This document shows, piece after piece, positions 1-64,000 of a stretch of 64,000 nt of DNA. The DNA lies in NCBI GenBank assembly GCA_021372725.1, contig JAJFTV010000140.1:1-64000 (forward strand), given 5' to 3'. The notes beneath the pieces are model-generated. The model was given only the letters and a program-made list of their open reading frames with translations, searched no databases and was not told where the DNA came from. Both the position numbers and the translations under genes were made by a program. The DNA comes from Chloroflexota bacterium (GTDB lineage: Bacteria > Chloroflexota > Anaerolineae > Anaerolineales > Anaerolineaceae). Position 1 is the first letter of the stretch; each line of letters starts with the position of its first letter.

Positions 1-7
1 AAATGAC

Positions 8-418
8 ATGCGAGATTCGCTCAGGTATCCCGCAGTCGGGGTGGCATTGATCATTCATAAAGGGGATCAGGTGCTGCTGATCCGCAGAGTCAATTCTCAT
101 GGCGCCGGTACGTGGGCAACCCCCGGCGGGCATCTGGAATACGGTGAAACATTCGAAGAGTGCGCCATACGCGAAACAATGGAAGAAACACAGGTTGTGG
201 TGGGTGACGTGCGGTACAAGGCGGTCACCAATGACTTCTTTGAGACGGAAGGCAAGCATTACATCACGATATGGATGGAAGGGCAATACGTCAGCGGGGA
301 ACCGGTGGCCCAGGAGGATGAACTGTCGGAGCTGGACTGGTATACATGGGATAACCTGCCTGAGCCGCTCTTCCTGCCGCTGAGTAACCTGCTCAGCGGG
401 CAGAACCGCTACCCGTAA
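8..418 (+). CDS. NUDIX hydrolase
   Basis: 136-residue NUDIX-fold pyrophosphohydrolase. The Nudix box is clear: GGHLEYGETFEECAIRE followed by EET fits GX5EX7REUXEE and supplies the metal-binding glutamates. Such enzymes cleave nucleoside diphosphate-linked compounds and often sanitise oxidised nucleotides; the substrate cannot be told from sequence, although the family resembles ADP-ribose and dNTP hydrolases. The ATG at 8 is used, but the frame stays open to the window edge, so the true start could lie just outside. No neighbour is visible upstream; the next gene is on the opposite strand. Confidence 0.9.
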   Translation: MRDSLRYPAVGVALIIHKGDQVLLIRRVNSHGAGTWATPGGHLEYGETFEECAIRETMEETQVVVGDVRYKAVTNDFFETEGKHYITIWMEGQYVSGEPVAQEDELSELDWYTWDNLPEPLFLPLSNLLSGQNRYP

Positions 419-431
419 GTTCGTTTGGCGG

Positions 432-510
432 ACTCCTCACTTCGTTCGGAGTGACAACACACTGGAGGATCCCCCTTTTGTGACATGGTGAGCGGAGCGA
501 ACCATCCGCC
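432..510. repeat. short intergenic palindromic repeats
   Basis: Two small dyads lie just after the NUDIX gene. ACTCC at 432-436 pairs with GGAGT at 448-452, overlapping a TCACT/AGTGA pair at 437-441 and 450-454. ATGGT at 485-489 pairs with ACCAT at 501-505 around a GAGCGGAGCGA loop. They resemble common intergenic repeats of the type 'GTCACTCCGAACGAAGTGAG'. The family assignment is from memory, not from a search. Confidence 0.35.
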
Positions 511-588
511 CGGGTGTGAATTCCATCATTAACCGGTTATGGGCTTACACACCCTTGCGGATCTATTTTTCGTGGTTGATAAAGTCAG

Positions 589-1518
589 TCACTGAATAAG
601 AGTGGGGCTATTCCTCCGGTGGATCAGCCAGCCAAGTACTGCACAGGCTGCCAGAAGCACAATCGTGGAAATCAATCCACCTTCCGGGCCGAAATTACCG
701 CCGGTGATGATGTCCGGGCCATCTTCAACCAGCATCCACAGGGAAGGGCTTTGCAAAAGGTTTCCGCTGACCGGAAAGCCAAACAGACTGCCCTGGGCCC
801 AGTTCCAGGCACTGTGCAGACCGCAGGCCCCCCAGATTCCGCCCTCCCACAATACAAGTAGTGCGAACATCAAGCCGGCCAGAGCGATATTTACCGTCGA
901 AAGCAGCGATACATCCGGATTGAGCAGATGCAGCAAGGCAAATATTATGGAGGAAATCAACAGAGCCAGCCATGTTGATTTGCGGGCCCCGATGACCGGC
1001 ATCAGCCAGCCGCGCATGACCATTTCTTCGAGCGAGCTTTGCAGAATCCAACCTGGCAGGGCGATCAACACGGCAATGATTAGAACAGGCAGTGAGGAAT
1101 CCTGGGAGCGGGTATTGAGATAACCCGGCAGCGCAATCAGAAGAACCACCACAGTGAAAAGTATGGTTCCGGCAGCCAACCCGCGCAGAAATTTTTTCAG
1201 AGCGGCGGGTCTTTCAAAACCGAGGGTGCGGATGGATCTTTTTTCCACCAGTAAAAGCCACAATATCAGGAGTATACCGGTGGGCAGCAGGGTGACGGCA
1301 AAGAAGATCAACAGATACAAGGCAGATCCGATTGGGGTGAGCGTGGAAGGTATCCAGCCCAAACCCAGCAGGATCACGTAGGGGATGGCACCAATAAACT
1401 GTCCTCCAAAAATAAAAACGACAGCCAGTATCACCGCCAGCCATACCGGTGGAAGCCACTGGCTGGTGCGCGCCAGCTCGAAGATAGGATTATTGGATTT
1501 AAAAATCTTTGAGAACAT
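589..1518 (-). CDS. CPBP family intramembrane metalloprotease
   Basis: 309-residue polytopic membrane protein of the CAAX-protease/bacteriocin-processing (CPBP, Abi) family. The three family motifs are visible: EEMVMRGW (EExxxR), FALLHLL (FxxxH) and HSAWNWAQG (the second histidine motif), which build the metal site inside the membrane. About eight hydrophobic segments are evident. Bacterial members cleave membrane substrates or mature peptides; the substrate here is unknown. It is transcribed alone, divergent from mscL. Confidence 0.88.
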   Translation of the reverse strand: MFSKIFKSNNPIFELARTSQWLPPVWLAVILAVVFIFGGQFIGAIPYVILLGLGWIPSTLTPIGSALYLLIFFAVTLLPTGILLILWLLLVEKRSIRTLGFERPAALKKFLRGLAAGTILFTVVVLLIALPGYLNTRSQDSSLPVLIIAVLIALPGWILQSSLEEMVMRGWLMPVIGARKSTWLALLISSIIFALLHLLNPDVSLLSTVNIALAGLMFALLVLWEGGIWGACGLHSAWNWAQGSLFGFPVSGNLLQSPSLWMLVEDGPDIITGGNFGPEGGLISTIVLLAACAVLGWLIHRRNSPTLIQ

Positions 1519-1588
1519 GTTGGGTCGTTTCTGTATGGAATGTAATTATTATATATTATGCCTGATTTTATTTTTTTTGTTTTATTCG

Positions 1589-1617
1589 TTGCATCCCCTG
1601 TCGGGTTTTCGTATAAT
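1589..1617 (+). promoter_or_regulatory. sigma-70-like promoter for mscL
   Basis: TTGCAT at 1589-1594 and a consensus TATAAT at 1612-1617 are separated by 17 bases and sit 42 bases ahead of the mscL start. The preceding stretch is very T-rich, as in an UP-like region. Confidence 0.7.
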
Positions 1618-1658
1618 GAATTTATAATTCAATTCCAATCGTGACAAGGGAGATATCC

Positions 1659-2108
1659 ATGCTGAAGGAATTCAAGGAATTTATTCAACGCGGAAATATG
1701 ATTGACCTGGCAGTAGGTATTGTCATTGGGGCTGCCTTTACAGCCATCGTCAATTCACTGGTCAAAGATATTATTATGCCGCCCCTTGGCTTGCTGCTGA
1801 GTGGTGTCGATTTCAGCAATCTTTTCATTCTTTTGAGGCAGGGTACGCCGGCCGGTCCTTATGCAAACCTGGCCGATGCCCAGGCAGCCGCGGCGGTAAC
1901 CATCAATATTGGCCTTTTTATTAATGCAATCATCAGCTTTCTGATTGTCTCATTGGCAGTATTTTTCGTAGTCAAGGCAATCAATCGCCTGCAGCGCAAG
2001 GAAGAAGCCAAACCGGCTGTCCCGACCACAAAAGAGTGCCCGTTCTGCTTCACCGAGATACCGATCAAGGCACAGCGCTGTCCGCATTGCACAAGTCAAC
2101 TTGGGTAA
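1659..2108 (+). CDS. mscL: Large-conductance mechanosensitive channel with C-terminal zinc ribbon
   Basis: MscL opens a wide pore in the inner membrane under hypo-osmotic stress. The N-terminus ([20 protein letters not shown], then IGAAFTAIV) is the conserved first helix, and a second transmembrane segment follows near residues 90-115. After a short linker the last 25 residues form CPFC...CPHC, a zinc ribbon that is absent from the textbook E. coli protein. The ATG at 1659 is preferred to an in-frame GTG at 1641 because AAGGGAG lies 6 bases upstream. It has its own promoter and stands alone. Confidence 0.93.
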
Positions 2109-2188
2109 TATGAAAACGTGATGCGTTCGGTTTTCTGCCACACGAATCTCGATCTGTCACAAGTCATCACGATTGACAGACGTTGTAG

Positions 2189-2213
2189 GGTGCGTTCGGT
2201 TTTTGAACGCACC
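2189..2213. repeat. palindromic repeat abutting truncated ArsR gene
   Basis: GGTGCGTTC at 2189-2197 and GAACGCACC at 2205-2213 form a perfect 9-bp stem. The string TGCGTTCGGTTTT occurs here and again at 2122-2134. Palindromes of the form GTAGGGTGCGTT...AACGCACC are widespread REP-like intergenic elements (established in general; this copy was not searched). The right arm ends 20 bases before the ArsR start and replaces the expected start of that gene. Confidence 0.6.
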
Positions 2214-2233
2214 GCACTGCTTTTTTCAAAGCC

Positions 2234-2767
2234 ATGTCCGATATTACCCGTCTGAAGATCATCAGCCTGCTTTCCCAACAGGAATTATCGGTAGAGCAAT
2301 TGGCTGAGATGCTGGGACTGAAATCCCCAACGGTATCGCACCATCTTGCTGTGTTGGTGAAAGCCGGTCTGGTGAGTGCCCGCCCGGACAGCTATTACAA
2401 TATTTATCGTTTTGAAAATGAGCAGCTTGAAAAGATGTCCGCGCGCCTGTTGGCCAGCGAAACCCTGCCATCGGTTGCCGCAGAGGTGGACATGGATGCC
2501 TACGACAAAAAAGTGATCCGGAATTACAGCAATCCGGATGGCAGCCTAAAAGCATTGCCGTCCCAGCGAAAGAAGATGATTGTCATTCTGAATTATGTTG
2601 CCTCTTCATTCAAACCGGGTATCCGCTATACCGAAAAACAGGTCAACGAAATACTTGCCCGCTTTCATGAAGACTTTGTGAGTTTACGGCGGGATTTGAT
2701 TGATATTGGCAAACTAAAAAGAGACAAGGACGGCTCCGGGTACTGGCTGAACGAAACGAAGCAGTAG
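2234..2767 (+). CDS. ArsR-family winged-helix regulator with DUF2087 domain, possibly 5'-truncated
   Basis: 177 residues. The N-terminal half is an ArsR-type winged helix (DITRLKIISLL..., with recognition helix SPTVSHHLAVLVKAGLV). The C-terminal half (RKKMIVILNYVASSF...YTEKQVNEIL) matches DUF2087, often attached to such regulators. No metal-binding cysteines are visible, so the signal is unlikely to be a metal. In-frame codons just before the ATG read AFFKA, the usual lead-in to (M/L)SDxTRL in this family, yet the frame is closed by TGA at 2204-2206 inside a palindromic repeat and offers no other start codon. The gene may thus have lost its first residues or be damaged. Confidence 0.8.
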   Translation: MSDITRLKIISLLSQQELSVEQLAEMLGLKSPTVSHHLAVLVKAGLVSARPDSYYNIYRFENEQLEKMSARLLASETLPSVAAEVDMDAYDKKVIRNYSNPDGSLKALPSQRKKMIVILNYVASSFKPGIRYTEKQVNEILARFHEDFVSLRRDLIDIGKLKRDKDGSGYWLNETKQ

Positions 2768-2919
2768 AATAATCCTCAGAAAATTTATACCAGCCTTACG
2801 GATAATGTCTCATTCATGTCCGCTGCCATAAAAATCGACGTTGGATGTAATTTCAATCACGCATTTACCAGGACTTTCTTGTACAATAAGGACAACCGTT
2901 TCATCAGGGGAGATACACC

Positions 2920-3561
2920 ATGGATGTCGATAAACGACTCTGGTTTCCAGCAGGCATTCTTGTATTGGCTGTTCTGGCCTGCTCCATGCCGGGAAATATC
3001 AGTACCGGGGACCGGATCAGAACGCAAATTGCCCTTACCCAGGCCGCCTATCCCGGTAGCAGCCCCACCATTCAGGAAATTCTTGCGGATTTCACGCAGA
3101 CAATCACGACAGAACCCATCCATACCCTGACGCCCTCTGCTGTACCCACTAAAACCGAAACACCTGCCCCCACCCTCACCGAAACCCTGGCTGAAGATCA
3201 TTCTGCGGCAGATTGCAATATCGCCACCTTTATAAAAGATGTCAGTGTGCCTGATGGAACGAAATTTTCAGCGGGCGAGAGTTTTGTAAAAACCTGGCGA
3301 TTAAAGAATATCGGGTCCTGCACCTGGACTACCGCTTACGCAGTGGTCTTTGTCAGCGGTGAGCAAATGGGCGGACCTGAGGATTTGAACTTCACCCAGA
3401 ATGTTGCCCCTGGTGAAACGGTGGATGTATCCATCAACCTGACCGCACCGAATGCCACAGGTGATTACCGCGGCAATTGGAAAATCCGTTCTTCAGACGG
3501 TGTGGTGTTTGGTTTGACCACCGGCAAGGCGTTTTATGTCGAGATAACCGTCAAGCCTTGA
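2920..3561 (+). CDS. Lipoprotein with NBR1-like Ig domain
   Basis: 213 residues. A signal peptide ends in a lipobox (LAVLAC, cysteine near residue 21), so the protein should be anchored by lipid on the outer face of the membrane. A Thr/Pro-rich linker (residues about 65-95) leads to an Ig-like beta-sandwich (PDGTKFSAGESFVKTWRLKN, then GSCTWT) of the NBR1 central-domain type, common in surface proteins of Anaerolineae. No catalytic motif is seen; a binding or scaffold role is inferred. An AGGGGAG ribosome-binding site precedes the ATG. Convergent with cofC. Confidence 0.82.
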   Translation: MDVDKRLWFPAGILVLAVLACSMPGNISTGDRIRTQIALTQAAYPGSSPTIQEILADFTQTITTEPIHTLTPSAVPTKTETPAPTLTETLAEDHSAADCNIATFIKDVSVPDGTKFSAGESFVKTWRLKNIGSCTWTTAYAVVFVSGEQMGGPEDLNFTQNVAPGETVDVSINLTAPNATGDYRGNWKIRSSDGVVFGLTTGKAFYVEITVKP

Positions 3562-3571
3562 CGGTTATCTC
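3541..3571. terminator. bidirectional terminator-like palindrome
   Basis: A 15-bp perfect stem (3541-3555 with 3557-3571, one base between) covers the end of the lipoprotein gene and lies 4 bases from the end of cofC. The convergent position suits a shared terminator, although the T-run is weak. The stop codon of the lipoprotein gene lies within the right arm. Confidence 0.65.
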
Positions 3572-3574
3572 TAT

Positions 3575-4216
3575 TTATCGCCCGCCGTCCAGATGCATTC
3601 TTTCCAGCAGTTCTTTGGGTAGAATTTCGCGATAGAGTGCAAATTCCAGATCTTCAATCGTATCCAGATCGAAAGAAATGGAGGGCAGGTTGAGACTGAC
3701 GATCTCAATATTTCTGTAGCGGGCAGCAGAGACATGCTTAAGGTATGAACCTTCGCCGAAGAGAAACGGGATACAATCCGGCGGGTTCAACAGCAGGGCA
3801 TTCGTACCGGTCTTGTGGTGATCGGAGACAATGCAAATGGAGTTTTCACGACTGCCTGCATGGGCCAGGATTTCCAGTTCCGCTTTACGGAGGGAGGGTA
3901 AATCTCCATGCAGGACCAGCAGACTGCCTGCTCCGTTTCTGACAGCATGAACAGCAGCGGTTTCAAGCGCCGCGTTGATTCCCCCCACCGGTTCCTCGAC
4001 AAATTCGACTCCGCATTTGATAGCGAAGCGGTGCATTTCCCTGCCACTGCTGACGATGAGCAGATGTTCTATGGCGGGAACCGATTTGCATATAGTGAGT
4101 GTATTCTCAGCCAGGCTGCGGTTGAGCAAAATGCGCTGTTCGACCGACAGCCTGTCAGCCAGGCGCGATTTGCCATAAGAAAATGGCTTGACAGGAATTA
4201 TGCCCCACAGAGACAT
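3575..4216 (-). CDS. cofC: 2-phospho-L-lactate guanylyltransferase (F420 biosynthesis)
   Basis: 213 residues. CofC/FbiD activates 2-phospholactate (or phosphoenolpyruvate) with GTP to give the guanylyl intermediate for coenzyme F420. Visible motifs are the nucleotide-binding start IPVKPFSYGKSRL, the metal-binding HGDLPSL, SDHHKTGTNALLL, FGEGSYLKH and the closing SFDLDTIEDL. It overlaps cofD by 19 bases, so the two are probably co-translated and supply consecutive steps. No cofE or fbiC is in the window. Confidence 0.92.
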   Translation of the reverse strand: MSLWGIIPVKPFSYGKSRLADRLSVEQRILLNRSLAENTLTICKSVPAIEHLLIVSSGREMHRFAIKCGVEFVEEPVGGINAALETAAVHAVRNGAGSLLVLHGDLPSLRKAELEILAHAGSRENSICIVSDHHKTGTNALLLNPPDCIPFLFGEGSYLKHVSAARYRNIEIVSLNLPSISFDLDTIEDLEFALYREILPKELLERMHLDGGR

Positions 4217-5205
4217 TTTCGTTCATCTTTCTGCTTCAGGGCGAAATCCAAAACCGCGGCCGCGAGTTCAGCTTGTTTTTCGGTCGATGTCATCAGGGTA
4301 TCGGTCGCGAGGCAGGATATTCCCAACCCATTGATTCCATCAGCCAGGTCATCATCCACCGTATCGATCACAAACCCCGTGAGAATATCCTGGTAATGTG
4401 CAGCGACATTCAGGGCGGAAGGTAAAACACCCAGTTCGGCATACATTTTTGCTGCCGGGCCTTTCACGGTCTTGCCCGCGATAATGGGTGACATGCCAAT
4501 CACTTTTTTAGCCATCACCGCTTCACGAACCCCGGCAAGCATCAGAATGGGATCCAGACTCACCCACGGGTTGGAGGGACATAATACGATCACATCGGCA
4601 TTATGGATAGCTTGTATAGCCTCACCGGTGGCATGGGCTATGGTATGGCCTGGAAATTCGAACCCTTTCACGGTTGGTTCACAGCGGTGTTGAACAAAAT
4701 ATTCCTGAAAACCCAATTTTCCAAATTCCACGGTGTCCACAATGGTGGGCACAGGGTCATCCGACATGGGCAGCACCACCGCTTCGATACCCCACTGGTG
4801 ACATAATGCCCGGGTAACTCGCGTAAGGGTCTCTCCGTTTTCAAGCTGCCGGGTACGTTCCAGGTGCGTCAGGCGATCCTTGTCGCCAATGTTGAACCAA
4901 TCGGGCAGGCCCTGGTTTCGGATTTGCTGCATGAATTCCCAGGTTTCATCTTTCCGCCCCCAGCCGGTGGAGGGGTTGCCGAGACCTGCCAGGGTATAAC
5001 AAACGGTATCCAGATCAGGGCTGATCTTCATTCCCAGGTGTTCAAAATCATCACCGGTGTTGACAATTACCGTCAAGGCGGAGGGTGGCTCAATCACCTG
5101 AGCAAGACCGTTTGCCAGACGGGCTCCACCCACGCCGCCGGCCAGCGCCGTAACCTTAACAGCCCGGAATTTGGATGGAGGTTTCATCTCCCGATCCTGT
5201 TTCAT
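4198..5205 (-). CDS. cofD: 2-phospho-L-lactate transferase (F420 biosynthesis)
   Basis: 335 residues, full length. CofD/FbiA joins the activated phospholactate moiety to the deazaflavin Fo, forming F420-0. Family motifs are the glycine-rich start LAGGVGGARLANGL, the conserved NTGDDFEHLG, then SPDLDTVCYTLAG, WFNIGDKD and CPSNPWVSLDPIL. It is first in a two-gene operon with cofC. F420 production is known in several Chloroflexota, Actinobacteria and archaea; F420-dependent oxidoreductases would be expected elsewhere in the genome. Confidence 0.95.
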   Translation of the reverse strand: MKQDREMKPPSKFRAVKVTALAGGVGGARLANGLAQVIEPPSALTVIVNTGDDFEHLGMKISPDLDTVCYTLAGLGNPSTGWGRKDETWEFMQQIRNQGLPDWFNIGDKDRLTHLERTRQLENGETLTRVTRALCHQWGIEAVVLPMSDDPVPTIVDTVEFGKLGFQEYFVQHRCEPTVKGFEFPGHTIAHATGEAIQAIHNADVIVLCPSNPWVSLDPILMLAGVREAVMAKKVIGMSPIIAGKTVKGPAAKMYAELGVLPSALNVAAHYQDILTGFVIDTVDDDLADGINGLGISCLATDTLMTSTEKQAELAAAVLDFALKQKDERKCLCGA

Positions 5206-5293
5206 GATTCATATCATACCAGTTTTTACCCCATATCATGTTCGGGGATAACTTCTACAAGTGAAGTTGAAGATTATTTTTTGGGGATTTATT

Positions 5294-6556
5294 CTAAACC
5301 GGTTTTGTGACAGGCGGGCTGCGTTTGGACAACGTCTCTTTCATCCGAAATGCAAACACCAGTGAAGCCATGATACCGGCTGCTGCGATAAAAATGGTGG
5401 TCTGTGAAAGGGCAAAAACCTCCGCCACACTCCCGATTGCAAGCGGCCCTCCGGTTCCGCCTGCATCACCCAGAAAACGCCAGAAGCCCAGAAATTCCCC
5501 TCTATATTCTTCCGGAGCCAGGTCAGCCCCCAGGGTTAGCATAGCGCCGGCCCCCAAACCGTTGCCAAAACCGATCAGAAGACTGACCCACAGCAGGCTG
5601 CTGTAGCTGGTGGCAATGGGGATCAACGCAATACCAATCGAGAGCAGCAATGAACTGGAGATGATTGAAACCTTCCGCCCAAGCCAATCCATGATAAAAC
5701 CGGCCGGGATGAACAGCGTCATATCCACTGCGGAGGATAGGCTCATGATTAAACCGATTGACTGCACATCCAGATGCAACACATCGGCTGCGTAAAGCGG
5801 GATGATGATGCTGGGGCCGGAACGGACCATCTGCATGAACAGATATCCGGTTCCTGCCCAGGTGACCATGCCCCATTCATCACCAAAAATGGCTTTTAAA
5901 CCCTTGAGATTGAGATGCCGTTTTTCACCGGTTTCGCCTGTTTCAGGTTCAACCTTTGGCATGAAGACGGCATTGGCAATCAAGGCCGCCAGAAAGGCCA
6001 CACCAAAGAAAAGGAAGGGTACTCTCAAGCCGTAGGCACCCGCTATGGCACCCCCGACCACCGGGCCAATAAAATTGCCAATCCGAAATACCCCGCCAAG
6101 AATACCGATAGCCCGTCCGCGGTGTTCCACCGGGATTGCACCGACCATCCAGGTATGGCGGGTAACGGTATACAGTGACGTACCAAAACCAGCCAGGAAC
6201 AGATATAGAAAGGCATCAAAGATGGAGACAGACCAGAACAGCGCGGTGGTCGATATTCCTGCCATGAGGATGCCAATGATCATGGCGCGCTTAATCCCCA
6301 ACCGACGGATCATCATGCCAGCCGGGATATCCCCTACCAGCATGCCAATTTTATCCGCACTGAGCAGGAGGCCAATGATGGTATAGGGAACATCAAAATC
6401 ACTGGCGAACAGCGGCAAAACAGGAATAAGAAGGCTGCGGGCGATTGAAAAAATGGTCGATGGGAGATATAAGGGCAGTATCAGGGAAGAAATGGTCTTG
6501 GAGATCGAATTCGAGTGAGGTTCAGTACCCAGTTTTTCATCTGTGGGAGGGAGCAT
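5294..6556 (-). CDS. MFS transporter
   Basis: 420 residues with about twelve hydrophobic segments and the Major Facilitator loop 2-3 signature GDIPAGMMIRRLGIKRAM, repeated in weaker form in the second half (PAGFIMDWLGRKVS). The two six-helix halves are typical of a proton-driven exporter of the multidrug type; the substrate is unknown. The start is uncertain because no strong ribosome-binding site precedes the ATG. It lies divergent from the nicotinamidase-like gene. Confidence 0.85.
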   Translation of the reverse strand: MLPPTDEKLGTEPHSNSISKTISSLILPLYLPSTIFSIARSLLIPVLPLFASDFDVPYTIIGLLLSADKIGMLVGDIPAGMMIRRLGIKRAMIIGILMAGISTTALFWSVSIFDAFLYLFLAGFGTSLYTVTRHTWMVGAIPVEHRGRAIGILGGVFRIGNFIGPVVGGAIAGAYGLRVPFLFFGVAFLAALIANAVFMPKVEPETGETGEKRHLNLKGLKAIFGDEWGMVTWAGTGYLFMQMVRSGPSIIIPLYAADVLHLDVQSIGLIMSLSSAVDMTLFIPAGFIMDWLGRKVSIISSSLLLSIGIALIPIATSYSSLLWVSLLIGFGNGLGAGAMLTLGADLAPEEYRGEFLGFWRFLGDAGGTGGPLAIGSVAEVFALSQTTIFIAAAGIMASLVFAFRMKETLSKRSPPVTKPV

Positions 6557-6608
6557 AGGCAGTAATTGTATCGCATTTTTTATAAGACATTATGGCATGG
6601 AGCCTGTC

Positions 6609-6637
6609 TTGCATGAACCCGTAAAAGTCGTTACAAT
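6609..6637 (+). promoter_or_regulatory. sigma-70-like promoter
   Basis: TTGCAT at 6609-6614 and TACAAT at 6632-6637 with a 17-base spacer, followed by AAAAAGGAG and the ATG at 6659. It could drive the whole five-gene + strand run up to 10928. Confidence 0.65.
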
Positions 6638-6658
6638 CCTGAAAAAGGAGACCATTTT

Positions 6659-7372
6659 ATGAATAACAAAATCCTTTCAGAAACTTCAAAACCGTTTCTC
6701 CAATTTCTCGAAACCTGGCAAAACGAGCTGCCCAGGTACAATCTTGTTGATGTCATTTCTCATCCGGAAAGGGTTGCGATATTATCGATGGATATGGTCA
6801 ATGGTTTTTGTAAGGCAGGCGCATTGGCCAGTCCGCGCGTCAATGCCCTGATTCCAAATATTTGTGCATTGTTTACAACTGCCTGGGAAAATGGAGTCCG
6901 CCATATCATTTTGACACAGGATACCCATGATCCGGATGCCATTGAATTTGAGGCATTTGCCCCGCACTGTGTACGCGGCACAACCGAAGCCGAGACGATC
7001 ATCGAATTCAAGGAATTGCCATTCTTTGACCGGATGGTCATTTTTGAGAAGAACTCCATTTCCTCCAACATCAACACCGGTTTGAATGTCTGGATTGAAA
7101 GTCATCCGGAGGTGGATACCTGGCTGCTGGTGGGAAATTGCACAGACATTTGCGTTTACCAGTCCGCACTGTTTCTCCGGCTGCAGGCCAATGAGCTGCG
7201 TCTCCGGCGACGGGTCATTGTTGCCCAGGAGTGTGTGAATACCTATGATTTACCTGTCGAAACGGCCAAGGCTCTTAACATAATGCCGCATGATGGAGAT
7301 TTCTTCCATACGACATTCCTCTATCACATGGCTTTGAATGGGGTGGAGGTTGTTCAGGGGTTTCAGCGGTAA
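6659..7372 (+). CDS. Isochorismatase-family cysteine hydrolase, nicotinamidase-like
   Basis: 237 residues. The catalytic triad of the superfamily can be placed at Asp45 (SMDMVNGF), Lys131 (FEKNSISS) and Cys165 (GNCTDICVYQ). In addition DTH (Asp88, His90) and PHCVRGT (His103) match the metal-binding residues of nicotinamidases, which deamidate nicotinamide to nicotinate for NAD salvage. Pyrazinamidase/nicotinamidase is therefore the best guess, but other members of this clade exist. AAGGAG precedes the ATG. It opens a co-directional set with the glycosyltransferase fusion, xseA and xseB. Confidence 0.82.
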   Translation: MNNKILSETSKPFLQFLETWQNELPRYNLVDVISHPERVAILSMDMVNGFCKAGALASPRVNALIPNICALFTTAWENGVRHIILTQDTHDPDAIEFEAFAPHCVRGTTEAETIIEFKELPFFDRMVIFEKNSISSNINTGLNVWIESHPEVDTWLLVGNCTDICVYQSALFLRLQANELRLRRRVIVAQECVNTYDLPVETAKALNIMPHDGDFFHTTFLYHMALNGVEVVQGFQR

Positions 7373-7410
7373 CTTGATGTTATACTTTAGCGCGCCAACC
7401 TCTTTCCTGT

Positions 7411-8886
7411 GTGGAGAATATCAGCCTTATGGATCCATCTGACCCAGCTACGATCCTGGTCAACGAATCTTTCCAACGGTACCAATCCGACCGGGCAGCT
7501 CATTGGGACGTTCAGGCGCGCCGGATGCGTTCGTGGAAGAGTGCCGGGAGGTATTATCATACCCGGCTGGAGCAGATTTACCGCTTTTTGATCCCTGAAG
7601 GCACGCGGGTGCTCGAAGTAGGCTGCGCCACCGGCGATTTACTGGCTGCGCTCAAACCGTCGCGGGGTGTGGGCATTGATTTCTCGACGGAAATGATACG
7701 CATTGCCCGCCAGCAGTATCCAGGGTTGTGTTTCATCCAGGCTGATATTCACGAGCTTGTGCTCGATGAAAAATTCGATTTCATCATCCTTTCCGATACG
7801 TTGAATGATCTATGGGATGTGCAACTGGCCTTCAAAAAAATTACCCCGCTTTGTACCGCTTCCACACGGATCTTGATTAACTGCTACAACAAGCTGTGGG
7901 AACTTCCATTGCAGGCAGCCCGGGCGTTGAAGCTGGCCACTCCCAACCTCCATCAAAATTGGCTGACGGGGGATGACGTAAAAAACCTGCTTTACCTGGA
8001 AGGTTTTGAAACGATACGAAATTGGAAAGAGGTATTCTGCCCGGTTAATATCCCGCTGCTGGCCTCTTTCTGCAATCGTTTTCTGGTTCGATTATGGCCA
8101 TTCAACGGCCTGGCATTGACCAATTTCACCATGGCGCGCCCGGCTCCACAGACTATCCATCACCCACAGCCGACAGTTTCCGTCATTATTCCTGCCCGCA
8201 ATGAAGCCGGAAATATTCCGGCAATTTTTCGGCGCACACCGGAGATGGGCGCCGGAACAGAATTGGTCTTTGTGGAAGGCGGATCTACGGATAATACCCG
8301 TATGACCATTGAACAGTCGATAAAAGAACATCCAGATCGCAAAGCAGTTCTGTTACAGCAGGATGGCAAGGGAAAAGGTGACGCCGTTCGCAAGGGATTT
8401 GCGAATGCCAGCGGTGACATCCTGATGATCCTGGATGCCGATTTAACTGTCCTACCGGAAGATCTGCCGCGTTTTTATGAAGCCCTGGTTACCGGAAAAG
8501 GAGATTTGATCAATGGTGTACGCCTGGTTTATCCCATGGAAAAAGAAGCCATGCGTTTTCTTAACCTGCTCGGCAACAAATTTTTCAGCCTGGTGTTCTC
8601 CTGGCTGCTGGGGCAGGCGGTGAAGGATACTCTATGTGGAACAAAGGTGCTCTGGAAGCAGGATTATGAAGCCATTGCCGCCAACCGATTTTATTTCGGC
8701 GATTTTGACCCATTTGGTGACTTTGATCTCATCTTTGGTGCTTCCAAATTGAATTTCAAGATTACCGATATCCCTGTCCGTTATCGTGAGAGAACCTATG
8801 GTTCGACCAATATTAACCGCTGGAAGCATGGTTGGCTGCTGCTGCGGATGGTAATGTTTGCCGCACGCCGGCTCAAATTTGTGTAA
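7411..8886 (+). CDS. Methyltransferase-glycosyltransferase fusion protein
   Basis: 491 residues in two parts. Residues about 45-230 form a class I SAM methyltransferase (VLEVGCATGDLLAAL motif I, then acidic GIDFS). Residues about 250-490 form a family 2 glycosyltransferase (VSVIIPARNEAGNIPAIF, VEGGSTDN, ILDADL as the nucleotide-sugar/metal motif, DTLCGTKVLW) resembling dolichyl-phosphate sugar transferases. The fusion suggests modification and glycosylation of one lipid or glycan substrate. The GTG at 7411 has no clear ribosome-binding site; the ATG at 7429 has GTGGAG upstream and may be the real start. It ends 9 bases before xseA. Confidence 0.85.
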   Translation: MENISLMDPSDPATILVNESFQRYQSDRAAHWDVQARRMRSWKSAGRYYHTRLEQIYRFLIPEGTRVLEVGCATGDLLAALKPSRGVGIDFSTEMIRIARQQYPGLCFIQADIHELVLDEKFDFIILSDTLNDLWDVQLAFKKITPLCTASTRILINCYNKLWELPLQAARALKLATPNLHQNWLTGDDVKNLLYLEGFETIRNWKEVFCPVNIPLLASFCNRFLVRLWPFNGLALTNFTMARPAPQTIHHPQPTVSVIIPARNEAGNIPAIFRRTPEMGAGTELVFVEGGSTDNTRMTIEQSIKEHPDRKAVLLQQDGKGKGDAVRKGFANASGDILMILDADLTVLPEDLPRFYEALVTGKGDLINGVRLVYPMEKEAMRFLNLLGNKFFSLVFSWLLGQAVKDTLCGTKVLWKQDYEAIAANRFYFGDFDPFGDFDLIFGASKLNFKITDIPVRYRERTYGSTNINRWKHGWLLLRMVMFAARRLKFV

Positions 8887-8895
8887 AAGAAACCC

Positions 8896-10134
8896 ATGTT
8901 CGAGCAGCCGGCCTTATTTCAATCCCTTTCCTTCAGTGTCACCGAAGTGACCCATTACGTGCGCACACTTTTGGAAAAAGATGAGTTGCTGGGGGATATT
9001 TGGGTGCGCGGCGAAATATCCAATCTGGCACGGCCGCGTTCAGGGCATATCTATTTCACATTGAAGGATGCCAGCGCCTCTCTGCGCGGGGTCGTCTGGC
9101 GCTCCAATATCATGCGGATGCCTGCCAATCTGCGTGATGGCATGGAAGTGGAAGCTCATGGATCCATCGGTGTGTACGAACGCGATGGACAGTACCAGTT
9201 GTATGCCGATTTTATTCGTGAGGCAGGCGAGGGACTGTTATATCAGGAGTTTTTAAGGTTAAAAGAAAAACTCGAAGCCGAGGGTCTGTTTGCCGAAGAG
9301 AAGAAACGGCCTGTACCCGAACGGCCGAAAAAGATTGGTATTGTAACGTCCCGTACGGCGGCTGCCTTACAGGATGTACTGAATATACTGCGCCAGCGCA
9401 GCCCGTGGGTGGAAGTTTTCCTGTCGCCGGCAGCCGTTCAAGGGGATGAGTCGCCACCGGAAATCGTCCGGGCGCTGGAGCGGCTGAATCGCCTGGTGAA
9501 GCCGGATGTGATTTTGCTGGTGCGCGGTGGCGGCTCTCTGGAAGACCTGTGGGCGTTCAACGATGAACGGGTTGTACGGGCAGTGGCAGCATCGGAGGCA
9601 CCCGTCATCAGCGGGGTGGGGCACGAAACCGATTTTACCCTGGTTGATTTTTGTGCAGATTTGCGGGCTCCCACACCCACCGGCGCAGCCGTGCGGGCAG
9701 CCCCGGATCGATCAGAACTGTTGGGCGAACTGGTGGATCAACAACGGAGACTGTCTTATGCACTGGAAGATTGGTTGACGGATGCCCGCAACAGCACAAA
9801 CGCCAGTGCCAGTCATCTTCAATCGCTTTCACCACGCTGGCGTGTTCAAAACGACCACCAGCGGCTGGATGGCATCACAGAGCGTCTGTATACCTCCGTT
9901 TTACATCGCCAGCAGACTCGCCGTATGGCTGTGCAGAACTGCTCGGTTCGGCTGGAAAACCTGAACCCGCTGGCAGTCTTGAAGCGCGGCTATTCACTGG
10001 TGTTCGATGCCAACGGTTCACTGGTTCAAAGTTACAAACAGGTGCAGCCGGAGGAGCGGATCGACATCCATCTGGCAGACGGTCGCTTGAGCGCAAAAGT
10101 GTCCACAGCGGAAGGAACGGCAAATGCGGAATGA
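8896..10134 (+). CDS. xseA: Exodeoxyribonuclease VII large subunit
   Basis: 412 residues, usual family length. The N-terminal OB-fold (LGDIWVRGEISNLARPRSGH, then YFTLKDA) binds single-stranded DNA; the catalytic core includes KIGIVTSRTAAALQDVL, ILLVRGGGSLEDLWAFNDE and GVGHETDFTLVD; a coiled-coil rich C-terminal part ends with NPLAVLKRGYSLV. With XseB it degrades single-stranded DNA from both ends to oligonucleotides. It precedes xseB as usual. Confidence 0.96.
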   Translation: MFEQPALFQSLSFSVTEVTHYVRTLLEKDELLGDIWVRGEISNLARPRSGHIYFTLKDASASLRGVVWRSNIMRMPANLRDGMEVEAHGSIGVYERDGQYQLYADFIREAGEGLLYQEFLRLKEKLEAEGLFAEEKKRPVPERPKKIGIVTSRTAAALQDVLNILRQRSPWVEVFLSPAAVQGDESPPEIVRALERLNRLVKPDVILLVRGGGSLEDLWAFNDERVVRAVAASEAPVISGVGHETDFTLVDFCADLRAPTPTGAAVRAAPDRSELLGELVDQQRRLSYALEDWLTDARNSTNASASHLQSLSPRWRVQNDHQRLDGITERLYTSVLHRQQTRRMAVQNCSVRLENLNPLAVLKRGYSLVFDANGSLVQSYKQVQPEERIDIHLADGRLSAKVSTAEGTANAE

Positions 10135-10224
10135 TCCTTGCACTGAGCAATGGAAAGACCAGACAGGCCGATAAATTGTACCGAAATATCAACAGGAAAT
10201 TTACCAATTTTGGGATCACGGATT

Positions 10225-10473
10225 ATGAAAGATAAAAAACCAACACCAAAGCAGGATATTCAGGCACTTTCCTATGAACAGGCTTTTGAAGAGCTTGAGA
10301 TGATTCTTCGCCAATTGGAAAATGAACATGCCAGCCTTGAGGAAACCCTGGCGTTGTTTGAGCGCGGGAAGGAACTGGTCAATCGCTGTACAGCATTACT
10401 GGACGCGGCAGATTTGCGGCTGCACATCCTCAGCGAAAACAGCGATGAGATCGAAACAGGCGGGGAGAATTAA
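10225..10473 (+). CDS. xseB: Exodeoxyribonuclease VII small subunit
   Basis: 82 residues from the ATG at 10225. The conserved helical hairpin LSYEQAFEELEMILRQLEN ... SLEETLALFERGKELVNRC identifies XseB, which binds the large subunit in several copies. The frame is open upstream to 10150, but the extra 25 residues are not family-like, so the internal ATG is chosen. It follows xseA by 90 bases. Confidence 0.93.
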   Translation: MKDKKPTPKQDIQALSYEQAFEELEMILRQLENEHASLEETLALFERGKELVNRCTALLDAADLRLHILSENSDEIETGGEN

Positions 10474-10478
10474 TCGGC

Positions 10479-10928
10479 ATGCTTCAGGAATTACTTTCCA
10501 ACAAGGTTCTCTATGCCAGTCTGACCGCCTGGCTGCTGGCTCAAATTCTAAAGGTGCCGATTGATTTTATGGTCACACACAAGTGGAACTGGTCACTGCT
10601 TTTGCAAGCCGGCGGATTTCCCAGTTCGCACACATCCCTCGTGGTTGCGACGGCATTTTCCGCCGGTCTGAATTATGGCTTTGATACGCCGATATTTGCA
10701 TTGGCACTTGCCGTGGCAATGATCATTTCCTACGATGCTTCAGGTGTTCGCCGCCAGGCTGGATTGCAGGCACAAAAACTCAACGTGATTATCAATGAAT
10801 TATTCAAAGGGCGCCCGATTTCTGAGAGCCAGCTTAAGGAAGTGCTGGGACACACTCACCGTCAGGTAATCGGTGGTGCGGTGTTGGGCTTGATCGTTCC
10901 CATCCTGTTTTGGCTTCTGCTTCCCTGA
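10479..10928 (+). CDS. Divergent PAP2 family membrane protein (DUF212)
   Basis: 149 residues with about four membrane segments. The conserved blocks GGFPSSHTSLVVATAF, YDASGVRRQAG and LKEVLGHTHRQVIGGAVLG are those of the DUF212 family, a relative of PAP2 acid phosphatases that keeps the SSH motif and the final histidine. A lipid phosphatase role is possible but unproven for the family. It starts 5 bases after xseB and ends 6 bases short of herA on the other strand. Confidence 0.88.
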   Translation: MLQELLSNKVLYASLTAWLLAQILKVPIDFMVTHKWNWSLLLQAGGFPSSHTSLVVATAFSAGLNYGFDTPIFALALAVAMIISYDASGVRRQAGLQAQKLNVIINELFKGRPISESQLKEVLGHTHRQVIGGAVLGLIVPILFWLLLP

Positions 10929-10934
10929 GACCGG

Positions 10935-12641
10935 TCAATCGATACCCAGATCATCCAGAATTTGCCGCTCACCGCGCGGTTCCCCTGTGTTGCCGAGCAG
11001 TTCCTCCCAGAATAGATCATTGTAACGTCTGGAATGTACCAGGATTGGCATGGGAACACCCCATCCGAGCAGGAGTGCTTCTTCTTTCGGCTGCAAGCGG
11101 GCCAGCATGCCGCGCAGGGCATCCCTGCCGGCCAGACCGGATAGTACTGCCTGGATATCGTTTTCATCACCCAGCCAGCCGGAAATGCGCGTTCCCAACT
11201 GCGACATCACCTCGTCATAGATTTGTGACGGGCGTTGATCGATGATCAGCAGGGTGACGTAATACTTGCGCATCTCGCGTGCGATGGTGCTGAAGGTGGT
11301 TTGGGATGCCATCTCGCGGTTGAGGATCTTGTGGGCTTCTTCCACGGCGACGACCAGCGGACGAGGTTCTTTCTTGTTATCGCTTCGAAATTGGTTGGTA
11401 CGGTATTCCCAGGCTTCCCGGATACGGCGGGTAAGCAGGTTGGTGACCAGCAGATAATCCAGATCGTTTTGGAAATCTCCAAAAGAAAAGATGATGTGTT
11501 GTCCTGCTTCCAGGCTTTGAATGATCTGCTTGAGTCCATCCACCGCCGGTTTCTCTACAATGTAGGGTCTGTTGAATACGCGTCCCATTTTGCTGTGCAA
11601 TCCGTCGGCGGCAGCGATGTTTACCCCGGCTCGCAAGGCCCAGGCTTCGATACTGTCGGAAGCGGGCATGCGTTTACCGTTTTCGTCTTCCACCGTCTTG
11701 CCTGATTTCATTTCTCTGAATTTACGGAACCAGGTCTCCTGCCCCAGTGTACTCACCAATGCTTCGAGTGTGGTGGGTGTGGTTTCTTTAAGATTTAGTT
11801 CGCGGGTGAGCATCTCGATATCTTCCGGTTGGATATCGCTTTCAGCGATTTCCAGGTTGTAGTCGGGGGTGTTACCTCGGATGTTAGCGCCACGTCCAAG
11901 GCCGACAATTCGCACCCGCTGGGGGAATTTGCTGCGCAGCCCCACCACTTTTTGGTTGGTATCGGATGCCGTATCATCATAACCGTACTCGTTATGCATG
12001 TCGAATACCAGCACCGAGGCCTTGTTGTACTTGATCAGGCCGGCCAGGATCATGCGCGTCAGAAATGATTTTCCACTGCCGGTTGCGCCAAATATCCCTG
12101 CTGAACGCTGTACAAAATGTTTCAGGTTGATGCAGATGGGATGGTTTTGTTCCGGCGTGTATCCGATAACAAAATTGCCATCATCCTCGGGGTCGCCAAA
12201 GATCTCGGCCACGTCCTGTGCCTCGGCCATGTATACCTGGGCATGATGGGATGGGACGGTCTTCACCGGCAGGGGGCGCGGAGTATCGATCAGATTCTTG
12301 AACCATTCCATATAACGCGGATCATCCAGTTCAGGGCCTACCTCCAGCATCAGTTGAGAGAGGATCTCCAGATTGGTGTACAGGGTTTGTCCATGCAACT
12401 GGGCCGCCAGATCGGCCGGCAGACGGGTTTCGCTGTTATCATCGGCAAAACGGGGATCGGTTGAGCCAAGCTGGATATCGGTCACCAGGCCGTAGAATTT
12501 CCAGTCCCCGCTGTGTGTGACAACAAAACTGCCCTCCTTGGCTTGCTGGGGCGGGATGGTAAGCCTGGCATGCAGGTTTTCCTTCAGGCCGCCTCCGACA
12601 ATGTACCCAATCGATTTGTTGGTTTCGTCCGAATCCGTCAT
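10935..12641 (-). CDS. herA: HerA-type DNA translocase/helicase
   Basis: 568 residues. An N-terminal HAS-barrel-like domain (about 1-120) is followed by a FtsK/HerA-type RecA fold with Walker A GATGSGKSF near residue 184, Walker B VVAVEEAH near 430, an arginine-rich segment LLTRRIREAWEYR and sensor DQRPSQI. HerA forms a hexameric ring that pumps DNA into the NurA nuclease during end resection in archaea and some bacteria. It follows nurA and a HAS-barrel-like gene with no gaps, supporting a joint complex. It is distinct from the 823-residue HerA-like protein at 44856-47327. Confidence 0.9.
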   Translation of the reverse strand: MTDSDETNKSIGYIVGGGLKENLHARLTIPPQQAKEGSFVVTHSGDWKFYGLVTDIQLGSTDPRFADDNSETRLPADLAAQLHGQTLYTNLEILSQLMLEVGPELDDPRYMEWFKNLIDTPRPLPVKTVPSHHAQVYMAEAQDVAEIFGDPEDDGNFVIGYTPEQNHPICINLKHFVQRSAGIFGATGSGKSFLTRMILAGLIKYNKASVLVFDMHNEYGYDDTASDTNQKVVGLRSKFPQRVRIVGLGRGANIRGNTPDYNLEIAESDIQPEDIEMLTRELNLKETTPTTLEALVSTLGQETWFRKFREMKSGKTVEDENGKRMPASDSIEAWALRAGVNIAAADGLHSKMGRVFNRPYIVEKPAVDGLKQIIQSLEAGQHIIFSFGDFQNDLDYLLVTNLLTRRIREAWEYRTNQFRSDNKKEPRPLVVAVEEAHKILNREMASQTTFSTIAREMRKYYVTLLIIDQRPSQIYDEVMSQLGTRISGWLGDENDIQAVLSGLAGRDALRGMLARLQPKEEALLLGWGVPMPILVHSRRYNDLFWEELLGNTGEPRGERQILDDLGID

Positions 12642-13283
12642 TTACGACTCCTCTTTGCGGAATTGGATATCCGTATCGGCCAGTGCGCCCAGCACGCCCA
12701 TCAGGGAGGGATAATCATCGCGCAGCAAGGTGATCAACTCGCGGGTGGCGGAGCCGGCCCAGCCGGGATTGCCGGCCTGGTGGTGTTCCCGCGCCGCCAT
12801 CTGTAGATGCGCAGCCAGCAGCTCGCCGGTGGGGATATTTTCCGTACGCAGAATATGGCGCAGATAACCAAAACGGCCGGCAGAGGTGAATTCTCTCAGT
12901 TCAGCGGGGGTGCAGGTAAAGATGCGGTCCAAAGTCAACGGCGGGCGGGGAGGCAACAGGTGGTACACCTTCCTGATTTGCGTATAGCCGATGAAGAGGA
13001 CGCTGATCTCCACCGGCACATTCCGGTTGACGCGGTTATCCTGAATTGTGCTTTCCTCTACCCGCTCGGCGGTGATCAACTGGCGTACCAACCCATCGTC
13101 ATCGATGTGGATGTCATAGATCAGGCCGTATATTTGCAGATCCTGAGGGCCGTCAATGGGAATGCGCACCATGCCACCGAACTCCGGAGCGGACATCTGG
13201 TTTACACGACAACCCACCACGCAGCCGGCAGTTCCGGAACGCAGTAGCCGGCCCAATTCCAATGCAGTCTGGTTTGTACTCAT
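12642..13283 (-). CDS. HAS-barrel-like protein between nurA and herA
   Basis: 213 residues. The first half is rich in beta strands (GCVVGCRV...GMVRIPIDGPQDLQIYGLIYDIHID) like the HAS-barrel domain that mediates subunit contacts in HerA and ATP synthase; the second half is helical and ends in VLGALADTDIQFRKEES. It has no nuclease or ATPase motif. It overlaps nurA by 4 bases and its stop directly abuts the herA start, so it is probably a structural partner or adaptor. The domain name is inferred from fold pattern and context. Confidence 0.7.
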   Translation of the reverse strand: MSTNQTALELGRLLRSGTAGCVVGCRVNQMSAPEFGGMVRIPIDGPQDLQIYGLIYDIHIDDDGLVRQLITAERVEESTIQDNRVNRNVPVEISVLFIGYTQIRKVYHLLPPRPPLTLDRIFTCTPAELREFTSAGRFGYLRHILRTENIPTGELLAAHLQMAAREHHQAGNPGWAGSATRELITLLRDDYPSLMGVLGALADTDIQFRKEES

Positions 13284-14449
13284 CCATACCTCTTTCGATC
13301 AGCATCCAGGTCCTTGTTGGATTGTTTGTTGGAAGGTGATTCTACCGACAATCCCTGGTTAAGGTGTTCGACAGCGATCATGTCGAATATTTTTCTTTTT
13401 TCGTCAAAACTTACCAGCGCAATCTCGTGCGCACGGTGCAGGCAATACGGGTAGGGATTGGTACCCATTTGGGCACATTGCTCAACCAAGGTACTGTGCA
13501 GCAAATGGAGCATAGTCGGGTCTTCCGCCACCCAGGCCGGCAGCTCCACGCGTGCCAGAGCAGGTTTTACTTCACGACCTACATTCAGGTAGAAGAAATG
13601 AAGTGCGAGCCCATCCGTGAAATTGGCAGTCTGCTGTGACTGGATGGAAAAAACGGCTGAACGCTGCCCGGGTTTCAGGAGTGTGGCAAAAAGCTCTTCA
13701 TCGCGCACGCCCATCAGGGGGTGCACACGATCCGACTGCGAGAAAGCACCCTCAGGCAGCAGGGTCAATTCCAGCAGACGTACCACCAGGTCGGATAAGG
13801 GTTTGTCCACGTATCCGGCGGTGACCACACGCATCTTTTCCATCTGCTTCAATGATTCAAGATATTCACGCAGCGCCTTACGGAATTCCTCGCTTTCACG
13901 GGATTCTGAGAATAATTCCAGCGGCCCATCGGTAAGGGTCACAACTGGCTGCGGTTTGCCTTCTGCCAGACGGGCCAGCGTTTTTCGCTCGTCGAGATCA
14001 CGGCGTAATGCCACCATCCCTTCAGTGAGCAGCCCCTGCCTGGTGAGAACATCATCAAAATACAACAGCCGCGTTTCCTGGATTTCCTGTGGGGTTGACC
14101 CGGGCATCCATTGATAAGCGCCGACGTTGATGACACAAATTGGAAAGGGATCGTGGCGGCTGGGGTTGATCTGTGAACCGTCGGCGGCCAGAATCAGGCC
14201 GGCCTGCTGGCAGGGTTGCGCGTCATACGCTTGCGTGATCACAGGTTGAGTGGGTATGGCGCAGCGCAGCCGTGGGTTGGTTGTCTCAGCTTGCTCGACA
14301 AGTGAACAGAGCTGGTCGCCCTGCCCGGCATACTTCTGCAGTTGTTCGTTTGCCTTTTCCAGCAATGACTTGTGCCGCGTGTGATAGTCGCGGGCATGCG
14401 CCCCCATTTCAGAAATCTGCTGTTTGAGTTGGATAAAATCGACCGGCAT
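13280..14449 (-). CDS. nurA: NurA-domain 5'-3' nuclease
   Basis: 389 residues. The NurA signature is visible: LILAADGSQINPSRHDPF carries the first catalytic aspartate, PVVTLTDGPLELF a second acidic site, and HRAHEIALVSFDEK a late conserved block. NurA is a manganese-dependent nuclease acting on single- and double-stranded DNA and works inside a HerA ring. It starts the tight nurA-HAS-herA triplet (4-base overlap with the next gene). A Rad50-like gene lies upstream in the same direction. Confidence 0.88.
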   Translation of the reverse strand: MPVDFIQLKQQISEMGAHARDYHTRHKSLLEKANEQLQKYAGQGDQLCSLVEQAETTNPRLRCAIPTQPVITQAYDAQPCQQAGLILAADGSQINPSRHDPFPICVINVGAYQWMPGSTPQEIQETRLLYFDDVLTRQGLLTEGMVALRRDLDERKTLARLAEGKPQPVVTLTDGPLELFSESRESEEFRKALREYLESLKQMEKMRVVTAGYVDKPLSDLVVRLLELTLLPEGAFSQSDRVHPLMGVRDEELFATLLKPGQRSAVFSIQSQQTANFTDGLALHFFYLNVGREVKPALARVELPAWVAEDPTMLHLLHSTLVEQCAQMGTNPYPYCLHRAHEIALVSFDEKRKIFDMIAVEHLNQGLSVESPSNKQSNKDLDADRKRYG

Positions 14450-14536
14450 GGTTTACTGTCCAGTGAAAACCAACGAAGATAAAACAATTGTTCCAATTAT
14501 ATACACATCCTGTCCTATGTACAAGCGACGGGGCAA

Positions 14537-14941
14537 TCAGGATTGACTTGGGCGCTGGGGATCTTTGGATGAAACCTCATCGGTCGAAACCTCATCGGTT
14601 TTTTCTACTTCGAAATCTGCGTCCACCACAACTTCCTGATCAGGGTTGGAATCGCTTTGAATGACATTGATGTTGCGCAGATTCTTCAGGTGTTCTGCCA
14701 CAACATCCTGTGGGCAAAGCTCTATAAAAAGATACATGCCCAGACCGAGAACCGCAGCGTCATCGATAGGGGTGGGAAGATCAACGGGGTTGATCAGGTA
14801 CAGCACGCTGACAACCGGGATGATTTTCACAAACGGGTTGACCCGCTTGTCCCCTATCAGCCGCAGGATGAGCTTGATTTGCAGCGCCAGTTCATGCAGG
14901 AATCCGCCGGACGGGACGATTTTTTTGGGTAAATTTGACAT
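14537..14941 (-). CDS. YkvA family protein (DUF1232)
   Basis: 134 residues from the ATG at 14941, which has AGGAG six bases upstream; an in-frame start at 14965 lacks that support. The core VVSVLYLINPVDLPTPIDDAAVLG is the DUF1232 signature, probably a membrane hairpin (PxD in the turn). The C-terminal 45 residues are acidic and Ser/Thr-rich. Function is unknown; it lies between glycosyltransferase and nurA genes in the same direction. Confidence 0.82.
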   Translation of the reverse strand: MSNLPKKIVPSGGFLHELALQIKLILRLIGDKRVNPFVKIIPVVSVLYLINPVDLPTPIDDAAVLGLGMYLFIELCPQDVVAEHLKNLRNINVIQSDSNPDQEVVVDADFEVEKTDEVSTDEVSSKDPQRPSQS

Positions 14942-14983
14942 GTTTTTCTCCTGTACCAATTTCAATAGGACTATTTTATACTT

Positions 14984-16234
14984 TCAGCGGTCTGACAAAC
15001 GATTGGCAGGATTTTCCATGATGTGATAGAACTCATCGATCTGCGCTTGAACAAACCTTTTTTCTGCGCGTGTCTCCACAATTTCACGATTGATGCGGGC
15101 GGCATTCTTTCTCAGCTCTTCATGGGTGAGCGCTTCCACCAGCGCTTCTGCCAGCTCTTGTGGGTCTGCGGGGTTGACCAGCAAACCGTTCTGACCGGGC
15201 TGGATCCATTCGCGCAGTGATTCGATATCCCCGGCAATCGGGAAACACCCGCATGCCATGGCTTCCAGCAGGCTGTTGGGGGTGCCGTCATGCTGGCTGA
15301 TCGAGACGGACACCTGTGCAATGTGGAACAGGGCCCAGGTTTCCTCCTGGGGAAGATATGGCAGCAAAACTACTTCATTGTGGATTTTCAACCGCTCCAC
15401 CCAGGCCAGCGCTTCAGGCTGGCCCTGCATGGCGCAGCAGGCAAACAGCGTATCGGGCAGTTGCTTCAAAACCAGGGGAATGGCAGCGAAGAACGTGTCG
15501 TTCCGCACGCTTCCCGGGCGGAAACCGCGCGGGTTGACCACCAGCCGGGATGCCTTCAACAGCTTTTCGGATAGATTCGCAACCGCCTGGTTGGCCTGGT
15601 CGACTGCCTGGAGATCCAGCCCGCCCGAGCCGGGGATCACCAGAACGGGCTTATCTTCGGAATAACCCCACTCCCTGGCCAGGCGGATGTCGCGCCGGGT
15701 GTCGGCAATCAATCCGTCAGCTCTTTGAAGGGTCTTTCGGGTGAGATTTTTCATCAACAGGGAGCCGTGGGCATGAAGCGTCAGATCATTGCCCCACATT
15801 GAGATAATGAGCGGGATCCCCGCAGGAATGCAGGCGGCGAGCATGCCCTCGTAGGGGATGCGCAGGGCATGGACGATGTCAGGGTTAATCCGTTTCAATG
15901 TATCCAGATATTGATTTTTGTAAAACGCGATGCTCAATGGGCCGGCCACATATCTGGCCGGTGCGGCGACTTTGCGGGAAAAGGAAGCGATTTTACGGAC
16001 GAATGATTTTTTGTCTGCGCCACCTGCTATCCTGGATGAAGTGTTCACGGCACTTGCCTGGCTGCCGGCAAAACGCGCCAGGGCAACCGGCATCAACTCA
16101 AAGGATTTCAAGCCGTCCGGTTCACTGCACGGGAAGGTGGACAGGAGGGATACCTGCAACCCCAATGCATACAGCGTGCGGAGGTAGGTGCGGGTGGTCG
16201 GGCTGCGGCCGTCGGCGATCAAAAGGATGTGCAA
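14984..16234 (-). CDS. Glycosyltransferase family 4-like protein
   Basis: About 416 residues. A GT-B fold is indicated by LLIADGRSPTTRTYLRTLYALG at the start, IVHALRIPYEGMLA, IISMWGNDLTLHAHGS, and the C-terminal donor site SISQHDGTPNSLLEAMACGCFPIAGD then NGLLVNP. It should transfer a sugar from a nucleotide donor to a cell-surface glycan or lipid. A TTG at 16234 with GGAG upstream is preferred; a longer frame runs to 16255. Only 2 bases separate it from the preceding glycosyltransferase gene. Confidence 0.85.
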   Translation of the reverse strand: MHILLIADGRSPTTRTYLRTLYALGLQVSLLSTFPCSEPDGLKSFELMPVALARFAGSQASAVNTSSRIAGGADKKSFVRKIASFSRKVAAPARYVAGPLSIAFYKNQYLDTLKRINPDIVHALRIPYEGMLAACIPAGIPLIISMWGNDLTLHAHGSLLMKNLTRKTLQRADGLIADTRRDIRLAREWGYSEDKPVLVIPGSGGLDLQAVDQANQAVANLSEKLLKASRLVVNPRGFRPGSVRNDTFFAAIPLVLKQLPDTLFACCAMQGQPEALAWVERLKIHNEVVLLPYLPQEETWALFHIAQVSVSISQHDGTPNSLLEAMACGCFPIAGDIESLREWIQPGQNGLLVNPADPQELAEALVEALTHEELRKNAARINREIVETRAEKRFVQAQIDEFYHIMENPANRLSDR

Positions 16235-16236
16235 GG

Positions 16237-17346
16237 TTATTTCTCCAGCACACAATTCACAGCCCGGGCAAATGCCAGGACCATGTTTTCAAGATTGATT
16301 TCCTCGGCGACGATGCGACAGGATTCGTCGCCCATCCTGCGCAACCTGGTCACATCTGACAGCAGGCTCTGCAAAGCAGTACGCAGTGCTTCAACACTGC
16401 CTGGCTGAACCAGAATCCCGTTCTGGGGTCTGACCAGGTCTGCCTGGGTGCCGTCGGCTTCTCCCACAATAACGGGCAAGCCGTGGGCCATGGCTTGCTG
16501 CACGGCCAGGCCGCCCGTACCGGGCAGCACGAACAGATCCGCCTGGTCAAAGAAAGGCTCCAGGTCGGTGCCGTACTTTGCACCCAGGAATTCAGCCTGG
16601 GGATAGACGGTTTGGGCCAGCTTTTCGAGGCCGGGTTTTTCGGGCCCGTCACCGATGATCCACAGGCGGGGCTGCATGGTTTCCGGCAGGCTGGCACAGG
16701 CTTGCAGCAGCACGTCGACACGCTTGCGGGCTTGCAAACGTCCCACGAACAGCAGCACGGCTTTTCCGCCAGGATAGGCAGGCTCCCTGACAACCGGTGC
16801 CCGCGCGGGTTTTGGCACAGCAGCATTGGGGGCGCTGAATATCCGTTCAGGGTCAAACCCCAGTTGTCGATACTGCTCAAAACCGGTCTGGCTGTAGGTG
16901 ATCAGCGCATCGAACTGTTTCAGAAAGGATCGCTGGAAACTGCGCCGGATACCGGCTTTGGAACTGCTTCCCGTGGGAGCTCCCAAACCCCACCCGATCA
17001 CCGGCCGGTGATGCTGGCGCATCCATCGGACTGCGGACGGGCTGCTGAGGTAACGGGGATTGGCTTCCAGGATGAGCACCTGCGGGTTCCAGATTTTCAG
17101 CCAGCGGAGCAAACCGCCCTGCCAGCACAGGTAGAATTTGCCGCGGAAGAAATGCCGGTTGTTGGCGGGTGTGAGATTTACTTTCGGAGGCGTCTGTGCA
17201 GTCTGGATCGCTTCATGCGGGCGTGCCTCACCGCTGAAAATGCTCAAACCTCCCTCACAGGATTCTGCCAGCAGTTCAAAGAAGGGGATACGGTATTCAG
17301 GCAGCACCCGTTGAACCAATCCGAGCCGGGTGGGAATACTGGTCAC
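16237..17346 (-). CDS. Glycosyltransferase family 1/4
   Basis: 369 residues, GT-B fold. The acceptor half starts GLVQRVLPEYRIPFFELLAES; the donor half contains LLFVGRLQARKRVDVLLQA, LWIIGDGPEK and LFVLPGTGGLAVQQAMAHGLP, where the usual glutamate of the EX7E motif is partly replaced (QQAMAHG). It overlaps the Rad50-like gene by 4 bases. The substrate is unknown. Its placement inside a DNA-repair-like run looks like chance operon packing, but translational coupling is likely. Confidence 0.83.
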   Translation of the reverse strand: MTSIPTRLGLVQRVLPEYRIPFFELLAESCEGGLSIFSGEARPHEAIQTAQTPPKVNLTPANNRHFFRGKFYLCWQGGLLRWLKIWNPQVLILEANPRYLSSPSAVRWMRQHHRPVIGWGLGAPTGSSSKAGIRRSFQRSFLKQFDALITYSQTGFEQYRQLGFDPERIFSAPNAAVPKPARAPVVREPAYPGGKAVLLFVGRLQARKRVDVLLQACASLPETMQPRLWIIGDGPEKPGLEKLAQTVYPQAEFLGAKYGTDLEPFFDQADLFVLPGTGGLAVQQAMAHGLPVIVGEADGTQADLVRPQNGILVQPGSVEALRTALQSLLSDVTRLRRMGDESCRIVAEEINLENMVLAFARAVNCVLEK

Positions 17347-19904
17347 AGTACCACCGTTACCTGGGAACCGGTCGGTGTTTTTTCCACTTCGATGCGGGCC
17401 GGGAAGGCGTCTTTGAGCTCTTCCAGGTGGGTGATGACCAGGATTTTTTCAAAATCCGGGCGCACCATGTTGATGGCTTCGATCAGCCGCTGGCGGCCTT
17501 CGGCATCCTGGCTGCCAAACCCCTCATCGATGACCAGTGTTTGCAGCCGGGCGCCGGCCCGCTGGGCCAGCACCCGCGAAAGGGCCAGCCGGATGGCAAA
17601 GTTCACCCGAAAGGCTTCCCCGCCGGAAAAGAGCGCATAATCCCGCATACCGGCCGAGTCGCTGATCAGGATGTCCAGCGTTTCACGTTTGTCATCGCGC
17701 TTTTTATCCTTGTAATCCTGCTGTGTCTCAAAACGAACCGACATCCCACCGGCAGTGAGCCGGTCGAGAATCAGGTTGGCCTGAACTTCAATTTCCGGCA
17801 ACGCCTGCTCGATGAGCAGAGCCGGTACGCCGTCTTTTCCAAACGCCCGTTCCAGCGTTTTGAGTTGGCCGATTTGCCGGTTGATACCTTCGCGCTTTTT
17901 GTGCATCTCCGTCTTTCTTTTCCGCTGGTCATTCAGTACCGTGACTCTTTGCCGGGCACCACCAACCTCTGTGCGCAGGCGGTTCTCCTGTTCCTGGAGA
18001 GTCATGAGCTCGCTCTCCGCTTTCTGCACATTCGGCAGCCCCTCGGCATCCTTTTGATATTTTTCCGAGGCCGTGAGGAATTCCTGCTCCTGGCGGCTGA
18101 TTTCACCATCCAGTATGGTGATTCCCTTCTGGATGTCGAGAATTTCGCGCTCCAGTGGTTCAAGGGTAGCGCGGGCTCGTTCAAGCTGTCGTTTCTGCTC
18201 TTCGCTGGAACGCAGCCCGGCCTCCTGCTGTCGGATGCTTTCATGGCGGGCTGAATCATACCCAATGGCTTTCAGTTGATCATCCATGGCAGCCAGTTCC
18301 TGGCGGATGTCGGTGGCAAAACTTTCTTCTGCCAGCATTGTATTCAATTCTGCCAGGCGGAGTTCCCCACTCTGCTGCCACTCGTTGATGGCGTCCACCC
18401 GTTGCCTGATTTGATCTTCCATCTGGTCGCTCTGGCGCTGCTGCTGCAACAGGACGGTGTCATACTTTTTGTTTTCGGCAAGCTGTTTTTCGATTTCCTT
18501 GATCCGGAGTTCGGCCTTTTGGGAGAAATCCTGGTTGGCGCGAAAGCGGTCACCAAGTGACTTGCCTTCATTTTCCAGTGATTCGATCAGCCGCAGACGG
18601 TCATCCGGGCTGAGCGGTTGGCCGCATAACGGACAGGCAGCCCCTTCCGTTTCCTTCAATTGGTCTATGCGCTCTTTCAGATCCTGCATTTCCAGCCGCA
18701 TACGTTTGTTCTCTGCTGCTGAGTCGGCAGCAGTTTGTTTTATTTCGTTCAAGTCGTTTTCGAGTACACTGCGGCCTTCCAAAATGGATTTTGTCTGAAT
18801 GATTTCTTCGGCAAGTTGAGCCCGTTTTTCGATGATTTCCGCCAGTTCAGCATCGAGAATGGAGATACGATTCTGGGCCTCGGATAGTACCTTGATCTCC
18901 TGGGTGATGCGGGATCGCTCGATTTGAAGAGCCGTATACGGTTTGTTGCGCAATTCCTGAAATTCACGAAAATTTACTGCAATCTTTTCCCAATTTTCCA
19001 GCTCCTGGCGGGAATTTTGCCATTCCTGGTAGGCAGCTTCAATTTGCGGCGCAGCGGCAATTTGCTCCTGATAGCGGCCATGTTCCAGCCGGCGCTGATT
19101 GAGCAGTTCCGAACGCTCTGATTTCCGTTGGACAGAAGCATCCAGTTGGTCATGCAGTATGCGTACCATTTTTTCCTGCTCGGTCAGCGAATTGGCCAGT
19201 TTGCGAAGCTGATCCACCACTTCCTGGCGGGCAGTACGGAGTGCGGTGACCTGTTTCATTTCGTTTTGCAGGCTTTCCAGCCGGGATTTTCGCTCTGTCT
19301 CCTCGGCCAGCTCGGATTCCACTTCATCCAGGCGGCTGTTGAGGATATTGAGCTCCATTTCTTGCTGCCGTCGGCGTTGGATGGCCATTTCCCGGTATGT
19401 TTCCCAGGAATCAAGCCCCAGGATGTTGCTCAATATCCGTTTGCGGTCACCGGGTCTTTGCTGGGCAAATTGGTCTGCCTTGCCCTGCAAAAAGAAGGAC
19501 GCATTGGTAAAAGTATCGTAGTCCATGCGCAGTATCTGTTCGATACGTTTCTCGGTTTCCCGCATCGTGTGTTCAGAAAGGGTCCGCCAGCGGTCGTTTT
19601 TGTCCAGGATAAAGAAATCCAGCATGGTGGGTTTGTCAATCACCTTGCTGCGCTGGACGCGATAGGTTTCTCCCTCATAACGAAAATCCAGCACCACTTC
19701 GGCGCCGTCGCTATGGCTGTTGATCACTGAATCATCCCGTTTGCGAGCCTGGCCAAACAGGACCCAGGTAATGGCATCCAGCAGCGAAGATTTTCCTGCC
19801 CCGTTCGAACCGGAAATGCAGGCCAGGTCAAAACCATCAAACTGTAACTCAACAGGCTGCTGGTATGAAAGAAACCCTGAAATCTTCAAATAAACTGGAA
19901 TCAT
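17343..19904 (-). CDS. SbcC/Rad50-like SMC-family ATPase
   Basis: 853 residues. Walker A GSNGAGKSS (residues about 32-40), a long coiled coil (about 180-700) interrupted near residue 421 by the zinc-hook CPLCGQPL, then the ABC signature FSGGEAFRV (about 759) and Walker B LVIDEGFGSQD (about 790). Rad50/SbcC dimers tether DNA ends and control the Mre11/SbcD nuclease, but no sbcD gene lies on either side. The downstream co-directional run carries NurA and HerA, which act with Mre11-Rad50 in archaea. First gene of that run. Confidence 0.9.
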   Translation of the reverse strand: MIPVYLKISGFLSYQQPVELQFDGFDLACISGSNGAGKSSLLDAITWVLFGQARKRDDSVINSHSDGAEVVLDFRYEGETYRVQRSKVIDKPTMLDFFILDKNDRWRTLSEHTMRETEKRIEQILRMDYDTFTNASFFLQGKADQFAQQRPGDRKRILSNILGLDSWETYREMAIQRRRQQEMELNILNSRLDEVESELAEETERKSRLESLQNEMKQVTALRTARQEVVDQLRKLANSLTEQEKMVRILHDQLDASVQRKSERSELLNQRRLEHGRYQEQIAAAPQIEAAYQEWQNSRQELENWEKIAVNFREFQELRNKPYTALQIERSRITQEIKVLSEAQNRISILDAELAEIIEKRAQLAEEIIQTKSILEGRSVLENDLNEIKQTAADSAAENKRMRLEMQDLKERIDQLKETEGAACPLCGQPLSPDDRLRLIESLENEGKSLGDRFRANQDFSQKAELRIKEIEKQLAENKKYDTVLLQQQRQSDQMEDQIRQRVDAINEWQQSGELRLAELNTMLAEESFATDIRQELAAMDDQLKAIGYDSARHESIRQQEAGLRSSEEQKRQLERARATLEPLEREILDIQKGITILDGEISRQEQEFLTASEKYQKDAEGLPNVQKAESELMTLQEQENRLRTEVGGARQRVTVLNDQRKRKTEMHKKREGINRQIGQLKTLERAFGKDGVPALLIEQALPEIEVQANLILDRLTAGGMSVRFETQQDYKDKKRDDKRETLDILISDSAGMRDYALFSGGEAFRVNFAIRLALSRVLAQRAGARLQTLVIDEGFGSQDAEGRQRLIEAINMVRPDFEKILVITHLEELKDAFPARIEVEKTPTGSQVTVVL

Positions 19905-20000
19905 GCTGACCGCTTTTTGATGATTATCTTATCATACTCATCGAAATTTTTCACCCGATCCCTGATATTTTTTGAAAACGTTCATCTTTTCTCGCTGAAG

Positions 20001-20030
20001 TTGGTATTCATAGATTGAAAATGTTATGAT
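20001..20030 (+). promoter_or_regulatory. probable promoter for M1 peptidase gene
   Basis: TTGGTA at 20001-20006 and TATGAT at 20025-20030 with an 18-base spacer, 39 bases before the ATG at 20070, in the divergent gap with the Rad50-like gene. Confidence 0.5.
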
Positions 20031-20069
20031 GGAGGTAATCCGCCATGTTTCAAATAAGAGGGTAAGAGC

Positions 20070-21683
20070 ATGAAACAGAAGATTCTGGTCATTGGACTGC
20101 TATTTTCAATTCTGCTTTCCTGCAGGACTGTTTCTTCTACATCCACAATGAATAGCGAAGATAGTAATACAACTCAATTGACGCCAACGCAGAGCCATGT
20201 TCCACCGTTATCTCAGCCGGAAGTTGCTGCTTCTTCACAACCGGGCGGGGAAATTGTCTGGCAAGAGATCCCGCCTTCCGAGTTGTTTGATCTGGATTGG
20301 GAGAATAATTCTTTGTTCCTGAAGGGCCTGAGACCGAAATCAAGGCATTGGGTCGCTGATTTGCCGTATGCCTCACGCTATCGTATGGAGCTGATCATCC
20401 CCGACGAAGTGGAAGGCTTGTCAGGTCGACAGGAGGTCGTCTATACAAATCAGGAGGATGTTGACCTGAACGAGATCATTTTTCGGTTATTTGCCAACGT
20501 CAATGGAGGAGCGATTGAGGTCTCCAATTTACGGGTCAATGGGAAACCGGTCGATCCCCGGCTCATTAATGAAAACAGCACGCTGGCTGTGTCTTTGAAT
20601 GAACCGCTTGCCCCCGGTGAAAGTATCCTGATCCAGATGGATTTCGCATTGCAAATTCCACTGGAAATGGGCGGCAATTACGGTTTGTTTGGATATTTTA
20701 GCGATGTATTGATGCTGGACGTTTTTTCACCGATGATTCCTGCTTATGATGATCAAGGCTGGTACAGCGAAACACCTTCAAAAAATGGAGATTTATCTTA
20801 TAACGATGCCAGTTTTTATCTGGTGAGGGTTATCGCTCCGGATGATTTTGTACTGGTAACCTCTGGAGTGGAAGTCGACCGGGAGACAGATAATGGAACC
20901 CAAATGGTGACCTATGCGGTCGGCCCGGCGCGTGATTTCAGCCTGGTCGGCAGTAGAAATTTCATCGTGGACAGTGATGAGGAAAATGGGGTAACGGTAA
21001 ACAGCTACGGCTTGCCTGGCATGGAAGAAGGGATGGAATTGGCCAAAGAATCAGCACTGGCTGCCATCCGGATCTTCGACGGCCGGATCGGAGCATACGA
21101 TTATACGGAGTTTGATGTGGTGTCCACTCCCATGCTGGCCGGTGGTATCGAATACCCCGGAATGACCTGGATAAATATGAATTCCTATGATCTTTCTGCC
21201 ACCATCAAAGGAATACCGGCCAGTTCAATGTTGGAAAGTGTCACCGCTCACGAAACGGGTCACCAATGGTTTTACAATGCCGTTGGAAATGACCAGTCGG
21301 ATATGCCCTGGCTGGATGAATCGCTGGTTCAATATATAACCGGTCTGTACTTTTTGGATCGTTATGGGACGGAGGGGTACGAAGGGTATAAATCCTCCTG
21401 GGATTCTCGCTGGAAAAAAGTCGATTATCAGGAAATGCCCATCGGTCTGCCCAGTAGCGCGTACAACGAGACGGAATATTCGGCGGTGGTGTATGGGCGC
21501 GGTCCGTACTTTTTTGAGAAGCTGTCCGATGTGATGGGCGAAGATGCGTTTGGCGAATTTTTAAGGGATTACTACAACCGGTATCACTGGCAGATTGCAG
21601 AAACAGAGGACTTGAAGCGGGTCGCCGAACAATACTGTGGGTGTGATTTGACCGGCTTGTTTGAGGATTGGGTCTATCAGTAG
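20070..21683 (+). CDS. M1 family metallopeptidase lipoprotein
   Basis: 537 residues. The signal sequence ends in a lipobox (ILLSC), so the enzyme should be tethered outside the membrane. The zinc site is HETGH at 394-398 with the third ligand Glu417 in WLDES, the exact HExxH-X18-E spacing of M1 aminopeptidases. AGGIEYPGM stands where aminopeptidases have GAMEN, which binds the substrate amino terminus, so specificity may differ. An N-terminal beta domain (about 110-250) is as in the family. Stands alone with its own promoter. Confidence 0.88.
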   Translation: MKQKILVIGLLFSILLSCRTVSSTSTMNSEDSNTTQLTPTQSHVPPLSQPEVAASSQPGGEIVWQEIPPSELFDLDWENNSLFLKGLRPKSRHWVADLPYASRYRMELIIPDEVEGLSGRQEVVYTNQEDVDLNEIIFRLFANVNGGAIEVSNLRVNGKPVDPRLINENSTLAVSLNEPLAPGESILIQMDFALQIPLEMGGNYGLFGYFSDVLMLDVFSPMIPAYDDQGWYSETPSKNGDLSYNDASFYLVRVIAPDDFVLVTSGVEVDRETDNGTQMVTYAVGPARDFSLVGSRNFIVDSDEENGVTVNSYGLPGMEEGMELAKESALAAIRIFDGRIGAYDYTEFDVVSTPMLAGGIEYPGMTWINMNSYDLSATIKGIPASSMLESVTAHETGHQWFYNAVGNDQSDMPWLDESLVQYITGLYFLDRYGTEGYEGYKSSWDSRWKKVDYQEMPIGLPSSAYNETEYSAVVYGRGPYFFEKLSDVMGEDAFGEFLRDYYNRYHWQIAETEDLKRVAEQYCGCDLTGLFEDWVYQ

Positions 21684-21832
21684 GAGTAAACAGTTCGGAA
21701 CCCGGTGCGTAAAGGGTTTGTTCAGGAAATCGGCTCTTGGGCGGAGCCTTCGTTTCACTCAGGTTGACAACCGGGCGAAATGTTGCCGTCATTGTCATGC
21801 TGAACGACAGGGAAGTATCCGACTTGAAAAAT

Positions 21833-22717
21833 CTATGCCAGCTTCAAATCCGCAATCAACCGATCCAGATGTTTGCGCGCCGCTTCGCCAACCGGCAGCA
21901 ATGGTCTGCGGGGAGGGCCGCCGTAAAAACCGGTTTGGTCCATGGCATATTTCAACCCCGGCACGCCGTATCCGCCGGTCACGGCAAAATTGATCTCCAT
22001 GATGCTGATCTGTATCCGCCTGGCTTTTTCCAAATCACAGGCTGCGAAGGCATTCATAATTTCTTTCAATGGCACTGCTGCAACGTTGGACAAGGCCGAA
22101 ATGCACCCGGCTGCACCGATGCTCAAAAACGGCAGCAATGCGCCGCCGGTACCTGCAAACACGATAAAATCCGGTCGAGCCTGCAGGAGTTGTCCCATCT
22201 TGAGAACATTCGAGCTGCTGTCCTTCATACCGATGATATTGGGGTGCTCCGCCAGCGCTATCAGCGTTTTCAGCTCAAAATCGATGCCGGTGAAGGCAGG
22301 GATATTGTAAATCATCACCGGGATCGGCGAGGCGTCGGCCAGCGACCGGTAATGGGCCAAAAGCACCTCGTGGGTCATATCTTTTTTATAGTAATGAGGG
22401 GGGACCACCAATGTTCCGGCTGCGCCGCATTCGGCGGCTTTCAGCGTCAAACGGATCGTATCCGGGGTGCGTTCCACACCGGTTCCGGCCAGCCAGATCT
22501 TTCCGCTGTCCCGAAATACCTGGCCGCAAACCTGCCACACTGCCAGCCGTTCATCATCCGATAAATACGGTGCCTCGCTGTTTGAACCTGGCAGTACCAC
22601 ACCGTCGAGAGGTTGTGAAAGCCAGCGTTTCAGGTTGGTCTCCAGTTTGTCCAATGCAAGGCTTTCATCCTTGTTAAATGGGACAGGAATGGGTGCAAAT
22701 AATCCGGAAATGGTCAT
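21833..22717 (-). CDS. DapA-family aldolase (4-hydroxy-2-oxoglutarate aldolase-like)
   Basis: 294 residues. A TIM-barrel class I aldolase/lyase with Schiff-base Lys165 (IIGMKDSSSN) and Tyr137 (PVMIYNIPAFTG), spaced as in dihydrodipicolinate synthase. The active-site loop reads PGSNSEAP in place of the GTTGE of true DapA, which favours the 4-hydroxy-2-oxoglutarate or keto-sugar-acid aldolase branch over lysine biosynthesis. AGGAG precedes the ATG. It follows threonine synthase in the same direction with a 113-base gap. Confidence 0.82.
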   Translation of the reverse strand: MTISGLFAPIPVPFNKDESLALDKLETNLKRWLSQPLDGVVLPGSNSEAPYLSDDERLAVWQVCGQVFRDSGKIWLAGTGVERTPDTIRLTLKAAECGAAGTLVVPPHYYKKDMTHEVLLAHYRSLADASPIPVMIYNIPAFTGIDFELKTLIALAEHPNIIGMKDSSSNVLKMGQLLQARPDFIVFAGTGGALLPFLSIGAAGCISALSNVAAVPLKEIMNAFAACDLEKARRIQISIMEINFAVTGGYGVPGLKYAMDQTGFYGGPPRRPLLPVGEAARKHLDRLIADLKLA

Positions 22718-22830
22718 ATAGCTCTCCTAATTACACAGATTGATATTCAATACCTTTCCTGGCAACTTCTCAAACTGGCGGTGTTGTTGTGGAAGCAATT
22801 CGGCCGCCAATCTTTCATCATGGTATTTGC

Positions 22831-23949
22831 CTACTTTTCGACAATTTTCAACATCTTCTCGGTTGATTTTAATCCGTGACCGGTGAAAACGGAAACAACA
22901 AGCTCATCAGACTGGCTGGTTTGCAGGTACTGTTTCAACCCCGCAATGATCGCTGCGGAAGTGGGTTCGATATAGAAACCTTTTGTTGACATTTCCTTCA
23001 GGGCAGCCAAAATATCCTCTTCACTGACGGCCAGGAATTGACCCTGGCTGGAACGGACCGCTTTCAGAATTTGCTTACCCCTGGTGGGAACGGCAATGGC
23101 GATGCCCTCTGCCAGTGTATGTTCGCTTTGAACCGGCAGTGGTTGTTCCCTACCGGCTTTGTAGGCAGTATAAAGCGGGGCACAATTGGCCGCCTGGACG
23201 GCGATAATGCGTGGAATCTTCTGTGTGATGCCGGCTTGCAACAGCTCGGTAAATCCAATGTAAGCGCCCAGCAGCAATGTCCCATGACCTGCCGGGATCA
23301 CGATACTGTCGGGAGCTCGCCAGCCCAGTTGTTCGCATACCTCAAAAGCCCACGTTTTGGTGCCATGGAAGAAATACGGGTTCCAGATGTGGCTGGCATA
23401 AAAATTTGTTTGAGCCGCCTTCCAGACGGCTTGCGATGTATCTTCGCGGCTTCCGGGAACCAGGTTCAGGCGCGCACCGTACATGCGGATCTGGGCCAGC
23501 TTTCCGGGTGACGTGGAGGCGGGGACAAAGATTTCACAGTCGATCCCTGATGCGGCACAGTATGCTGCCACAGCACAGCCGGCGTTGCCGGATGAGTCTT
23601 CCACGACCGAACGGATCCCCAATTCGCGCGCTTTGTTGATCATCACGGCAGCTCCACGATCCTTGTAAGAACCGCTTGGAAACAGGTGATCCTGTTTGAT
23701 CCAGGCTGTCTTTCCCCCCAGTTCAACCGGCAGCAGCGCTGTGAGACTCTCACCCAGACTGACCGGATGCGGGTTTGTCAATGGCAGCGCCTCAGCGTAA
23801 CGCCACATATTCGGTGGTCTGTTCTTGATCCGCTGCAGGTCGAAAACAGGTTCAAAAATCAGGTCCAGCAAACCGCCGCAGTCGCACCGCCAGCGCGGCT
23901 GATCGGCTGGATATCTTGTCTGGCAATCGATGCAAATCAATTCTTCCAT
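22831..23949 (-). CDS. thrC: Threonine synthase
   Basis: 372 residues. Fold-type II pyridoxal-phosphate enzyme converting O-phosphohomoserine to threonine. The N-terminus carries a small zinc ribbon (CIDC...CDCGG) seen in this subtype, the cofactor lysine is Lys96 in PSGSYKDRGA, followed by DSSGNAGCAVAAY and GHGTLLLGAYIGF as phosphate-binding loops. A related threonine dehydratase or cysteate synthase cannot be fully excluded, but the ribbon and the motif order favour threonine synthase. Confidence 0.85.
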   Translation of the reverse strand: MEELICIDCQTRYPADQPRWRCDCGGLLDLIFEPVFDLQRIKNRPPNMWRYAEALPLTNPHPVSLGESLTALLPVELGGKTAWIKQDHLFPSGSYKDRGAAVMINKARELGIRSVVEDSSGNAGCAVAAYCAASGIDCEIFVPASTSPGKLAQIRMYGARLNLVPGSREDTSQAVWKAAQTNFYASHIWNPYFFHGTKTWAFEVCEQLGWRAPDSIVIPAGHGTLLLGAYIGFTELLQAGITQKIPRIIAVQAANCAPLYTAYKAGREQPLPVQSEHTLAEGIAIAVPTRGKQILKAVRSSQGQFLAVSEEDILAALKEMSTKGFYIEPTSAAIIAGLKQYLQTSQSDELVVSVFTGHGLKSTEKMLKIVEK

Positions 23950-24058
23950 GTTGATCTATCCATTGTTGAAATTGTGAGAAATGACAGGTGCAATTTATAA
24001 ACCACCTGAAAATACAAAGGCCGGGAATGGTAAGGGATATCTTGCAGACAGGAACAAT

Positions 24059-25012
24059 TCATTTGATATTGATCACATAAGTAATATCAGGCGTATCGGT
24101 GGTCGATGATGGGCGGTCATTCCATAAATAGATGATCAATTTGGCAGGCAAATTTTTCACCTGAAGACCCTGGATTTCCGGTGTAACCGCATCGACGCTG
24201 TTGCAGCCACCGGCCAGGCCGCAGTCATCACTGTGGCGCAGATTATGGGATATCCCAGATGCCTCAGTGGGCAAAATATCTTTCGTCACGTTGAGGGACT
24301 GAGTGTAATCAACCCAGATGTAATTCATATTCAGGTCACGGGCATTATAAGCGATCAGATCGAAGGAAGCGTCACCAACCCGAAAGGAACGTGCAGTCCA
24401 ATGATTCAGGGCAGAAAGATATTCAGAGAGATCATAGGTGACCTCAACGCGGGAACGCTCAGGCCACCAGCGTAAATTTTCGGGAGAGACGTAAAAAGGG
24501 AAATTATCTTTTTCAAGGGCAGCACTGGTGACAAGGCTCTCGTTCCAGAAACTTCCGGCAGTTGCCTTGGAATGGATGGATAATCCTGAAAAGTCGGCTG
24601 ATACCAGCAGATACGGATTGAGAATCTGCAACGCTTCTTTTGAAGGCCCATCCGCACTCATATCGCCGCTGCCGTAATAGTACCAGCCAGCCGTACCCCA
24701 CCAGGGGAGATCATCAGATATGTTCGAAAAAACCGCCTTGAACGGTTCATAGTTCGTGTATATCAGCCAGGGATACTCCATGATGGCTTCTTGCCGCAAT
24801 GCATAAATTTCATCACGGGTCATGTTATCCAAATCGATGCTGTCTGCAATAGGAACAGTCAATGATTCAACGATGGATCGCTGCCCGATGGCAAGAGAAT
24901 TTGTATTTTCAGCAAGAATCGGGTTGATATATCTGGCCACGACCAATAAATATGCGAGAATCAATACGATAAATATAGCAGCCCATCTGATGATTCGCTT
25001 TTGGTAGCTCAT
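24059..25012 (-). CDS. Membrane-anchored protein of unknown function
   Basis: 317 residues, not recognised. An N-terminal membrane segment (about 9-27, AAIFIVLILAYLLVVARYI) with basic residues before it implies a signal anchor and an extracellular body. The body is rich in aromatic and acidic residues and contains one pair of cysteines (DDCGLAGGC) that could form a disulfide. No enzyme motif was found. It is convergent with nothing and divergent from a nitroreductase gene. Confidence 0.6.
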   Translation of the reverse strand: MSYQKRIIRWAAIFIVLILAYLLVVARYINPILAENTNSLAIGQRSIVESLTVPIADSIDLDNMTRDEIYALRQEAIMEYPWLIYTNYEPFKAVFSNISDDLPWWGTAGWYYYGSGDMSADGPSKEALQILNPYLLVSADFSGLSIHSKATAGSFWNESLVTSAALEKDNFPFYVSPENLRWWPERSRVEVTYDLSEYLSALNHWTARSFRVGDASFDLIAYNARDLNMNYIWVDYTQSLNVTKDILPTEASGISHNLRHSDDCGLAGGCNSVDAVTPEIQGLQVKNLPAKLIIYLWNDRPSSTTDTPDITYVINIK

Positions 25013-25134
25013 ACTTTACTCGTCATACTCCAGGTCGGATATTCCATACCGACGGCGGATTTATTTTACCTTAAATATCAGGTGTAAGGCATTAATCGTC
25101 TCATACGAGGTAAAAATGCTTTTCTTGTTCAACC

Positions 25135-25165
25135 TTTACAGGCCTGTTAAGTGATAGCATATAAT
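25135..25165 (+). promoter_or_regulatory. possible promoter for nitroreductase gene
   Basis: TATAAT at 25160-25165 is a perfect -10 box; TTTACA at 25135-25140 is a possible -35 box with a wide 19-base spacer. The start codon lies 26 bases downstream with AAAGGAG between. Confidence 0.45.
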
Positions 25166-25190
25166 CAGAAATGCCGAAAGGAGACAAGAA

Positions 25191-25697
25191 ATGGATTTTT
25201 TTGAATTGATTAATCAGCGCGGCAGTATACGGGACTATAAATCTGACCCGGTCGAGCCCGAAAAACTGGAGCTTCTTTTCGAAGCAGTCCGCCTGGCTCC
25301 CAGCGCCGTCAACCGGCAGCCTTACAAATTGTATGTCGTCTCAACCAAAGGCCGGGAGGATGTTTTGCGGAAGATTTACAACAGCGATTGGTTTGTCCAA
25401 CCCCCTTATGTGGTTTGTATGTGCCTGATTAATGAGCAGGCATGGAAACGACAGGTTGATGGATGCAGTTATGCCATGGTAGATGCAGCAATTGCTTTTG
25501 ATCATCTGGTGCTGATGGCTGCCAATCTGGGTCTGGGAACTTGCTGGCTGGCTGCCTTTGACCCTGATGCGGCGCGTGAAGCTCTACAACTGCCTGCGAA
25601 CCAAACCCCCCTCCTGTTTTCCCCGCTTGGTTATCCCAATGAGGTTACACGCCCCAAGCGCCGAAAGACAATCGACGAACTGGTGGTGTTGATGTAG
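25191..25697 (+). CDS. Nitroreductase family protein
   Basis: 168 residues. FMN-binding nitroreductase fold: the N-terminal RGSIRDYKSDPVEPEKLELL and LAPSAVNRQPYKLYVV hold the flavin phosphate loop, and LMAANLGLGTCWLAAF is the conserved mid-domain helix. Short members of this family reduce quinones or nitro compounds with NAD(P)H; the natural substrate is unknown. AAAGGAG six bases before the ATG supports the start. Convergent with an EamA transporter. Confidence 0.88.
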   Translation: MDFFELINQRGSIRDYKSDPVEPEKLELLFEAVRLAPSAVNRQPYKLYVVSTKGREDVLRKIYNSDWFVQPPYVVCMCLINEQAWKRQVDGCSYAMVDAAIAFDHLVLMAANLGLGTCWLAAFDPDAAREALQLPANQTPLLFSPLGYPNEVTRPKRRKTIDELVVLM

Positions 25698-25746
25698 AAA
25701 TATCTTCAATTGCAGCCGGGTAGCGGCTTAAAACGATTTGCCTGTT

Positions 25747-26742
25747 TCAAGCAGCGACAGATGATTTATTCCTGCCCTGGCTGGCAGCCAGATAGATACC
25801 GGTCAGGATCAATACTCCCCCGGCGATTTCGTAAGGAACCGGAAGTTCACCCAGCAGGATCATGGCAAAGATGCTGGAGCCAATCGGTTCGCCCAACAGG
25901 GCAATGGACACGATGGAGGCTGGCAGGTATTTCAATGCCCAATTGAAACCGGCGTGCCCAAGTGTTTGAGGGATTAACCCCAGCAGCAGGAACCACAAAT
26001 AGGTGACTGGCGGGTAACCGGTCATCTTTTCATGGCCGAGCAATGCGGCAGCCAGCAGCACCAAAGCTGCGCTTCCAAAGACCGTAAAGGCGTATGGGGG
26101 CAGGGGGAGAGAGGCGCGAAGTTTTCGGCCAATGGTCAGATAACCTGCCATAAATACGGCCCCGCCCAACGCCAGGATATTTCCCCACATCCGGGAATCA
26201 TTCTGGCTGGTTGGCAGGTTGACAGATGTGTTATTCGAACCCGGCGCCAATTGATCCCCAAATGCAACCAGTACGCTGCCGGCCACGGCGATACCCAACC
26301 CGGCCCATGCTGATTTGGACAATGGTTCCTTTAACAAAAATGTAGAGATCAATGCTACCAGCAGGGGTGACATGCTGACCAGCACCACCGAACTGGCGAC
26401 GGTTGTATATTTCAATGAGGTGATCCAGCAGGCGAAATGACCGGCCAAAAAGATGCCGGAAAGAACCACAAATCTCCACTGCTGGCGGGTCATCGTCCGC
26501 AATGCATTGCGGTGATTGATGAGAGCAAACGGAGCCATGATGAGTGTGCCAATCCCAAGACGCCAGGCAGCAATCACCAGCGAAGGTGCTTCCTGCTGGG
26601 CATAGCGGACAAAAATAGCTCCGCAGGATGCTGCCAGCACGCTGATGGCCATCATCACCCCGGGAGATATACGTGCGAAACGGGCTTCACGTGGTTGTTT
26701 TTCAATGCCCATGATGTCCAATTGTAATGTAAAAAACCTCAC
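25747..26742 (-). CDS. EamA/DMT family transporter
   Basis: 331 residues with ten hydrophobic segments in two EamA repeats (GVMMAISVLAASCGAIFVRY and GGAVFMAGYLTIGRKL begin the halves). DMT members export amino acids or metabolites; the substrate is unknown. The frame starts at a GTG at 26742; an ATG at 26712 (MGIEKQPREA) is an equally good candidate because neither has a strong ribosome-binding site. Confidence 0.83.
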   Translation of the reverse strand: MRFFTLQLDIMGIEKQPREARFARISPGVMMAISVLAASCGAIFVRYAQQEAPSLVIAAWRLGIGTLIMAPFALINHRNALRTMTRQQWRFVVLSGIFLAGHFACWITSLKYTTVASSVVLVSMSPLLVALISTFLLKEPLSKSAWAGLGIAVAGSVLVAFGDQLAPGSNNTSVNLPTSQNDSRMWGNILALGGAVFMAGYLTIGRKLRASLPLPPYAFTVFGSAALVLLAAALLGHEKMTGYPPVTYLWFLLLGLIPQTLGHAGFNWALKYLPASIVSIALLGEPIGSSIFAMILLGELPVPYEIAGGVLILTGIYLAASQGRNKSSVAA

Positions 26743-27014
26743 GGTTCTGTAAACTTGCGGATAAGATCAAAGTATTATTTTGAAAATTGGCTGTCTGGAT
26801 GTACTTTCCAGACAAACCCTGGGCAAGAAAATACTCTATATGAAAGAAATTTTCACAGCCTCCAAACGTGAAATGGAAAATATTTCAATACCCTCAAGAA
26901 CGATATTGAACTATATACCAATGTAATACCTTTATCCATTATCTTTATAACTCTGAAAAATGAACTATGGCTGATATAATACCATTTGGAGCCGGCTGAA
27001 TGGTGTATTGAAAA

Positions 27015-27767
27015 ATGCCCGCAATTGAGGAATATCGCTCTATTCTAAAGGATATCCGGGATTGGAATGATTACCTGATAAAAGAGTCGCGGCTGCCAGG
27101 TGCCCGCTCCAACCTTGAACTTTTATATGCCTGTTCTGATTTGGCCTCCCGGGAAATGCTCGAACAATGGCTGGAGTTTACCCCGCAGAAAGCTCCGGAG
27201 AATACACCACAATGCTTTCTTGCCTGCTGTGGTGTGGTTGGTCTGGGACGACTGCTCTCCGAAGGGGACTATTCCTGGTTGGCTGTGTTGCGTTATTTTG
27301 CTTCGGATCCTCGCTGGCGGGTTCGTGAATCAGTATGTATGGCGCTGCAACGGTTTGGGCAGGTAGATATGCCCACTCTCCTCAACGAGATGAGTATTTG
27401 GGCAAACGGAGCTCCTTATGAGCAGCGTGCGGCGATAGCGACGCTTTGCGAACCGGTTTTACTCAAAAACAAAGTGGATGCTGCCAGCGTTTTGAACTTG
27501 CTGAACCAGGTAACCGAAGATTTGCTAACGATTACTGACAGAAAACAGGAGGATTTTCGGGTTTTGCGAAAGGGATTGGCTTACTGCTGGAGTGTGGCAG
27601 TTGCTGCACTGCCCGAGCAGGGAAAGCCTTTTATAGGACACTGGTTGAACAGTAAAGACCCGGATATCCGATGGATTATGAAACAAAATCTTCAAAAAAA
27701 ACGCCTGATTAAAATGGATTCTGAATGGGTCAGGCAGTGCATCGATGAAATGGAGAACAAGAAATGA
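27015..27767 (+). CDS. HEAT-repeat protein, DNA alkylation repeat-like
   Basis: 250 residues, all helical. The block YFASDPRWRVRESVCMALQRFG followed by further helical pairs (PDIRWIMKQNLQKKRL) fits HEAT-like repeats of the AlkD/DNA alkylation repeat superfamily. The catalytic status cannot be judged from sequence alone, so it may be only a binding scaffold. TATAAT at 26975-26980 could serve as -10 box. It overlaps the next gene by 4 bases (ATGA), suggesting a joint function with that methyltransferase. Confidence 0.65.
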   Translation: MPAIEEYRSILKDIRDWNDYLIKESRLPGARSNLELLYACSDLASREMLEQWLEFTPQKAPENTPQCFLACCGVVGLGRLLSEGDYSWLAVLRYFASDPRWRVRESVCMALQRFGQVDMPTLLNEMSIWANGAPYEQRAAIATLCEPVLLKNKVDAASVLNLLNQVTEDLLTITDRKQEDFRVLRKGLAYCWSVAVAALPEQGKPFIGHWLNSKDPDIRWIMKQNLQKKRLIKMDSEWVRQCIDEMENKK

Positions 27768-28501
27768 CCGATCGAGGATACGAGCTTTCAGCACAATTTT
27801 ACGATTTGTTTGACCGTAAACCCAACATTAATTTCTATTACTTCTATGCCTCTCAGGCGGGTGAATCACTGGATATTGGCGCAGGAACCGGCAGGATTGC
27901 CGTGCCTTTGGCTGAGCTGGGTTGCCGTCTGTTTTGTGTTGAGCCGTCCGAGGCCATGCGCACACAACTGGAGCAAAAACTCGAGCAACAGCCGTCCTTG
28001 CTGGAAAGGATCAATATTGTTCCAACGGATGCTGCTTCCTTCAAACTAAACAAAACCTTCCCCCTTGCAATGATGTCTGGAAGTTTTCGCCATTTTCTTA
28101 CGGATGAAGAGCGGCTGCGCGCACTGGCAAACATTTCTGCCCATCTCAAACCAGGCGGCACATTGGTATTCGATATCTCGTTGGGGATGATGAAAGACAC
28201 ACCTCTTTCCCCTGCCGGTGAGGTTCAAATCGACGGCGGCGAGATTCGCAGGTCACTCTCCACCCGGGTTTTACCGGAAGGAGTGTTGCAGGTCACATTT
28301 GTTTTCGAAACCTACCGTGGCGGCAGGATGGTGGAACGGATTGTCCAGGGAGCGGTGCAGGGAATTATTACCCGCCAGCAGATCACCAGGCTGCTGCAGG
28401 AAACCGGTTTGACTGTGGTCAACGAATATGCAGATTATGATTTTCGCCCTTATGAAGAAGGGGATAATATACTCATGATCGAGGCTTGCAAGACCAACTG
28501 A
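27764..28501 (+). CDS. Class I SAM-dependent methyltransferase
   Basis: 245 residues. Motif I LDIGAGTGRIAVPLAELG and the acidic end of strand 2 (CVEPS) bind SAM; FPLAMMSGSFRHFL is motif II. The N-terminus (YELSAQFYDLFDRK) is common in small-molecule methyltransferases. The substrate is unknown. Translationally coupled to the HEAT-repeat gene by an ATGA overlap. Confidence 0.85.
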   Translation: MTDRGYELSAQFYDLFDRKPNINFYYFYASQAGESLDIGAGTGRIAVPLAELGCRLFCVEPSEAMRTQLEQKLEQQPSLLERINIVPTDAASFKLNKTFPLAMMSGSFRHFLTDEERLRALANISAHLKPGGTLVFDISLGMMKDTPLSPAGEVQIDGGEIRRSLSTRVLPEGVLQVTFVFETYRGGRMVERIVQGAVQGIITRQQITRLLQETGLTVVNEYADYDFRPYEEGDNILMIEACKTN

Positions 28502-28593
28502 TTTCATTGATACCCGTTTTAGCTGATTCTAATCTATGTCCATTACTATTGTAACAATGAACAATCTATGACAAATCAAGGAAAGGATAAAAA

Positions 28594-30177
28594 ATGACTG
28601 CCAGGAAATTTGAGTTGACTTACGGAACAATGTATAACCCACCGAATGAGCTGCATGACAGATTTGATGCAGCGCTTACTGAAGTCCGGTCTCAACTGGG
28701 TAAAGAATACAGCATGTGGATCGATGGCAAGGAACGGTTTGCAGATCAAAAGTTTGAAGATCGTTCTCCGATCGATACCGGTATGCTGTTGGGGGTCTTT
28801 CAGAAGGGTACAGCCCGGGATGCTGTGGATGCTGTGGAAGCAGCACGCAAAGCGTTTTATAGCTGGCGGCGGACGCCCTGGCAGGAACGGGTTGCGCTGC
28901 TTCGTAAGGCAGCCGATTTGCTTGAAGAACGAACTTTTCAGATCAGCGCGGCCATGGCCATGGAAGTTGGCAAGAACCGTATGGAATCACTGGGCGACGT
29001 TGCTGAATCAACGGCCCTGATCCGTTATGCCTGCGACCGGATGGAAAAGAATGATGGTTTCACTGTTCAAATGGGTAACGATCCTGTGGAAGGCTATATT
29101 TCCACGAATGTATCGGTATTACGCCCTTATGGTGTATGGCTGGTCATCAGCCCGTTTAACTTCCCGGCTTCTTTAAGTTTCGGCCCTACCGGATCGGCGC
29201 TGGTGGCCGGCAATACCGTTGTACTCAAACCGGCGACTGATACGCCCTGGGTGCCGCGCCTGATAGCTCAATGCCTGATCGATGCGGGAATCCCCAAAGG
29301 TGTATTCAATTTTGTCACCGGCCCGGGAAGTACTTTGGGGCAGGCGCTGATCGATTCACCGGATGTATCCGGGGTCACCTTTACCGGTTCACTGGATGTA
29401 GGAATGGGGATTTACCGCAGCTTTGGCAAAGGAAATTATGTACGGCCTGTCATTCTTGAACTGGGTGGCAAGAACCCGTCTGTGGTCAGCCGGCATGCCA
29501 ATCTCGATGACGCTGCCCTGGGCATTATGCGTTCGGCATTTGGTTTGCAGGGACAAAAATGTTCTGCCAATTCGCGAATATTCGTCGAAGAACCTGTCTA
29601 CGATGAACTGGTGAAGAAGCTGGTCGAAAATACGAATAACCTTGTGATTGGCGATCCTACCCGGCGGGAAGTCAACATGGGCCCGGTGATCAATAAAGAC
29701 GCTTATCAGGATTACCAAAAATTCTGTGCGGATCTCAGGCAGCACGGAAATATTCTGACCGGCGGCAAGATACTGACAGACGGTGCATTGGGGAAAGGTT
29801 ACTTTGCTGCTCCAACTCTGGTCGACGATCTGCCATTGGATCATCCATTGTGGCAGCAGGAGATGTTCCTGCCCATTTCGACCATTGCTCCCATCCACAG
29901 CGTGGAAGAAGGCCTGAAACTGGCAAACAACGTACAGTATGGTCTGACAGCAGGTTTTTATGGCAGCCAGGAAGAAGTGGAATACTTTTTCGATCATATC
30001 GAAGCCGGCACGGTGTACGCCAACCGACCACAGGGCGCTACAACCGGCGCGTGGCCGGGATATCAACCGTTTGGCGGCTGGAAGGGTTCCGGTGCCAGCG
30101 GCAAGAACTCAGGCGGCGTCTATTATTTACAGTTGTACATGCACGAAACCTCCCGGACGCTGGTCAAAAAAGCCTGA
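28594..30177 (+). CDS. Aldehyde dehydrogenase, probably 1-pyrroline-5-carboxylate dehydrogenase
   Basis: 527 residues. ALDH superfamily with the catalytic Cys in GLQGQKCSANSR, the catalytic Glu in ILELGGKNPSVV, and the cofactor loop FTGSLDVGMGIYRSF. The GQKCSA variant and the 520-residue length match the proline-catabolic enzyme (glutamate semialdehyde to glutamate, NAD-dependent). No proline dehydrogenase gene lies next to it, so the proline role is likely but unproven. AAGGA lies upstream of the ATG and a strong hairpin follows. Confidence 0.8.
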   Translation: MTARKFELTYGTMYNPPNELHDRFDAALTEVRSQLGKEYSMWIDGKERFADQKFEDRSPIDTGMLLGVFQKGTARDAVDAVEAARKAFYSWRRTPWQERVALLRKAADLLEERTFQISAAMAMEVGKNRMESLGDVAESTALIRYACDRMEKNDGFTVQMGNDPVEGYISTNVSVLRPYGVWLVISPFNFPASLSFGPTGSALVAGNTVVLKPATDTPWVPRLIAQCLIDAGIPKGVFNFVTGPGSTLGQALIDSPDVSGVTFTGSLDVGMGIYRSFGKGNYVRPVILELGGKNPSVVSRHANLDDAALGIMRSAFGLQGQKCSANSRIFVEEPVYDELVKKLVENTNNLVIGDPTRREVNMGPVINKDAYQDYQKFCADLRQHGNILTGGKILTDGALGKGYFAAPTLVDDLPLDHPLWQQEMFLPISTIAPIHSVEEGLKLANNVQYGLTAGFYGSQEEVEYFFDHIEAGTVYANRPQGATTGAWPGYQPFGGWKGSGASGKNSGGVYYLQLYMHETSRTLVKKA

Positions 30178-30189
30178 CAGTTTTTATCT

Positions 30190-30230
30190 TTGTGGGATTT
30201 TTAGCCGCCTTGCGGCTAAAAATCCCACAA
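30190..30230. terminator. strong bidirectional hairpin terminator
   Basis: A perfect 19-bp stem (30190-30208 with 30212-30230) around a CTT loop lies between two convergent genes. The arms contain A5 and T5 runs, so the same hairpin can act as an intrinsic terminator on both strands. Confidence 0.8.
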
Positions 30231-30311
30231 AATGGTTTTCCCCCCTTTACGGCGGGAAGCGGGTCGGGAAGTTAGGTGTCAGGCCGCGATGCGGCCCAAC
30301 TCAAAAAATAT

Positions 30312-31931
30312 CTATTTCCGATAACCTGGGCCGCGTACGGCCATGCCGGGCAGAGCGCCGGTATGTTCTCCATTTTTCAGCACCTGCGTGCCGTTGACGA
30401 ACACGTGCACCATGCCGGTCGAATACTGATGCGGGGCGGCAAACGTCGCATGATCCTGCACTTTGGCGGGGTCAAAAACCGCAATATCGGCAAAGAAACC
30501 TGCTTTCAATTGGCCGCGCTCCTTAATCTTGCGCACTTCGGCCGGGAAAGATGTGATCCGCCGCACAGCCTCTTCGAGGGACAGCACTTTTTCATCCCGT
30601 ACATATTTGGCCAGGAAGCGCGAAAAGGTGCCATAAGCGCGTGGATGCACACCGGATTTGAGAAATACCCCCTCGGGAGCCTGGGATTCGCTGTCCGAGC
30701 CGATACAAACCCATGGCTGCTTGAGCTGCTTCACCAGGTTATCCTCCGTCATGGTGAAATAAACGCCGCCGACATTGAAATTATCTTCGACAATCAAATC
30801 CATGATGGTATAGGCCGGTTCGGTTCCGCGCATGGCCGAAACCTCGGCCAGGGTCTTGCCGATGAGGGGTTTCAACCGCTCGGATTTGAAACTGCGCAGC
30901 AGCACCCCTTGTGCTCCGCCAGCACCCATCAGACTGCTTTCCCATTCATCGGTTTCGGTAGTCATTTCCCTGTACAAACGGGTGCGTGTCTCGGGATCCT
31001 TCAGCCGTTGGATCCAGGCGGCAAAACCGCCATCCTGGATCCAGTCCGGCATGGTGGCACCCAGGCCGGTGGCGGAGGCCGGGTAGGTATACATATCGGC
31101 AGTGATTTGCAGACCCTCTGCCCGGGCTGCGTTGACCCTGGCGATTACTTCTTCCATCTTGGACCAGTTTTTGCGACCGGTGGCTTTGAGATGATAGATT
31201 TCTGCGCCGATCTTTGCCTCCCTGGCGATGGTGATCAGCTCATCCAGGGCGGACAGAACCGAATTGCCCTCGTTGCGGATATGCGAGATATAGATACCGC
31301 CGTATTCGGCCACCACTTTGGCGAGCTCAATCAGTTCAGCGGTATCGGCGTAACTGCCGGGGGGATAGATCAAGGCTGAGCTGATGCCGAGGGCACCCTC
31401 TTCCATCGTCTGGCGGGCCAGCCGGCGCATATGCTCCATCTCGGCCGGGGTGGCCGGGCGGTCGTTATAGCCGATGGCGTTGATACGCAGCGTTGCAGCG
31501 CCCAGATATGAACCAATATTGGTAGCGATACCGCGCTTTTCCATATAATCAAAATATTCTCCCAGTGTATTCCACGGGATGTCATACTTGATGTCGCCCT
31601 GCCGTTCGATCCGTTCCTGCTTCATCTTTCCGGTCATCGGCCCTTCCGAGGTGCCTTCGCCGAGAATCTCAAGCGTCACGCCCTGGCGGATATCGCTCTG
31701 TGATTTGCCGTCAACGATCAGCGAGATATTTGCCCAGCTCATCACATTGATGAAGCCGGGGGTGACGGCCAAACCCTTTACATCGATCTCCTGTCTGGCG
31801 CTGGCCTGGCCCAGATGACCCACCGCGGCGATTTTTTGCCCTACGATGGCTACATCTCCCTCTACCGGCGGCCCGCCTTTGCCATCATAGAGGATTCCGT
31901 TGCGCAGGATCAGGTCGTATTGAGTGGACAT
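30312..31931 (-). CDS. Amidohydrolase, N-acyl-D-amino-acid deacylase-like
   Basis: 539 residues. The beta-sandwich start (DLILRNGILYDGKGGPPVEG) and TIM barrel are those of D-aminoacylases. Late metal-site histidines are present (ISHIRNEG, IYHLKATG) with the closing SDSESQAPEG and HPRAYGTFSR. The first ligands are lost: the usual GFID-HxH reads GFINVMSWAN, and the metal-bridging cysteine block reads LGEGTSEGP. This could be a subfamily with another metal arrangement or another reaction. Follows the inositol-phosphatase-family gene by 54 bases. Confidence 0.8.
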   Translation of the reverse strand: MSTQYDLILRNGILYDGKGGPPVEGDVAIVGQKIAAVGHLGQASARQEIDVKGLAVTPGFINVMSWANISLIVDGKSQSDIRQGVTLEILGEGTSEGPMTGKMKQERIERQGDIKYDIPWNTLGEYFDYMEKRGIATNIGSYLGAATLRINAIGYNDRPATPAEMEHMRRLARQTMEEGALGISSALIYPPGSYADTAELIELAKVVAEYGGIYISHIRNEGNSVLSALDELITIAREAKIGAEIYHLKATGRKNWSKMEEVIARVNAARAEGLQITADMYTYPASATGLGATMPDWIQDGGFAAWIQRLKDPETRTRLYREMTTETDEWESSLMGAGGAQGVLLRSFKSERLKPLIGKTLAEVSAMRGTEPAYTIMDLIVEDNFNVGGVYFTMTEDNLVKQLKQPWVCIGSDSESQAPEGVFLKSGVHPRAYGTFSRFLAKYVRDEKVLSLEEAVRRITSFPAEVRKIKERGQLKAGFFADIAVFDPAKVQDHATFAAPHQYSTGMVHVFVNGTQVLKNGEHTGALPGMAVRGPGYRK

Positions 31932-31985
31932 ATTCTTTTCCTTTCGGTGTTGGTGTGTTGTTTTCAGTTTTACCGGTCTGACAGA

Positions 31986-32762
31986 CTATTTTTCTCCGAT
32001 CAATTCAAGCACTTCGGGCAGGAGCTGCAAACTGGTGGCGATGGCTTCACCGCCGTAGATGGTGGCGTTGCCCTTCCAGTCGCCAAAGTACCCGCCGGCT
32101 TCGGCGAAGATGGGCGGAAATGGGCCGTTGTCCCACACTTTCATGGCGGGATCCATTGCCAGCTCGGCTCGTCCGGTGGCCACCAGCAAGTATCCATAGG
32201 CGTCCCCCCAGCCGCGGCGGGACTTGCAGGCCCCCGAGATGCGCTCCCAGGCCGGGCCATGACCATATTCATGGCAGGCAGCGGAATCATTGCAAATCAC
32301 CAACCCATCGGACAGAGTCTGAACGGGTGAGACATGGGTGTGCAGATTGTTCCAGAAACAGCCCAACCCGCTGGCTGCACTGATGGTTTCATGAATGGCC
32401 GGGAAGTGTGCCGTTCCAACCTCCACCTTGCCGTTGATTTCCAGGCCGATCAGGACGGCATAGATGGGCACTCCGTGAACGAAGGAATACGTCCCGTCAA
32501 TGGGGTCGATGATCCAGCGGTAGGGGCTGTGCGGCTTATCCACCACGCCGTATTCCTCGCCCAGGATGGCATGCTCCGGGAAGTAGCGTTCGATACGTGC
32601 ACGGATCAACTGCTCTGCTCCGCGGTCGGCGGCGGTCACTACCGATCCATCTGCTTTGGTGTCGATGGCCAGGTTGGACTGGAAATATCCAAGGGTCAGC
32701 CGGCCGGCCAGAAAGGCGGTTTCGTTGATAAAGTCAAGATAAGTTTGAAGGGGTTCGCTCAT
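31986..32762 (-). CDS. Inositol monophosphatase family protein (histidinol-phosphatase-like)
   Basis: 258 residues. The lithium-sensitive phosphatase metal motifs are present: ILGEEYG (first Glu), WIIDPIDGTYSFVHGVP (DPIDGT with Tyr replacing the usual Lys or Thr) and VWDNGPFPPIFAEAGG (late WD). The form resembles the monomeric histidinol-phosphate phosphatase group, which completes the penultimate step of histidine synthesis, but inositol-1-phosphate or nucleotide phosphates are also possible. Confidence 0.82.
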   Translation of the reverse strand: MSEPLQTYLDFINETAFLAGRLTLGYFQSNLAIDTKADGSVVTAADRGAEQLIRARIERYFPEHAILGEEYGVVDKPHSPYRWIIDPIDGTYSFVHGVPIYAVLIGLEINGKVEVGTAHFPAIHETISAASGLGCFWNNLHTHVSPVQTLSDGLVICNDSAACHEYGHGPAWERISGACKSRRGWGDAYGYLLVATGRAELAMDPAMKVWDNGPFPPIFAEAGGYFGDWKGNATIYGGEAIATSLQLLPEVLELIGEK

Positions 32763-32997
32763 GGAGAATATCCTTGGCTGGGGATGCGTACGAGAAATTA
32801 TTATAATTCATCGCGCCGGAGGGCTTTGTATCGGATTTCATCAACCTCCTTTGAGCGGAAGAGCATTGCACCGGCTACCCTCTTGATCAGCAACCCGGAC
32901 ATTACCTGATATCCAGCTCACCGGTCTTTTTGTGGCGATGCTGTAGCCCCTTCGTAATTGCCTGGTTTTACTTGCTGCTAAAATGAATAAACATACC

Positions 32998-33237
32998 TTA
33001 ACCTGAGCAATCCTTTTGCGCACAATTCCTCTGCGTGTAGAATGGACAGCCATCCTGGCAGGCTTTGGCGCTGCACAGCAAATCATCCTGCTGCAAGCGT
33101 TGGATGCGTCCCTTGCGTACCCAGTGCTCCACCATGCCTTCCAGCACTGATGGATCGATGCCCAGCTTGCGGCTCAGCACATCCATGCGGATTGCCCCGT
33201 GACTGTTTTCAATCTCTTTCAGTACTTGCATCAACAT
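32998..33237 (-). CDS. feoC: FeoC-like winged-helix regulator of ferrous iron uptake
   Basis: 79 residues from the ATG at 33237, four bases after the feoB membrane-part stop. A winged-helix N-terminus (MQVLKEIENSHGAIRMDVL, SRKLGIDPSVLEGMVEHWVR) is followed by a cysteine-rich tail (LLCSAKACQDGCPFYTQ, then RNCAQKDC) with six cysteines, more than the four of the classic FeoC iron-sulfur site. FeoC binds the cytoplasmic FeoB domain and protects or tunes it. Last gene of the feo operon. Confidence 0.82.
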   Translation of the reverse strand: MLMQVLKEIENSHGAIRMDVLSRKLGIDPSVLEGMVEHWVRKGRIQRLQQDDLLCSAKACQDGCPFYTQRNCAQKDCSG

Positions 33238-33241
33238 AGTA

Positions 33242-34978
33242 TCATCCCAATCCCAGCAGCATGCCGCCCTGAAAGACAATCACCGCCAACAGCCAGGCTG
33301 CCGCAAGCTGCCCAAAGGCACTCAGCAGCATCCAGCGGGTGCCCAGTTCCTTGCGCAGGGCGGCCAGCGTAGCTATACAGGGCGTATAGATAAGAATAAA
33401 AACCATGAAAGCAAAGGCGGCCAGGCCGGCGTGCCCGCCGCTGGTCTGCTCAAAGCCGGCCCGTACTGCGGGTGCCAGGGCGGTCTCCGTGGCCGTCTTA
33501 TCGCTGCCTGTCAGATCAATGCCGATCAGTCTGGGTATCGACAGGACCATTTCCCACAGCGCCTTTACAAAACCAGTCAGGATGCTGCTCACATCTTCCA
33601 CAAAGCTGGTTTGGGCAGTATCCTGAACGGGGGTATCCATCCCGTATACCTGCGTCAGGCTGGTGACGATCACTTCCTTGGCCGCAATGCCGGAAATCAG
33701 GGCACCACTGGTCTGCCAGGATCCAAAGCCGGCCGGCGACAGCAGCGGAGCCAGCTTGCCGGATATGGCGGCATACGCGCTGGATTGCAGGTCAACATTG
33801 GCGAACCTGCCTTCTCCCCCTACCGGTATGGCCAGCAGCAGCCAGATGACCAGGCTCATCGATAAAATCAGGCTGCCGGCTTTTTTGATGAACGAGGAGG
33901 TGTGCTCCCACATGTGGATCCAGATGGCCTTCAGCGTGGGGATGCGGTAGGGCGGCAGCTCCAGCACAAACGGTGACTCCGCACGGCGGCGGAAAAGAGT
34001 GTTTTTCAGCAGCAGTCCGGCGGTGATGGCCATGACGATGCCGATCAGATACATCCAGAATACCATCAGGCCCGCCTTTTCGGGGAAGAAGATGCCGGCT
34101 ATCAAGACGTAAACCGGCAGGCGCGCCCCACAGCTCATGAATGGAACCATCATGGCGGTCAGAATGCGATCTTTTTCATTTTCCAGAGTGCGTGTGGCAA
34201 ATATCCCGGGCACACTGCAACCAAATCCCACAATCAATGGCAGAAAGCTCTTTCCGTGCAGCCCCAGCACATGCATAAAGCGATCCATCACAAAGGCCGC
34301 TCGGGCCATGTAACCGGAATCTTCCAGAATGGCCAGCGCACCGTACAGTGCCATCAACACCGGCACAAAGGCCAGCAGCCCACCTAATCCGGCCACCACC
34401 CCGTCGAGCAACAGGGATTCAACCCAGTTGCCGTTCAAACCAAGCAGCATGACCAATGACGATACCCAATGTGTGACAGGGCCCTCCAGCACCGCGTTGA
34501 CCCAATCCAGCAACGGGGCCGACAGATCGGTGGTGATCTTGAACATCCCCCACATTAATAACAGAAAAATGGGGATGCCCAGGATGCGATTGGTAACGAC
34601 GTCATCGATGCGGTCCGTGAGTGTACGCCGTTGGCTGTTTTCAACCTGCATTGTTTCCCTGACCAGACCGTTGATCCAGCCGTAACGACGGTCAGCGATG
34701 AGTGTATCTACATCTTCACCAAAAATGGATACCAGGTGGTGTATGTTTTTTTGCACGTCGGAAATCAATTGAGCGCCATCCGGCTGGAGTGCAATTTGGG
34801 CGGCGATCTGCTTGTCGTTCTCAAGCAGCTTGAGGGCTAACCAGCGCGATGGGTAAGCCTCGTTCAATGCGGGATATTTTTCGATCAGGGTCTGAACCTG
34901 CACGATTTCCTGTTCGATCTCACGGCCGTAATCGATTTGAAAGCTCAGGCGGCGGGTATAAGCCAGGTCATGCTGCAT
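33242..34978 (-). CDS. feoB: FeoB membrane transport part (separate protein)
   Basis: 578 residues lacking any GTPase motif. It begins at the helical guanine-dissociation/linker region (QIDYGREIEQEIVQVQTLIE) and continues with the membrane Gate repeats (GGLLAFVPVLMALYGALAILE, DSGYMARAAFVMDR, FGCSVPGIFATRTLENEKDR, YTPCIATLAALRKELGTRWM). It should form the ferrous iron pore. The G domain is encoded 8 bases upstream as a separate gene. A 19-bp tandem repeat covers the junction and contains this start codon. Confidence 0.9.
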   Translation of the reverse strand: MQHDLAYTRRLSFQIDYGREIEQEIVQVQTLIEKYPALNEAYPSRWLALKLLENDKQIAAQIALQPDGAQLISDVQKNIHHLVSIFGEDVDTLIADRRYGWINGLVRETMQVENSQRRTLTDRIDDVVTNRILGIPIFLLLMWGMFKITTDLSAPLLDWVNAVLEGPVTHWVSSLVMLLGLNGNWVESLLLDGVVAGLGGLLAFVPVLMALYGALAILEDSGYMARAAFVMDRFMHVLGLHGKSFLPLIVGFGCSVPGIFATRTLENEKDRILTAMMVPFMSCGARLPVYVLIAGIFFPEKAGLMVFWMYLIGIVMAITAGLLLKNTLFRRRAESPFVLELPPYRIPTLKAIWIHMWEHTSSFIKKAGSLILSMSLVIWLLLAIPVGGEGRFANVDLQSSAYAAISGKLAPLLSPAGFGSWQTSGALISGIAAKEVIVTSLTQVYGMDTPVQDTAQTSFVEDVSSILTGFVKALWEMVLSIPRLIGIDLTGSDKTATETALAPAVRAGFEQTSGGHAGLAAFAFMVFILIYTPCIATLAALRKELGTRWMLLSAFGQLAAAWLLAVIVFQGGMLLGLG

Positions 34979-35006
34979 GATTTACCTCATGCTGCATGAT
35001 TTGCCT
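34969..35006. repeat. 19-bp tandem duplication at feoB split
   Basis: Two copies, 34969-34987 and 34988-35006, of CATGCTGCATGATTTRCCT differ at one base. They cover the stop of the G-domain gene and the start of the membrane-part gene. Nineteen is not a multiple of three, so the duplication shifts the relation between the two frames. Confidence 0.9.
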
Positions 35007-35526
35007 CATGTTCGGGGATTCTTCTGGCCCGCAGTATGGCCTCCACCAGTTGCGGAATGCCTTTTCCGCTGCTGGCCACAGTGCGCACAACCGGTGATTT
35101 GAATGCCTGCGACAGGCGTTGATCATCGATTTGGATGCCGCGCGATTCGGCCAGATCGGCCATGTTCAAGGCGATCACCACCGGAACCTCAAGCTCCAGC
35201 AGTTGAATGGTCATATACAGATTGCGCTCCAGGTTGGCGGCATCTACCACCGAGACGATGACGTCCGGATGTTCCTGCAGGATGTAATCACGGGTGATGA
35301 TCTCTTCCAGCGAGTAAGCCGTCAGGCTGTATGCACCTGGCAGATCAACAATTTCCAGGGTAACGGACCCCGCCTGGTACAGACCTTCCTTTTTTTCGAC
35401 GGTTTTTCCCGGCCAGTTTCCTACATGCTGGTGAGCGCCGGTCAGGGCGTTGAAGATGGTCGATTTTCCACAGTTGGGGTTGCCGGCCAATGCCACGCGA
35501 ATGGGGCGGTTTTCTTCCATGTTCAA
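34987..35526 (-). CDS. feoB: FeoB GTPase domain (separate protein)
   Basis: 179 residues holding only the cytoplasmic G domain: P-loop GNPNCGKST, switch [16 protein letters not shown]3 DLPGAYSL, G4 NMAD and G5 ASSGKG. Full FeoB fuses this to the membrane pore (about 750-800 residues in total), which here is a separate downstream frame. Start ATG overlaps the feoA stop by 4 bases. Joint action with the membrane part in trans is inferred; a recent frameshift in an originally fused gene is the alternative. Confidence 0.9.
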
Positions 35527-35993
35527 ATTGACACCTCAACGGGCAGGATTTCAACAAGCATCTTGCAGGCTAAACCTCGCCCAATTTCGATCTGTTTTTC
35601 ATTGCTTTTAACCAGGATTTTGCCTGAGGGTTCGTTTCTCAGGATTTCAAGTGTATCACCTGGTTGCAGACCCATTTCCATCAATTTTCTGGAAGCCTGT
35701 CTTCCAGCGCTAAATGAGATAATACGGACAAGGTCACCTTTTTGTGCCTTATCCAGTACGATTGTGTTAACTTCCACCAGGATATTTTTTGCTTCATGGC
35801 CCCGCAGCGAAAGATGATAACCTTTGACACAGTATTCAATGGGATCCCCCATGGGCGCTACGCGTACCACCTCGATATCAGCGCCGGGTACCAGCCCCAT
35901 ATCCATCATCCGCTGGCGCAGGGCGCCAAAACCGCGCACCTGTTTGATGAGGCCGTTCTGGCGAGGAATCAGTTCGTCCAATCGTTTGATCAT
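35523..35993 (-). CDS. feoA: FeoA protein with two FeoA (SH3-like) domains
   Basis: 156 residues from the ATG at 35993, which has AAGGA seven bases upstream; the open frame to 36092 gives an unlikely 33-residue lead. Two successive FeoA domains: residues about 10-75 ([19 protein letters not shown]) and 80-155 ([20 protein letters not shown]). Single-domain FeoA is usual; duplicated forms exist. FeoA supports the FeoB pump. First gene of the feoA-feoB(N)-feoB(C)-feoC operon. Confidence 0.88.
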
Positions 35994-36092
35994 CACTTTA
36001 TCCTTGTTGTTCAATGCTTCCCTGTCGGCCGCTTGACTCGAAGCCTGGCAAGGGTAAAATAAGAGTACATATATAATAAAAATTACGTTCAT

Positions 36093-36131
36093 TGCTAATG
36101 AATATTATTAGCATATACTAATATGAGTATA
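36093..36131. promoter_or_regulatory. candidate metal-regulator operators between feo operon and dtxR
   Basis: Two inverted repeats lie back to back: TGCTAAT-N7-ATTAGCA (36093-36113, perfect 7-bp arms) and TATACT-N6-AGTATA (36114-36131). A TATAAT at 36133-36138 is a possible -10 box for the dtxR gene. A palindromic site of about 20 bp is typical for DtxR-family repressors; regulator identity is inferred from position. Confidence 0.6.
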
Positions 36132-36194
36132 CTATAATTTATCCGTTCGTCAAGCATACGCGCACAAATTGCACGGAGAGAAGAGGAATATTTA

Positions 36195-36887
36195 GTGACA
36201 ACACACGATGAAATTCAGTCGCAGTCGCCTTCTCCAACCATCGAGGATTATCTCTGGCTGATCTTTACCCTGGAACGGGATGGGGAAGAGGTGATCGGTG
36301 CACGGCTGGCTGAACTGCTGGAAGTTTCACCGCCTACCGTAACCGTCACTCTGAAAAGGATGGTGCGGGATGGGTGGGTGGAAATGGATCCAAACAAGCA
36401 TATCCAGCTTACCCGCGAAGGCACTGAGGCAGCCAAAACAGTGCTCAGGCGACACATGTTGGTGGAATGGCTGCTGGTTGAAATGCTTGCTGTTCCCTGG
36501 TCGCGGCTGCATCATGAAGCGCACCAACTGGAGCATTACATTTCCGATGATGTGGAAGAGCGGCTCACAAAACAGTTGGGGGAGCGCAGCGTGTGCCCGC
36601 ACGGGAATCCCATACCGGGTAATGAAGATTTTGTGAAATCCTGGGGCACACTGCTGGATGCCCCGCTGGACACTCCGCTGATCATCCGGCGTATCCATGA
36701 GCATGCCGAAAGCCGCATGAGCCTGATGTCATTTCTGGAAGAATATCACATCCTGCCCGGCAGCCAGGCGATGATCCGCGAGAAACTCCCCTTCAACGAC
36801 ACGCTGTCGCTTGAGGTGAATGATCAAACGGTTGTGTTGGGATACCGCAATGCCAGGCAGATTTATGTGGAGGTTGCCGGGGGATAA
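36195..36887 (+). CDS. DtxR-family metal-dependent transcriptional regulator
   Basis: 230 residues with three parts: winged helix (IEDYLWLIFTLE, SPPTVTVTLKRMVRDGWVEM), dimerisation and metal domain (RRHMLVEWLLVEML, HHEAHQLEHYIS with the conserved Glu-His-Glu-His pattern, VCPHGNPIPG), and a C-terminal SH3-like domain of the FeoA fold. Such proteins repress iron or manganese uptake when metal is bound. It is divergent from the feo operon, so iron-dependent control of feo is the natural inference. Confidence 0.9.
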   Translation: MTTHDEIQSQSPSPTIEDYLWLIFTLERDGEEVIGARLAELLEVSPPTVTVTLKRMVRDGWVEMDPNKHIQLTREGTEAAKTVLRRHMLVEWLLVEMLAVPWSRLHHEAHQLEHYISDDVEERLTKQLGERSVCPHGNPIPGNEDFVKSWGTLLDAPLDTPLIIRRIHEHAESRMSLMSFLEEYHILPGSQAMIREKLPFNDTLSLEVNDQTVVLGYRNARQIYVEVAGG

Positions 36888-36969
36888 CGTTCAATTTCCC
36901 GCCAATTTAGAGGCGGGGAAAAAGGGGTGGGGTGACACAAAATGATTCTACGCCGTATCTTTTCAACAT

Positions 36970-36984
36970 CCCAAATTTTGGGAC
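36970..36984. repeat. short palindrome in convergent gap
   Basis: TCCCAAA-T-TTTGGGA, a 7-bp perfect dyad between the convergent dtxR and TPR-like genes. It may act as a weak terminator; a second imperfect GC stem lies at 36895-36921. Confidence 0.35.
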
Positions 36985-37006
36985 GGAAACAGAGGATGAG
37001 GTGCTC

Positions 37007-38017
37007 TCATCCTTTGCCTACAGCCGCGGCAGCCGCGATTTTCTTCTCCAGCACGCGCGACATGAACCCACGTTTTTGGCGGTACCAGGCCACCCGCTCC
37101 GGCTTTTCATCCTGCTGGTAAATCTGGATCAGATCTTCCATCATTTCCAGGCATTCCTCCCAGTGGGTAATGGCACTGCTGCGGCTGTCAGGAAGCTGCC
37201 ATTCAAGGATGCCCAGCAGCCATAAAGTGACTGTGCGCTGGTGGCTCTGTGGGGGAAAGATTTCGACCGCTTTGCGAAGCATGTCCTGCGCCTGGGTAAT
37301 GTCTCCCAGCCTGAAAACGATCATGGCACATTCCACCAATACCTCGGCGCTTTCAAGCGGATCCAGTGAATTCAAACCCAGGTTGTGCAGATCATTCACC
37401 AAACCGGCGATGCTCTGTTTGTCACTTTCGGTAAGCCATTCCTGGTTGAGTTGATCGGTGATTGCATCGACCAGACTCAGCGCTTTACCCGATAGACGGC
37501 TTGGATCAAAAATATCCAACCAGGTGTACACCTCTTCGGTCTTGCAAATCATCTCCATATTAATACGAATTAACAGATCCCGGTACCATTGGGCGTTGAC
37601 ATTTTTCTCAGCCCTTTCCTGCGCTTCAGCAAGCTGCTCAAAGGTTTGGCGGGCCTGATACCAGGATGAAAAGGCAAGCCAGGTATCACCGGTTTTCCAG
37701 GCGATGATGCCTAAAATCCAGTCAGACACAGCGCAAGCATGGCTGCCCTCAGCCAGGGCAAGCCGGGCCTGGCGGGCATATTCCATGGCGGTCGAGGCTT
37801 CCAGCCGGGCGAAATGGAAGCCTGCCAAATGCAGCATCAGTTCCGGAACCTCAAAACGGTCGGAATTTTCACGGCTTTGCTCCACCACCGTTTCAATCAT
37901 TTGCTGGCGTTTCGTTTCATCGATCTCCGGGTCATTGATATGCCGCAGGATAGCCTGGGTTGTCCGGCGCAGGTGTGTTGATTCAAATCTGTTCAGCCAT
38001 GAGAGGGCATTATTCAT
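37007..38017 (-). CDS. TPR-like helical protein of unknown function
   Basis: 336 residues, almost wholly alpha-helical with repeated helical pairs (FHFARLEASTAMEYARQARLALAEG; AEVLVECAMIVFRLGDITQAQDMLRKAVEI) that look like degenerate tetratricopeptide repeats. No signal peptide or catalytic motif. Overlaps the end of the upstream oligoendopeptidase gene by 8 bases, so it is probably co-translated with it. Protein-protein scaffolding is likely. Confidence 0.6.
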   Translation of the reverse strand: MNNALSWLNRFESTHLRRTTQAILRHINDPEIDETKRQQMIETVVEQSRENSDRFEVPELMLHLAGFHFARLEASTAMEYARQARLALAEGSHACAVSDWILGIIAWKTGDTWLAFSSWYQARQTFEQLAEAQERAEKNVNAQWYRDLLIRINMEMICKTEEVYTWLDIFDPSRLSGKALSLVDAITDQLNQEWLTESDKQSIAGLVNDLHNLGLNSLDPLESAEVLVECAMIVFRLGDITQAQDMLRKAVEIFPPQSHQRTVTLWLLGILEWQLPDSRSSAITHWEECLEMMEDLIQIYQQDEKPERVAWYRQKRGFMSRVLEKKIAAAAAVGKG

Positions 38018-39824
38018 TGACTACCAATTTCTCCAGTCTGTCAATCAGTTTTTCCAAAACCTTGAAAGTTTTCTCCACCGGTTCAGGGGTGGTCATATCC
38101 ACGCCGGCCATTTTCAATGCATCCAGTGGATCCATGGACGCGCCGGCTTTCAACATCGACAGGTAGCGGTCACGGGCTGCGGTATCTCCTGCCAGGATGG
38201 GTTCGGCCAGCGCGTGCGCTGCAGAAATGCCGGTAGTGTACTGGTAGGTGTAATAATTCGAATATAAATGGGTGGAGAACTGCATCCACACGCTGCCAAC
38301 CCGTTCCCGGTCAATCACCACGTTGGGGCCGTAGCCTTCCTGGAAAATATCGGCCATCAGATTGGTCAGGTATTCGGCGGTGAGTGCGCCGCCCTTTTCA
38401 ATCTGTTGATGGGCTTCCAGGTCAAAGATGGCCAGGCTGGGCATGATAAAGAAATAGCGGTGAAAGTTCGCCATAGCTTCATCAATCATCCCGATCTGAA
38501 AAGCCGGATCCTTCACAGTCTCAAACAGATGCGCACGGACGATGGCCTGGTGGAAGTTGGAAGCCACCTCGGCGACAAACAGGCTGTAATCGGAATAAAC
38601 CAGGGGCTGGTTTTGCCACGTCAGCAGTGAATGCATGGAATGACCCAGCTCGTGTGCCAGGGTTCCCAGGGAACCCAGTGTGCCATCGAAACTCATCATG
38701 ATGAACGGCTGGGTACCGGCATACCCGGCTGAGAATGCCCCAAACCGTTTGCCCTTATTCGGGTGATAATCCACCCAGCGCAACTCCTTGATGCCGCGCC
38801 GTACGGTTTCGGCATAATCATCGCCCAGGATGCGCAGCCCGTCCACTACCCAATCACTCACCTGTTCGTAGCTGACTTTCGGCATGTTTTCGATCAGGTC
38901 GACGCGTGTATCATAAACGTGCATGGTATCCAGTTTGAGCGCTTTCCGGCAGACCTCCCAGTACCTGTGCCAGATGGGCAAATTCTTGCGGTAGGTACTG
39001 ATCACGTTATGATAGACCTCCACGGGCAGGAAGCTGGTAGCCAAAGCCGCCTCCAGGCTGTTGTTGAAAAGGTGCGCCCTGGAGAGAAACACATCCTGCC
39101 GATACCCCGCTGAAAGGCAGCTTGCCATGGTATTTCGAAAGGCCAGATGCGCATCGGCATAGCTCTCGAAGGCATTCTTCCTCAACTCGCGGTCCCGGCT
39201 GGAGAGCAGCACATCCAGATTGCTGTGCGAAACCTCATGCTCATTGCCTGCCGAATCCAGAGCCGGTTTGAAAGTCAAATCGGCCACGGCCAGGATGTTA
39301 TGGGTTTCGGAAGCAGCCTGAAACGGGTCGCCGACCTGTCCGAGCAAGGCTTCCACTTCGCCACTACGGATGTGAGCGGCCTGCCTCTCCAGGTTATGAA
39401 AATAATGGGCGTAAATATCCAACCCCGGCCCGGTTTTTACCCAATTCTTGAGCGTATCAAAATCGATCGCCATGATCTCTGGTTCAGTAAAGGCCAGGGC
39501 TGCCATACAGCGCGCAACCAACCCGCCCACCATGCCTGTCAGGGCGGCGTATTCCTGGTTGGTGGTATCGACAGCATAATTCAGGGAAGCATAAAAATAG
39601 AGATGGTACATTCTTTGCTTGATTCTTTCGCTTAACTCAAGCCATTCGAGCAGTACCTTGGGACTGCTGCCGAGCTTTCCCTGATATTTTTCAGTCTCCT
39701 GCAGTGTGATCTCCATTTCTGCAAAGGCTTTTTTCCAGGCTTCGATATTCGGAAAAATGCTGGCAACATTCCAGGTTTGATCTTCCGGAATGTCAGCACG
39801 AGGGGGAAGTGGTTGGGTGGTCAT
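38010..39824 (-). CDS. pepF: Oligoendopeptidase F (M3B family)
   Basis: 604 residues, typical length. Zinc motif HELGH near residues 389-393 (TLAHELGHSMHSLL) and the downstream glutamate region (YSLFVAEVASNFHQAI) define the M3 fold; YHPNKGKRFGAFSAG is also family-specific. The enzyme degrades 7-20 residue peptides in the cytoplasm. AAAGGA precedes the ATG. It leads a two-gene unit with the TPR-like gene. Confidence 0.94.
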   Translation of the reverse strand: MTTQPLPPRADIPEDQTWNVASIFPNIEAWKKAFAEMEITLQETEKYQGKLGSSPKVLLEWLELSERIKQRMYHLYFYASLNYAVDTTNQEYAALTGMVGGLVARCMAALAFTEPEIMAIDFDTLKNWVKTGPGLDIYAHYFHNLERQAAHIRSGEVEALLGQVGDPFQAASETHNILAVADLTFKPALDSAGNEHEVSHSNLDVLLSSRDRELRKNAFESYADAHLAFRNTMASCLSAGYRQDVFLSRAHLFNNSLEAALATSFLPVEVYHNVISTYRKNLPIWHRYWEVCRKALKLDTMHVYDTRVDLIENMPKVSYEQVSDWVVDGLRILGDDYAETVRRGIKELRWVDYHPNKGKRFGAFSAGYAGTQPFIMMSFDGTLGSLGTLAHELGHSMHSLLTWQNQPLVYSDYSLFVAEVASNFHQAIVRAHLFETVKDPAFQIGMIDEAMANFHRYFFIMPSLAIFDLEAHQQIEKGGALTAEYLTNLMADIFQEGYGPNVVIDRERVGSVWMQFSTHLYSNYYTYQYTTGISAAHALAEPILAGDTAARDRYLSMLKAGASMDPLDALKMAGVDMTTPEPVEKTFKVLEKLIDRLEKLVVNE

Positions 39825-39887
39825 GGATATAATCCTTTCCAGGAAAATTCAAATGATGTGAGTATTATAATTGCTCATGAGGTCAGA

Positions 39888-41042
39888 ATGCATGTAAAAA
39901 GTGGACTCCAGGTGCTTTTGGATGAGGGGAAACAGCTTTCAGGAGCCCGCGCGGGACTGGTGACCCATCCTGCCGCGGTACTGCCGGATCTGCGTCACAG
40001 CCTGGAAGCATTGCAGGCAGCGGGCGTGCAGATCAGTGCCTTGTTTGGGCCGGAGCACGGCTACCTGGGTTTTGAAGCGGATGCCACCCAGGTGACGCAT
40101 ACCGTCGATCCACGCACCGGTATACCGGCCTACAGCCTGTATGGAGATCACCTTTCTCCCACCCCGGAAATGCTGGATGGGCTCGATGTGCTCCTCTTTG
40201 ACATGCAGGATGTGGGCGTGCGCTTCTATACATTTATCAGCACACTTTACCATGTCCTCAAGGCTGCCGGTGAACAGGGCAAGCCAATTATTGTTCTGGA
40301 TCGTCCCAACCCTTTGGGTGGAGTTGCGGCTGAAGGGCCGTTGATCGATCGCGGGTATGAATCTTTTGTGGGGATTACCTCGCTTCCGATACAGCATGGA
40401 ATGACGGTAGGGGAACTGGCCGGGTGGATGAACACCCGCCTGTCGCTCAAGGCTGATTTGCAGGTTATTCCCGTGCTGGGCTGGGACAGAAATATGTTAT
40501 TTAATGATACCGGTTTGCCCTGGGCACCCACCTCGCCGGGGATTCCACACCTGTCGACGGTATTTGCTTATCCATGTACCTGTCTTATCGAGGGTACCAA
40601 CCTTTCCGAGGGACGCGGCACCGCGCTGCCTTTTGAGGTTTTTGGTGCCCCCTGGCTGGCTGGGTATGCGCTGGCCGAAGCGCTCAACCAGGCGGAATTG
40701 CCTGGTGTCCGTTTCCGCCCCACCCATTTTCAGCCCGGCGACAGCAAATACCGTGGTTCAGTCTGCCAGGGAGTGCAATTGCACATCACCGATCCACGTC
40801 AGTTTCAATCCCTGCCATGCGGACTGGTGATTCTACAGAAATTGATCGAATCCACCCCTCAATTTTCATTTCTCGAGACAAGCTGGGAGGGGAATCATCC
40901 GCATTTTGACCTGCTGGTTGGCAACAGCGCCATCCGTACCCAGCTCCTGGCCGGCGTGTCGCTGGATGTTATTACATCGGGCTGGGGTGATAACCTGTCA
41001 GCATTCAACAAGGACAGGACTGATTTCCTGCTTTACGAATAG
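39888..41042 (+). CDS. NamZ-like exo-beta-N-acetylmuramidase (DUF1343)
   Basis: 384 residues from the ATG at 39888 (GAGG nearby); the frame is open to 39777 but that lead overlaps the divergent pepF start. The family pattern is plain: RAGLVTHPAAV, FGPEHGYLG, PAYSLYGDHLSPTPEML, LLFDMQDVGVRFYT, LDRPNPLGG and EGTNLSEGRGTALPFE. NamZ of Bacillus removes N-acetylmuramic acid from peptidoglycan fragment ends (established for that family). No signal peptide is seen, so a cytoplasmic recycling role is likely. Neighbour to CapA-like and LCP genes that also bear on the envelope. Confidence 0.88.
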   Translation: MHVKSGLQVLLDEGKQLSGARAGLVTHPAAVLPDLRHSLEALQAAGVQISALFGPEHGYLGFEADATQVTHTVDPRTGIPAYSLYGDHLSPTPEMLDGLDVLLFDMQDVGVRFYTFISTLYHVLKAAGEQGKPIIVLDRPNPLGGVAAEGPLIDRGYESFVGITSLPIQHGMTVGELAGWMNTRLSLKADLQVIPVLGWDRNMLFNDTGLPWAPTSPGIPHLSTVFAYPCTCLIEGTNLSEGRGTALPFEVFGAPWLAGYALAEALNQAELPGVRFRPTHFQPGDSKYRGSVCQGVQLHITDPRQFQSLPCGLVILQKLIESTPQFSFLETSWEGNHPHFDLLVGNSAIRTQLLAGVSLDVITSGWGDNLSAFNKDRTDFLLYE

Positions 41043-41101
41043 TTTTCACAATCCCTTTGATATGCAGCCATTCATAAAAAACGAGTATTCGAAGCGATTG
41101 T

Positions 41102-42766
41102 CTACCAGCCGCTGGCGGTAAAGACGATTTCCAGCAGCGCTTCGCGTTCGCCAGCGGTCATGAGCCGGGGTTGTGCAAAATCGACCAAGGTTGTGGTGAG
41201 CAGCTCTGTACTGATGTAGCGGTTGTCATAGAAAACATGCCGGTCTATCATCCCTTGCCGGTTGGGCTCTCCCACGCCATATTGATCAAAAAACAAATTG
41301 CCCAGCCCATAGTGGAGGAATGATCCCTTATAAAACTCCATCCCCTGCGGCCGGTGTGACTGGCTTCCGCTGATGATAACAGCGCCGCTTTCTGCCAGGC
41401 GGCGAAAATCGCGCTCTTGTACTTCCTGGGCTTCATAGAGGTCATATTCGTTGTGTTGGATGGAGACGATGGGCAGGTAACCAAGGTCAGCCAGCCTTTT
41501 GATCTCGCTTCTCAGGTAGGTGAAATCACAAGCCACTGCCCCCGGAGTAGTAGCGGTTGCGGTGGCAAACGCCGCTCCCTTGGCATTGCAGCCGATAAAA
41601 GCCAGCCGGTTGCCGTTGTGTTCGATAAAGACCGCTTTTTTTCCCTGCTCCAGGTTTTCACCCCCGCCATACACCGGCCAGCCTTCTTCCTTGTACATCT
41701 CCAGGGTCAGAGAGATGGCTTTCTGCCCCCAGTCTGCCAGGTGATCACCGGTCAGCTCCACTATGTCAGTGCCCACGTATTCCAGCAGCTTGATATAATC
41801 CGGGCTGCTGCAAAACATCATACCGGTCCGGTTGGCTGTCGGGGCAGGGCAATTTTCGGCAAATGAAACTTCATTGCTGATGTGGGTGATGTCGGCGGAA
41901 GCCAGCCATTTTTGCACAGCCTGCCCCGGGTAGATGATGCCCTTCTCTTCCATTGTATAGGCCGTGGAGCGTGTCAGCGCTGTGACCCCGGTCATGGCCA
42001 GTACGGTCAATTTGGAGGCATCCCGATTGCTGGCAACGAAGAGAGCTGTTCCGTCGATCTGCTCATCCTGAATGAGCAGATCGATCGCATCCTGGTTTCC
42101 TTGCAGTGAAATGGGAATATTGAGCGCATATCCATCCGGGGTGAAGTCATTGTGGATGGGGGATTCTCCGTCTATGGATATCACCTTCCAGCGCGGCTCC
42201 AGAGTATCAAAGGGGATGATTGCCATTGCGGAGGTATCCCAGGCCGTTTGAAGCAGTTTATCTTCATCCATGACCTGTATCAAATGGCTGGCAGATTCTC
42301 CCCAGGTCAGCTTGAGCGCATGGAATACGGGTTCTGACATAACCAGTGTTCTGCCGGTCAAATCGCCGCTCGATTTTCCCTGCCATGCATTCAACAGGTC
42401 AACGGTGGAAACATCATCCGTCAAGGTGGGGAATGATGCAGCCAAAACGAGGATCCATTGTGCTGCCGGGCTCCCCTTGCCATATCTGATGGAAATGGAT
42501 GCTTCTGCTTCCCCGCTGAGTTGCCATCCGGCAGGGAAATTCAGGGACTCGGTGATGGACTCCGGCAGAAGTGGATCGAGCCAGATCGTCCGGCTGGGGA
42601 AATCCTCACGGGAGGGCTGTGCAGTTTCGGTCACCTGGCCTTGCGTATTCGCAGAAGGTTGGACAACCGGATTTCCGGCCGGCACAGCGGTATCGGCGCA
42701 GCCGGTCAGGATATTACCGAACAGAAAAATGATCAGGAGACAATACCTTGTTTTATATCGAGCCAT
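41102..42766 (-). CDS. CapA-like poly-gamma-glutamate family lipoprotein
   Basis: 554 residues from the ATG at 42766, which leads directly to a signal peptide and lipobox (LIIFLFGNILTGC). The C-terminal half matches the PGA_cap metallophosphoesterase-like fold (LAMTGVTALTR, VSIQHNEYDLYEA, ISGSQSHRPQGMEFYKG, FLHYGLGNLFFDQY). The first half has no clear relative. CapA proteins take part in poly-gamma-glutamate capsule handling, but such folds also occur without capsule genes, as here. Confidence 0.82.
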   Translation of the reverse strand: MARYKTRYCLLIIFLFGNILTGCADTAVPAGNPVVQPSANTQGQVTETAQPSREDFPSRTIWLDPLLPESITESLNFPAGWQLSGEAEASISIRYGKGSPAAQWILVLAASFPTLTDDVSTVDLLNAWQGKSSGDLTGRTLVMSEPVFHALKLTWGESASHLIQVMDEDKLLQTAWDTSAMAIIPFDTLEPRWKVISIDGESPIHNDFTPDGYALNIPISLQGNQDAIDLLIQDEQIDGTALFVASNRDASKLTVLAMTGVTALTRSTAYTMEEKGIIYPGQAVQKWLASADITHISNEVSFAENCPAPTANRTGMMFCSSPDYIKLLEYVGTDIVELTGDHLADWGQKAISLTLEMYKEEGWPVYGGGENLEQGKKAVFIEHNGNRLAFIGCNAKGAAFATATATTPGAVACDFTYLRSEIKRLADLGYLPIVSIQHNEYDLYEAQEVQERDFRRLAESGAVIISGSQSHRPQGMEFYKGSFLHYGLGNLFFDQYGVGEPNRQGMIDRHVFYDNRYISTELLTTTLVDFAQPRLMTAGEREALLEIVFTASGW

Positions 42767-42899
42767 CTTGTGCGACTGGTTATCCTCTGCAAGGATCATT
42801 TCAAATTCTACGGGCTGATGTCGCCCTGAAACAAGAGTAAAATTGATTCATGATAAAAGAACTTTCCAATTATCTCACGAGTAGAAGGATATTAGCGTT

Positions 42900-43646
42900 A
42901 TGACTCATCAATTCTTTGTACCCGAAAGTGCGATGGCGATTGTAGCTCATCCCGATGACATCGAATTTGGTTGTGTGGGCACCCTGGCTCGCTGGGCACG
43001 CGCGGGTGCCAGGATTTGTTATGTCCTTTGCACCAGTGGGGATGTGGGTATTGCCGACACATCCATCACACGGCAGGAAGCGGCAGAGATCCGCGAGAAG
43101 GAATCGCTTGAAGCAGCCAGGATTGCCGGGGTAAGCGATGTAGTGTTTTTACACGAGCCGGACGGACTGTTACAGGCAACTCTGGAATTGCGGAAAAAGC
43201 TGGTGCGTGAGATCCGTCGCTTCAAACCCGAAGTAGTGCTGTGCAATGATCCCACCGTTTTATTTCCAAGTGACGATTACATCAACCACCCTGATCACCG
43301 CGCCGCCGGTCAGGCCGCCCTGGACGCCGTTTTCCCGGCTGCCGGTCAACCTCACCTGTTCCAGGAGCTGGAGAAGGAAGGATTGCAGGCCTTCAAGCCC
43401 TGTAAAGTGTACGTGATGAGCTGGTCAAATGGAGCAGAATCTGTCAGTATTGACGAAACGATCGATATCAAGGTTGCTGCCTTGCGTGCACACAAAAGCC
43501 AGATGAAGGAATGGGACCCCGAAGAGGACATCAGGAAGTGGGCGGCAGAACGGGCGAAGGGCAAAGAGATGGCCTATGCAGAAACCTTCCGGGTAATTGT
43601 TCTGGTCAATGAAGAAGAATGTCTGGAAAAGAAGCGCGCCCACTGA
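42900..43646 (+). CDS. PIG-L/LmbE family deacetylase
   Basis: 248 residues. Zinc motif [15 protein letters not shown] near the N-terminus and the distal [14 protein letters not shown] supply the ligands; the fold is that of GlcNAc-PI deacetylase and MshB. It should remove an acetyl group from an N-acetylglucosamine-type substrate; whether a thiol or a surface glycan precursor is involved cannot be told. Convergent with the LCP gene. Confidence 0.9.
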
Positions 43647-43754
43647 TCAAGTATTATCGCCTCCTTCCCGAGCCGGGTGATACAGGGTGGTTCAAATATA
43701 AATATAATTTGTTGACCATAAAGTAAGAGACCATGCCACCAGCCCCTCGCGCTC

Positions 43755-44696
43755 CTAATGGATCGCAAACATTTCCTGCACCATCGGTAGAATCAGCTCC
43801 CAGCGCGGCAGCAGCACATTGGCCCCCTCATTGGTGATAAACGGGGTGACATAATCCCGGCTAATGGTGCGGTTGTCGATACCGTCGATCCCGATCCGCA
43901 GAACGGCAATGCCAATCCGCGGCCATTGCCAGACCGGAAGGTTGGTGTCGATATTTGCCAGCAGCGCCGAACCGATCATCGGCAGCCGCAGCCAGGTGGC
44001 AGGCTTCAGTATCTGGCGTGCTACGGCCTTTACAAAGATCTGGCCGCGCTCCATGCGAAAGAAATCATCACTGCCAGCCCGATCACGCACAAAGGCCAGT
44101 GCCTGATCTCCATCCAGGTGATGGGTGCCGGCCTCAAGCCCTCCGGTGGCGTTTTCCAAGGTAAGATCCACACCGCCCATTGCCGACACGACATCCTTAA
44201 ATCCCTCGAATTTGAAACGGACATAATACGGAATATCCAGTTGAAAATTGGTGAAAATCGTGTCCAGTAATGCTTGCGGTCCACTGCCGGGTTGGTTGCC
44301 TTCGGCAAAGAAATGGGGTGTATTGATGCGGTTCTCACCCCCACCGGGAACCTGCACCCACAAGTCGCGCGGGACGGAAAGCATCCCTACGTAGGGTTTA
44401 AAAGGCTGAACCGTGACCATGATGATGGTATCACTGCGTCCCAGGGCGGTGTTTTCCGGTGCCCGATCGATGCCCATCACAACAAAGTTGACCGGTGTGG
44501 GCAGCACCAGATAGAAAACCAGAACGATCAGGCAGCCCACAATCAATAGCAACAGCAAAGGCAGCAGACAGGAGCCTCTTTTTTGTTTTTGTTTGGGTGT
44601 TTTGATGCGAACCGCCTGAAATTTTTCAATCGGTTCGGACTGCCGTAAACGGGTGGGCTGTGTATACGAGCTTCGCCCGGAATAATATTGATTCAT
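43755..44696 (-). CDS. LytR-CpsA-Psr (LCP) family protein
   Basis: 313 residues: a 45-residue basic cytoplasmic tail, one membrane anchor (LLPLLLLLIVGCLIVLVFYL), then the LCP catalytic domain with NFVVMGIDRAPE, GRSDTIIMVTV, MLSVPRDLWVQVPGGG and the arginine-rich FVRDRAGSDDFFRMERGQ. LCP enzymes attach glycopolymers to peptidoglycan from a lipid carrier. With no polymer gene cluster here, the substrate is open. Confidence 0.9.
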   Translation of the reverse strand: MNQYYSGRSSYTQPTRLRQSEPIEKFQAVRIKTPKQKQKRGSCLLPLLLLLIVGCLIVLVFYLVLPTPVNFVVMGIDRAPENTALGRSDTIIMVTVQPFKPYVGMLSVPRDLWVQVPGGGENRINTPHFFAEGNQPGSGPQALLDTIFTNFQLDIPYYVRFKFEGFKDVVSAMGGVDLTLENATGGLEAGTHHLDGDQALAFVRDRAGSDDFFRMERGQIFVKAVARQILKPATWLRLPMIGSALLANIDTNLPVWQWPRIGIAVLRIGIDGIDNRTISRDYVTPFITNEGANVLLPRWELILPMVQEMFAIH

Positions 44697-44855
44697 TCAG
44701 TCAGTTTCCAGCTTTCACAATAATTCAACGGCCAGGTTACCTGCCGGCCAGAATCATACATTTACCAATTCCGGCCGGCGCGGTTCACCGGCTAGTTTTA
44801 CCGAGTCGTCATTATACTCACTTTTCAGGAAGTTATACTGACGGACCGCAAAGCT

Positions 44856-47327
44856 TTATTCTCTGGTGAATGCCGGTGTGACGATACCCGTTTCGTTCTT
44901 CCAGAATGGCGCCCAGGCCAGGGTGAACACCTGCACCTGGATATCCGTCTTGTGTGGATTAACCGCCACCGACGCAAGCTCTTCGGCAGCCGGATCGATT
45001 TTTGCTGCCTGTTTCTCCAGCTCGGTGTCGAACCCGACTTTGAGATCTTCCAGTTGCTTTTGGTAGGTTTCCAGAGTTTCCCTGGCACGTGCCACATCCT
45101 GCTGGGCAGTGGACGTTCGGCCGGCACCCCTGGCCGCAGTGGCCACCTTGCCCAGATTGCTTTTGCTGGCGATCTTCCGGCCGGTGAAGGCGCCCAGAAT
45201 GGTGGATCCCAGTGAGATGGCAGTCTGGAAACCGGCCTGCTTGGCCTGGTCTTTCTCCCGATCCACCGCCTGTTCAGCCTTGCGGATGCGTTCTTCCAGG
45301 GTGGCAATCTTGGTGGCGTACTTTTTCTGCAGTTTCTCCGCCGCTTCATCCCGCATTTCACGGGTGGACTGCTGCAAGCGGATGCGAAAATCGCGCTCGG
45401 TCTCATCAGGTTTGGAGATGATACCGGTGCCGGGGCTTTGCAGCAGCTCAAGCTTTTGGGTGGTGTAGATCCAGTCTGCAAACCCTTTACTCCAGGAAGC
45501 ATAACTTTTGCTTTTTACTCCATCGGAAGGCAAGGCGTGAAACATGGCTTTTTCTTCGGGCGATTTCTCCAAATCACCCGGTTCAATATCGGTCGCGGTG
45601 GTCTGATCCCAATTCACAACCACTATCTCGTCGGTGATGGGCGTCAGGCAGAAAAGATCCTTCTGTTCATCCAACTGGAGTTTGGTATTGACAAACCTGA
45701 CCCGCGCTGAGCCGTACAGGTAGGGCATGTAGATCAGGCTGTCTCCGGAGCTGGCCCGTTTTTGCAGCGGCAGATAGCAGGTGGAGATTTCCGGGGGCAG
45801 CGCAGGCGGCCCGCCGGCAGCGGCTGTTACGGCGACGGCTCCGGTCACCGCCGCAACGCCGGCAGCCATTGCTGCCTGACCCGATCCACCGGCTCGTTGT
45901 GATGCATATTGGTCGCGAATGGGGTCGGTCAGTTTTTTGATATGATCGCGGGTCAACGGGCCGCGCAGATACGACATGGCCCAGCGGGTTTGAAATACCT
46001 CCGGCACATCCTCATGGGTGTTGTTCATCAGGAATACGCGGCTGCCGAGACCGGATATGATGGTCTCCATTTGCTGCCGATTAAATACCATCCCCGATGC
46101 AGCCGTGGCCCCTTCGAGGCCGTCCAGCAGGCGTACTTTATCGCGTTCAGTTTGCAGCCGGCCGATGAACCAGGTACCCGTGTTGGAAAGCGCCTTGTAA
46201 TCGATGTCCACCGGGTTTTGAGTGGCCAGCACAAGCCCCAAACCGAATGCGCGGGCTTGTTTTAACAGAGTCAGTAATGGCAGCTTGGATGGCGGATTGG
46301 CAATGGGCGGAAGATAACCAAAGATCTCATCCATGTACAGGATGGCTCGCAGGCTGGTGGTGCCGGATTGGGTTCTAACCCATCCCAGTACCTGGTTGAG
46401 AAGCATGGATACAAAGAACATGCGCTCCTCGTCGCTCAAATGTCCGATGGAGAAAATGGCGATTTTGGGCTTGCCCTGCGGAGTGTACAAGATTTGATTA
46501 ATGTCCAGCGGCTCCCCTTCCAGCCAGGCGCTGAAACCCGGCGACGCCAGCAGATTGTTCAATGCCAATACCAGCGAGAAACGATCTTTGGATGGGTAGA
46601 AGGTTTCGAGATCGAGCACGCCAATCTTTTTGACTGGCGGTGTCTGCACCTGCCGGATCAGGCTGGCCAGATCGAGGTCCTCCCCCTTGCGCCAGGTTTG
46701 ATCCAGGATGGTGGAAAGCAGAATGTGCTCGCGGCTTTGAATGGGATCCACCTGAATCCCCACCAGAGCCAGCAGGCTGGAAACGGTTGAGCTGATGCGG
46801 CTGGCAAATGCTTCACGATCTTCCATCACTTGCGGCTCGGGGGCGGCGAACGATTTAAGGATGGAAACCGGGATACCGGAGTTGCTGCCGGGCGTATAGA
46901 TGACAAAATCAACCGCATTGCGTAGTTTTTGAATGCGTGCCCCATCCTGTCCCCACGAGGCAAGCCCTTTGCTCCATGTCTCGGCCTGTTTTTGGGCATA
47001 TTCTTCAGGAGTCATGTTTTTCTGGCGGGCTTCGTCCTGGTTAATCCAGGGTAAAAAATCCTCACCGCGCAAATTGGGGAAAGTCAACAGCAGGTTTCCC
47101 AGGTCACCCTTGGGATCGATGATGATGGAGGGAATGTTGTCAATCGCTGCCTCTTCGATCAATGAAATACACAGTCCGGTTTTTCCGCTTCCGGTCATAC
47201 CAACGCAGACAGCATGGGTCAGGAGGTCTTTTGAATCATAGAGCAGAAGCCCGTCCTTGAGTTGAGCGTTCTTCAGGTCATATTCCTTGCCCAGATAAAA
47301 AACTCCAAGTTTTTCAAAATCTTCCAT
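44856..47327 (-). CDS. HerA-like ATP-binding protein with C-terminal coiled coil
   Basis: 823 residues. Walker A GMTGSGKTG (about 43-51), Walker B LYMDEIFG (near 330) and VLATQNPVDIDYKALS form the HerA/FtsK-type motor. After residue about 500 comes an Ala/Gly-rich segment, then a beta region, a coiled coil (about 640-700), and a hydrophobic ISLGSTILGAFTG stretch that may touch the membrane. The N-terminus lacks the HAS barrel of the 568-residue HerA, so this is a separate family. Role unknown; no nuclease gene adjoins it. Confidence 0.82.
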   Translation of the reverse strand: MEDFEKLGVFYLGKEYDLKNAQLKDGLLLYDSKDLLTHAVCVGMTGSGKTGLCISLIEEAAIDNIPSIIIDPKGDLGNLLLTFPNLRGEDFLPWINQDEARQKNMTPEEYAQKQAETWSKGLASWGQDGARIQKLRNAVDFVIYTPGSNSGIPVSILKSFAAPEPQVMEDREAFASRISSTVSSLLALVGIQVDPIQSREHILLSTILDQTWRKGEDLDLASLIRQVQTPPVKKIGVLDLETFYPSKDRFSLVLALNNLLASPGFSAWLEGEPLDINQILYTPQGKPKIAIFSIGHLSDEERMFFVSMLLNQVLGWVRTQSGTTSLRAILYMDEIFGYLPPIANPPSKLPLLTLLKQARAFGLGLVLATQNPVDIDYKALSNTGTWFIGRLQTERDKVRLLDGLEGATAASGMVFNRQQMETIISGLGSRVFLMNNTHEDVPEVFQTRWAMSYLRGPLTRDHIKKLTDPIRDQYASQRAGGSGQAAMAAGVAAVTGAVAVTAAAGGPPALPPEISTCYLPLQKRASSGDSLIYMPYLYGSARVRFVNTKLQLDEQKDLFCLTPITDEIVVVNWDQTTATDIEPGDLEKSPEEKAMFHALPSDGVKSKSYASWSKGFADWIYTTQKLELLQSPGTGIISKPDETERDFRIRLQQSTREMRDEAAEKLQKKYATKIATLEERIRKAEQAVDREKDQAKQAGFQTAISLGSTILGAFTGRKIASKSNLGKVATAARGAGRTSTAQQDVARARETLETYQKQLEDLKVGFDTELEKQAAKIDPAAEELASVAVNPHKTDIQVQVFTLAWAPFWKNETGIVTPAFTRE

Positions 47328-47342
47328 CCTGATATCCTCCCT

Positions 47343-47510
47343 TTATGACAAGTATTTGATATAGCTGCGGTGAGCTTTGTGGAAAACGATTTTTAGATGT
47401 TCATGTTCAGACAGTCTTAAGTAATCGCCTTCATCAATTTGAAACGGTTCGGCATATTTATAACCGGATGGTTTGCCTGTGTTGTACATCTCGAAAATAC
47501 GAATTCTCAT
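47343..47510 (-). CDS. Short hypothetical protein
   Basis: 55 residues, starting MRIRIFEMYN and ending SYIKYLS, basic at both ends. It lies 15 bases upstream of the HerA-like gene on the same strand, with GGA as a weak ribosome-binding site. Not recognised. The arrangement suggests a short gene co-transcribed with the ATPase, but chance cannot be excluded at this length. Confidence 0.4.
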   Translation of the reverse strand: MRIRIFEMYNTGKPSGYKYAEPFQIDEGDYLRLSEHEHLKIVFHKAHRSYIKYLS

Positions 47511-47629
47511 ATCATTCCGGGCGTTAATAAATGATAGCTTTACCCAATTATATTGTATAGCAGGGGAAAAGAGAAAATTGCGAATTTATTTCATTATAGC
47601 ATTTCCATCAACCATTTATACGAATTAAC

Positions 47630-47658
47630 TTGATAAAATGTATCATTATCAGTATTAT
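47630..47658 (+). promoter_or_regulatory. sigma-70-like promoter for first pentapeptide gene
   Basis: TTGATA at 47630-47635 and TATTAT at 47653-47658 with a 17-base spacer in an AT-rich stretch, 52 bases before the ATG at 47710. Confidence 0.6.
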
Positions 47659-47709
47659 TAATTCAATCTTTTGTGTGCAATTCTGTCATTTTTTTATAAA
47701 GGAGCCAGT

Positions 47710-48123
47710 ATGGAGCGGGTTACACAAGTTCAACTGGTGGATTTGATCAATCGGCCAGGGCCGTTATGGCTCGTAGGGCTCGATTTTTCGGGTCTTAGCT
47801 TCCGTAATGCAGTTGTAAAATTGGCCGATTTTTCAGGCTCAAAATTAAACAACACAGATTTACGAAATGCCGAAATGAATGGAGCGGTTCTAAGTGGTGT
47901 GGATCTGAGTGGTGCAGATATGTCCAACGCAAAGTTGTTGTATGCAAAGATGCATCATGCGAATTTGGAAGGCACCAGTTTACAAGGTGCGGTGCTAATC
48001 GGAGCAATTCTGGTAGGTGCCAATCTGAAAAACGCCAACTTAAAAGGAGCAAATCTTCAAGATGCCAACCTGGAAGGAGCAGTTTTTGAAAATACCATTC
48101 TTCCCAATGGTTTGATCCGCTAG
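47710..48123 (+). CDS. Pentapeptide-repeat protein
   Basis: 137 residues from the ATG at 47710, preceded by AAAGGAG. From about residue 30 the protein is A(N/D)Lxx-type repeats (ADFSG, ADMSN, ANLEG, ANLKN, ANLKG) that fold into a right-handed square beta-helix. The N-terminal cap QLVDLINRPGPLWLVG is shared with the next gene, so the two are recent paralogues. Some family members mimic DNA and shield gyrase; there is no direct evidence here. Confidence 0.88.
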   Translation: MERVTQVQLVDLINRPGPLWLVGLDFSGLSFRNAVVKLADFSGSKLNNTDLRNAEMNGAVLSGVDLSGADMSNAKLLYAKMHHANLEGTSLQGAVLIGAILVGANLKNANLKGANLQDANLEGAVFENTILPNGLIR

Positions 48124-48174
48124 TGTTCTGTCGAATATCCATGAGGAATTTGAAAATAACCGGAACAGAACACT
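48122..48174. repeat. inverted repeat after first pentapeptide gene
   Basis: AGTGTTCTGT at 48122-48131 pairs with ACAGAACACT at 48165-48174 (10 bp, 33-base interior). The left arm overlaps the stop codon, and TTTAAGTTTTG follows, so it may terminate the first gene. Confidence 0.55.
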
Positions 48175-48179
48175 TTAAG

Positions 48180-48233
48180 TTTTGTCAAACATTCAATGAG
48201 TAGGGCCCAATTGCAGGTTTATGTTTGACAAAA
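48180..48233. repeat. 13-bp inverted repeat overlapping a -35 box
   Basis: TTTTGTCAAACAT at 48180-48192 and ATGTTTGACAAAA at 48221-48233 are perfect complements 28 bases apart. The right arm contains TTGACA (48225-48230), a consensus -35 element for the second pentapeptide gene, with AT-rich TTTAATTATT downstream as a loose -10 region. A regulator-binding or looped operator is possible. Confidence 0.55.
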
Positions 48234-48293
48234 TACTGGGATGGTTTAATTATTGCATCGATAATAAACAACCGTATCAGGAGTAAATGAAAA

Positions 48294-48782
48294 ATGGAAA
48301 TTACCCGATTCCAATTGTATGACTTGATGAACCGTCCTGGACCGCTTTGGCTTGTAGGTGCTGATTTGGAAGGTGTTGACCTGCAGCGGGCCAATCTGCG
48401 CGGCGCGAATTTGAACCGCACCAACCTGAGCAATGCCCAACTTCACCAGGTAAATCTGGAAGGATCCGATTTGCGTGATGCTGTTATGAAAAAAGCTAAT
48501 TTGCGGAGCGCAATCCTGCGCGGCGCCAATATGCTGGGCGCTGATTTGCAGGAAGCTGAATTATATCTTGCCGATGTGGTGGGGTCTGTCTTACGCGAAG
48601 CAAATCTATCGAAAGCCAATCTCGAAAATGCCAATTTGCAGCACTCAATCCTTGAAGGCGCAGACCTGCGCGGTGCAAATCTGCGAAATGCCAATTTGCG
48701 TGATGCTGTAATCCAGGATGCTAATTTTGAAGGCGCTATTCTTACCGGTGCGGTAATGCCTGACGGTACGCAGCACAGTTAG
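48294..48782 (+). CDS. Pentapeptide-repeat protein (paralogue)
   Basis: 162 residues. The cap QLYDLMNRPGPLWLVGADLEG matches that of the preceding gene, then about 24 pentapeptide units (ANLRG, ANLNR, TNLSN, ADLQE, ANLEN, ADLRG) build a beta-helix longer than its neighbour's. No transmembrane or enzymatic feature. Tandem duplication with divergence of repeat number is evident. Separate promoter-like elements precede it. Confidence 0.9.
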   Translation: MEITRFQLYDLMNRPGPLWLVGADLEGVDLQRANLRGANLNRTNLSNAQLHQVNLEGSDLRDAVMKKANLRSAILRGANMLGADLQEAELYLADVVGSVLREANLSKANLENANLQHSILEGADLRGANLRNANLRDAVIQDANFEGAILTGAVMPDGTQHS

Positions 48783-49124
48783 TTTTGTCACCCTGGCTGT
48801 TACAAGATTAGCCATTGTTGCCTGCGGTAAGGATTGAAGGCGTATATCTGCATACCGCTGGCGGATGCTGTTATCCGGCTTCACATCAGGAATTGACATT
48901 GCCCATGTTGACCATCATCCACGCGTGCTTTCGATAGCCATCGAACCGATGAAACAACTCCTGTTTTCCATTATGCACAAATCGATATCTGAGACAATAG
49001 GCACTGTTATTAATCGGATCGATTCTGTATAATGATTCTAATGTTAAAAGAATGATCTGCGAGCATGTTACCTGAAATATTGTTCTTTATAATGGGATCA
49101 TGATTGATAAAGGGGAGGAAAAGA
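48783..49124. other. intergenic stretch without a gene
   Basis: 342 bases. I find no coding frame of note. TATAAT boxes occur at 49028-49033 and 49088-49093; the second sits 31 bases ahead of the next start, but no good -35 box is at the right distance. The strong AGGGGAGG ribosome-binding site lies at its end. Confidence 0.5.
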
Positions 49125-49865
49125 GTGGCCGCAAAAAAACTTGCCCAATATTCATCATCACAAAAATCAAAGATGTTTGAACAATTCAAGACGATGCTGA
49201 AAACAATCAGGCCGTTGTTGGAAGAGAAATACGGCGTTGAAGAAAAATCTATGTTTCAACAGCACGCTTTGACCGATTTTCACGACCGGATTGTCCCGAA
49301 TATCCCCTTTATTGGAGGGCGGGCCAATCCATACACAACTTACCTCGAACAAACTGCGATGGCTCTGGCGTTGTACCATACTGTCCAGGAATGGGGCGGC
49401 GGTCTGGAGCAAGCCGGAGAATTGATTTATAAAGGCATGCTCCTGGTGGCTTCCAAATATCCCAAACCATTGTTACATATTTATGGCATGTGGGCCAATT
49501 CAAAATTTCAATATCCCCGTATGCGTAGGGAGGCCCGTATTTCACAAAGGCGTGAATATGCAGCAGACTGGGTTTATGATTTTATTGAGGGGGAAGGCCA
49601 GGAGTTCGATTACGGGATTGATATGCATGAATGTGGCATTTTGAAATTCCTCACAGATCAGGGAGCTGAGGAACTTTTACCCTATTTATGTGCGGTTGAT
49701 TACATCACATATCATGCAATGGGAATAGAGCTGCAACGAAACGAGACACTGGCAGTGGGTTGCGCGCGCTGCAATTTCCGTTTTATTGTCTCAGGAAATC
49801 CTTTGAACCCATCCTGGCCGCCGGTATTTCCTGAAAGAGAAAACCGGCCATCTATTCCTGATTAA
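49125..49865 (+). CDS. L-2-amino-thiazoline-4-carboxylic acid hydrolase-like protein
   Basis: 246 residues from the GTG at 49125, which has GGGGAGG six bases upstream; a TTG at 49104 is less likely. The C-terminal pattern MHECGILKFL, LPYLCAVDYITYH and RNETLAVGCARCNFRF carries the conserved cysteines and Asp of the ATC-hydrolase family, which opens a thiazoline ring in the cysteine pathway of Pseudomonas. The true substrate is unknown in most genomes. A shorter relative lies at 62791-63321. Confidence 0.75.
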   Translation: MAAKKLAQYSSSQKSKMFEQFKTMLKTIRPLLEEKYGVEEKSMFQQHALTDFHDRIVPNIPFIGGRANPYTTYLEQTAMALALYHTVQEWGGGLEQAGELIYKGMLLVASKYPKPLLHIYGMWANSKFQYPRMRREARISQRREYAADWVYDFIEGEGQEFDYGIDMHECGILKFLTDQGAEELLPYLCAVDYITYHAMGIELQRNETLAVGCARCNFRFIVSGNPLNPSWPPVFPERENRPSIPD

Positions 49866-52372
49866 AGACCCTGCGTCGATGTATCGTCCATCTGAACATC
49901 CAGTTTGCCCTGGTAGTACAAATCGACAACTTCCAAAAATGCCTCTGTCACCAGTGGATCGAACTGGCTTCCGGTGCAGCGCTTAATTTCTTCAATCGCT
50001 TCTTCGTGGGTGCGTGCTTTACGGTACACCCGCTCATCCGTGATGGCTCCATACGAATCGGCAATTGCCAGGATCCTGGCACCCAGTGGAATGGCATCTC
50101 CCTTCAGGTGGGCAGGGTAGCCGTTGCCGTCATATCTTTCATGATGAGCGCGTACGATGGGAGCAACATTTTGAAGACGTTTAACAGGCGCCAGAATGTT
50201 GGCACCGATTTCAGGGTGTTTTTTAATCTGCATCCATTCTTCATCAGTGAGCTTGCCAGGTTTACGCAGTATTTCATCAGGAATCCCGATTTTTCCGATA
50301 TCATGCAGGCGCATGGCCCAGTTAATGGCCTTAATCTCATCTGGTGAACAGCCAAGTTTTCTTGCTGTGCAAGTAGCCAGTATTATCAGGCGCTTGCTGT
50401 GATCACTGGTATAACTGTCACGGGCATCAATGGCGTTGGCAAGTGCAATGACGGTCTGAAAGAAGCTCTCTTCCAATTGATCGTGCAGCCTGGCACGTTG
50501 AATGGCGCTTGAGGCTTGATCAGCAATAGATGCCGCCAGCCGAAGTTTATCTACATCAAAAGGTTCACGGTTGGCGTGCCGTCTTTCACCAAGAACGAGA
50601 ATGCCGATAGGCGTTTCGCCAATTCGTAACGGGCAGATACACAAACTGTGCACATGTTCCAGATACAGAGCGTTGCTCTCTTCCGGTGTCAAGTTGGATT
50701 TGTGGGCTTCCAGCACCACCGGAGATTTGCTGTCAAGCACTTTTTCATAATAAGGATACAGGATGCTGGGATCTTTTTCTCCCAACCGCAGATCGTAATC
50801 CAGACCGGCTACCGGTTGAATGGCTCTGCATGTGTAAGACCACTCATCGTCCCTGATCAGGATCCTTGCAAAGGTTACATGGATGCTCTCCAGGACGTGT
50901 TCTACTACCCTGTCAAGAACAGTATGTATGTCATCTGTAGCCACCAATTCACTGGATAGAGTGTACAGGGAATCCATTTCTTTGCGGCGGGTTTGCTCCA
51001 CTTTGTACAGGCGGGCATTTTCGATGGCGATGGCCGTCTGATTTGCCAGGGCGATTACAGTTTCCTGGTCATCCTGTGAATAGGGTTGTTCAGATTTTTT
51101 CTCTCCGACTGTGAGGATCCCGATCAAATTTCCTTGCACTTTAAGCGGGATGTACAATTCAGCGTTTATTCCCTTAAGAATGTCGTTTTCAGGATTGTCC
51201 GATAAAAACACATCCGGAAGAAGTCGAATATCTCGTCTTGTAATGACCTGGTTGGAGAGGTTCAAGCGCATGATCAGCGGGTGGTCTGGTTTCAGCCGGA
51301 TATTGGTATTGCTTCCCAGGTTGCGATGTGTGATCAGGCGGTAATCTTGATCAGGATTCTCTTTCAGAAAAAAAGCTGCTTTTTCAATATGGAGTGTGGA
51401 CATGAGTTCGTCCAAAATCATATTCGCCAACATATTGATCTCGAGGAAGGAAGCGGCTGAGCGGCTTACCCGCTGGAGCATAAGGTTTGAATCGTATTTT
51501 TCCCGAAAGAAAATTTTATCAACCCAGGCCTGCGCTCTGTCCCTTATCGGTTGGACAATGATCGCCGACAGGATAGCCACCAGCATGGAGGTAAATAAAA
51601 TTTCTGCACCCTTAAAATTGGCAAACACCCTGATTACAATACTGATGAAGAAAAAGTAAGTGGCACCGATAATAGTGGTCGGGATGAAGTAAATCAAGCT
51701 TTTACGGATGACAACGTCGATATCCAGCAGCTTGTGCTTGAGCACCGCATAGGCAAGCACAAGCGCTGCCAACACATTTCCGGCAATATCGATGGGATAT
51801 TTGCCCAAAGGCGTCCAGTTGATCAGCGAGGCAAGGACGATGATGGCGAGACCGAGCATCAGGTACTGCAGGCGGGCACGTTGGGTCGGATCATCACTCT
51901 GCCTGAAAGCTTTTAACAGGTCGGTCATGCTGAACGCATAGACCACATAGGCTGTGACAGCAACCAGTCCAATACCGATTGAATTAAATTCATATTGGAT
52001 TCCGCTTGCATCGACCGAAGCCCATTTGACCACCCATGGCGTAAAAATAGTGACCGGAATGGACAGTGTAAGAACCATATATACCCAAAATGCCCATTTG
52101 CGTGGTTTTGAAAGTGTGACTTGAACAAAATAGAAAACACCAATCGGCACTGTAATTACGCTGGCGGTCATCAGCCGGAACCAGGTGGTCTGGTTTTCTG
52201 CACCAATAACCACAAACAACGCCGTAACCGACCATAAAAACATAATGATCAGGTAAAACCTGAAGGCAATCTTTTCTCTAGTCTGTGGCTTGCTCAGAAT
52301 TACAATTGCAAACAGAGTGGCATATAAAACGATGGCAAAAAGCGGAATCAGGGTGCGAATACCCAATGACAT
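49862..52372 (-). CDS. HD-GYP phosphodiesterase with 7TM sensor and GAF domains
   Basis: 836 residues. A membrane region of seven or more segments (about 1-280) resembles the histidine-kinase 7TM input; two GAF domains follow (about 310-460 and 480-640); the C-terminus is HD-GYP with HDIGKIG (about 689) and HHERYDGNGYP (about 740), all metal and GYP residues intact, so hydrolysis of cyclic di-GMP or a related dinucleotide is expected. Co-directional with, and 6 bases after, the GH3-family gene. Confidence 0.9.
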   Translation of the reverse strand: MSLGIRTLIPLFAIVLYATLFAIVILSKPQTREKIAFRFYLIIMFLWSVTALFVVIGAENQTTWFRLMTASVITVPIGVFYFVQVTLSKPRKWAFWVYMVLTLSIPVTIFTPWVVKWASVDASGIQYEFNSIGIGLVAVTAYVVYAFSMTDLLKAFRQSDDPTQRARLQYLMLGLAIIVLASLINWTPLGKYPIDIAGNVLAALVLAYAVLKHKLLDIDVVIRKSLIYFIPTTIIGATYFFFISIVIRVFANFKGAEILFTSMLVAILSAIIVQPIRDRAQAWVDKIFFREKYDSNLMLQRVSRSAASFLEINMLANMILDELMSTLHIEKAAFFLKENPDQDYRLITHRNLGSNTNIRLKPDHPLIMRLNLSNQVITRRDIRLLPDVFLSDNPENDILKGINAELYIPLKVQGNLIGILTVGEKKSEQPYSQDDQETVIALANQTAIAIENARLYKVEQTRRKEMDSLYTLSSELVATDDIHTVLDRVVEHVLESIHVTFARILIRDDEWSYTCRAIQPVAGLDYDLRLGEKDPSILYPYYEKVLDSKSPVVLEAHKSNLTPEESNALYLEHVHSLCICPLRIGETPIGILVLGERRHANREPFDVDKLRLAASIADQASSAIQRARLHDQLEESFFQTVIALANAIDARDSYTSDHSKRLIILATCTARKLGCSPDEIKAINWAMRLHDIGKIGIPDEILRKPGKLTDEEWMQIKKHPEIGANILAPVKRLQNVAPIVRAHHERYDGNGYPAHLKGDAIPLGARILAIADSYGAITDERVYRKARTHEEAIEEIKRCTGSQFDPLVTEAFLEVVDLYYQGKLDVQMDDTSTQGL

Positions 52373-52378
52373 TCAGTA

Positions 52379-53980
52379 TCACTTTCTACGCGACTTTTCC
52401 AGCAATACGTTCATGATCGCATCAGAGGGTTGGATATGTGGTGGTTTTAAGTGAGCAAGATCTGCGCCAACTTTTAACTGGAAGTCTTTGTAATAAGCAA
52501 AAGAATCGCTAACGAGTTTAGTGATCTTCAAATGACCGCATCCCAACAATTCTTCCAGATCAGGGAATTCCGGTACGTTCTTGATTAACCCTTCGCGCAG
52601 TACTCTCGATAGATCATCTTCCGAGATGACACCATTTTCTTTCAGCTCAAGGTAAATGTGTAGAAATGTTTCTTCGTCATTCTCTTCTTTTCTGGCCACC
52701 CAATCCACATATCTCAATTGCGTGTATTCAAGTGATTGAGCAATTTGTACTTCTGTTATGCGCGCAATGGCGCCGATATCAATGATATCGTCTGTCCGCG
52801 AATACAGTCTGAATTGCGGTAAATTGATGCCGGCCTCCCGGTCGCTTAGATCGATCACCTCGAACAAGTCACCGATCCGGTAGCGGGTGAAAACACCTCC
52901 CAGCAGATTGGTGAAAACAAGCTCATACAAGCCATGCCGGACTTCATCGGCAAGCAATGTATGGGGTTGATAATTTCGATCCAGTTTATTCTTCAAATAT
53001 TCTTCATAGGGGATAAATTCAAGGAAATTGCTTTCGGGGTAGAAGTTCAATCCGTAATAGGTCCAGGCCATGGTTGCCATGGCACCGCCCTCGGTACAGA
53101 TGTGACCTTCCAGCGGTTTCCTGCCCCAATACCGCTCAACTTTCTCGCGATACACCCTTGTATCAGTTCCTGTGGTGATGATGCCTTTTACATCCCAAAT
53201 ATCCTTGGGTAATATGTGCCGGTTTTCGATTTTTGATTTGATCAGGCCTTTGAGCATGCGGGACAGGATTTTGGGTTTCAGGTATTTGCTGGAAAGTTTG
53301 GACTTTTTCCCGCGCTCGTACATTTCACCGACCTTGGCCAGTACGCTGGAAAGCCCAAAGAAATAATCCAACCCCAGTTCGGTGGCCATTTCAAAACCGG
53401 TATTGATGCGCTCTTCGAAGGACATTTTTTCACCCTCATCCAGCGAAGGAAGAAATTGGATGTTGGTTTGCTGCTCGGCTGAACGGCTCAGGAAACCCGA
53501 AATGAACGGCTGAGGGGCTGTTGTAAACAGTATTTTATCGTTGTCTTCCAGATTGACATCCCCCCGGAATTTACTGGAGGCAAGCAGCATCCCACCGGTG
53601 ACAGCGTTGCCAAGGAAATCATACGTTCTGCTGGATAAAGGCACCCATTTGTGACCGCTGAGGGATGTGCGGCCGGAAGTATACGCCCATCGATATTCTC
53701 CCGGAGGAAGCACATCCTCTCTTTTTTCAAGCAGAAATGGCGCGTAAACTTCGTAATTGGTAAGCGGAACATTATTGCGAAACTCCTCTACACTGCGGGG
53801 CAGGCTGCTGCCAAACAGGTGCTTGCCGATCTTGCTGTTTCCTAAAAACTGCACCTGTTCCATCAAACGGGTCCTCTGGATATGCATGTATTCTGCCAGG
53901 CTTAGGTCCAGAAACCCGCAATATTTGTTCCAAATTTCCTTCTTCTTTTCATCCATAAAAAGGTTAGATGGCTTTGTCAC
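52379..53980 (-). CDS. GH3-family acyl-acid amido synthetase-like enzyme
   Basis: 533 residues from the GTG at 53980 (AAGGAAA upstream). ANL-type adenylating enzyme of the GH3 family: YTSGRTSLSGHKWVPLS is the phosphate loop, CTEGGAMA the adenine region, and FTRYRIGDLFEVID the late hinge motif. Plant GH3 enzymes link jasmonate or auxin to amino acids; bacterial ones are little studied. It overlaps the methyltransferase gene by 17 bases and precedes the HD-GYP gene by 6, forming a three-gene run. Confidence 0.85.
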   Translation of the reverse strand: MTKPSNLFMDEKKKEIWNKYCGFLDLSLAEYMHIQRTRLMEQVQFLGNSKIGKHLFGSSLPRSVEEFRNNVPLTNYEVYAPFLLEKREDVLPPGEYRWAYTSGRTSLSGHKWVPLSSRTYDFLGNAVTGGMLLASSKFRGDVNLEDNDKILFTTAPQPFISGFLSRSAEQQTNIQFLPSLDEGEKMSFEERINTGFEMATELGLDYFFGLSSVLAKVGEMYERGKKSKLSSKYLKPKILSRMLKGLIKSKIENRHILPKDIWDVKGIITTGTDTRVYREKVERYWGRKPLEGHICTEGGAMATMAWTYYGLNFYPESNFLEFIPYEEYLKNKLDRNYQPHTLLADEVRHGLYELVFTNLLGGVFTRYRIGDLFEVIDLSDREAGINLPQFRLYSRTDDIIDIGAIARITEVQIAQSLEYTQLRYVDWVARKEENDEETFLHIYLELKENGVISEDDLSRVLREGLIKNVPEFPDLEELLGCGHLKITKLVSDSFAYYKDFQLKVGADLAHLKPPHIQPSDAIMNVLLEKSRRK

Positions 53981-54719
53981 AAGGGTTTCCTTCCGCGAGG
54001 TTTGCTTTACAGGCACTCAATGCGATGGGTGATGGAGCCCAAAAATGTTTTGATTTCATTTCTTTTACTTCAATTTGGATGAAGCCGGCGTTTTCCAATG
54101 CGGTTTCCCATTCCTGCATGGTATACATATTGGATATTGCCCGGCTTTCAGCCCAGGCGCGGGCCCAGCCTTCTTTGGGCAGAAAATAACAAAACACGAT
54201 AAACTGGAGCACTATTTTATAGGGTGGAAAGTGCCATACCGGAGCAGCTCCCACATCTGCAACAGTGATCCGGCCATTCGGTTTCAGTACGCGCATCATT
54301 TCTGCAATCAGTTGAGTCACATCCATGTGATGTGTCGCAAGACCGCAGGTAATCAGGTCGAAGGTATCATTGCTAAAAGGGATGTTCATGGCTGAAGCGC
54401 ATGTCAGCCTGATTTTTTCCTGTTGATTGTTTTCGGCAATGTTTCGGCTGGCATGTTGTAGCATCGTTGGGGTGATATCGAGACCCACAAAGTGAAAACC
54501 GTTATTCGGAGTTTTGGAAAGCCGCAGCGGTATTACACAGGTGCCGGTCGCAATATCAAGGATAAGATCGTGATCTTCGATTTTGGTGAGCTCGATCAGT
54601 TGATCAACGAATTCTTTATAGGTCCAACCCCAGATCAGTCGAAGCTCTGAATCCACTACTTTCTCATATCGGGGAGCCAACTCGGTAAAAGCTTCTTCGA
54701 CAGCTTTTTTGTGATCCAT
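53964..54719 (-). CDS. Class I SAM-dependent methyltransferase (UbiE-like)
   Basis: 251 residues. Motif I LDIATGTCVIPLRLSKT and VGLDITPTML bind SAM; FDLITCGLATHHM is motif II; VLKPNGRITVADVG is motif III. The N-terminus (FTELAPRYEKVVDSELRLIW) recalls UbiE/COQ5 methyltransferases, but AEC-type quinone genes are not adjacent. First in the run with GH3 and HD-GYP genes, so a shared small-molecule product is a fair inference. Confidence 0.85.
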   Translation of the reverse strand: MDHKKAVEEAFTELAPRYEKVVDSELRLIWGWTYKEFVDQLIELTKIEDHDLILDIATGTCVIPLRLSKTPNNGFHFVGLDITPTMLQHASRNIAENNQQEKIRLTCASAMNIPFSNDTFDLITCGLATHHMDVTQLIAEMMRVLKPNGRITVADVGAAPVWHFPPYKIVLQFIVFCYFLPKEGWARAWAESRAISNMYTMQEWETALENAGFIQIEVKEMKSKHFWAPSPIALSACKANLAEGNPCDKAI

Positions 54720-55049
54720 CGATTATCATCCTTTTCGAATCAAACGTAATCACGCATACCAGCGAATTGACATTGTAATCGATACCAATCATTGAGTGCG
54801 ATGAGAGTTTGCAGCTATGAAATTTATACCTCATCTCTTCATTTTTTCATGATTTGTAAAGGCTGGCGGGACAGGGGTTCATCAGAGCACTATTTATCGA
54901 TAAGGGGTCAATGCTGTGCGGATTCAATATTTATGGCTCCAGCCAGAATGATTATATCAAAAAAGATGAGTCGTCCAGATCCAATTCTTCGAATAAGAAG
55001 TTTTGGAAAAGGAAGTTTGGTATTAATCAATTGTACGACCTTAAGTTAT
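54720..55049. other. intergenic stretch without a gene
   Basis: About 330 bases. One frame of 94 codons exists on the + strand (54792-55076), but it has no ribosome-binding site, atypical composition and runs into the tRNA terminator. I regard the stretch as non-coding. Confidence 0.5.
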
Positions 55050-55073
55050 AAACTCCCGCTTGATCGGGAGTTT
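55050..55073 (-). terminator. intrinsic terminator after tRNA-Val
   Basis: AAACTCCCG at 55050-55058 pairs with CGGGAGTTT at 55065-55073 (9 bp, 6-base loop), directly downstream of the tRNA on the minus strand. The T-run after it is short. Confidence 0.65.
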
Positions 55074-55076
55074 TAG

Positions 55077-55151
<75 letters not shown>

Positions 55152-55270
55152 TTCTAATTTCAGCTGTCAACCCTGAAAGGCTGCCATTACAGCACGAATT
55201 TTAGCATGACCGTATCATCTGCGCAAGGATCAGGAAATCATCTGAATGAGTCTGATTCAGCACTTGTGTT

Positions 55271-56329
55271 TTATTCCGCTGCTGCAGCTATCACCTTCGC
55301 AAAGTCATCTTTGTAAGTTTGTAGATCGATATTCCACTGCTGATAGGCGGGATCATTTCTTTTATCAGCCAGATCGAATGTCTTCTGGAGGTAAGCACCT
55401 AAATGATGCGAGACCTTTTGAGCGCCAAGAATATTGAGATGAAGCTCATCCCAAAAATCCGTTGTTGTATTGATGTCTGTTGCATCCAGCAGCTCGTCCA
55501 GGCAATAGTCAATATATTGAATATTGTAAGTATCGGCTAGCTGCTTGACAGCGAGATGCCTCGAATAATCCCAGTTGACTCGGGGTAAGGTTACAATCAC
55601 TACACCGATATCGTTTTCCTGGCATAGCCGGATCATTTTTTCAAAATAATTAAGGGAGTCCTTCGAAAATGGTGTGATGGTATCGGTTGGCTGCATATAA
55701 TCTTCCGGGAATTCAAGGTCTCCCGTTTCAATACGTATTCCATAGAAACCTTTATATGGATAGCCTACCTTCTTTACATCATTTGTAAAATCCAATTTGT
55801 CAAGATCATCCCACCTGGAATGATAGCGGAGTATGGGGAACAGATAGCTTATAACGGTTTGTCTCTCACTGCGGGAGACAACGTCCATGACAAGTTCGAG
55901 TTTTTCAGCCGATAGGTTCATTGGATCAATGGCTATCCTCAGTTTGCCCTCTTTTTCATCCACATCGTAATCTGCAAACAGGGAAGTCGTATCGATCACA
56001 ACAACTGCCGGTTTTTGATACTTTAATGACTCAACCAGGTAGTGATAAGATACTGCGGGTGCCTGGCCGCTGATCGCACGGACATACCCGGTAAACCCGT
56101 AATCTTCCCACATAAAAAGAGGAGATATTCCTTGGAAAAAAGTACTGGCACCCAGAAACAGGACATCAATCGAATTTTCTGGTTGGTCGTTGAAGGCCAT
56201 ATTATTTTCCAGAGTTGTTGCAAAAGCTCCATCTTTAGGTATCAACGTTTTCGTGAAATACGAAAACAGCAGGCAAAAAATACCCAGGAATGCGGTTACT
56301 TTGATGATTTGTATATATTTATTCTTCAT
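55271..56329 (-). CDS. DltD/SGNH-like membrane-anchored protein (copy 2)
   Basis: 352 residues: an N-terminal membrane anchor (about 8-28) and an extracellular SGNH-type domain with nucleophile-like Ser62 in VLFLGAST and the closing Asp-His block DFWDELHLNILGAQKVSHHLG. It shares most of its length with the gene just upstream, so they are tandem paralogues. DltD-like proteins hand the acyl group from the MBOAT channel to an outside acceptor. Last gene of the Dlt-like operon. Confidence 0.82.
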   Translation of the reverse strand: MKNKYIQIIKVTAFLGIFCLLFSYFTKTLIPKDGAFATTLENNMAFNDQPENSIDVLFLGASTFFQGISPLFMWEDYGFTGYVRAISGQAPAVSYHYLVESLKYQKPAVVVIDTTSLFADYDVDEKEGKLRIAIDPMNLSAEKLELVMDVVSRSERQTVISYLFPILRYHSRWDDLDKLDFTNDVKKVGYPYKGFYGIRIETGDLEFPEDYMQPTDTITPFSKDSLNYFEKMIRLCQENDIGVVIVTLPRVNWDYSRHLAVKQLADTYNIQYIDYCLDELLDATDINTTTDFWDELHLNILGAQKVSHHLGAYLQKTFDLADKRNDPAYQQWNIDLQTYKDDFAKVIAAAAE

Positions 56330-56379
56330 TGAGATAATTTGTGAACCCGTTGAGATAAAATCTGTGGCATTCTTTTCGA

Positions 56380-57441
56380 TTACTTGGCAATCGTGACTGG
56401 CATCGCTTCGGCAAAGTCATCTTTGTAAGTTTGTAGATCGATATTCCACTGCTGATAGACAGGATCATTTCTTTTATCTGCCAGGTGATACGTGTTCTGG
56501 AGAAAACCGCCCAGGTGATGAGATACTTTTTTTGCACCGAGAGTATTCAGGTGAATATCATCTGCGAAATCAGTATTTGTATCCAGATCGATTGTTTCCA
56601 TGTTTTCATCCAGACAATAATCCACATACTGCAAATTATACTTGTCAGCCAACTGCTGGATGCCGAGATGCATCGGATAGTCCCAATTGGTTCTGGGCAT
56701 GGTTATTAAAACGACCTGGATGTTGTTTTCCTGACACAGTTGGATCATTTTTTCATAATAATTTAGCGAATCTTTCGATAAATTCTTTGCTTTGTCAGCC
56801 GGCTGCATGAAATCCTGAGGAAAATTCACGGATGATGTATTAAAATACAATCCATAGTATCCTTTGTTAAGATCGATTATTTCATTTGCACTTTTTTCAA
56901 AGTTGTTACGAGTTAATTCATCCCATCTCGAGTGATAACGCAACAGGGGAAAAATATAGCTCGCGGTGGTCTGTCTCTCACTTTTTGAGGTAACCTCCAT
57001 AATTAATTGCAGTTTTTCATTTGAAAACCTCATTGGATCAATGGATCTTCTCAGACTACTTTCTTCTTCATCCACCCGGTATTTATCAAAAATGGAATTT
57101 GTCTCGATGACAACCACATCCGGCGTCTGGTACTTGAGTGTCTCAACCAGATAATAATAGGATACAACAGGCGCCTGAATCGCTGTGGCACGGACAAAAC
57201 CGGTGAAACCATGTTTTTCCCACATGTCCAGGGGAATGATGCCCATGTAAAAAGAACTGGCTCCCAGGTATAAGACATCGATTGAATTCTCCGGCTGATC
57301 ATAAAATGAATCGAACCGTGCAACCACCGGCACATCTCTATGACTATAAGGGTTAAAAATTGTAGAGAAGTACGAGAACAAAAGGCAGAATATACCCAGG
57401 AATGCGGTGATTTTGATGACAAGTTGATATTTGCTCTTCAT
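56380..57441 (-). CDS. DltD/SGNH-like membrane-anchored protein (copy 1)
   Basis: 353 residues with the same plan as its neighbour: anchor (about 9-28), VLYLGASSF with the candidate serine, a long stretch shared with the neighbour (KYHSRW-type LLRYHSRWDEL, YYEKMIQLCQENN), and closing DDIHLNTLGAKKVSHHLG. The last 40 residues of both copies are nearly identical (DPxYQQWNIDLQTYKDDFA). It begins 9 bases after the MBOAT stop, so co-translation is likely. Acceptor unknown. Confidence 0.83.
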   Translation of the reverse strand: MKSKYQLVIKITAFLGIFCLLFSYFSTIFNPYSHRDVPVVARFDSFYDQPENSIDVLYLGASSFYMGIIPLDMWEKHGFTGFVRATAIQAPVVSYYYLVETLKYQTPDVVVIETNSIFDKYRVDEEESSLRRSIDPMRFSNEKLQLIMEVTSKSERQTTASYIFPLLRYHSRWDELTRNNFEKSANEIIDLNKGYYGLYFNTSSVNFPQDFMQPADKAKNLSKDSLNYYEKMIQLCQENNIQVVLITMPRTNWDYPMHLGIQQLADKYNLQYVDYCLDENMETIDLDTNTDFADDIHLNTLGAKKVSHHLGGFLQNTYHLADKRNDPVYQQWNIDLQTYKDDFAEAMPVTIAK

Positions 57442-57450
57442 TGAAGCACT

Positions 57451-59049
57451 TTAAAAACCCATGTAGATGAAATCGGAGGAAACGTATTCGATTCCATAAA
57501 TGCCAAATATCAAAATGGAAAATATGGCAGTGAAATAAATCGCCCAGCGAAAAACAATATTTTGCTCGGATATTTTTTCGCGCAGCTTGTAACCTTTTTC
57601 CTGCAAGATGCCTACCACCAGCAGGACGAGCATCGCAACGATCAATAATTCCAGGTTTTTTTCATTCAGCCCCAATCTGGTAAACTGTTCGCCAGTCAAG
57701 ACCCACGGGTTGAAGATCCTGAATGTTCGCTTCAACATCCTCAAGGCTGTCATCAGGTCGGGCGCCCTGGAAAAATATCGACCGATGACAATCAGGAACG
57801 TAGTACCCAGAATTTTCATCAAGCGCCAACTGAAACTTGTTATTTTTGCATTGTCTTGAGTAAAGATACGGGAAAGAAAGGGATCAAACAAAATGCCGGC
57901 AAAGATGAGCGTACCGTTGTACAGGCCATAGACAACATATTTCCAGTTTGCCCCATGCCAGATACCGACTGCCAAAAACGTAATCAGCATGGCCAGGAAG
58001 GTGGGCACCAGTTTGCCCAGGTGATTGCCGAAGATTTTGCGGGACCATTTCCCCAGACGCACAAACGAACGGGAAAGCGAAAGGGGATAGAAAACATAAT
58101 CCCGCATCCATTCGCTAAGCGAGATATGCCATCTTCGCCAGAAGTCGGAAATTGAGGTGGCAAAGAATGGACGCCTGAAATTTTCTCTCAGGTTAATCCC
58201 CATCACCTGTGCGATACCCCTGGCAATATCGATGCCGCCGGAGAAGTCACAATAGATTTGCACGCAGTAGAGAAAAACCGCAATAAAAATGGTAAGCCCT
58301 TCATACTCCAGATAGTTATCGAAAACCGTATTGACAATGATCGCCGCCCGGTCTGCGATGACCAGTTTTTTGAACAGCCCCCACAGCATCAATTGCAGGC
58401 CATATTTGGCCTGAGTAGTATCGAATTTGTGAGGTTCATAAAGCTGGCCTGCCAGTTCGTCATAGCGGCCGATAGGGCCCTGTACGATTTGTGGAAAATA
58501 AGAAACAAACAGAGCAAATTTGGCAATATTTTTATCCGGGGTAATCTTTCCGCGATATACATCGATCACATAACCAGCGGACTGAAAGGTATAAAACGAG
58601 ATCCCCAGTGGTCGCAGCAAATTCAATTCCGGGAGCGCTGCCTTGATCGACAGAAAACTCAACAGTGAATTGGTGCTGATGGCAAAGAAATTGAAATATT
58701 TTAGGAAGGCGAGAATTCCAAAGTTGATGACTAATGCAACCGCGAGAATTTTATACTTGTTCTTTTTGTTTTCTGCTTTTAACTGCTTTTTTTGCTCTTT
58801 GGTTAGTGTATCGACGCCTTCAGCGAGTGTCCTGGTATATCGGTCATTCGCTTTCCCCATCAGAATACCAGTGTAGAAGGTTGTTACTGTTGTGAAGATG
58901 AGAAGAAGTGAGGTCAGCGGGCCGGATGCAATGTAAAAAACATAGCTTGCCACGAGCGTCACGATCCATTGAAATTTTTTTGGGATCAAAAAATAGATTG
59001 CAAATGATACCAGCAGAAAGATAAAAAATGGAAGTGAAGTAAAACTCAT
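57451..59049 (-). CDS. MBOAT family O-acyltransferase (DltB/AlgI-like)
   Basis: 532 residues, polytopic. MBOAT signature with the catalytic histidine in GIWHGANWKYVVYGLYNG (His near residue 363) and the upstream FRRPFFATSISDFWRRWHISLSEWMRDYVF shortened form (FWRRWHISLSEW). The length fits the AlgI/DltB type that moves an acyl group across the membrane with help from a carrier protein and an SGNH partner. Central gene of the operon; about 50 bases after the carrier protein. Confidence 0.92.
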   Translation of the reverse strand: MSFTSLPFFIFLLVSFAIYFLIPKKFQWIVTLVASYVFYIASGPLTSLLLIFTTVTTFYTGILMGKANDRYTRTLAEGVDTLTKEQKKQLKAENKKNKYKILAVALVINFGILAFLKYFNFFAISTNSLLSFLSIKAALPELNLLRPLGISFYTFQSAGYVIDVYRGKITPDKNIAKFALFVSYFPQIVQGPIGRYDELAGQLYEPHKFDTTQAKYGLQLMLWGLFKKLVIADRAAIIVNTVFDNYLEYEGLTIFIAVFLYCVQIYCDFSGGIDIARGIAQVMGINLRENFRRPFFATSISDFWRRWHISLSEWMRDYVFYPLSLSRSFVRLGKWSRKIFGNHLGKLVPTFLAMLITFLAVGIWHGANWKYVVYGLYNGTLIFAGILFDPFLSRIFTQDNAKITSFSWRLMKILGTTFLIVIGRYFSRAPDLMTALRMLKRTFRIFNPWVLTGEQFTRLGLNEKNLELLIVAMLVLLVVGILQEKGYKLREKISEQNIVFRWAIYFTAIFSILIFGIYGIEYVSSDFIYMGF

Positions 59050-59102
59050 CGATGATTCCCTCGTCCTGATGTTTCAGCCAGGCAGGCTGTGCAATTCAGG
59101 AA

Positions 59103-59333
59103 TTACCCTTCGTCTTGAAGCCGTCGGATCAGTTCAATAATGGCACTTGCTGAGTTGAAGTTTTCCGGAAGCAGGTTCTCCACCCCGATTTCAATATCAA
59201 AATGATCATTGATTTCCCCCACCAAAGAAATGATGTCAAAGGAATCGAGGATACCCTCGTCAATCAGTTTCTGTTGATTTGTAAAATCCACGTCAGGTCG
59301 CAATTCGGACAAAATTATTAACAGTTCTTCCAT
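59103..59333 (-). CDS. Acyl/peptidyl carrier protein (DltC-like)
   Basis: 76 residues from the ATG at 59333, with AAGGA eight bases upstream. The phosphopantetheine site is Ser31 in GILDSFDIISLVGEI, with the flanking acidic helices usual for carriers. It begins 10 bases after the GNAT stop. Size and neighbours match DltC, which carries the adenylated amino acid as thioester; a fatty acid role is less likely beside an amino-acid adenylating enzyme. Confidence 0.9.
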   Translation of the reverse strand: MEELLIILSELRPDVDFTNQQKLIDEGILDSFDIISLVGEINDHFDIEIGVENLLPENFNSASAIIELIRRLQDEG

Positions 59334-59343
59334 TATTTTTTCC

Positions 59344-60198
59344 TTAAATCTGGATGTGATTATCTTGTAATTTCTGGAGCAGTTGGCTTGAAACCACGCC
59401 ATCGAATTGAAATCCAAAATAAAGATACAGTTTGATGGCTGGCAAATTATTGGTTTCCACCCAAAGAATGTAACGGTTGATATTAATACATTCTGAAAAA
59501 CAGAAATTCATCAAAATCTTTGCCAGCCCGCGCCGCCGGTGCTTTTCATCCACTGCCACATGCCGGATTATGCAGACCTTGTTTTCAGGCTGAAACTGGA
59601 GTGCAGCAGCGATATGTTGACCCTTGTCCAGAACACACAAGATCTGTTTTTTTTCGAGATAGTTTATCATCTCATCACCGGAAGGCAGGGCATCACTATA
59701 AATATCCAGTGTGCTTCTCCAGAGCGCTGTGATTTCATCAAGGTGCGAACACCGGGCAAATGCTTTCGTATAATCCATGCTATCCGGAATTTGCGGATTG
59801 AAGGGCTCCGAATCCACAAAACCGGCAGTGAGCGACATCCGTTTGTAAGATTTGTACCGGGTGAAGCCGCCGCCAACCCATTTGTCTTCTATCGCACATA
59901 GTACGCCGGGTTTACTTGAATCCCGGTGGATCAGGTTGATAATAACCGGTTTGTCTGGTTTGCCAAACCCAACCTCGGCCTGTTCTGCCAGATAAAAGTA
60001 CAGGTTGTAAAAATCTCCCTCATCACAAAGAAAGCAAATCCCGGTTTCCATGCTCGCATAGAACATTTTCTTTTGATGAGTGTATCGTTGGATATGAGCC
60101 GGCAGGAGATAACAGTTTGAAATCAGATTTCCTGAAGCTGCCTTTGTCTCTTTTACCAGAGCGCTGAAATGCTTTAGATCATTAACCCGTTCCATCAA
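59344..60198 (-). CDS. GNAT N-acetyltransferase domain protein
   Basis: 284 residues. The C-terminal GNAT domain shows the acetyl-CoA pyrophosphate loop HVAVDEKHRRRGLAKILM and the late strand-helix NNLPAIKLYLYFGFQF. The N-terminal 130 residues have no clear match. It overlaps the adenylating gene by 17 bases and precedes the carrier by 10, so it is built into the operon. It could acetylate the loaded amino acid or act on the carrier-bound substrate. Classic dlt operons lack it. Confidence 0.82.
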   Translation of the reverse strand: MMERVNDLKHFSALVKETKAASGNLISNCYLLPAHIQRYTHQKKMFYASMETGICFLCDEGDFYNLYFYLAEQAEVGFGKPDKPVIINLIHRDSSKPGVLCAIEDKWVGGGFTRYKSYKRMSLTAGFVDSEPFNPQIPDSMDYTKAFARCSHLDEITALWRSTLDIYSDALPSGDEMINYLEKKQILCVLDKGQHIAAALQFQPENKVCIIRHVAVDEKHRRRGLAKILMNFCFSECININRYILWVETNNLPAIKLYLYFGFQFDGVVSSQLLQKLQDNHIQI

Positions 60199-61708
60199 GA
60201 TACTGTTCCTTCAATTTGATTCTGTCAATTTTGGCATTCTTGTTCAGGGGCAGTTGTTCAAAGTGAACCAGTTTATTGGGCAGCATATATTTGGGAAGAT
60301 ATTTCTGCAGGCCGATTAAAATCTCCCGCTCACATTTTTGAGGAGCTTGATAAAATGCGACGATTTTTTCACGCTGTGGATCATACAGGCAGCAAGCCGC
60401 GTCGATAAAATTCAATGCGTTAAGCGCGACTTCGATTTCACCCAATTCAATCCGGTGCCCCTTATGTTTTATCTGGTGATCCTTGCGGGAGATGAACAGC
60501 AATTCGTTGCGTTCATTATATTTGCCCAGGTCACCTGTTCGGAAAATCAAATCCGGATAATCGGGATTTAACGGGTTTTGACAAAATGCCTTGGCTGTCT
60601 CGTCGGGATTTTTATAATACCCGGTTGCCAGACAGGAACCTCGGATATAGATCTCTCCCAACTCGCCGTTTTCAACGGGCCGGCCTTTCTCATTAAGTAC
60701 CAGGATGCTGTTATTCGGAAAGGGCGTTCCGATGGGCAACACTTCGTTATCCGCAAACGGCCTGTCGACAATAAAATATGTGCAGTTATAGGCGATCTCT
60801 GATTGACCATAAAGATTAATATACTGTGCTTCTGGAAGGTATTTCCGCCAGTAATTGAGGACCTTGTTTGGCATGACCTCACCAGAGAACAGGATTTTAT
60901 TAAGGTATGCAGGAGTATCCTTGTCCAACCCCTTTAGACTGGCAATAACGCGCAAGGCCGAAGTTACCCAAATTGCGGTGTTGACTCTTTTTTCAGTGAG
61001 GTATTTGACCAGATTCGACGGGAAGGAAAATAGTTCGCCAGGAATGATCTGCAGTGTCGCTCCATGCTTAAGGGTTGAGTAAATATCCTTTAAAGAAACA
61101 CTAAAATCAAATGGAGCTTGATTCCCCAAAATACATTCTGCTGAAAATTCAAAAATTTCTGAAAAAATATCTGTCATAGATATGACAGAGCGGTGATTGA
61201 TCACAACACCTTTGGGTATGCCTGTCGATCCGGAAGTAAAGAATATACACAATGGATCAGAATCAAGGCAATTGCTGCGGATTCCGGAAAGCCTGTCTTC
61301 ATCGATGGGACAAGTCACGGCATCTTTGAACAGAATTTGCTGCCCTTTGAATTGCAGCAAGTTCATTAACTCGGCATCCTTGTGTGACAGGATGACGGCT
61401 TGAGGTTGCAGGGCGTTTAGAATCAAATCAATTCGATGAGGGGGTTGTTTGCCGTCGATGGGGACATAAAAATTCCCGCTGAAAACTGTTCCCAAAAACG
61501 ATACCAGGCTTGAGATATTCCGGTTAATCACAACTGCGACAGGCTGGTTGGTTTTGCCATTTAATACTGCGGCCAGATAGCTTCCAATTGCCTTCGCCTG
61601 ATGAAGAAGGTCGCAGTACGTTACCTGCTCTTGCGGGTCGGCAAATGCTGTTTTATTGGGATACTTATCGGCCGAGCGCTCCAGATATTCCAGTACATTG
61701 GTTCTCAT
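60182..61708 (-). CDS. Stand-alone amino-acid adenylating enzyme (DltA-like)
   Basis: 508 residues, the length of DltA. Core motifs in order: A3 FFTSGSTGIPKG (157-168), substrate Asp201 in FDFSVSLKDIY (the aspartate that binds the alpha-amino group in amino-acid-specific domains), YGQSEIAYN where YGPTE is usual, RTGDL, HQIKHKGHRIELGEIE and the catalytic Lys493 in NKNAKIDR. It should activate an amino acid with ATP and load it on the carrier two genes downstream. A weak TTGTCC-N15-TATAAA lies at 61786-61812 (minus strand). First gene of the Dlt-like operon. Confidence 0.9.
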   Translation of the reverse strand: MRTNVLEYLERSADKYPNKTAFADPQEQVTYCDLLHQAKAIGSYLAAVLNGKTNQPVAVVINRNISSLVSFLGTVFSGNFYVPIDGKQPPHRIDLILNALQPQAVILSHKDAELMNLLQFKGQQILFKDAVTCPIDEDRLSGIRSNCLDSDPLCIFFTSGSTGIPKGVVINHRSVISMTDIFSEIFEFSAECILGNQAPFDFSVSLKDIYSTLKHGATLQIIPGELFSFPSNLVKYLTEKRVNTAIWVTSALRVIASLKGLDKDTPAYLNKILFSGEVMPNKVLNYWRKYLPEAQYINLYGQSEIAYNCTYFIVDRPFADNEVLPIGTPFPNNSILVLNEKGRPVENGELGEIYIRGSCLATGYYKNPDETAKAFCQNPLNPDYPDLIFRTGDLGKYNERNELLFISRKDHQIKHKGHRIELGEIEVALNALNFIDAACCLYDPQREKIVAFYQAPQKCEREILIGLQKYLPKYMLPNKLVHFEQLPLNKNAKIDRIKLKEQYLDGTG

Positions 61709-61822
61709 TTTTTCGCGATGCTCAACAGCGGCGAGTTAATAATAGATCATGCCGATCAACTTTGATTTATGACTCAGCAGATTTATTTATACCACATCTT
61801 TACAGTGGACAAAGGAATCTTG

Positions 61823-62752
61823 TTAATGGAACGAGAGAACAAGAATTGCCAGGAGGGGCAGTGTAATCATCGAGAGCAGGGTGCTGAACAGGGTGGCCGA
61901 TGCTGTAAATTGTGCATCGGCCTGATAACGTTTTGCCATGATGGTGGTGGAAACGGCCACCGGCATGCCTGCTTCCATGATGATTACGTTCTCGGGCAGA
62001 TTGAGTGGGCCGCTGATCAGGAAAATTCCCAGCATCAGCAGGGGCACCAGGACCAGTCGCAGCACAACGACCCCTGCCAGATCACGGGTTAAAGCGGATT
62101 TTTGAAAGCGCAGATTCCCAATTTGTGCTCCGGCAACCAGCAGTGCGATGGGAAGTGTAGCCTGACCTACTGTGGAAAGCGGGTTGGTAAGCCAGGAAGG
62201 GAACTCAACCCCGGCTGTCGCGACAATCAGGCCCAACAGAACGCTGATGACCAGCGGGTTAAGCAACATGCTTTTCCAGTCGCCGGCCTTCCCGCCGCTC
62301 AAAAGCCAGACCCCCAGCGAAAATCCCACGATCGTTAGCCCGAAATCATAAATGACCGCATAGAATGCAGCGGTAGGGCCGAAAAGCGCTTCACAGATCG
62401 GAATCCCCAGGAAAGCAGTGTTGGCGAGCAAAAGGCAGAAGCTGAAGACCGATTTTCGTTTTTCAGGAACTCTCAGTGGTTTATACAGGAGAGGTGCAAT
62501 CAGCAAACTGATAAGAGGAATGAAGATACCTGCCACGAGAACAATGGGGGCTTGTCCCAGCGCTTCGATTGAGGCGTTTCGGGAAGTGGTATAGAACAGA
62601 TAAAACGGAAGCAGGACATCAATCACCAGCCATGAAAGATCCGCAAGTGTGTCTTCTCCCATGGGGTGCAGACGTTGTACCCCAAATCCCAGTGCAAAAA
62701 TAAAAAATACGGTGGCAAATGCCGCGATGAATTGAGTGTTGTCGATAAGAAT
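61823..62752 (-). CDS. AEC family transporter with probable ATT start
   Basis: About 309 residues if it starts at ATT 62752. The family core is plain (LLANTAFLGIPICEALFG, LPIALLVAGAQIGNL, MPVAVSTTIMAKRYQ): ten membrane helices of the auxin-efflux-carrier type. From the first ATG (62662) the protein would lack its first helix. The upstream in-frame codons encode FIAAFATVFFIFALGFGVQRLHP, a fitting helix 1, and contain no ATG, GTG or TTG up to the TGA at 62786; GAGGTG lies four bases ahead of the ATT. A frameshift is the alternative. Confidence 0.8.
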   Translation of the reverse strand: MLIDNTQFIAAFATVFFIFALGFGVQRLHPMGEDTLADLSWLVIDVLLPFYLFYTTSRNASIEALGQAPIVLVAGIFIPLISLLIAPLLYKPLRVPEKRKSVFSFCLLLANTAFLGIPICEALFGPTAAFYAVIYDFGLTIVGFSLGVWLLSGGKAGDWKSMLLNPLVISVLLGLIVATAGVEFPSWLTNPLSTVGQATLPIALLVAGAQIGNLRFQKSALTRDLAGVVVLRLVLVPLLMLGIFLISGPLNLPENVIIMEAGMPVAVSTTIMAKRYQADAQFTASATLFSTLLSMITLPLLAILVLSFH

Positions 62753-62790
62753 GGGACACCTCGGAACGGTAAGAATAAGGGGCTGTCAGA

Positions 62791-63321
62791 TTATAGAAGG
62801 CTTTCCCTGTTTTCACAAGGGAAAGCAGGGCATATCATAAACTCACAATATTCATCCCCATCCAGAACGTTTTTGGAATGGATAAATTCAAGATCAGGAT
62901 TGTAGGCCTGATACTTGGCCTGATCCACGTAACAGTACAACCTTCCCAGCTCGACGGCGCGCGGCCCGATCTCCTTGAATGCTGCGGCGATGGGGCAAAA
63001 GGTCGCGATGGACCTTTGCTCACCATCAGGAAGTATAATCAGACTGGTTTTCCAGCCGTATTTGGGCAAGTCGCGGATTTTACCGTAATTTTCATCGGTC
63101 AGGGGCAGTCCCAGCGCCTCAACACCCTCACGACAGGTTCTGCCGCAGTGTCCACCATACGCCTGGATGGCTTTCCGGATGAGCTTCCGGCCTGCTTCCT
63201 CGCCAAGCTCTTCGACGATGATCTCAGAGAAGTAATAATGTAGCAGCGCCGTTCGACGGGCCATCAGGTTGACTTCAAATGCACATTCCTCCGGGCTGAT
63301 GTTCTTCTGTTGTTCGGTCAT
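62791..63321 (-). CDS. L-2-amino-thiazoline-4-carboxylic acid hydrolase-like protein (second)
   Basis: 176 residues from the ATG at 63321, which has GGAGGA five bases upstream; a TTG at 63333 is weaker. The pattern ELGRLYCYVDQAKYQAYNP and GDEYCEFMICP matches the C-terminal part of the ATC-hydrolase family, shorter than the 49 kb relative. It contains several conserved cysteines. It lies 38 bases upstream of the AEC transporter in the same direction, so the pair may handle one substrate. Confidence 0.72.
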   Translation of the reverse strand: MTEQQKNISPEECAFEVNLMARRTALLHYYFSEIIVEELGEEAGRKLIRKAIQAYGGHCGRTCREGVEALGLPLTDENYGKIRDLPKYGWKTSLIILPDGEQRSIATFCPIAAAFKEIGPRAVELGRLYCYVDQAKYQAYNPDLEFIHSKNVLDGDEYCEFMICPAFPCENRESLL

Positions 63322-63524
63322 CGTGTCCTCCAATCAATTTACGGGTGAGAATGTGTGAAATTCTCAGACGGGATTCTCTCTACAATCAGTGAGTGTATTT
63401 TCTGTTCTTTATTCGATATCGAACCGAATTCAATACTCTCGAATCAAAAAATGTCGATCTTGCCTGCTCAATTCTACAACAATTCAGCGTAGAATTGAGG
63501 GTACTTCATTTCAACGGGGTGATT

Positions 63525-63620
63525 ATGTCCCGGAAATTTGCTTTCTCATTTCTCATTCTGCTTCTGCCTGCTTTCGCTGGCTTCACGCATTCCTGCCATG
63601 CAGGAGAATGCTGCCCATGA
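63525..63620 (+). CDS. Small signal-like peptide before alpha/beta hydrolase
   Basis: 31 residues, beginning MSRKFAFSFLILLLPAFAG and ending CHAGECCP: basic start, hydrophobic core, then three cysteines. It overlaps the next start by ATGA, with GGGGTG upstream. It could be a short secreted peptide or a leader that couples translation, or simply chance. Not recognised. Confidence 0.35.
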   Translation: MSRKFAFSFLILLLPAFAGFTHSCHAGECCP

Positions 63621-64000
63621 ACCGAACCGTCAAAGTGCTGGCCTACGTCCTGGTTACTCTTGCCATTCTGCTGGCAGTCGTACCACTGCTGATACCCGTT
63701 GAGCCGGCCCCGAATACCCGGCCGCTGGAGGAGCTTGTTGACCCCGACAGCCAGTATATCGATGCCAGGGGGGTCAAAATTTATTACCGCCAGTCGGGCG
63801 TGAACGAGCCGGTTTTTATCCTTTTGCATGGGTTAGGTGGCTCCACCTATTCATGGCGTGCGGTATTTGATGATTTTGCCAGCCAGGGAACGGTGATTGC
63901 TTACGACCGCCCGGCTTTTGGCCTTACCGAGCGCCCGTTGCCGGGTGAATGGGGGGATGAAAATCCGTATTCCAATGAGGCACAGTTGGAGCAATTATGG
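63617..64000 (+). CDS. Alpha/beta hydrolase, 3' end beyond window
   Basis: First 128 residues of a gene that runs off the right edge. An N-terminal membrane anchor (VLAYVLVTLAILLAVVPLLI) is followed by FILLHGLGGSTYSWRAVF, the oxyanion-hole HG motif, and VIAYDRPAFGLTERP, both typical of the alpha/beta hydrolase fold. The nucleophile elbow lies outside the window. AGGAG precedes the ATG. Confidence 0.85.
   Translation, partial: MNRTVKVLAYVLVTLAILLAVVPLLIPVEPAPNTRPLEELVDPDSQYIDARGVKIYYRQSGVNEPVFILLHGLGGSTYSWRAVFDDFASQGTVIAYDRPAFGLTERPLPGEWGDENPYSNEAQLEQLW

Follow-up and report, generated by a model that had tools for sequence, protein, structure and literature searches.

The locus studied here raises a simple question: is it one more D-alanylation (Dlt) operon, or does it encode a different way of acylating the cell envelope? 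It is found in the window, a stretch of 64,000 nucleotides from a member of the Anaerolineaceae (Chloroflexota bacterium, contig JAJFTV010000140.1). The first-pass annotation, made from the sequence alone, had described six genes in the order adenylating enzyme (A), GNAT, carrier protein (C), MBOAT, SGNH and SGNH. They were considered to be the parts of a D-alanylation-type pathway with an additional GNAT and a doubled DltD-like protein.

Organization of the operon

The six-gene operon is real: the ORF list and Pfam give six ORFs placed head to tail on the minus strand, in the order which had been described (Table 1). An overlap of 14 nt joins the A and GNAT genes. The gaps downstream are 10 nt (GNAT to carrier), 53 nt (carrier to MBOAT), 9 nt (MBOAT to SGNH1) and 50 nt (SGNH1 to SGNH2). 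The longer starts given by the ORF caller for the GNAT (60198) and the carrier (59417) are probably wrong; with the shorter starts these two genes do not overlap. The GNAT had been presented as joined to the operon by overlaps, which is correct for A and incorrect for the carrier. The same genome encodes two phosphopantetheinyl transferases, which are available for priming the carrier. An AEC-type transporter gene precedes the operon, and a tRNA-Val gene is found after it at 55076–55151.

Table 1. Genes of the operon, in the direction of reading. Positions are those of the window.
Gene	Position	Strand	Size and features	Pfam match or similarity
A, stand-alone amino-acid adenylase, DltA/NRPS-A-like	60182..61708	−	508 aa	PF00501, 1.2e-61
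Slot enzyme, N-acetyltransferase with tandem-GNAT fold	59344..60195	−	283 aa, ATG start	PF00583, 3.2e-13, over 178–263
C, carrier protein	59103..59333	−	76 aa, phosphopantetheine site Ser31 in GILDSFD	PF00550, 1.5e-5
B, MBOAT acyltransferase	57451..59049	−	532 aa, His365 in GIWHG	PF03062, 4.1e-20
D1 (SGNH1), membrane-anchored, DltD-like	56380..57441	−	353 aa	PF13472, 1.5e-5 (weak GDSL/SGNH)
D2 (SGNH2), second SGNH protein	55271..56329	−	352 aa	60% identity to D1

Presence in other genomes

We searched for the same gene order in other Chloroflexota and found A-GNAT-C-MBOAT-SGNH in two further genera of Anaerolineaceae, with unrelated flanking genes. Since it recurs in these two genera, the gene order is not due to chance. 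Its conservation also backs the proposal that activation, carrier, MBOAT and SGNH work as a single pathway. A different arrangement is present in genome G441, where A, GNAT and C have no adjoining MBOAT or SGNH and are found beside WecB/WecC-like polysaccharide genes.

In the phylum, a search detected the GNAT in 2 of 400 Chloroflexota genomes. At the family level a full-length GNAT is present in 4 of 147 genomes, including that of the window; the remaining matches listed are weak and partial. A scan of named genomes based on the carrier gave 80 loci, mainly from Lachnospiraceae and Ruminococcaceae. The sample of relatives is biased, as it was made up from the best carrier matches and from targeted fetches, so that the counts of each slot type are not frequencies. 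The operon type is sporadic in Anaerolineaceae and in Clostridia, gut Clostridia included. It is therefore not an undescribed system in the strong sense suggested by the first-pass annotation: it is also present in gut Clostridia and it appears to follow the logic of the Dlt and Pat systems. A Dlt-like operon which contains a GNAT or a formyltransferase has no description in the literature which we searched, a collection that omits most subscription journals.

Exchange of the slot enzyme

The enzyme encoded between A and C belongs to the GNAT superfamily: PF00583, a structural model and a fold search give both the GNAT fold and the acetyl-CoA-binding motif. The C-terminal half is an acetyl-CoA-type domain with the motif RRRGLA. 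In the fold search the AlphaFold model (pLDDT 84.5) matches VipF, mycothiol synthase, the tandem GNAT of clavulanate and PamZ; WecD is also found among the matches.

In the closest relative, Ornatilinea (locus L016), A is 69.5% and MBOAT 76.7% identical to the proteins of the window. It carries a formyltransferase (PF00551, 6e-18) exactly in the slot of the GNAT; the N-H-D residues of this family are conserved in an alignment of three sequences. A third enzyme, a LysA-like PLP decarboxylase, is found after the carrier in many Ruminococcus loci and between A and C in loci L088 and L092.

Searches with the GNAT gave strong matches in nine genomes beyond the window: G168, G454, G441, G538, G638, G825, G998, G1027 and G938. 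These searches made no use of the carrier, and the last five genomes in this list are outside the search profile. In all nine (9/9) the GNAT is located within or close to a set of A and C genes. In G998 it lies between MBOAT and SGNH, in G938 about 5.6 kb separate it from the carrier. A search with the formyltransferase gave nine matches in Lachnospiraceae. Five of them, including four of the five strongest, are found in A/C operons; one further match adjoins MBOAT and SGNH genes.

A maximum likelihood tree of 43 adenylases places the window and L016 as sisters, with support 99/98. The GNAT labels require seven changes on this tree, six of them forced by well-supported branches; the formyltransferase labels require four, all of them forced. 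A single origin of either label is found in no bootstrap tree. A common pocket code of the adenylase, DVKIMSLCNK, is shared by GNAT loci, formyltransferase loci, some decarboxylase loci and some plain ones. To judge from these sequences, the slot is swappable: GNAT and formyltransferase have interchanged several times while the pocket code has mostly stayed the same. Since the enzymes are exchanged on a nearly unchanged code, the simplest reading is that they would do an equivalent job, N-acylation of the same aminoacyl group. An N-acetylated amino acid had been mentioned in passing by the first-pass annotation; the exchanges give real support to that idea. The formyltransferase of the relatives is homologous to the formylation domain of LgrA, which acts on a carrier-bound amino acid. 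On the other hand, some relatives with the code DVKIMSLCNK have no detected slot enzyme, which counts against an N-acyl step in line with the pathway.

The slot enzyme might act elsewhere: an amino sugar in the acceptor polymer could be what GNAT or formyltransferase acylates, and the other genes would attach an unmodified amino acid to that polymer. Enzymes with these GNAT and formyltransferase folds are also known to N-acylate amino sugars. Among characterised formyltransferases, the nearest ones indeed act on amino sugars (the best PDB match is a GDP-4-amino-sugar formyltransferase), WecD-like GNAT appears in the fold search and G441 adjoins polysaccharide genes. However the gene for the slot enzyme is placed between A and C, frequently overlapping A, and is away from sugar genes. 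Furthermore, sugar aminotransferase and dehydratase are absent from the three full Anaerolineaceae operons, and the third enzyme found in or beside the slot is from a family of amino-acid decarboxylases. We consider acylation of an amino sugar unlikely and prefer N-acylation of the aminoacyl group.

Specificity of the adenylase

The adenylase is of the amino-acid class, as had been proposed: it scores 307 bits with the amino-acid adenylation model TIGR01733, slightly below the cut-off of 317.4. Activation of a fatty acid is rejected, since the amino-acid adenylation models far outscore those of acyl-CoA ligases. The best PDB sequence match is LgrA. With the DltA model TIGR01734 the score is 284.9 bits, against a cut-off of 559.85.

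In DltA the amino group of D-Ala is held by Asp197 and its methyl by a Leu, Met200 and Cys268 in B. cereus numbering (PMC8972799). In the window the pocket is formed, according to the alignments, by Ser203, Val204, Lys207, Ile246, Leu273, Ser275, Leu299, Tyr307, Asn308 and Lys493. In an alignment with a DltA-type protein, the Asp, Met and Cys of DltA correspond to Ser203, Lys207 and Ser275 in the window. This reference comes from a Bacillota genome and has 544.7 bits with TIGR01734, just under the cut-off. Around the amino-group position DltA has QAPFSFDLSV and the window QAPFDFSVSL; the alignment with LgrA also gives Ser203. Asp201, taken earlier as the substrate aspartate, is two residues off and aligns with the Ser of QAPFSFD in DltA.

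Among the 73 adenylases compared, the amino-group position is Asp in 41 and Ile in 31; only the window has Ser. Of 66 near-invariant columns the enzyme of the window also deviates in 5; the A5 region (YGQSEIA) accounts for three of these, with the changes P302Q, T303S and T306A. Ser203 and these deviations suggest that either its specificity has changed or the constraint on it has relaxed; it may use another substrate or be less active. The code DVKIMSLCNK, which includes a buried Lys, matches no verifiable code, and we do not claim any amino acid from it. Lys207, which is replaced by Arg in the decarboxylase clade, could bind a second carboxylate, but this is only a lead.

The Ser at the amino-group position may have a bearing on the order of the steps. 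GNAT could act first and produce a free N-acetyl-amino acid, to be activated afterwards by A. The unique Ser203 and the three A5 changes would agree with this order, and for substrates that have no free alpha-amino group A domains lacking this Asp have been described (PMC11253843). However the Asp is kept in the other tabulated GNAT-type relatives, and a free amine is thus the expected ligand of their A. An acetylation before activation appears even more unlikely than the acylation of a sugar, and we maintain N-acylation of the group once it has been activated.

Carrier, MBOAT and SGNH proteins

The carrier is 59–70% identical to that of four relatives. Its Ser31 is confirmed and its score with the DltC model TIGR01688 is 27.2 (cut-off 52.35). 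The MBOAT matches the structures of DltB at 1.4e-25 and scores 161.5 with the DltB model TIGR04091, which has a cut-off of 375. Its histidine had been placed near residue 363: it is present, at position 365. A feature which had not been mentioned is the C-terminus FIYMGF, an FXYXXF acyl-shuttle motif. The strict motif is found at the C-terminus of 63 out of 72 related MBOATs and is absent from the MBOAT which adjoins the DltA-type reference. In PatA-like MBOATs the acyl group is carried by the Tyr of such a C-terminal motif, whereas in Dlt the motif is found on a separate protein, DltX (PMC12148441). There is no separate DltX within the operon: the gaps of 9–53 nt are too small and the motif is on the MBOAT.

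The two SGNH proteins have 60.2% identity. The Ser is found in GASS in SGNH1 and in GAST in SGNH2, and both keep the C-terminal D..H. The AlphaFold model of SGNH1 (pLDDT 87.2) has DltD as top fold match in the PDB (6pfx, E 1.6e-5, TM only 0.4); 3bma is also matched. The two SGNH genes result from a local duplication. We rejected the doubling as a defining feature, since relatives with the same gene order have one SGNH, and so do loci L012, L013 and L016; the two tandem proteins are not the hallmark which they had seemed to be.

The operon shares with DltXABCD the logic of adenylase, carrier, MBOAT and SGNH. It differs in the equivalog cut-offs for DltA, DltB and DltC, which its parts fail, in the Ser/Lys/Ser which replaces Asp/Met/Cys, in the shuttle Tyr on the MBOAT itself and in the extra GNAT. 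Because of the scores, the replaced D-Ala pocket and the fused shuttle, the predicted proteins make up an operon which is Dlt-like but not Dlt; plain D-alanylation is rejected on these grounds. One might still think of a divergent D-alanylation operon in which the GNAT is incidental, in agreement with the DltA-, DltB- and DltC-like profile matches and with an SGNH fold nearest to DltD. We find it very improbable: the parts are far under the Dlt cut-offs, the pocket and the shuttle differ as described, and the linkage of the GNAT is kept in all strong unbiased matches. That the operon makes a small natural product, secreted or lipid, instead of modifying a polymer, as the similarity of A to NRPS initiation modules and the lack of adjacent MBOAT and SGNH in G441 could suggest, is hardly credible, as the complete operons have an MBOAT with an acyl shuttle and a membrane-anchored SGNH, and a condensation domain is absent nearby.

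Proposed mechanism and comparison with known systems

On balance we believe that the operon probably serves to acylate the cell envelope. Its cytoplasmic front end would be of Dlt type and its membrane back end of PatA/AlgI type, with a tailoring step in line between them. By homology, A would activate an amino acid as adenylate and load it on the phosphopantetheine of Ser31 in the carrier. The GNAT would then N-acetylate the aminoacyl group, most likely on C, as in LgrA; the exchange with formyltransferase points to this step. Following the chemistry of PatA and DltX, His365 of the MBOAT would serve to take the N-acetyl-aminoacyl group over from C and place it on the Tyr of FIYMGF, on the outer side. 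One or both SGNH serines, by analogy with DltD and PatB, would accept the group and pass it on, as an ester, to a hydroxyl on a glycan or lipid of the surface. A TagF/TagB-type teichoic acid is an unlikely acceptor, since the TagF-type polymerase PF04464 was not found in the 92%-complete genome of the window nor in G454, G168 and Ornatilinea. For this type of polymer we thus agree with the first-pass annotation, which had raised the possibility of an acceptor other than teichoic acid.

The capped amine would have no positive charge, in contrast with D-alanylation, which is understood as adding positive charge to the wall. If the mechanism is true, a Dlt-like machine which caps the amine before export would add uncharged amide-bearing esters to the surface, a chemistry not described in the literature searched.

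PatAB and AlgIJX resemble the operon in having an SGNH protein alongside an MBOAT that carries a C-terminal FXYXXF and the catalytic His. They differ by using acyl-CoA and no carrier (PMC12148441), while the operon has a dedicated adenylase and carrier. According to the authors of that paper, MBOAT-SGNH pathways other than Dlt have no carrier. In our case A and C are in the operon and FIYMGF is on the MBOAT, so that a carrier donor and a fused shuttle occur together: a putative Dlt-type carrier front end is joined to a PatA-type back end. It would bridge two mechanisms which have been treated as separate, carrier donor with DltX and acyl-CoA donor with fused shuttle. The initiation module of LgrA (F-A-PCP) has the closest A and an F domain homologous to the formyltransferase of the relatives. 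In the window the proteins are stand-alone, with membrane export, without peptide synthesis and with GNAT instead of formyltransferase. AlmEFG, which adds glycine to lipid A in a non-Firmicute, also uses a stand-alone adenylase and a carrier to supply the envelope with an amino acid. Unlike the operon, this system has neither SGNH nor an N-acyl step, and its AlmG is no MBOAT.

A swappable N-acyl step on a Dlt/MBOAT-SGNH-type operon is plausible from these comparisons. It is possible, with slightly less than even chances in our opinion, that there is a whole class of carrier-dependent envelope acylation systems, present in gut Clostridia and in Chloroflexota. In this class an exchangeable acetyltransferase, formyltransferase or decarboxylase would edit the carrier-bound amino acid and an MBOAT with its own shuttle would export it. 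The surfaces would gain N-acetyl-, N-formyl- or decarboxylated amino acid esters. Two further model matches were also seen: A matches the exosortase-A-associated ligase TIGR03098 with 206 bits, far under the cut-off of 592, and the PLP enzyme of the relatives matches the PLP decarboxylase TIGR03099 with 170–187 bits, far under the cut-off of 478.

Adenylase motifs and pockets

The stand-alone adenylase of the window has a modified A5 motif, in which GPTE is replaced by GQSE (YGQSEIA, residues 300-306). This replacement and Ser203, which stands at the position of the amino-group aspartate, may together reflect a changed specificity or decay.

The adenylases of the decarboxylase-type loci, which have a LysA-like PLP decarboxylase after the carrier or, in some, between adenylase and carrier, show the pocket code IARCCSQASK: the amino-group Asp is replaced by Ile, and Arg is found at the position of Lys207. 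This code is present in two loci, L017 and L027, and in about 30 other Ruminococcus-type loci. Judging from these residues, such a pocket could suit an acidic amino acid, which would be loaded through its side-chain carboxylate and then decarboxylated on the carrier.

Gene organization

The two SGNH genes of the window operon are near-identical over a stretch at their 3' ends, although their proteins have only 60% overall identity, which suggests a recent duplication or gene conversion. In a Lachnospiraceae operon of the formyltransferase type (L084), adenylase and carrier are separated by genes for a further AMP-binding ligase and for an ABC importer of the NMT1 type; the importer possibly brings in the substrate.

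Also in the window, a UbiE-like methyltransferase gene overlaps the gene for a 545-aa protein of the GH3 family (the GH3 match is weak). Further along the contig there is a polyketide/PUFA-synthase-like protein of 2675 aa; after it come a phosphopantetheinyl transferase of the Sfp type and an enoyl reductase resembling PfaD. As read by eye from the sequences, this set is a possible synthase of polyunsaturated or unusual lipids in this Anaerolineaceae genome.

Positions of the gene groups discussed
Feature	Position	Location
SGNH gene pair	55271-57441	window
GH3-family protein and UbiE-like methyltransferase	52379-54719	window
Lachnospiraceae formyltransferase operon	L084:470-9844	
PUFA-synthase-like gene set	L127:4505-14930 (G000:C71 about 68004-78429)	window's contig, just past the window
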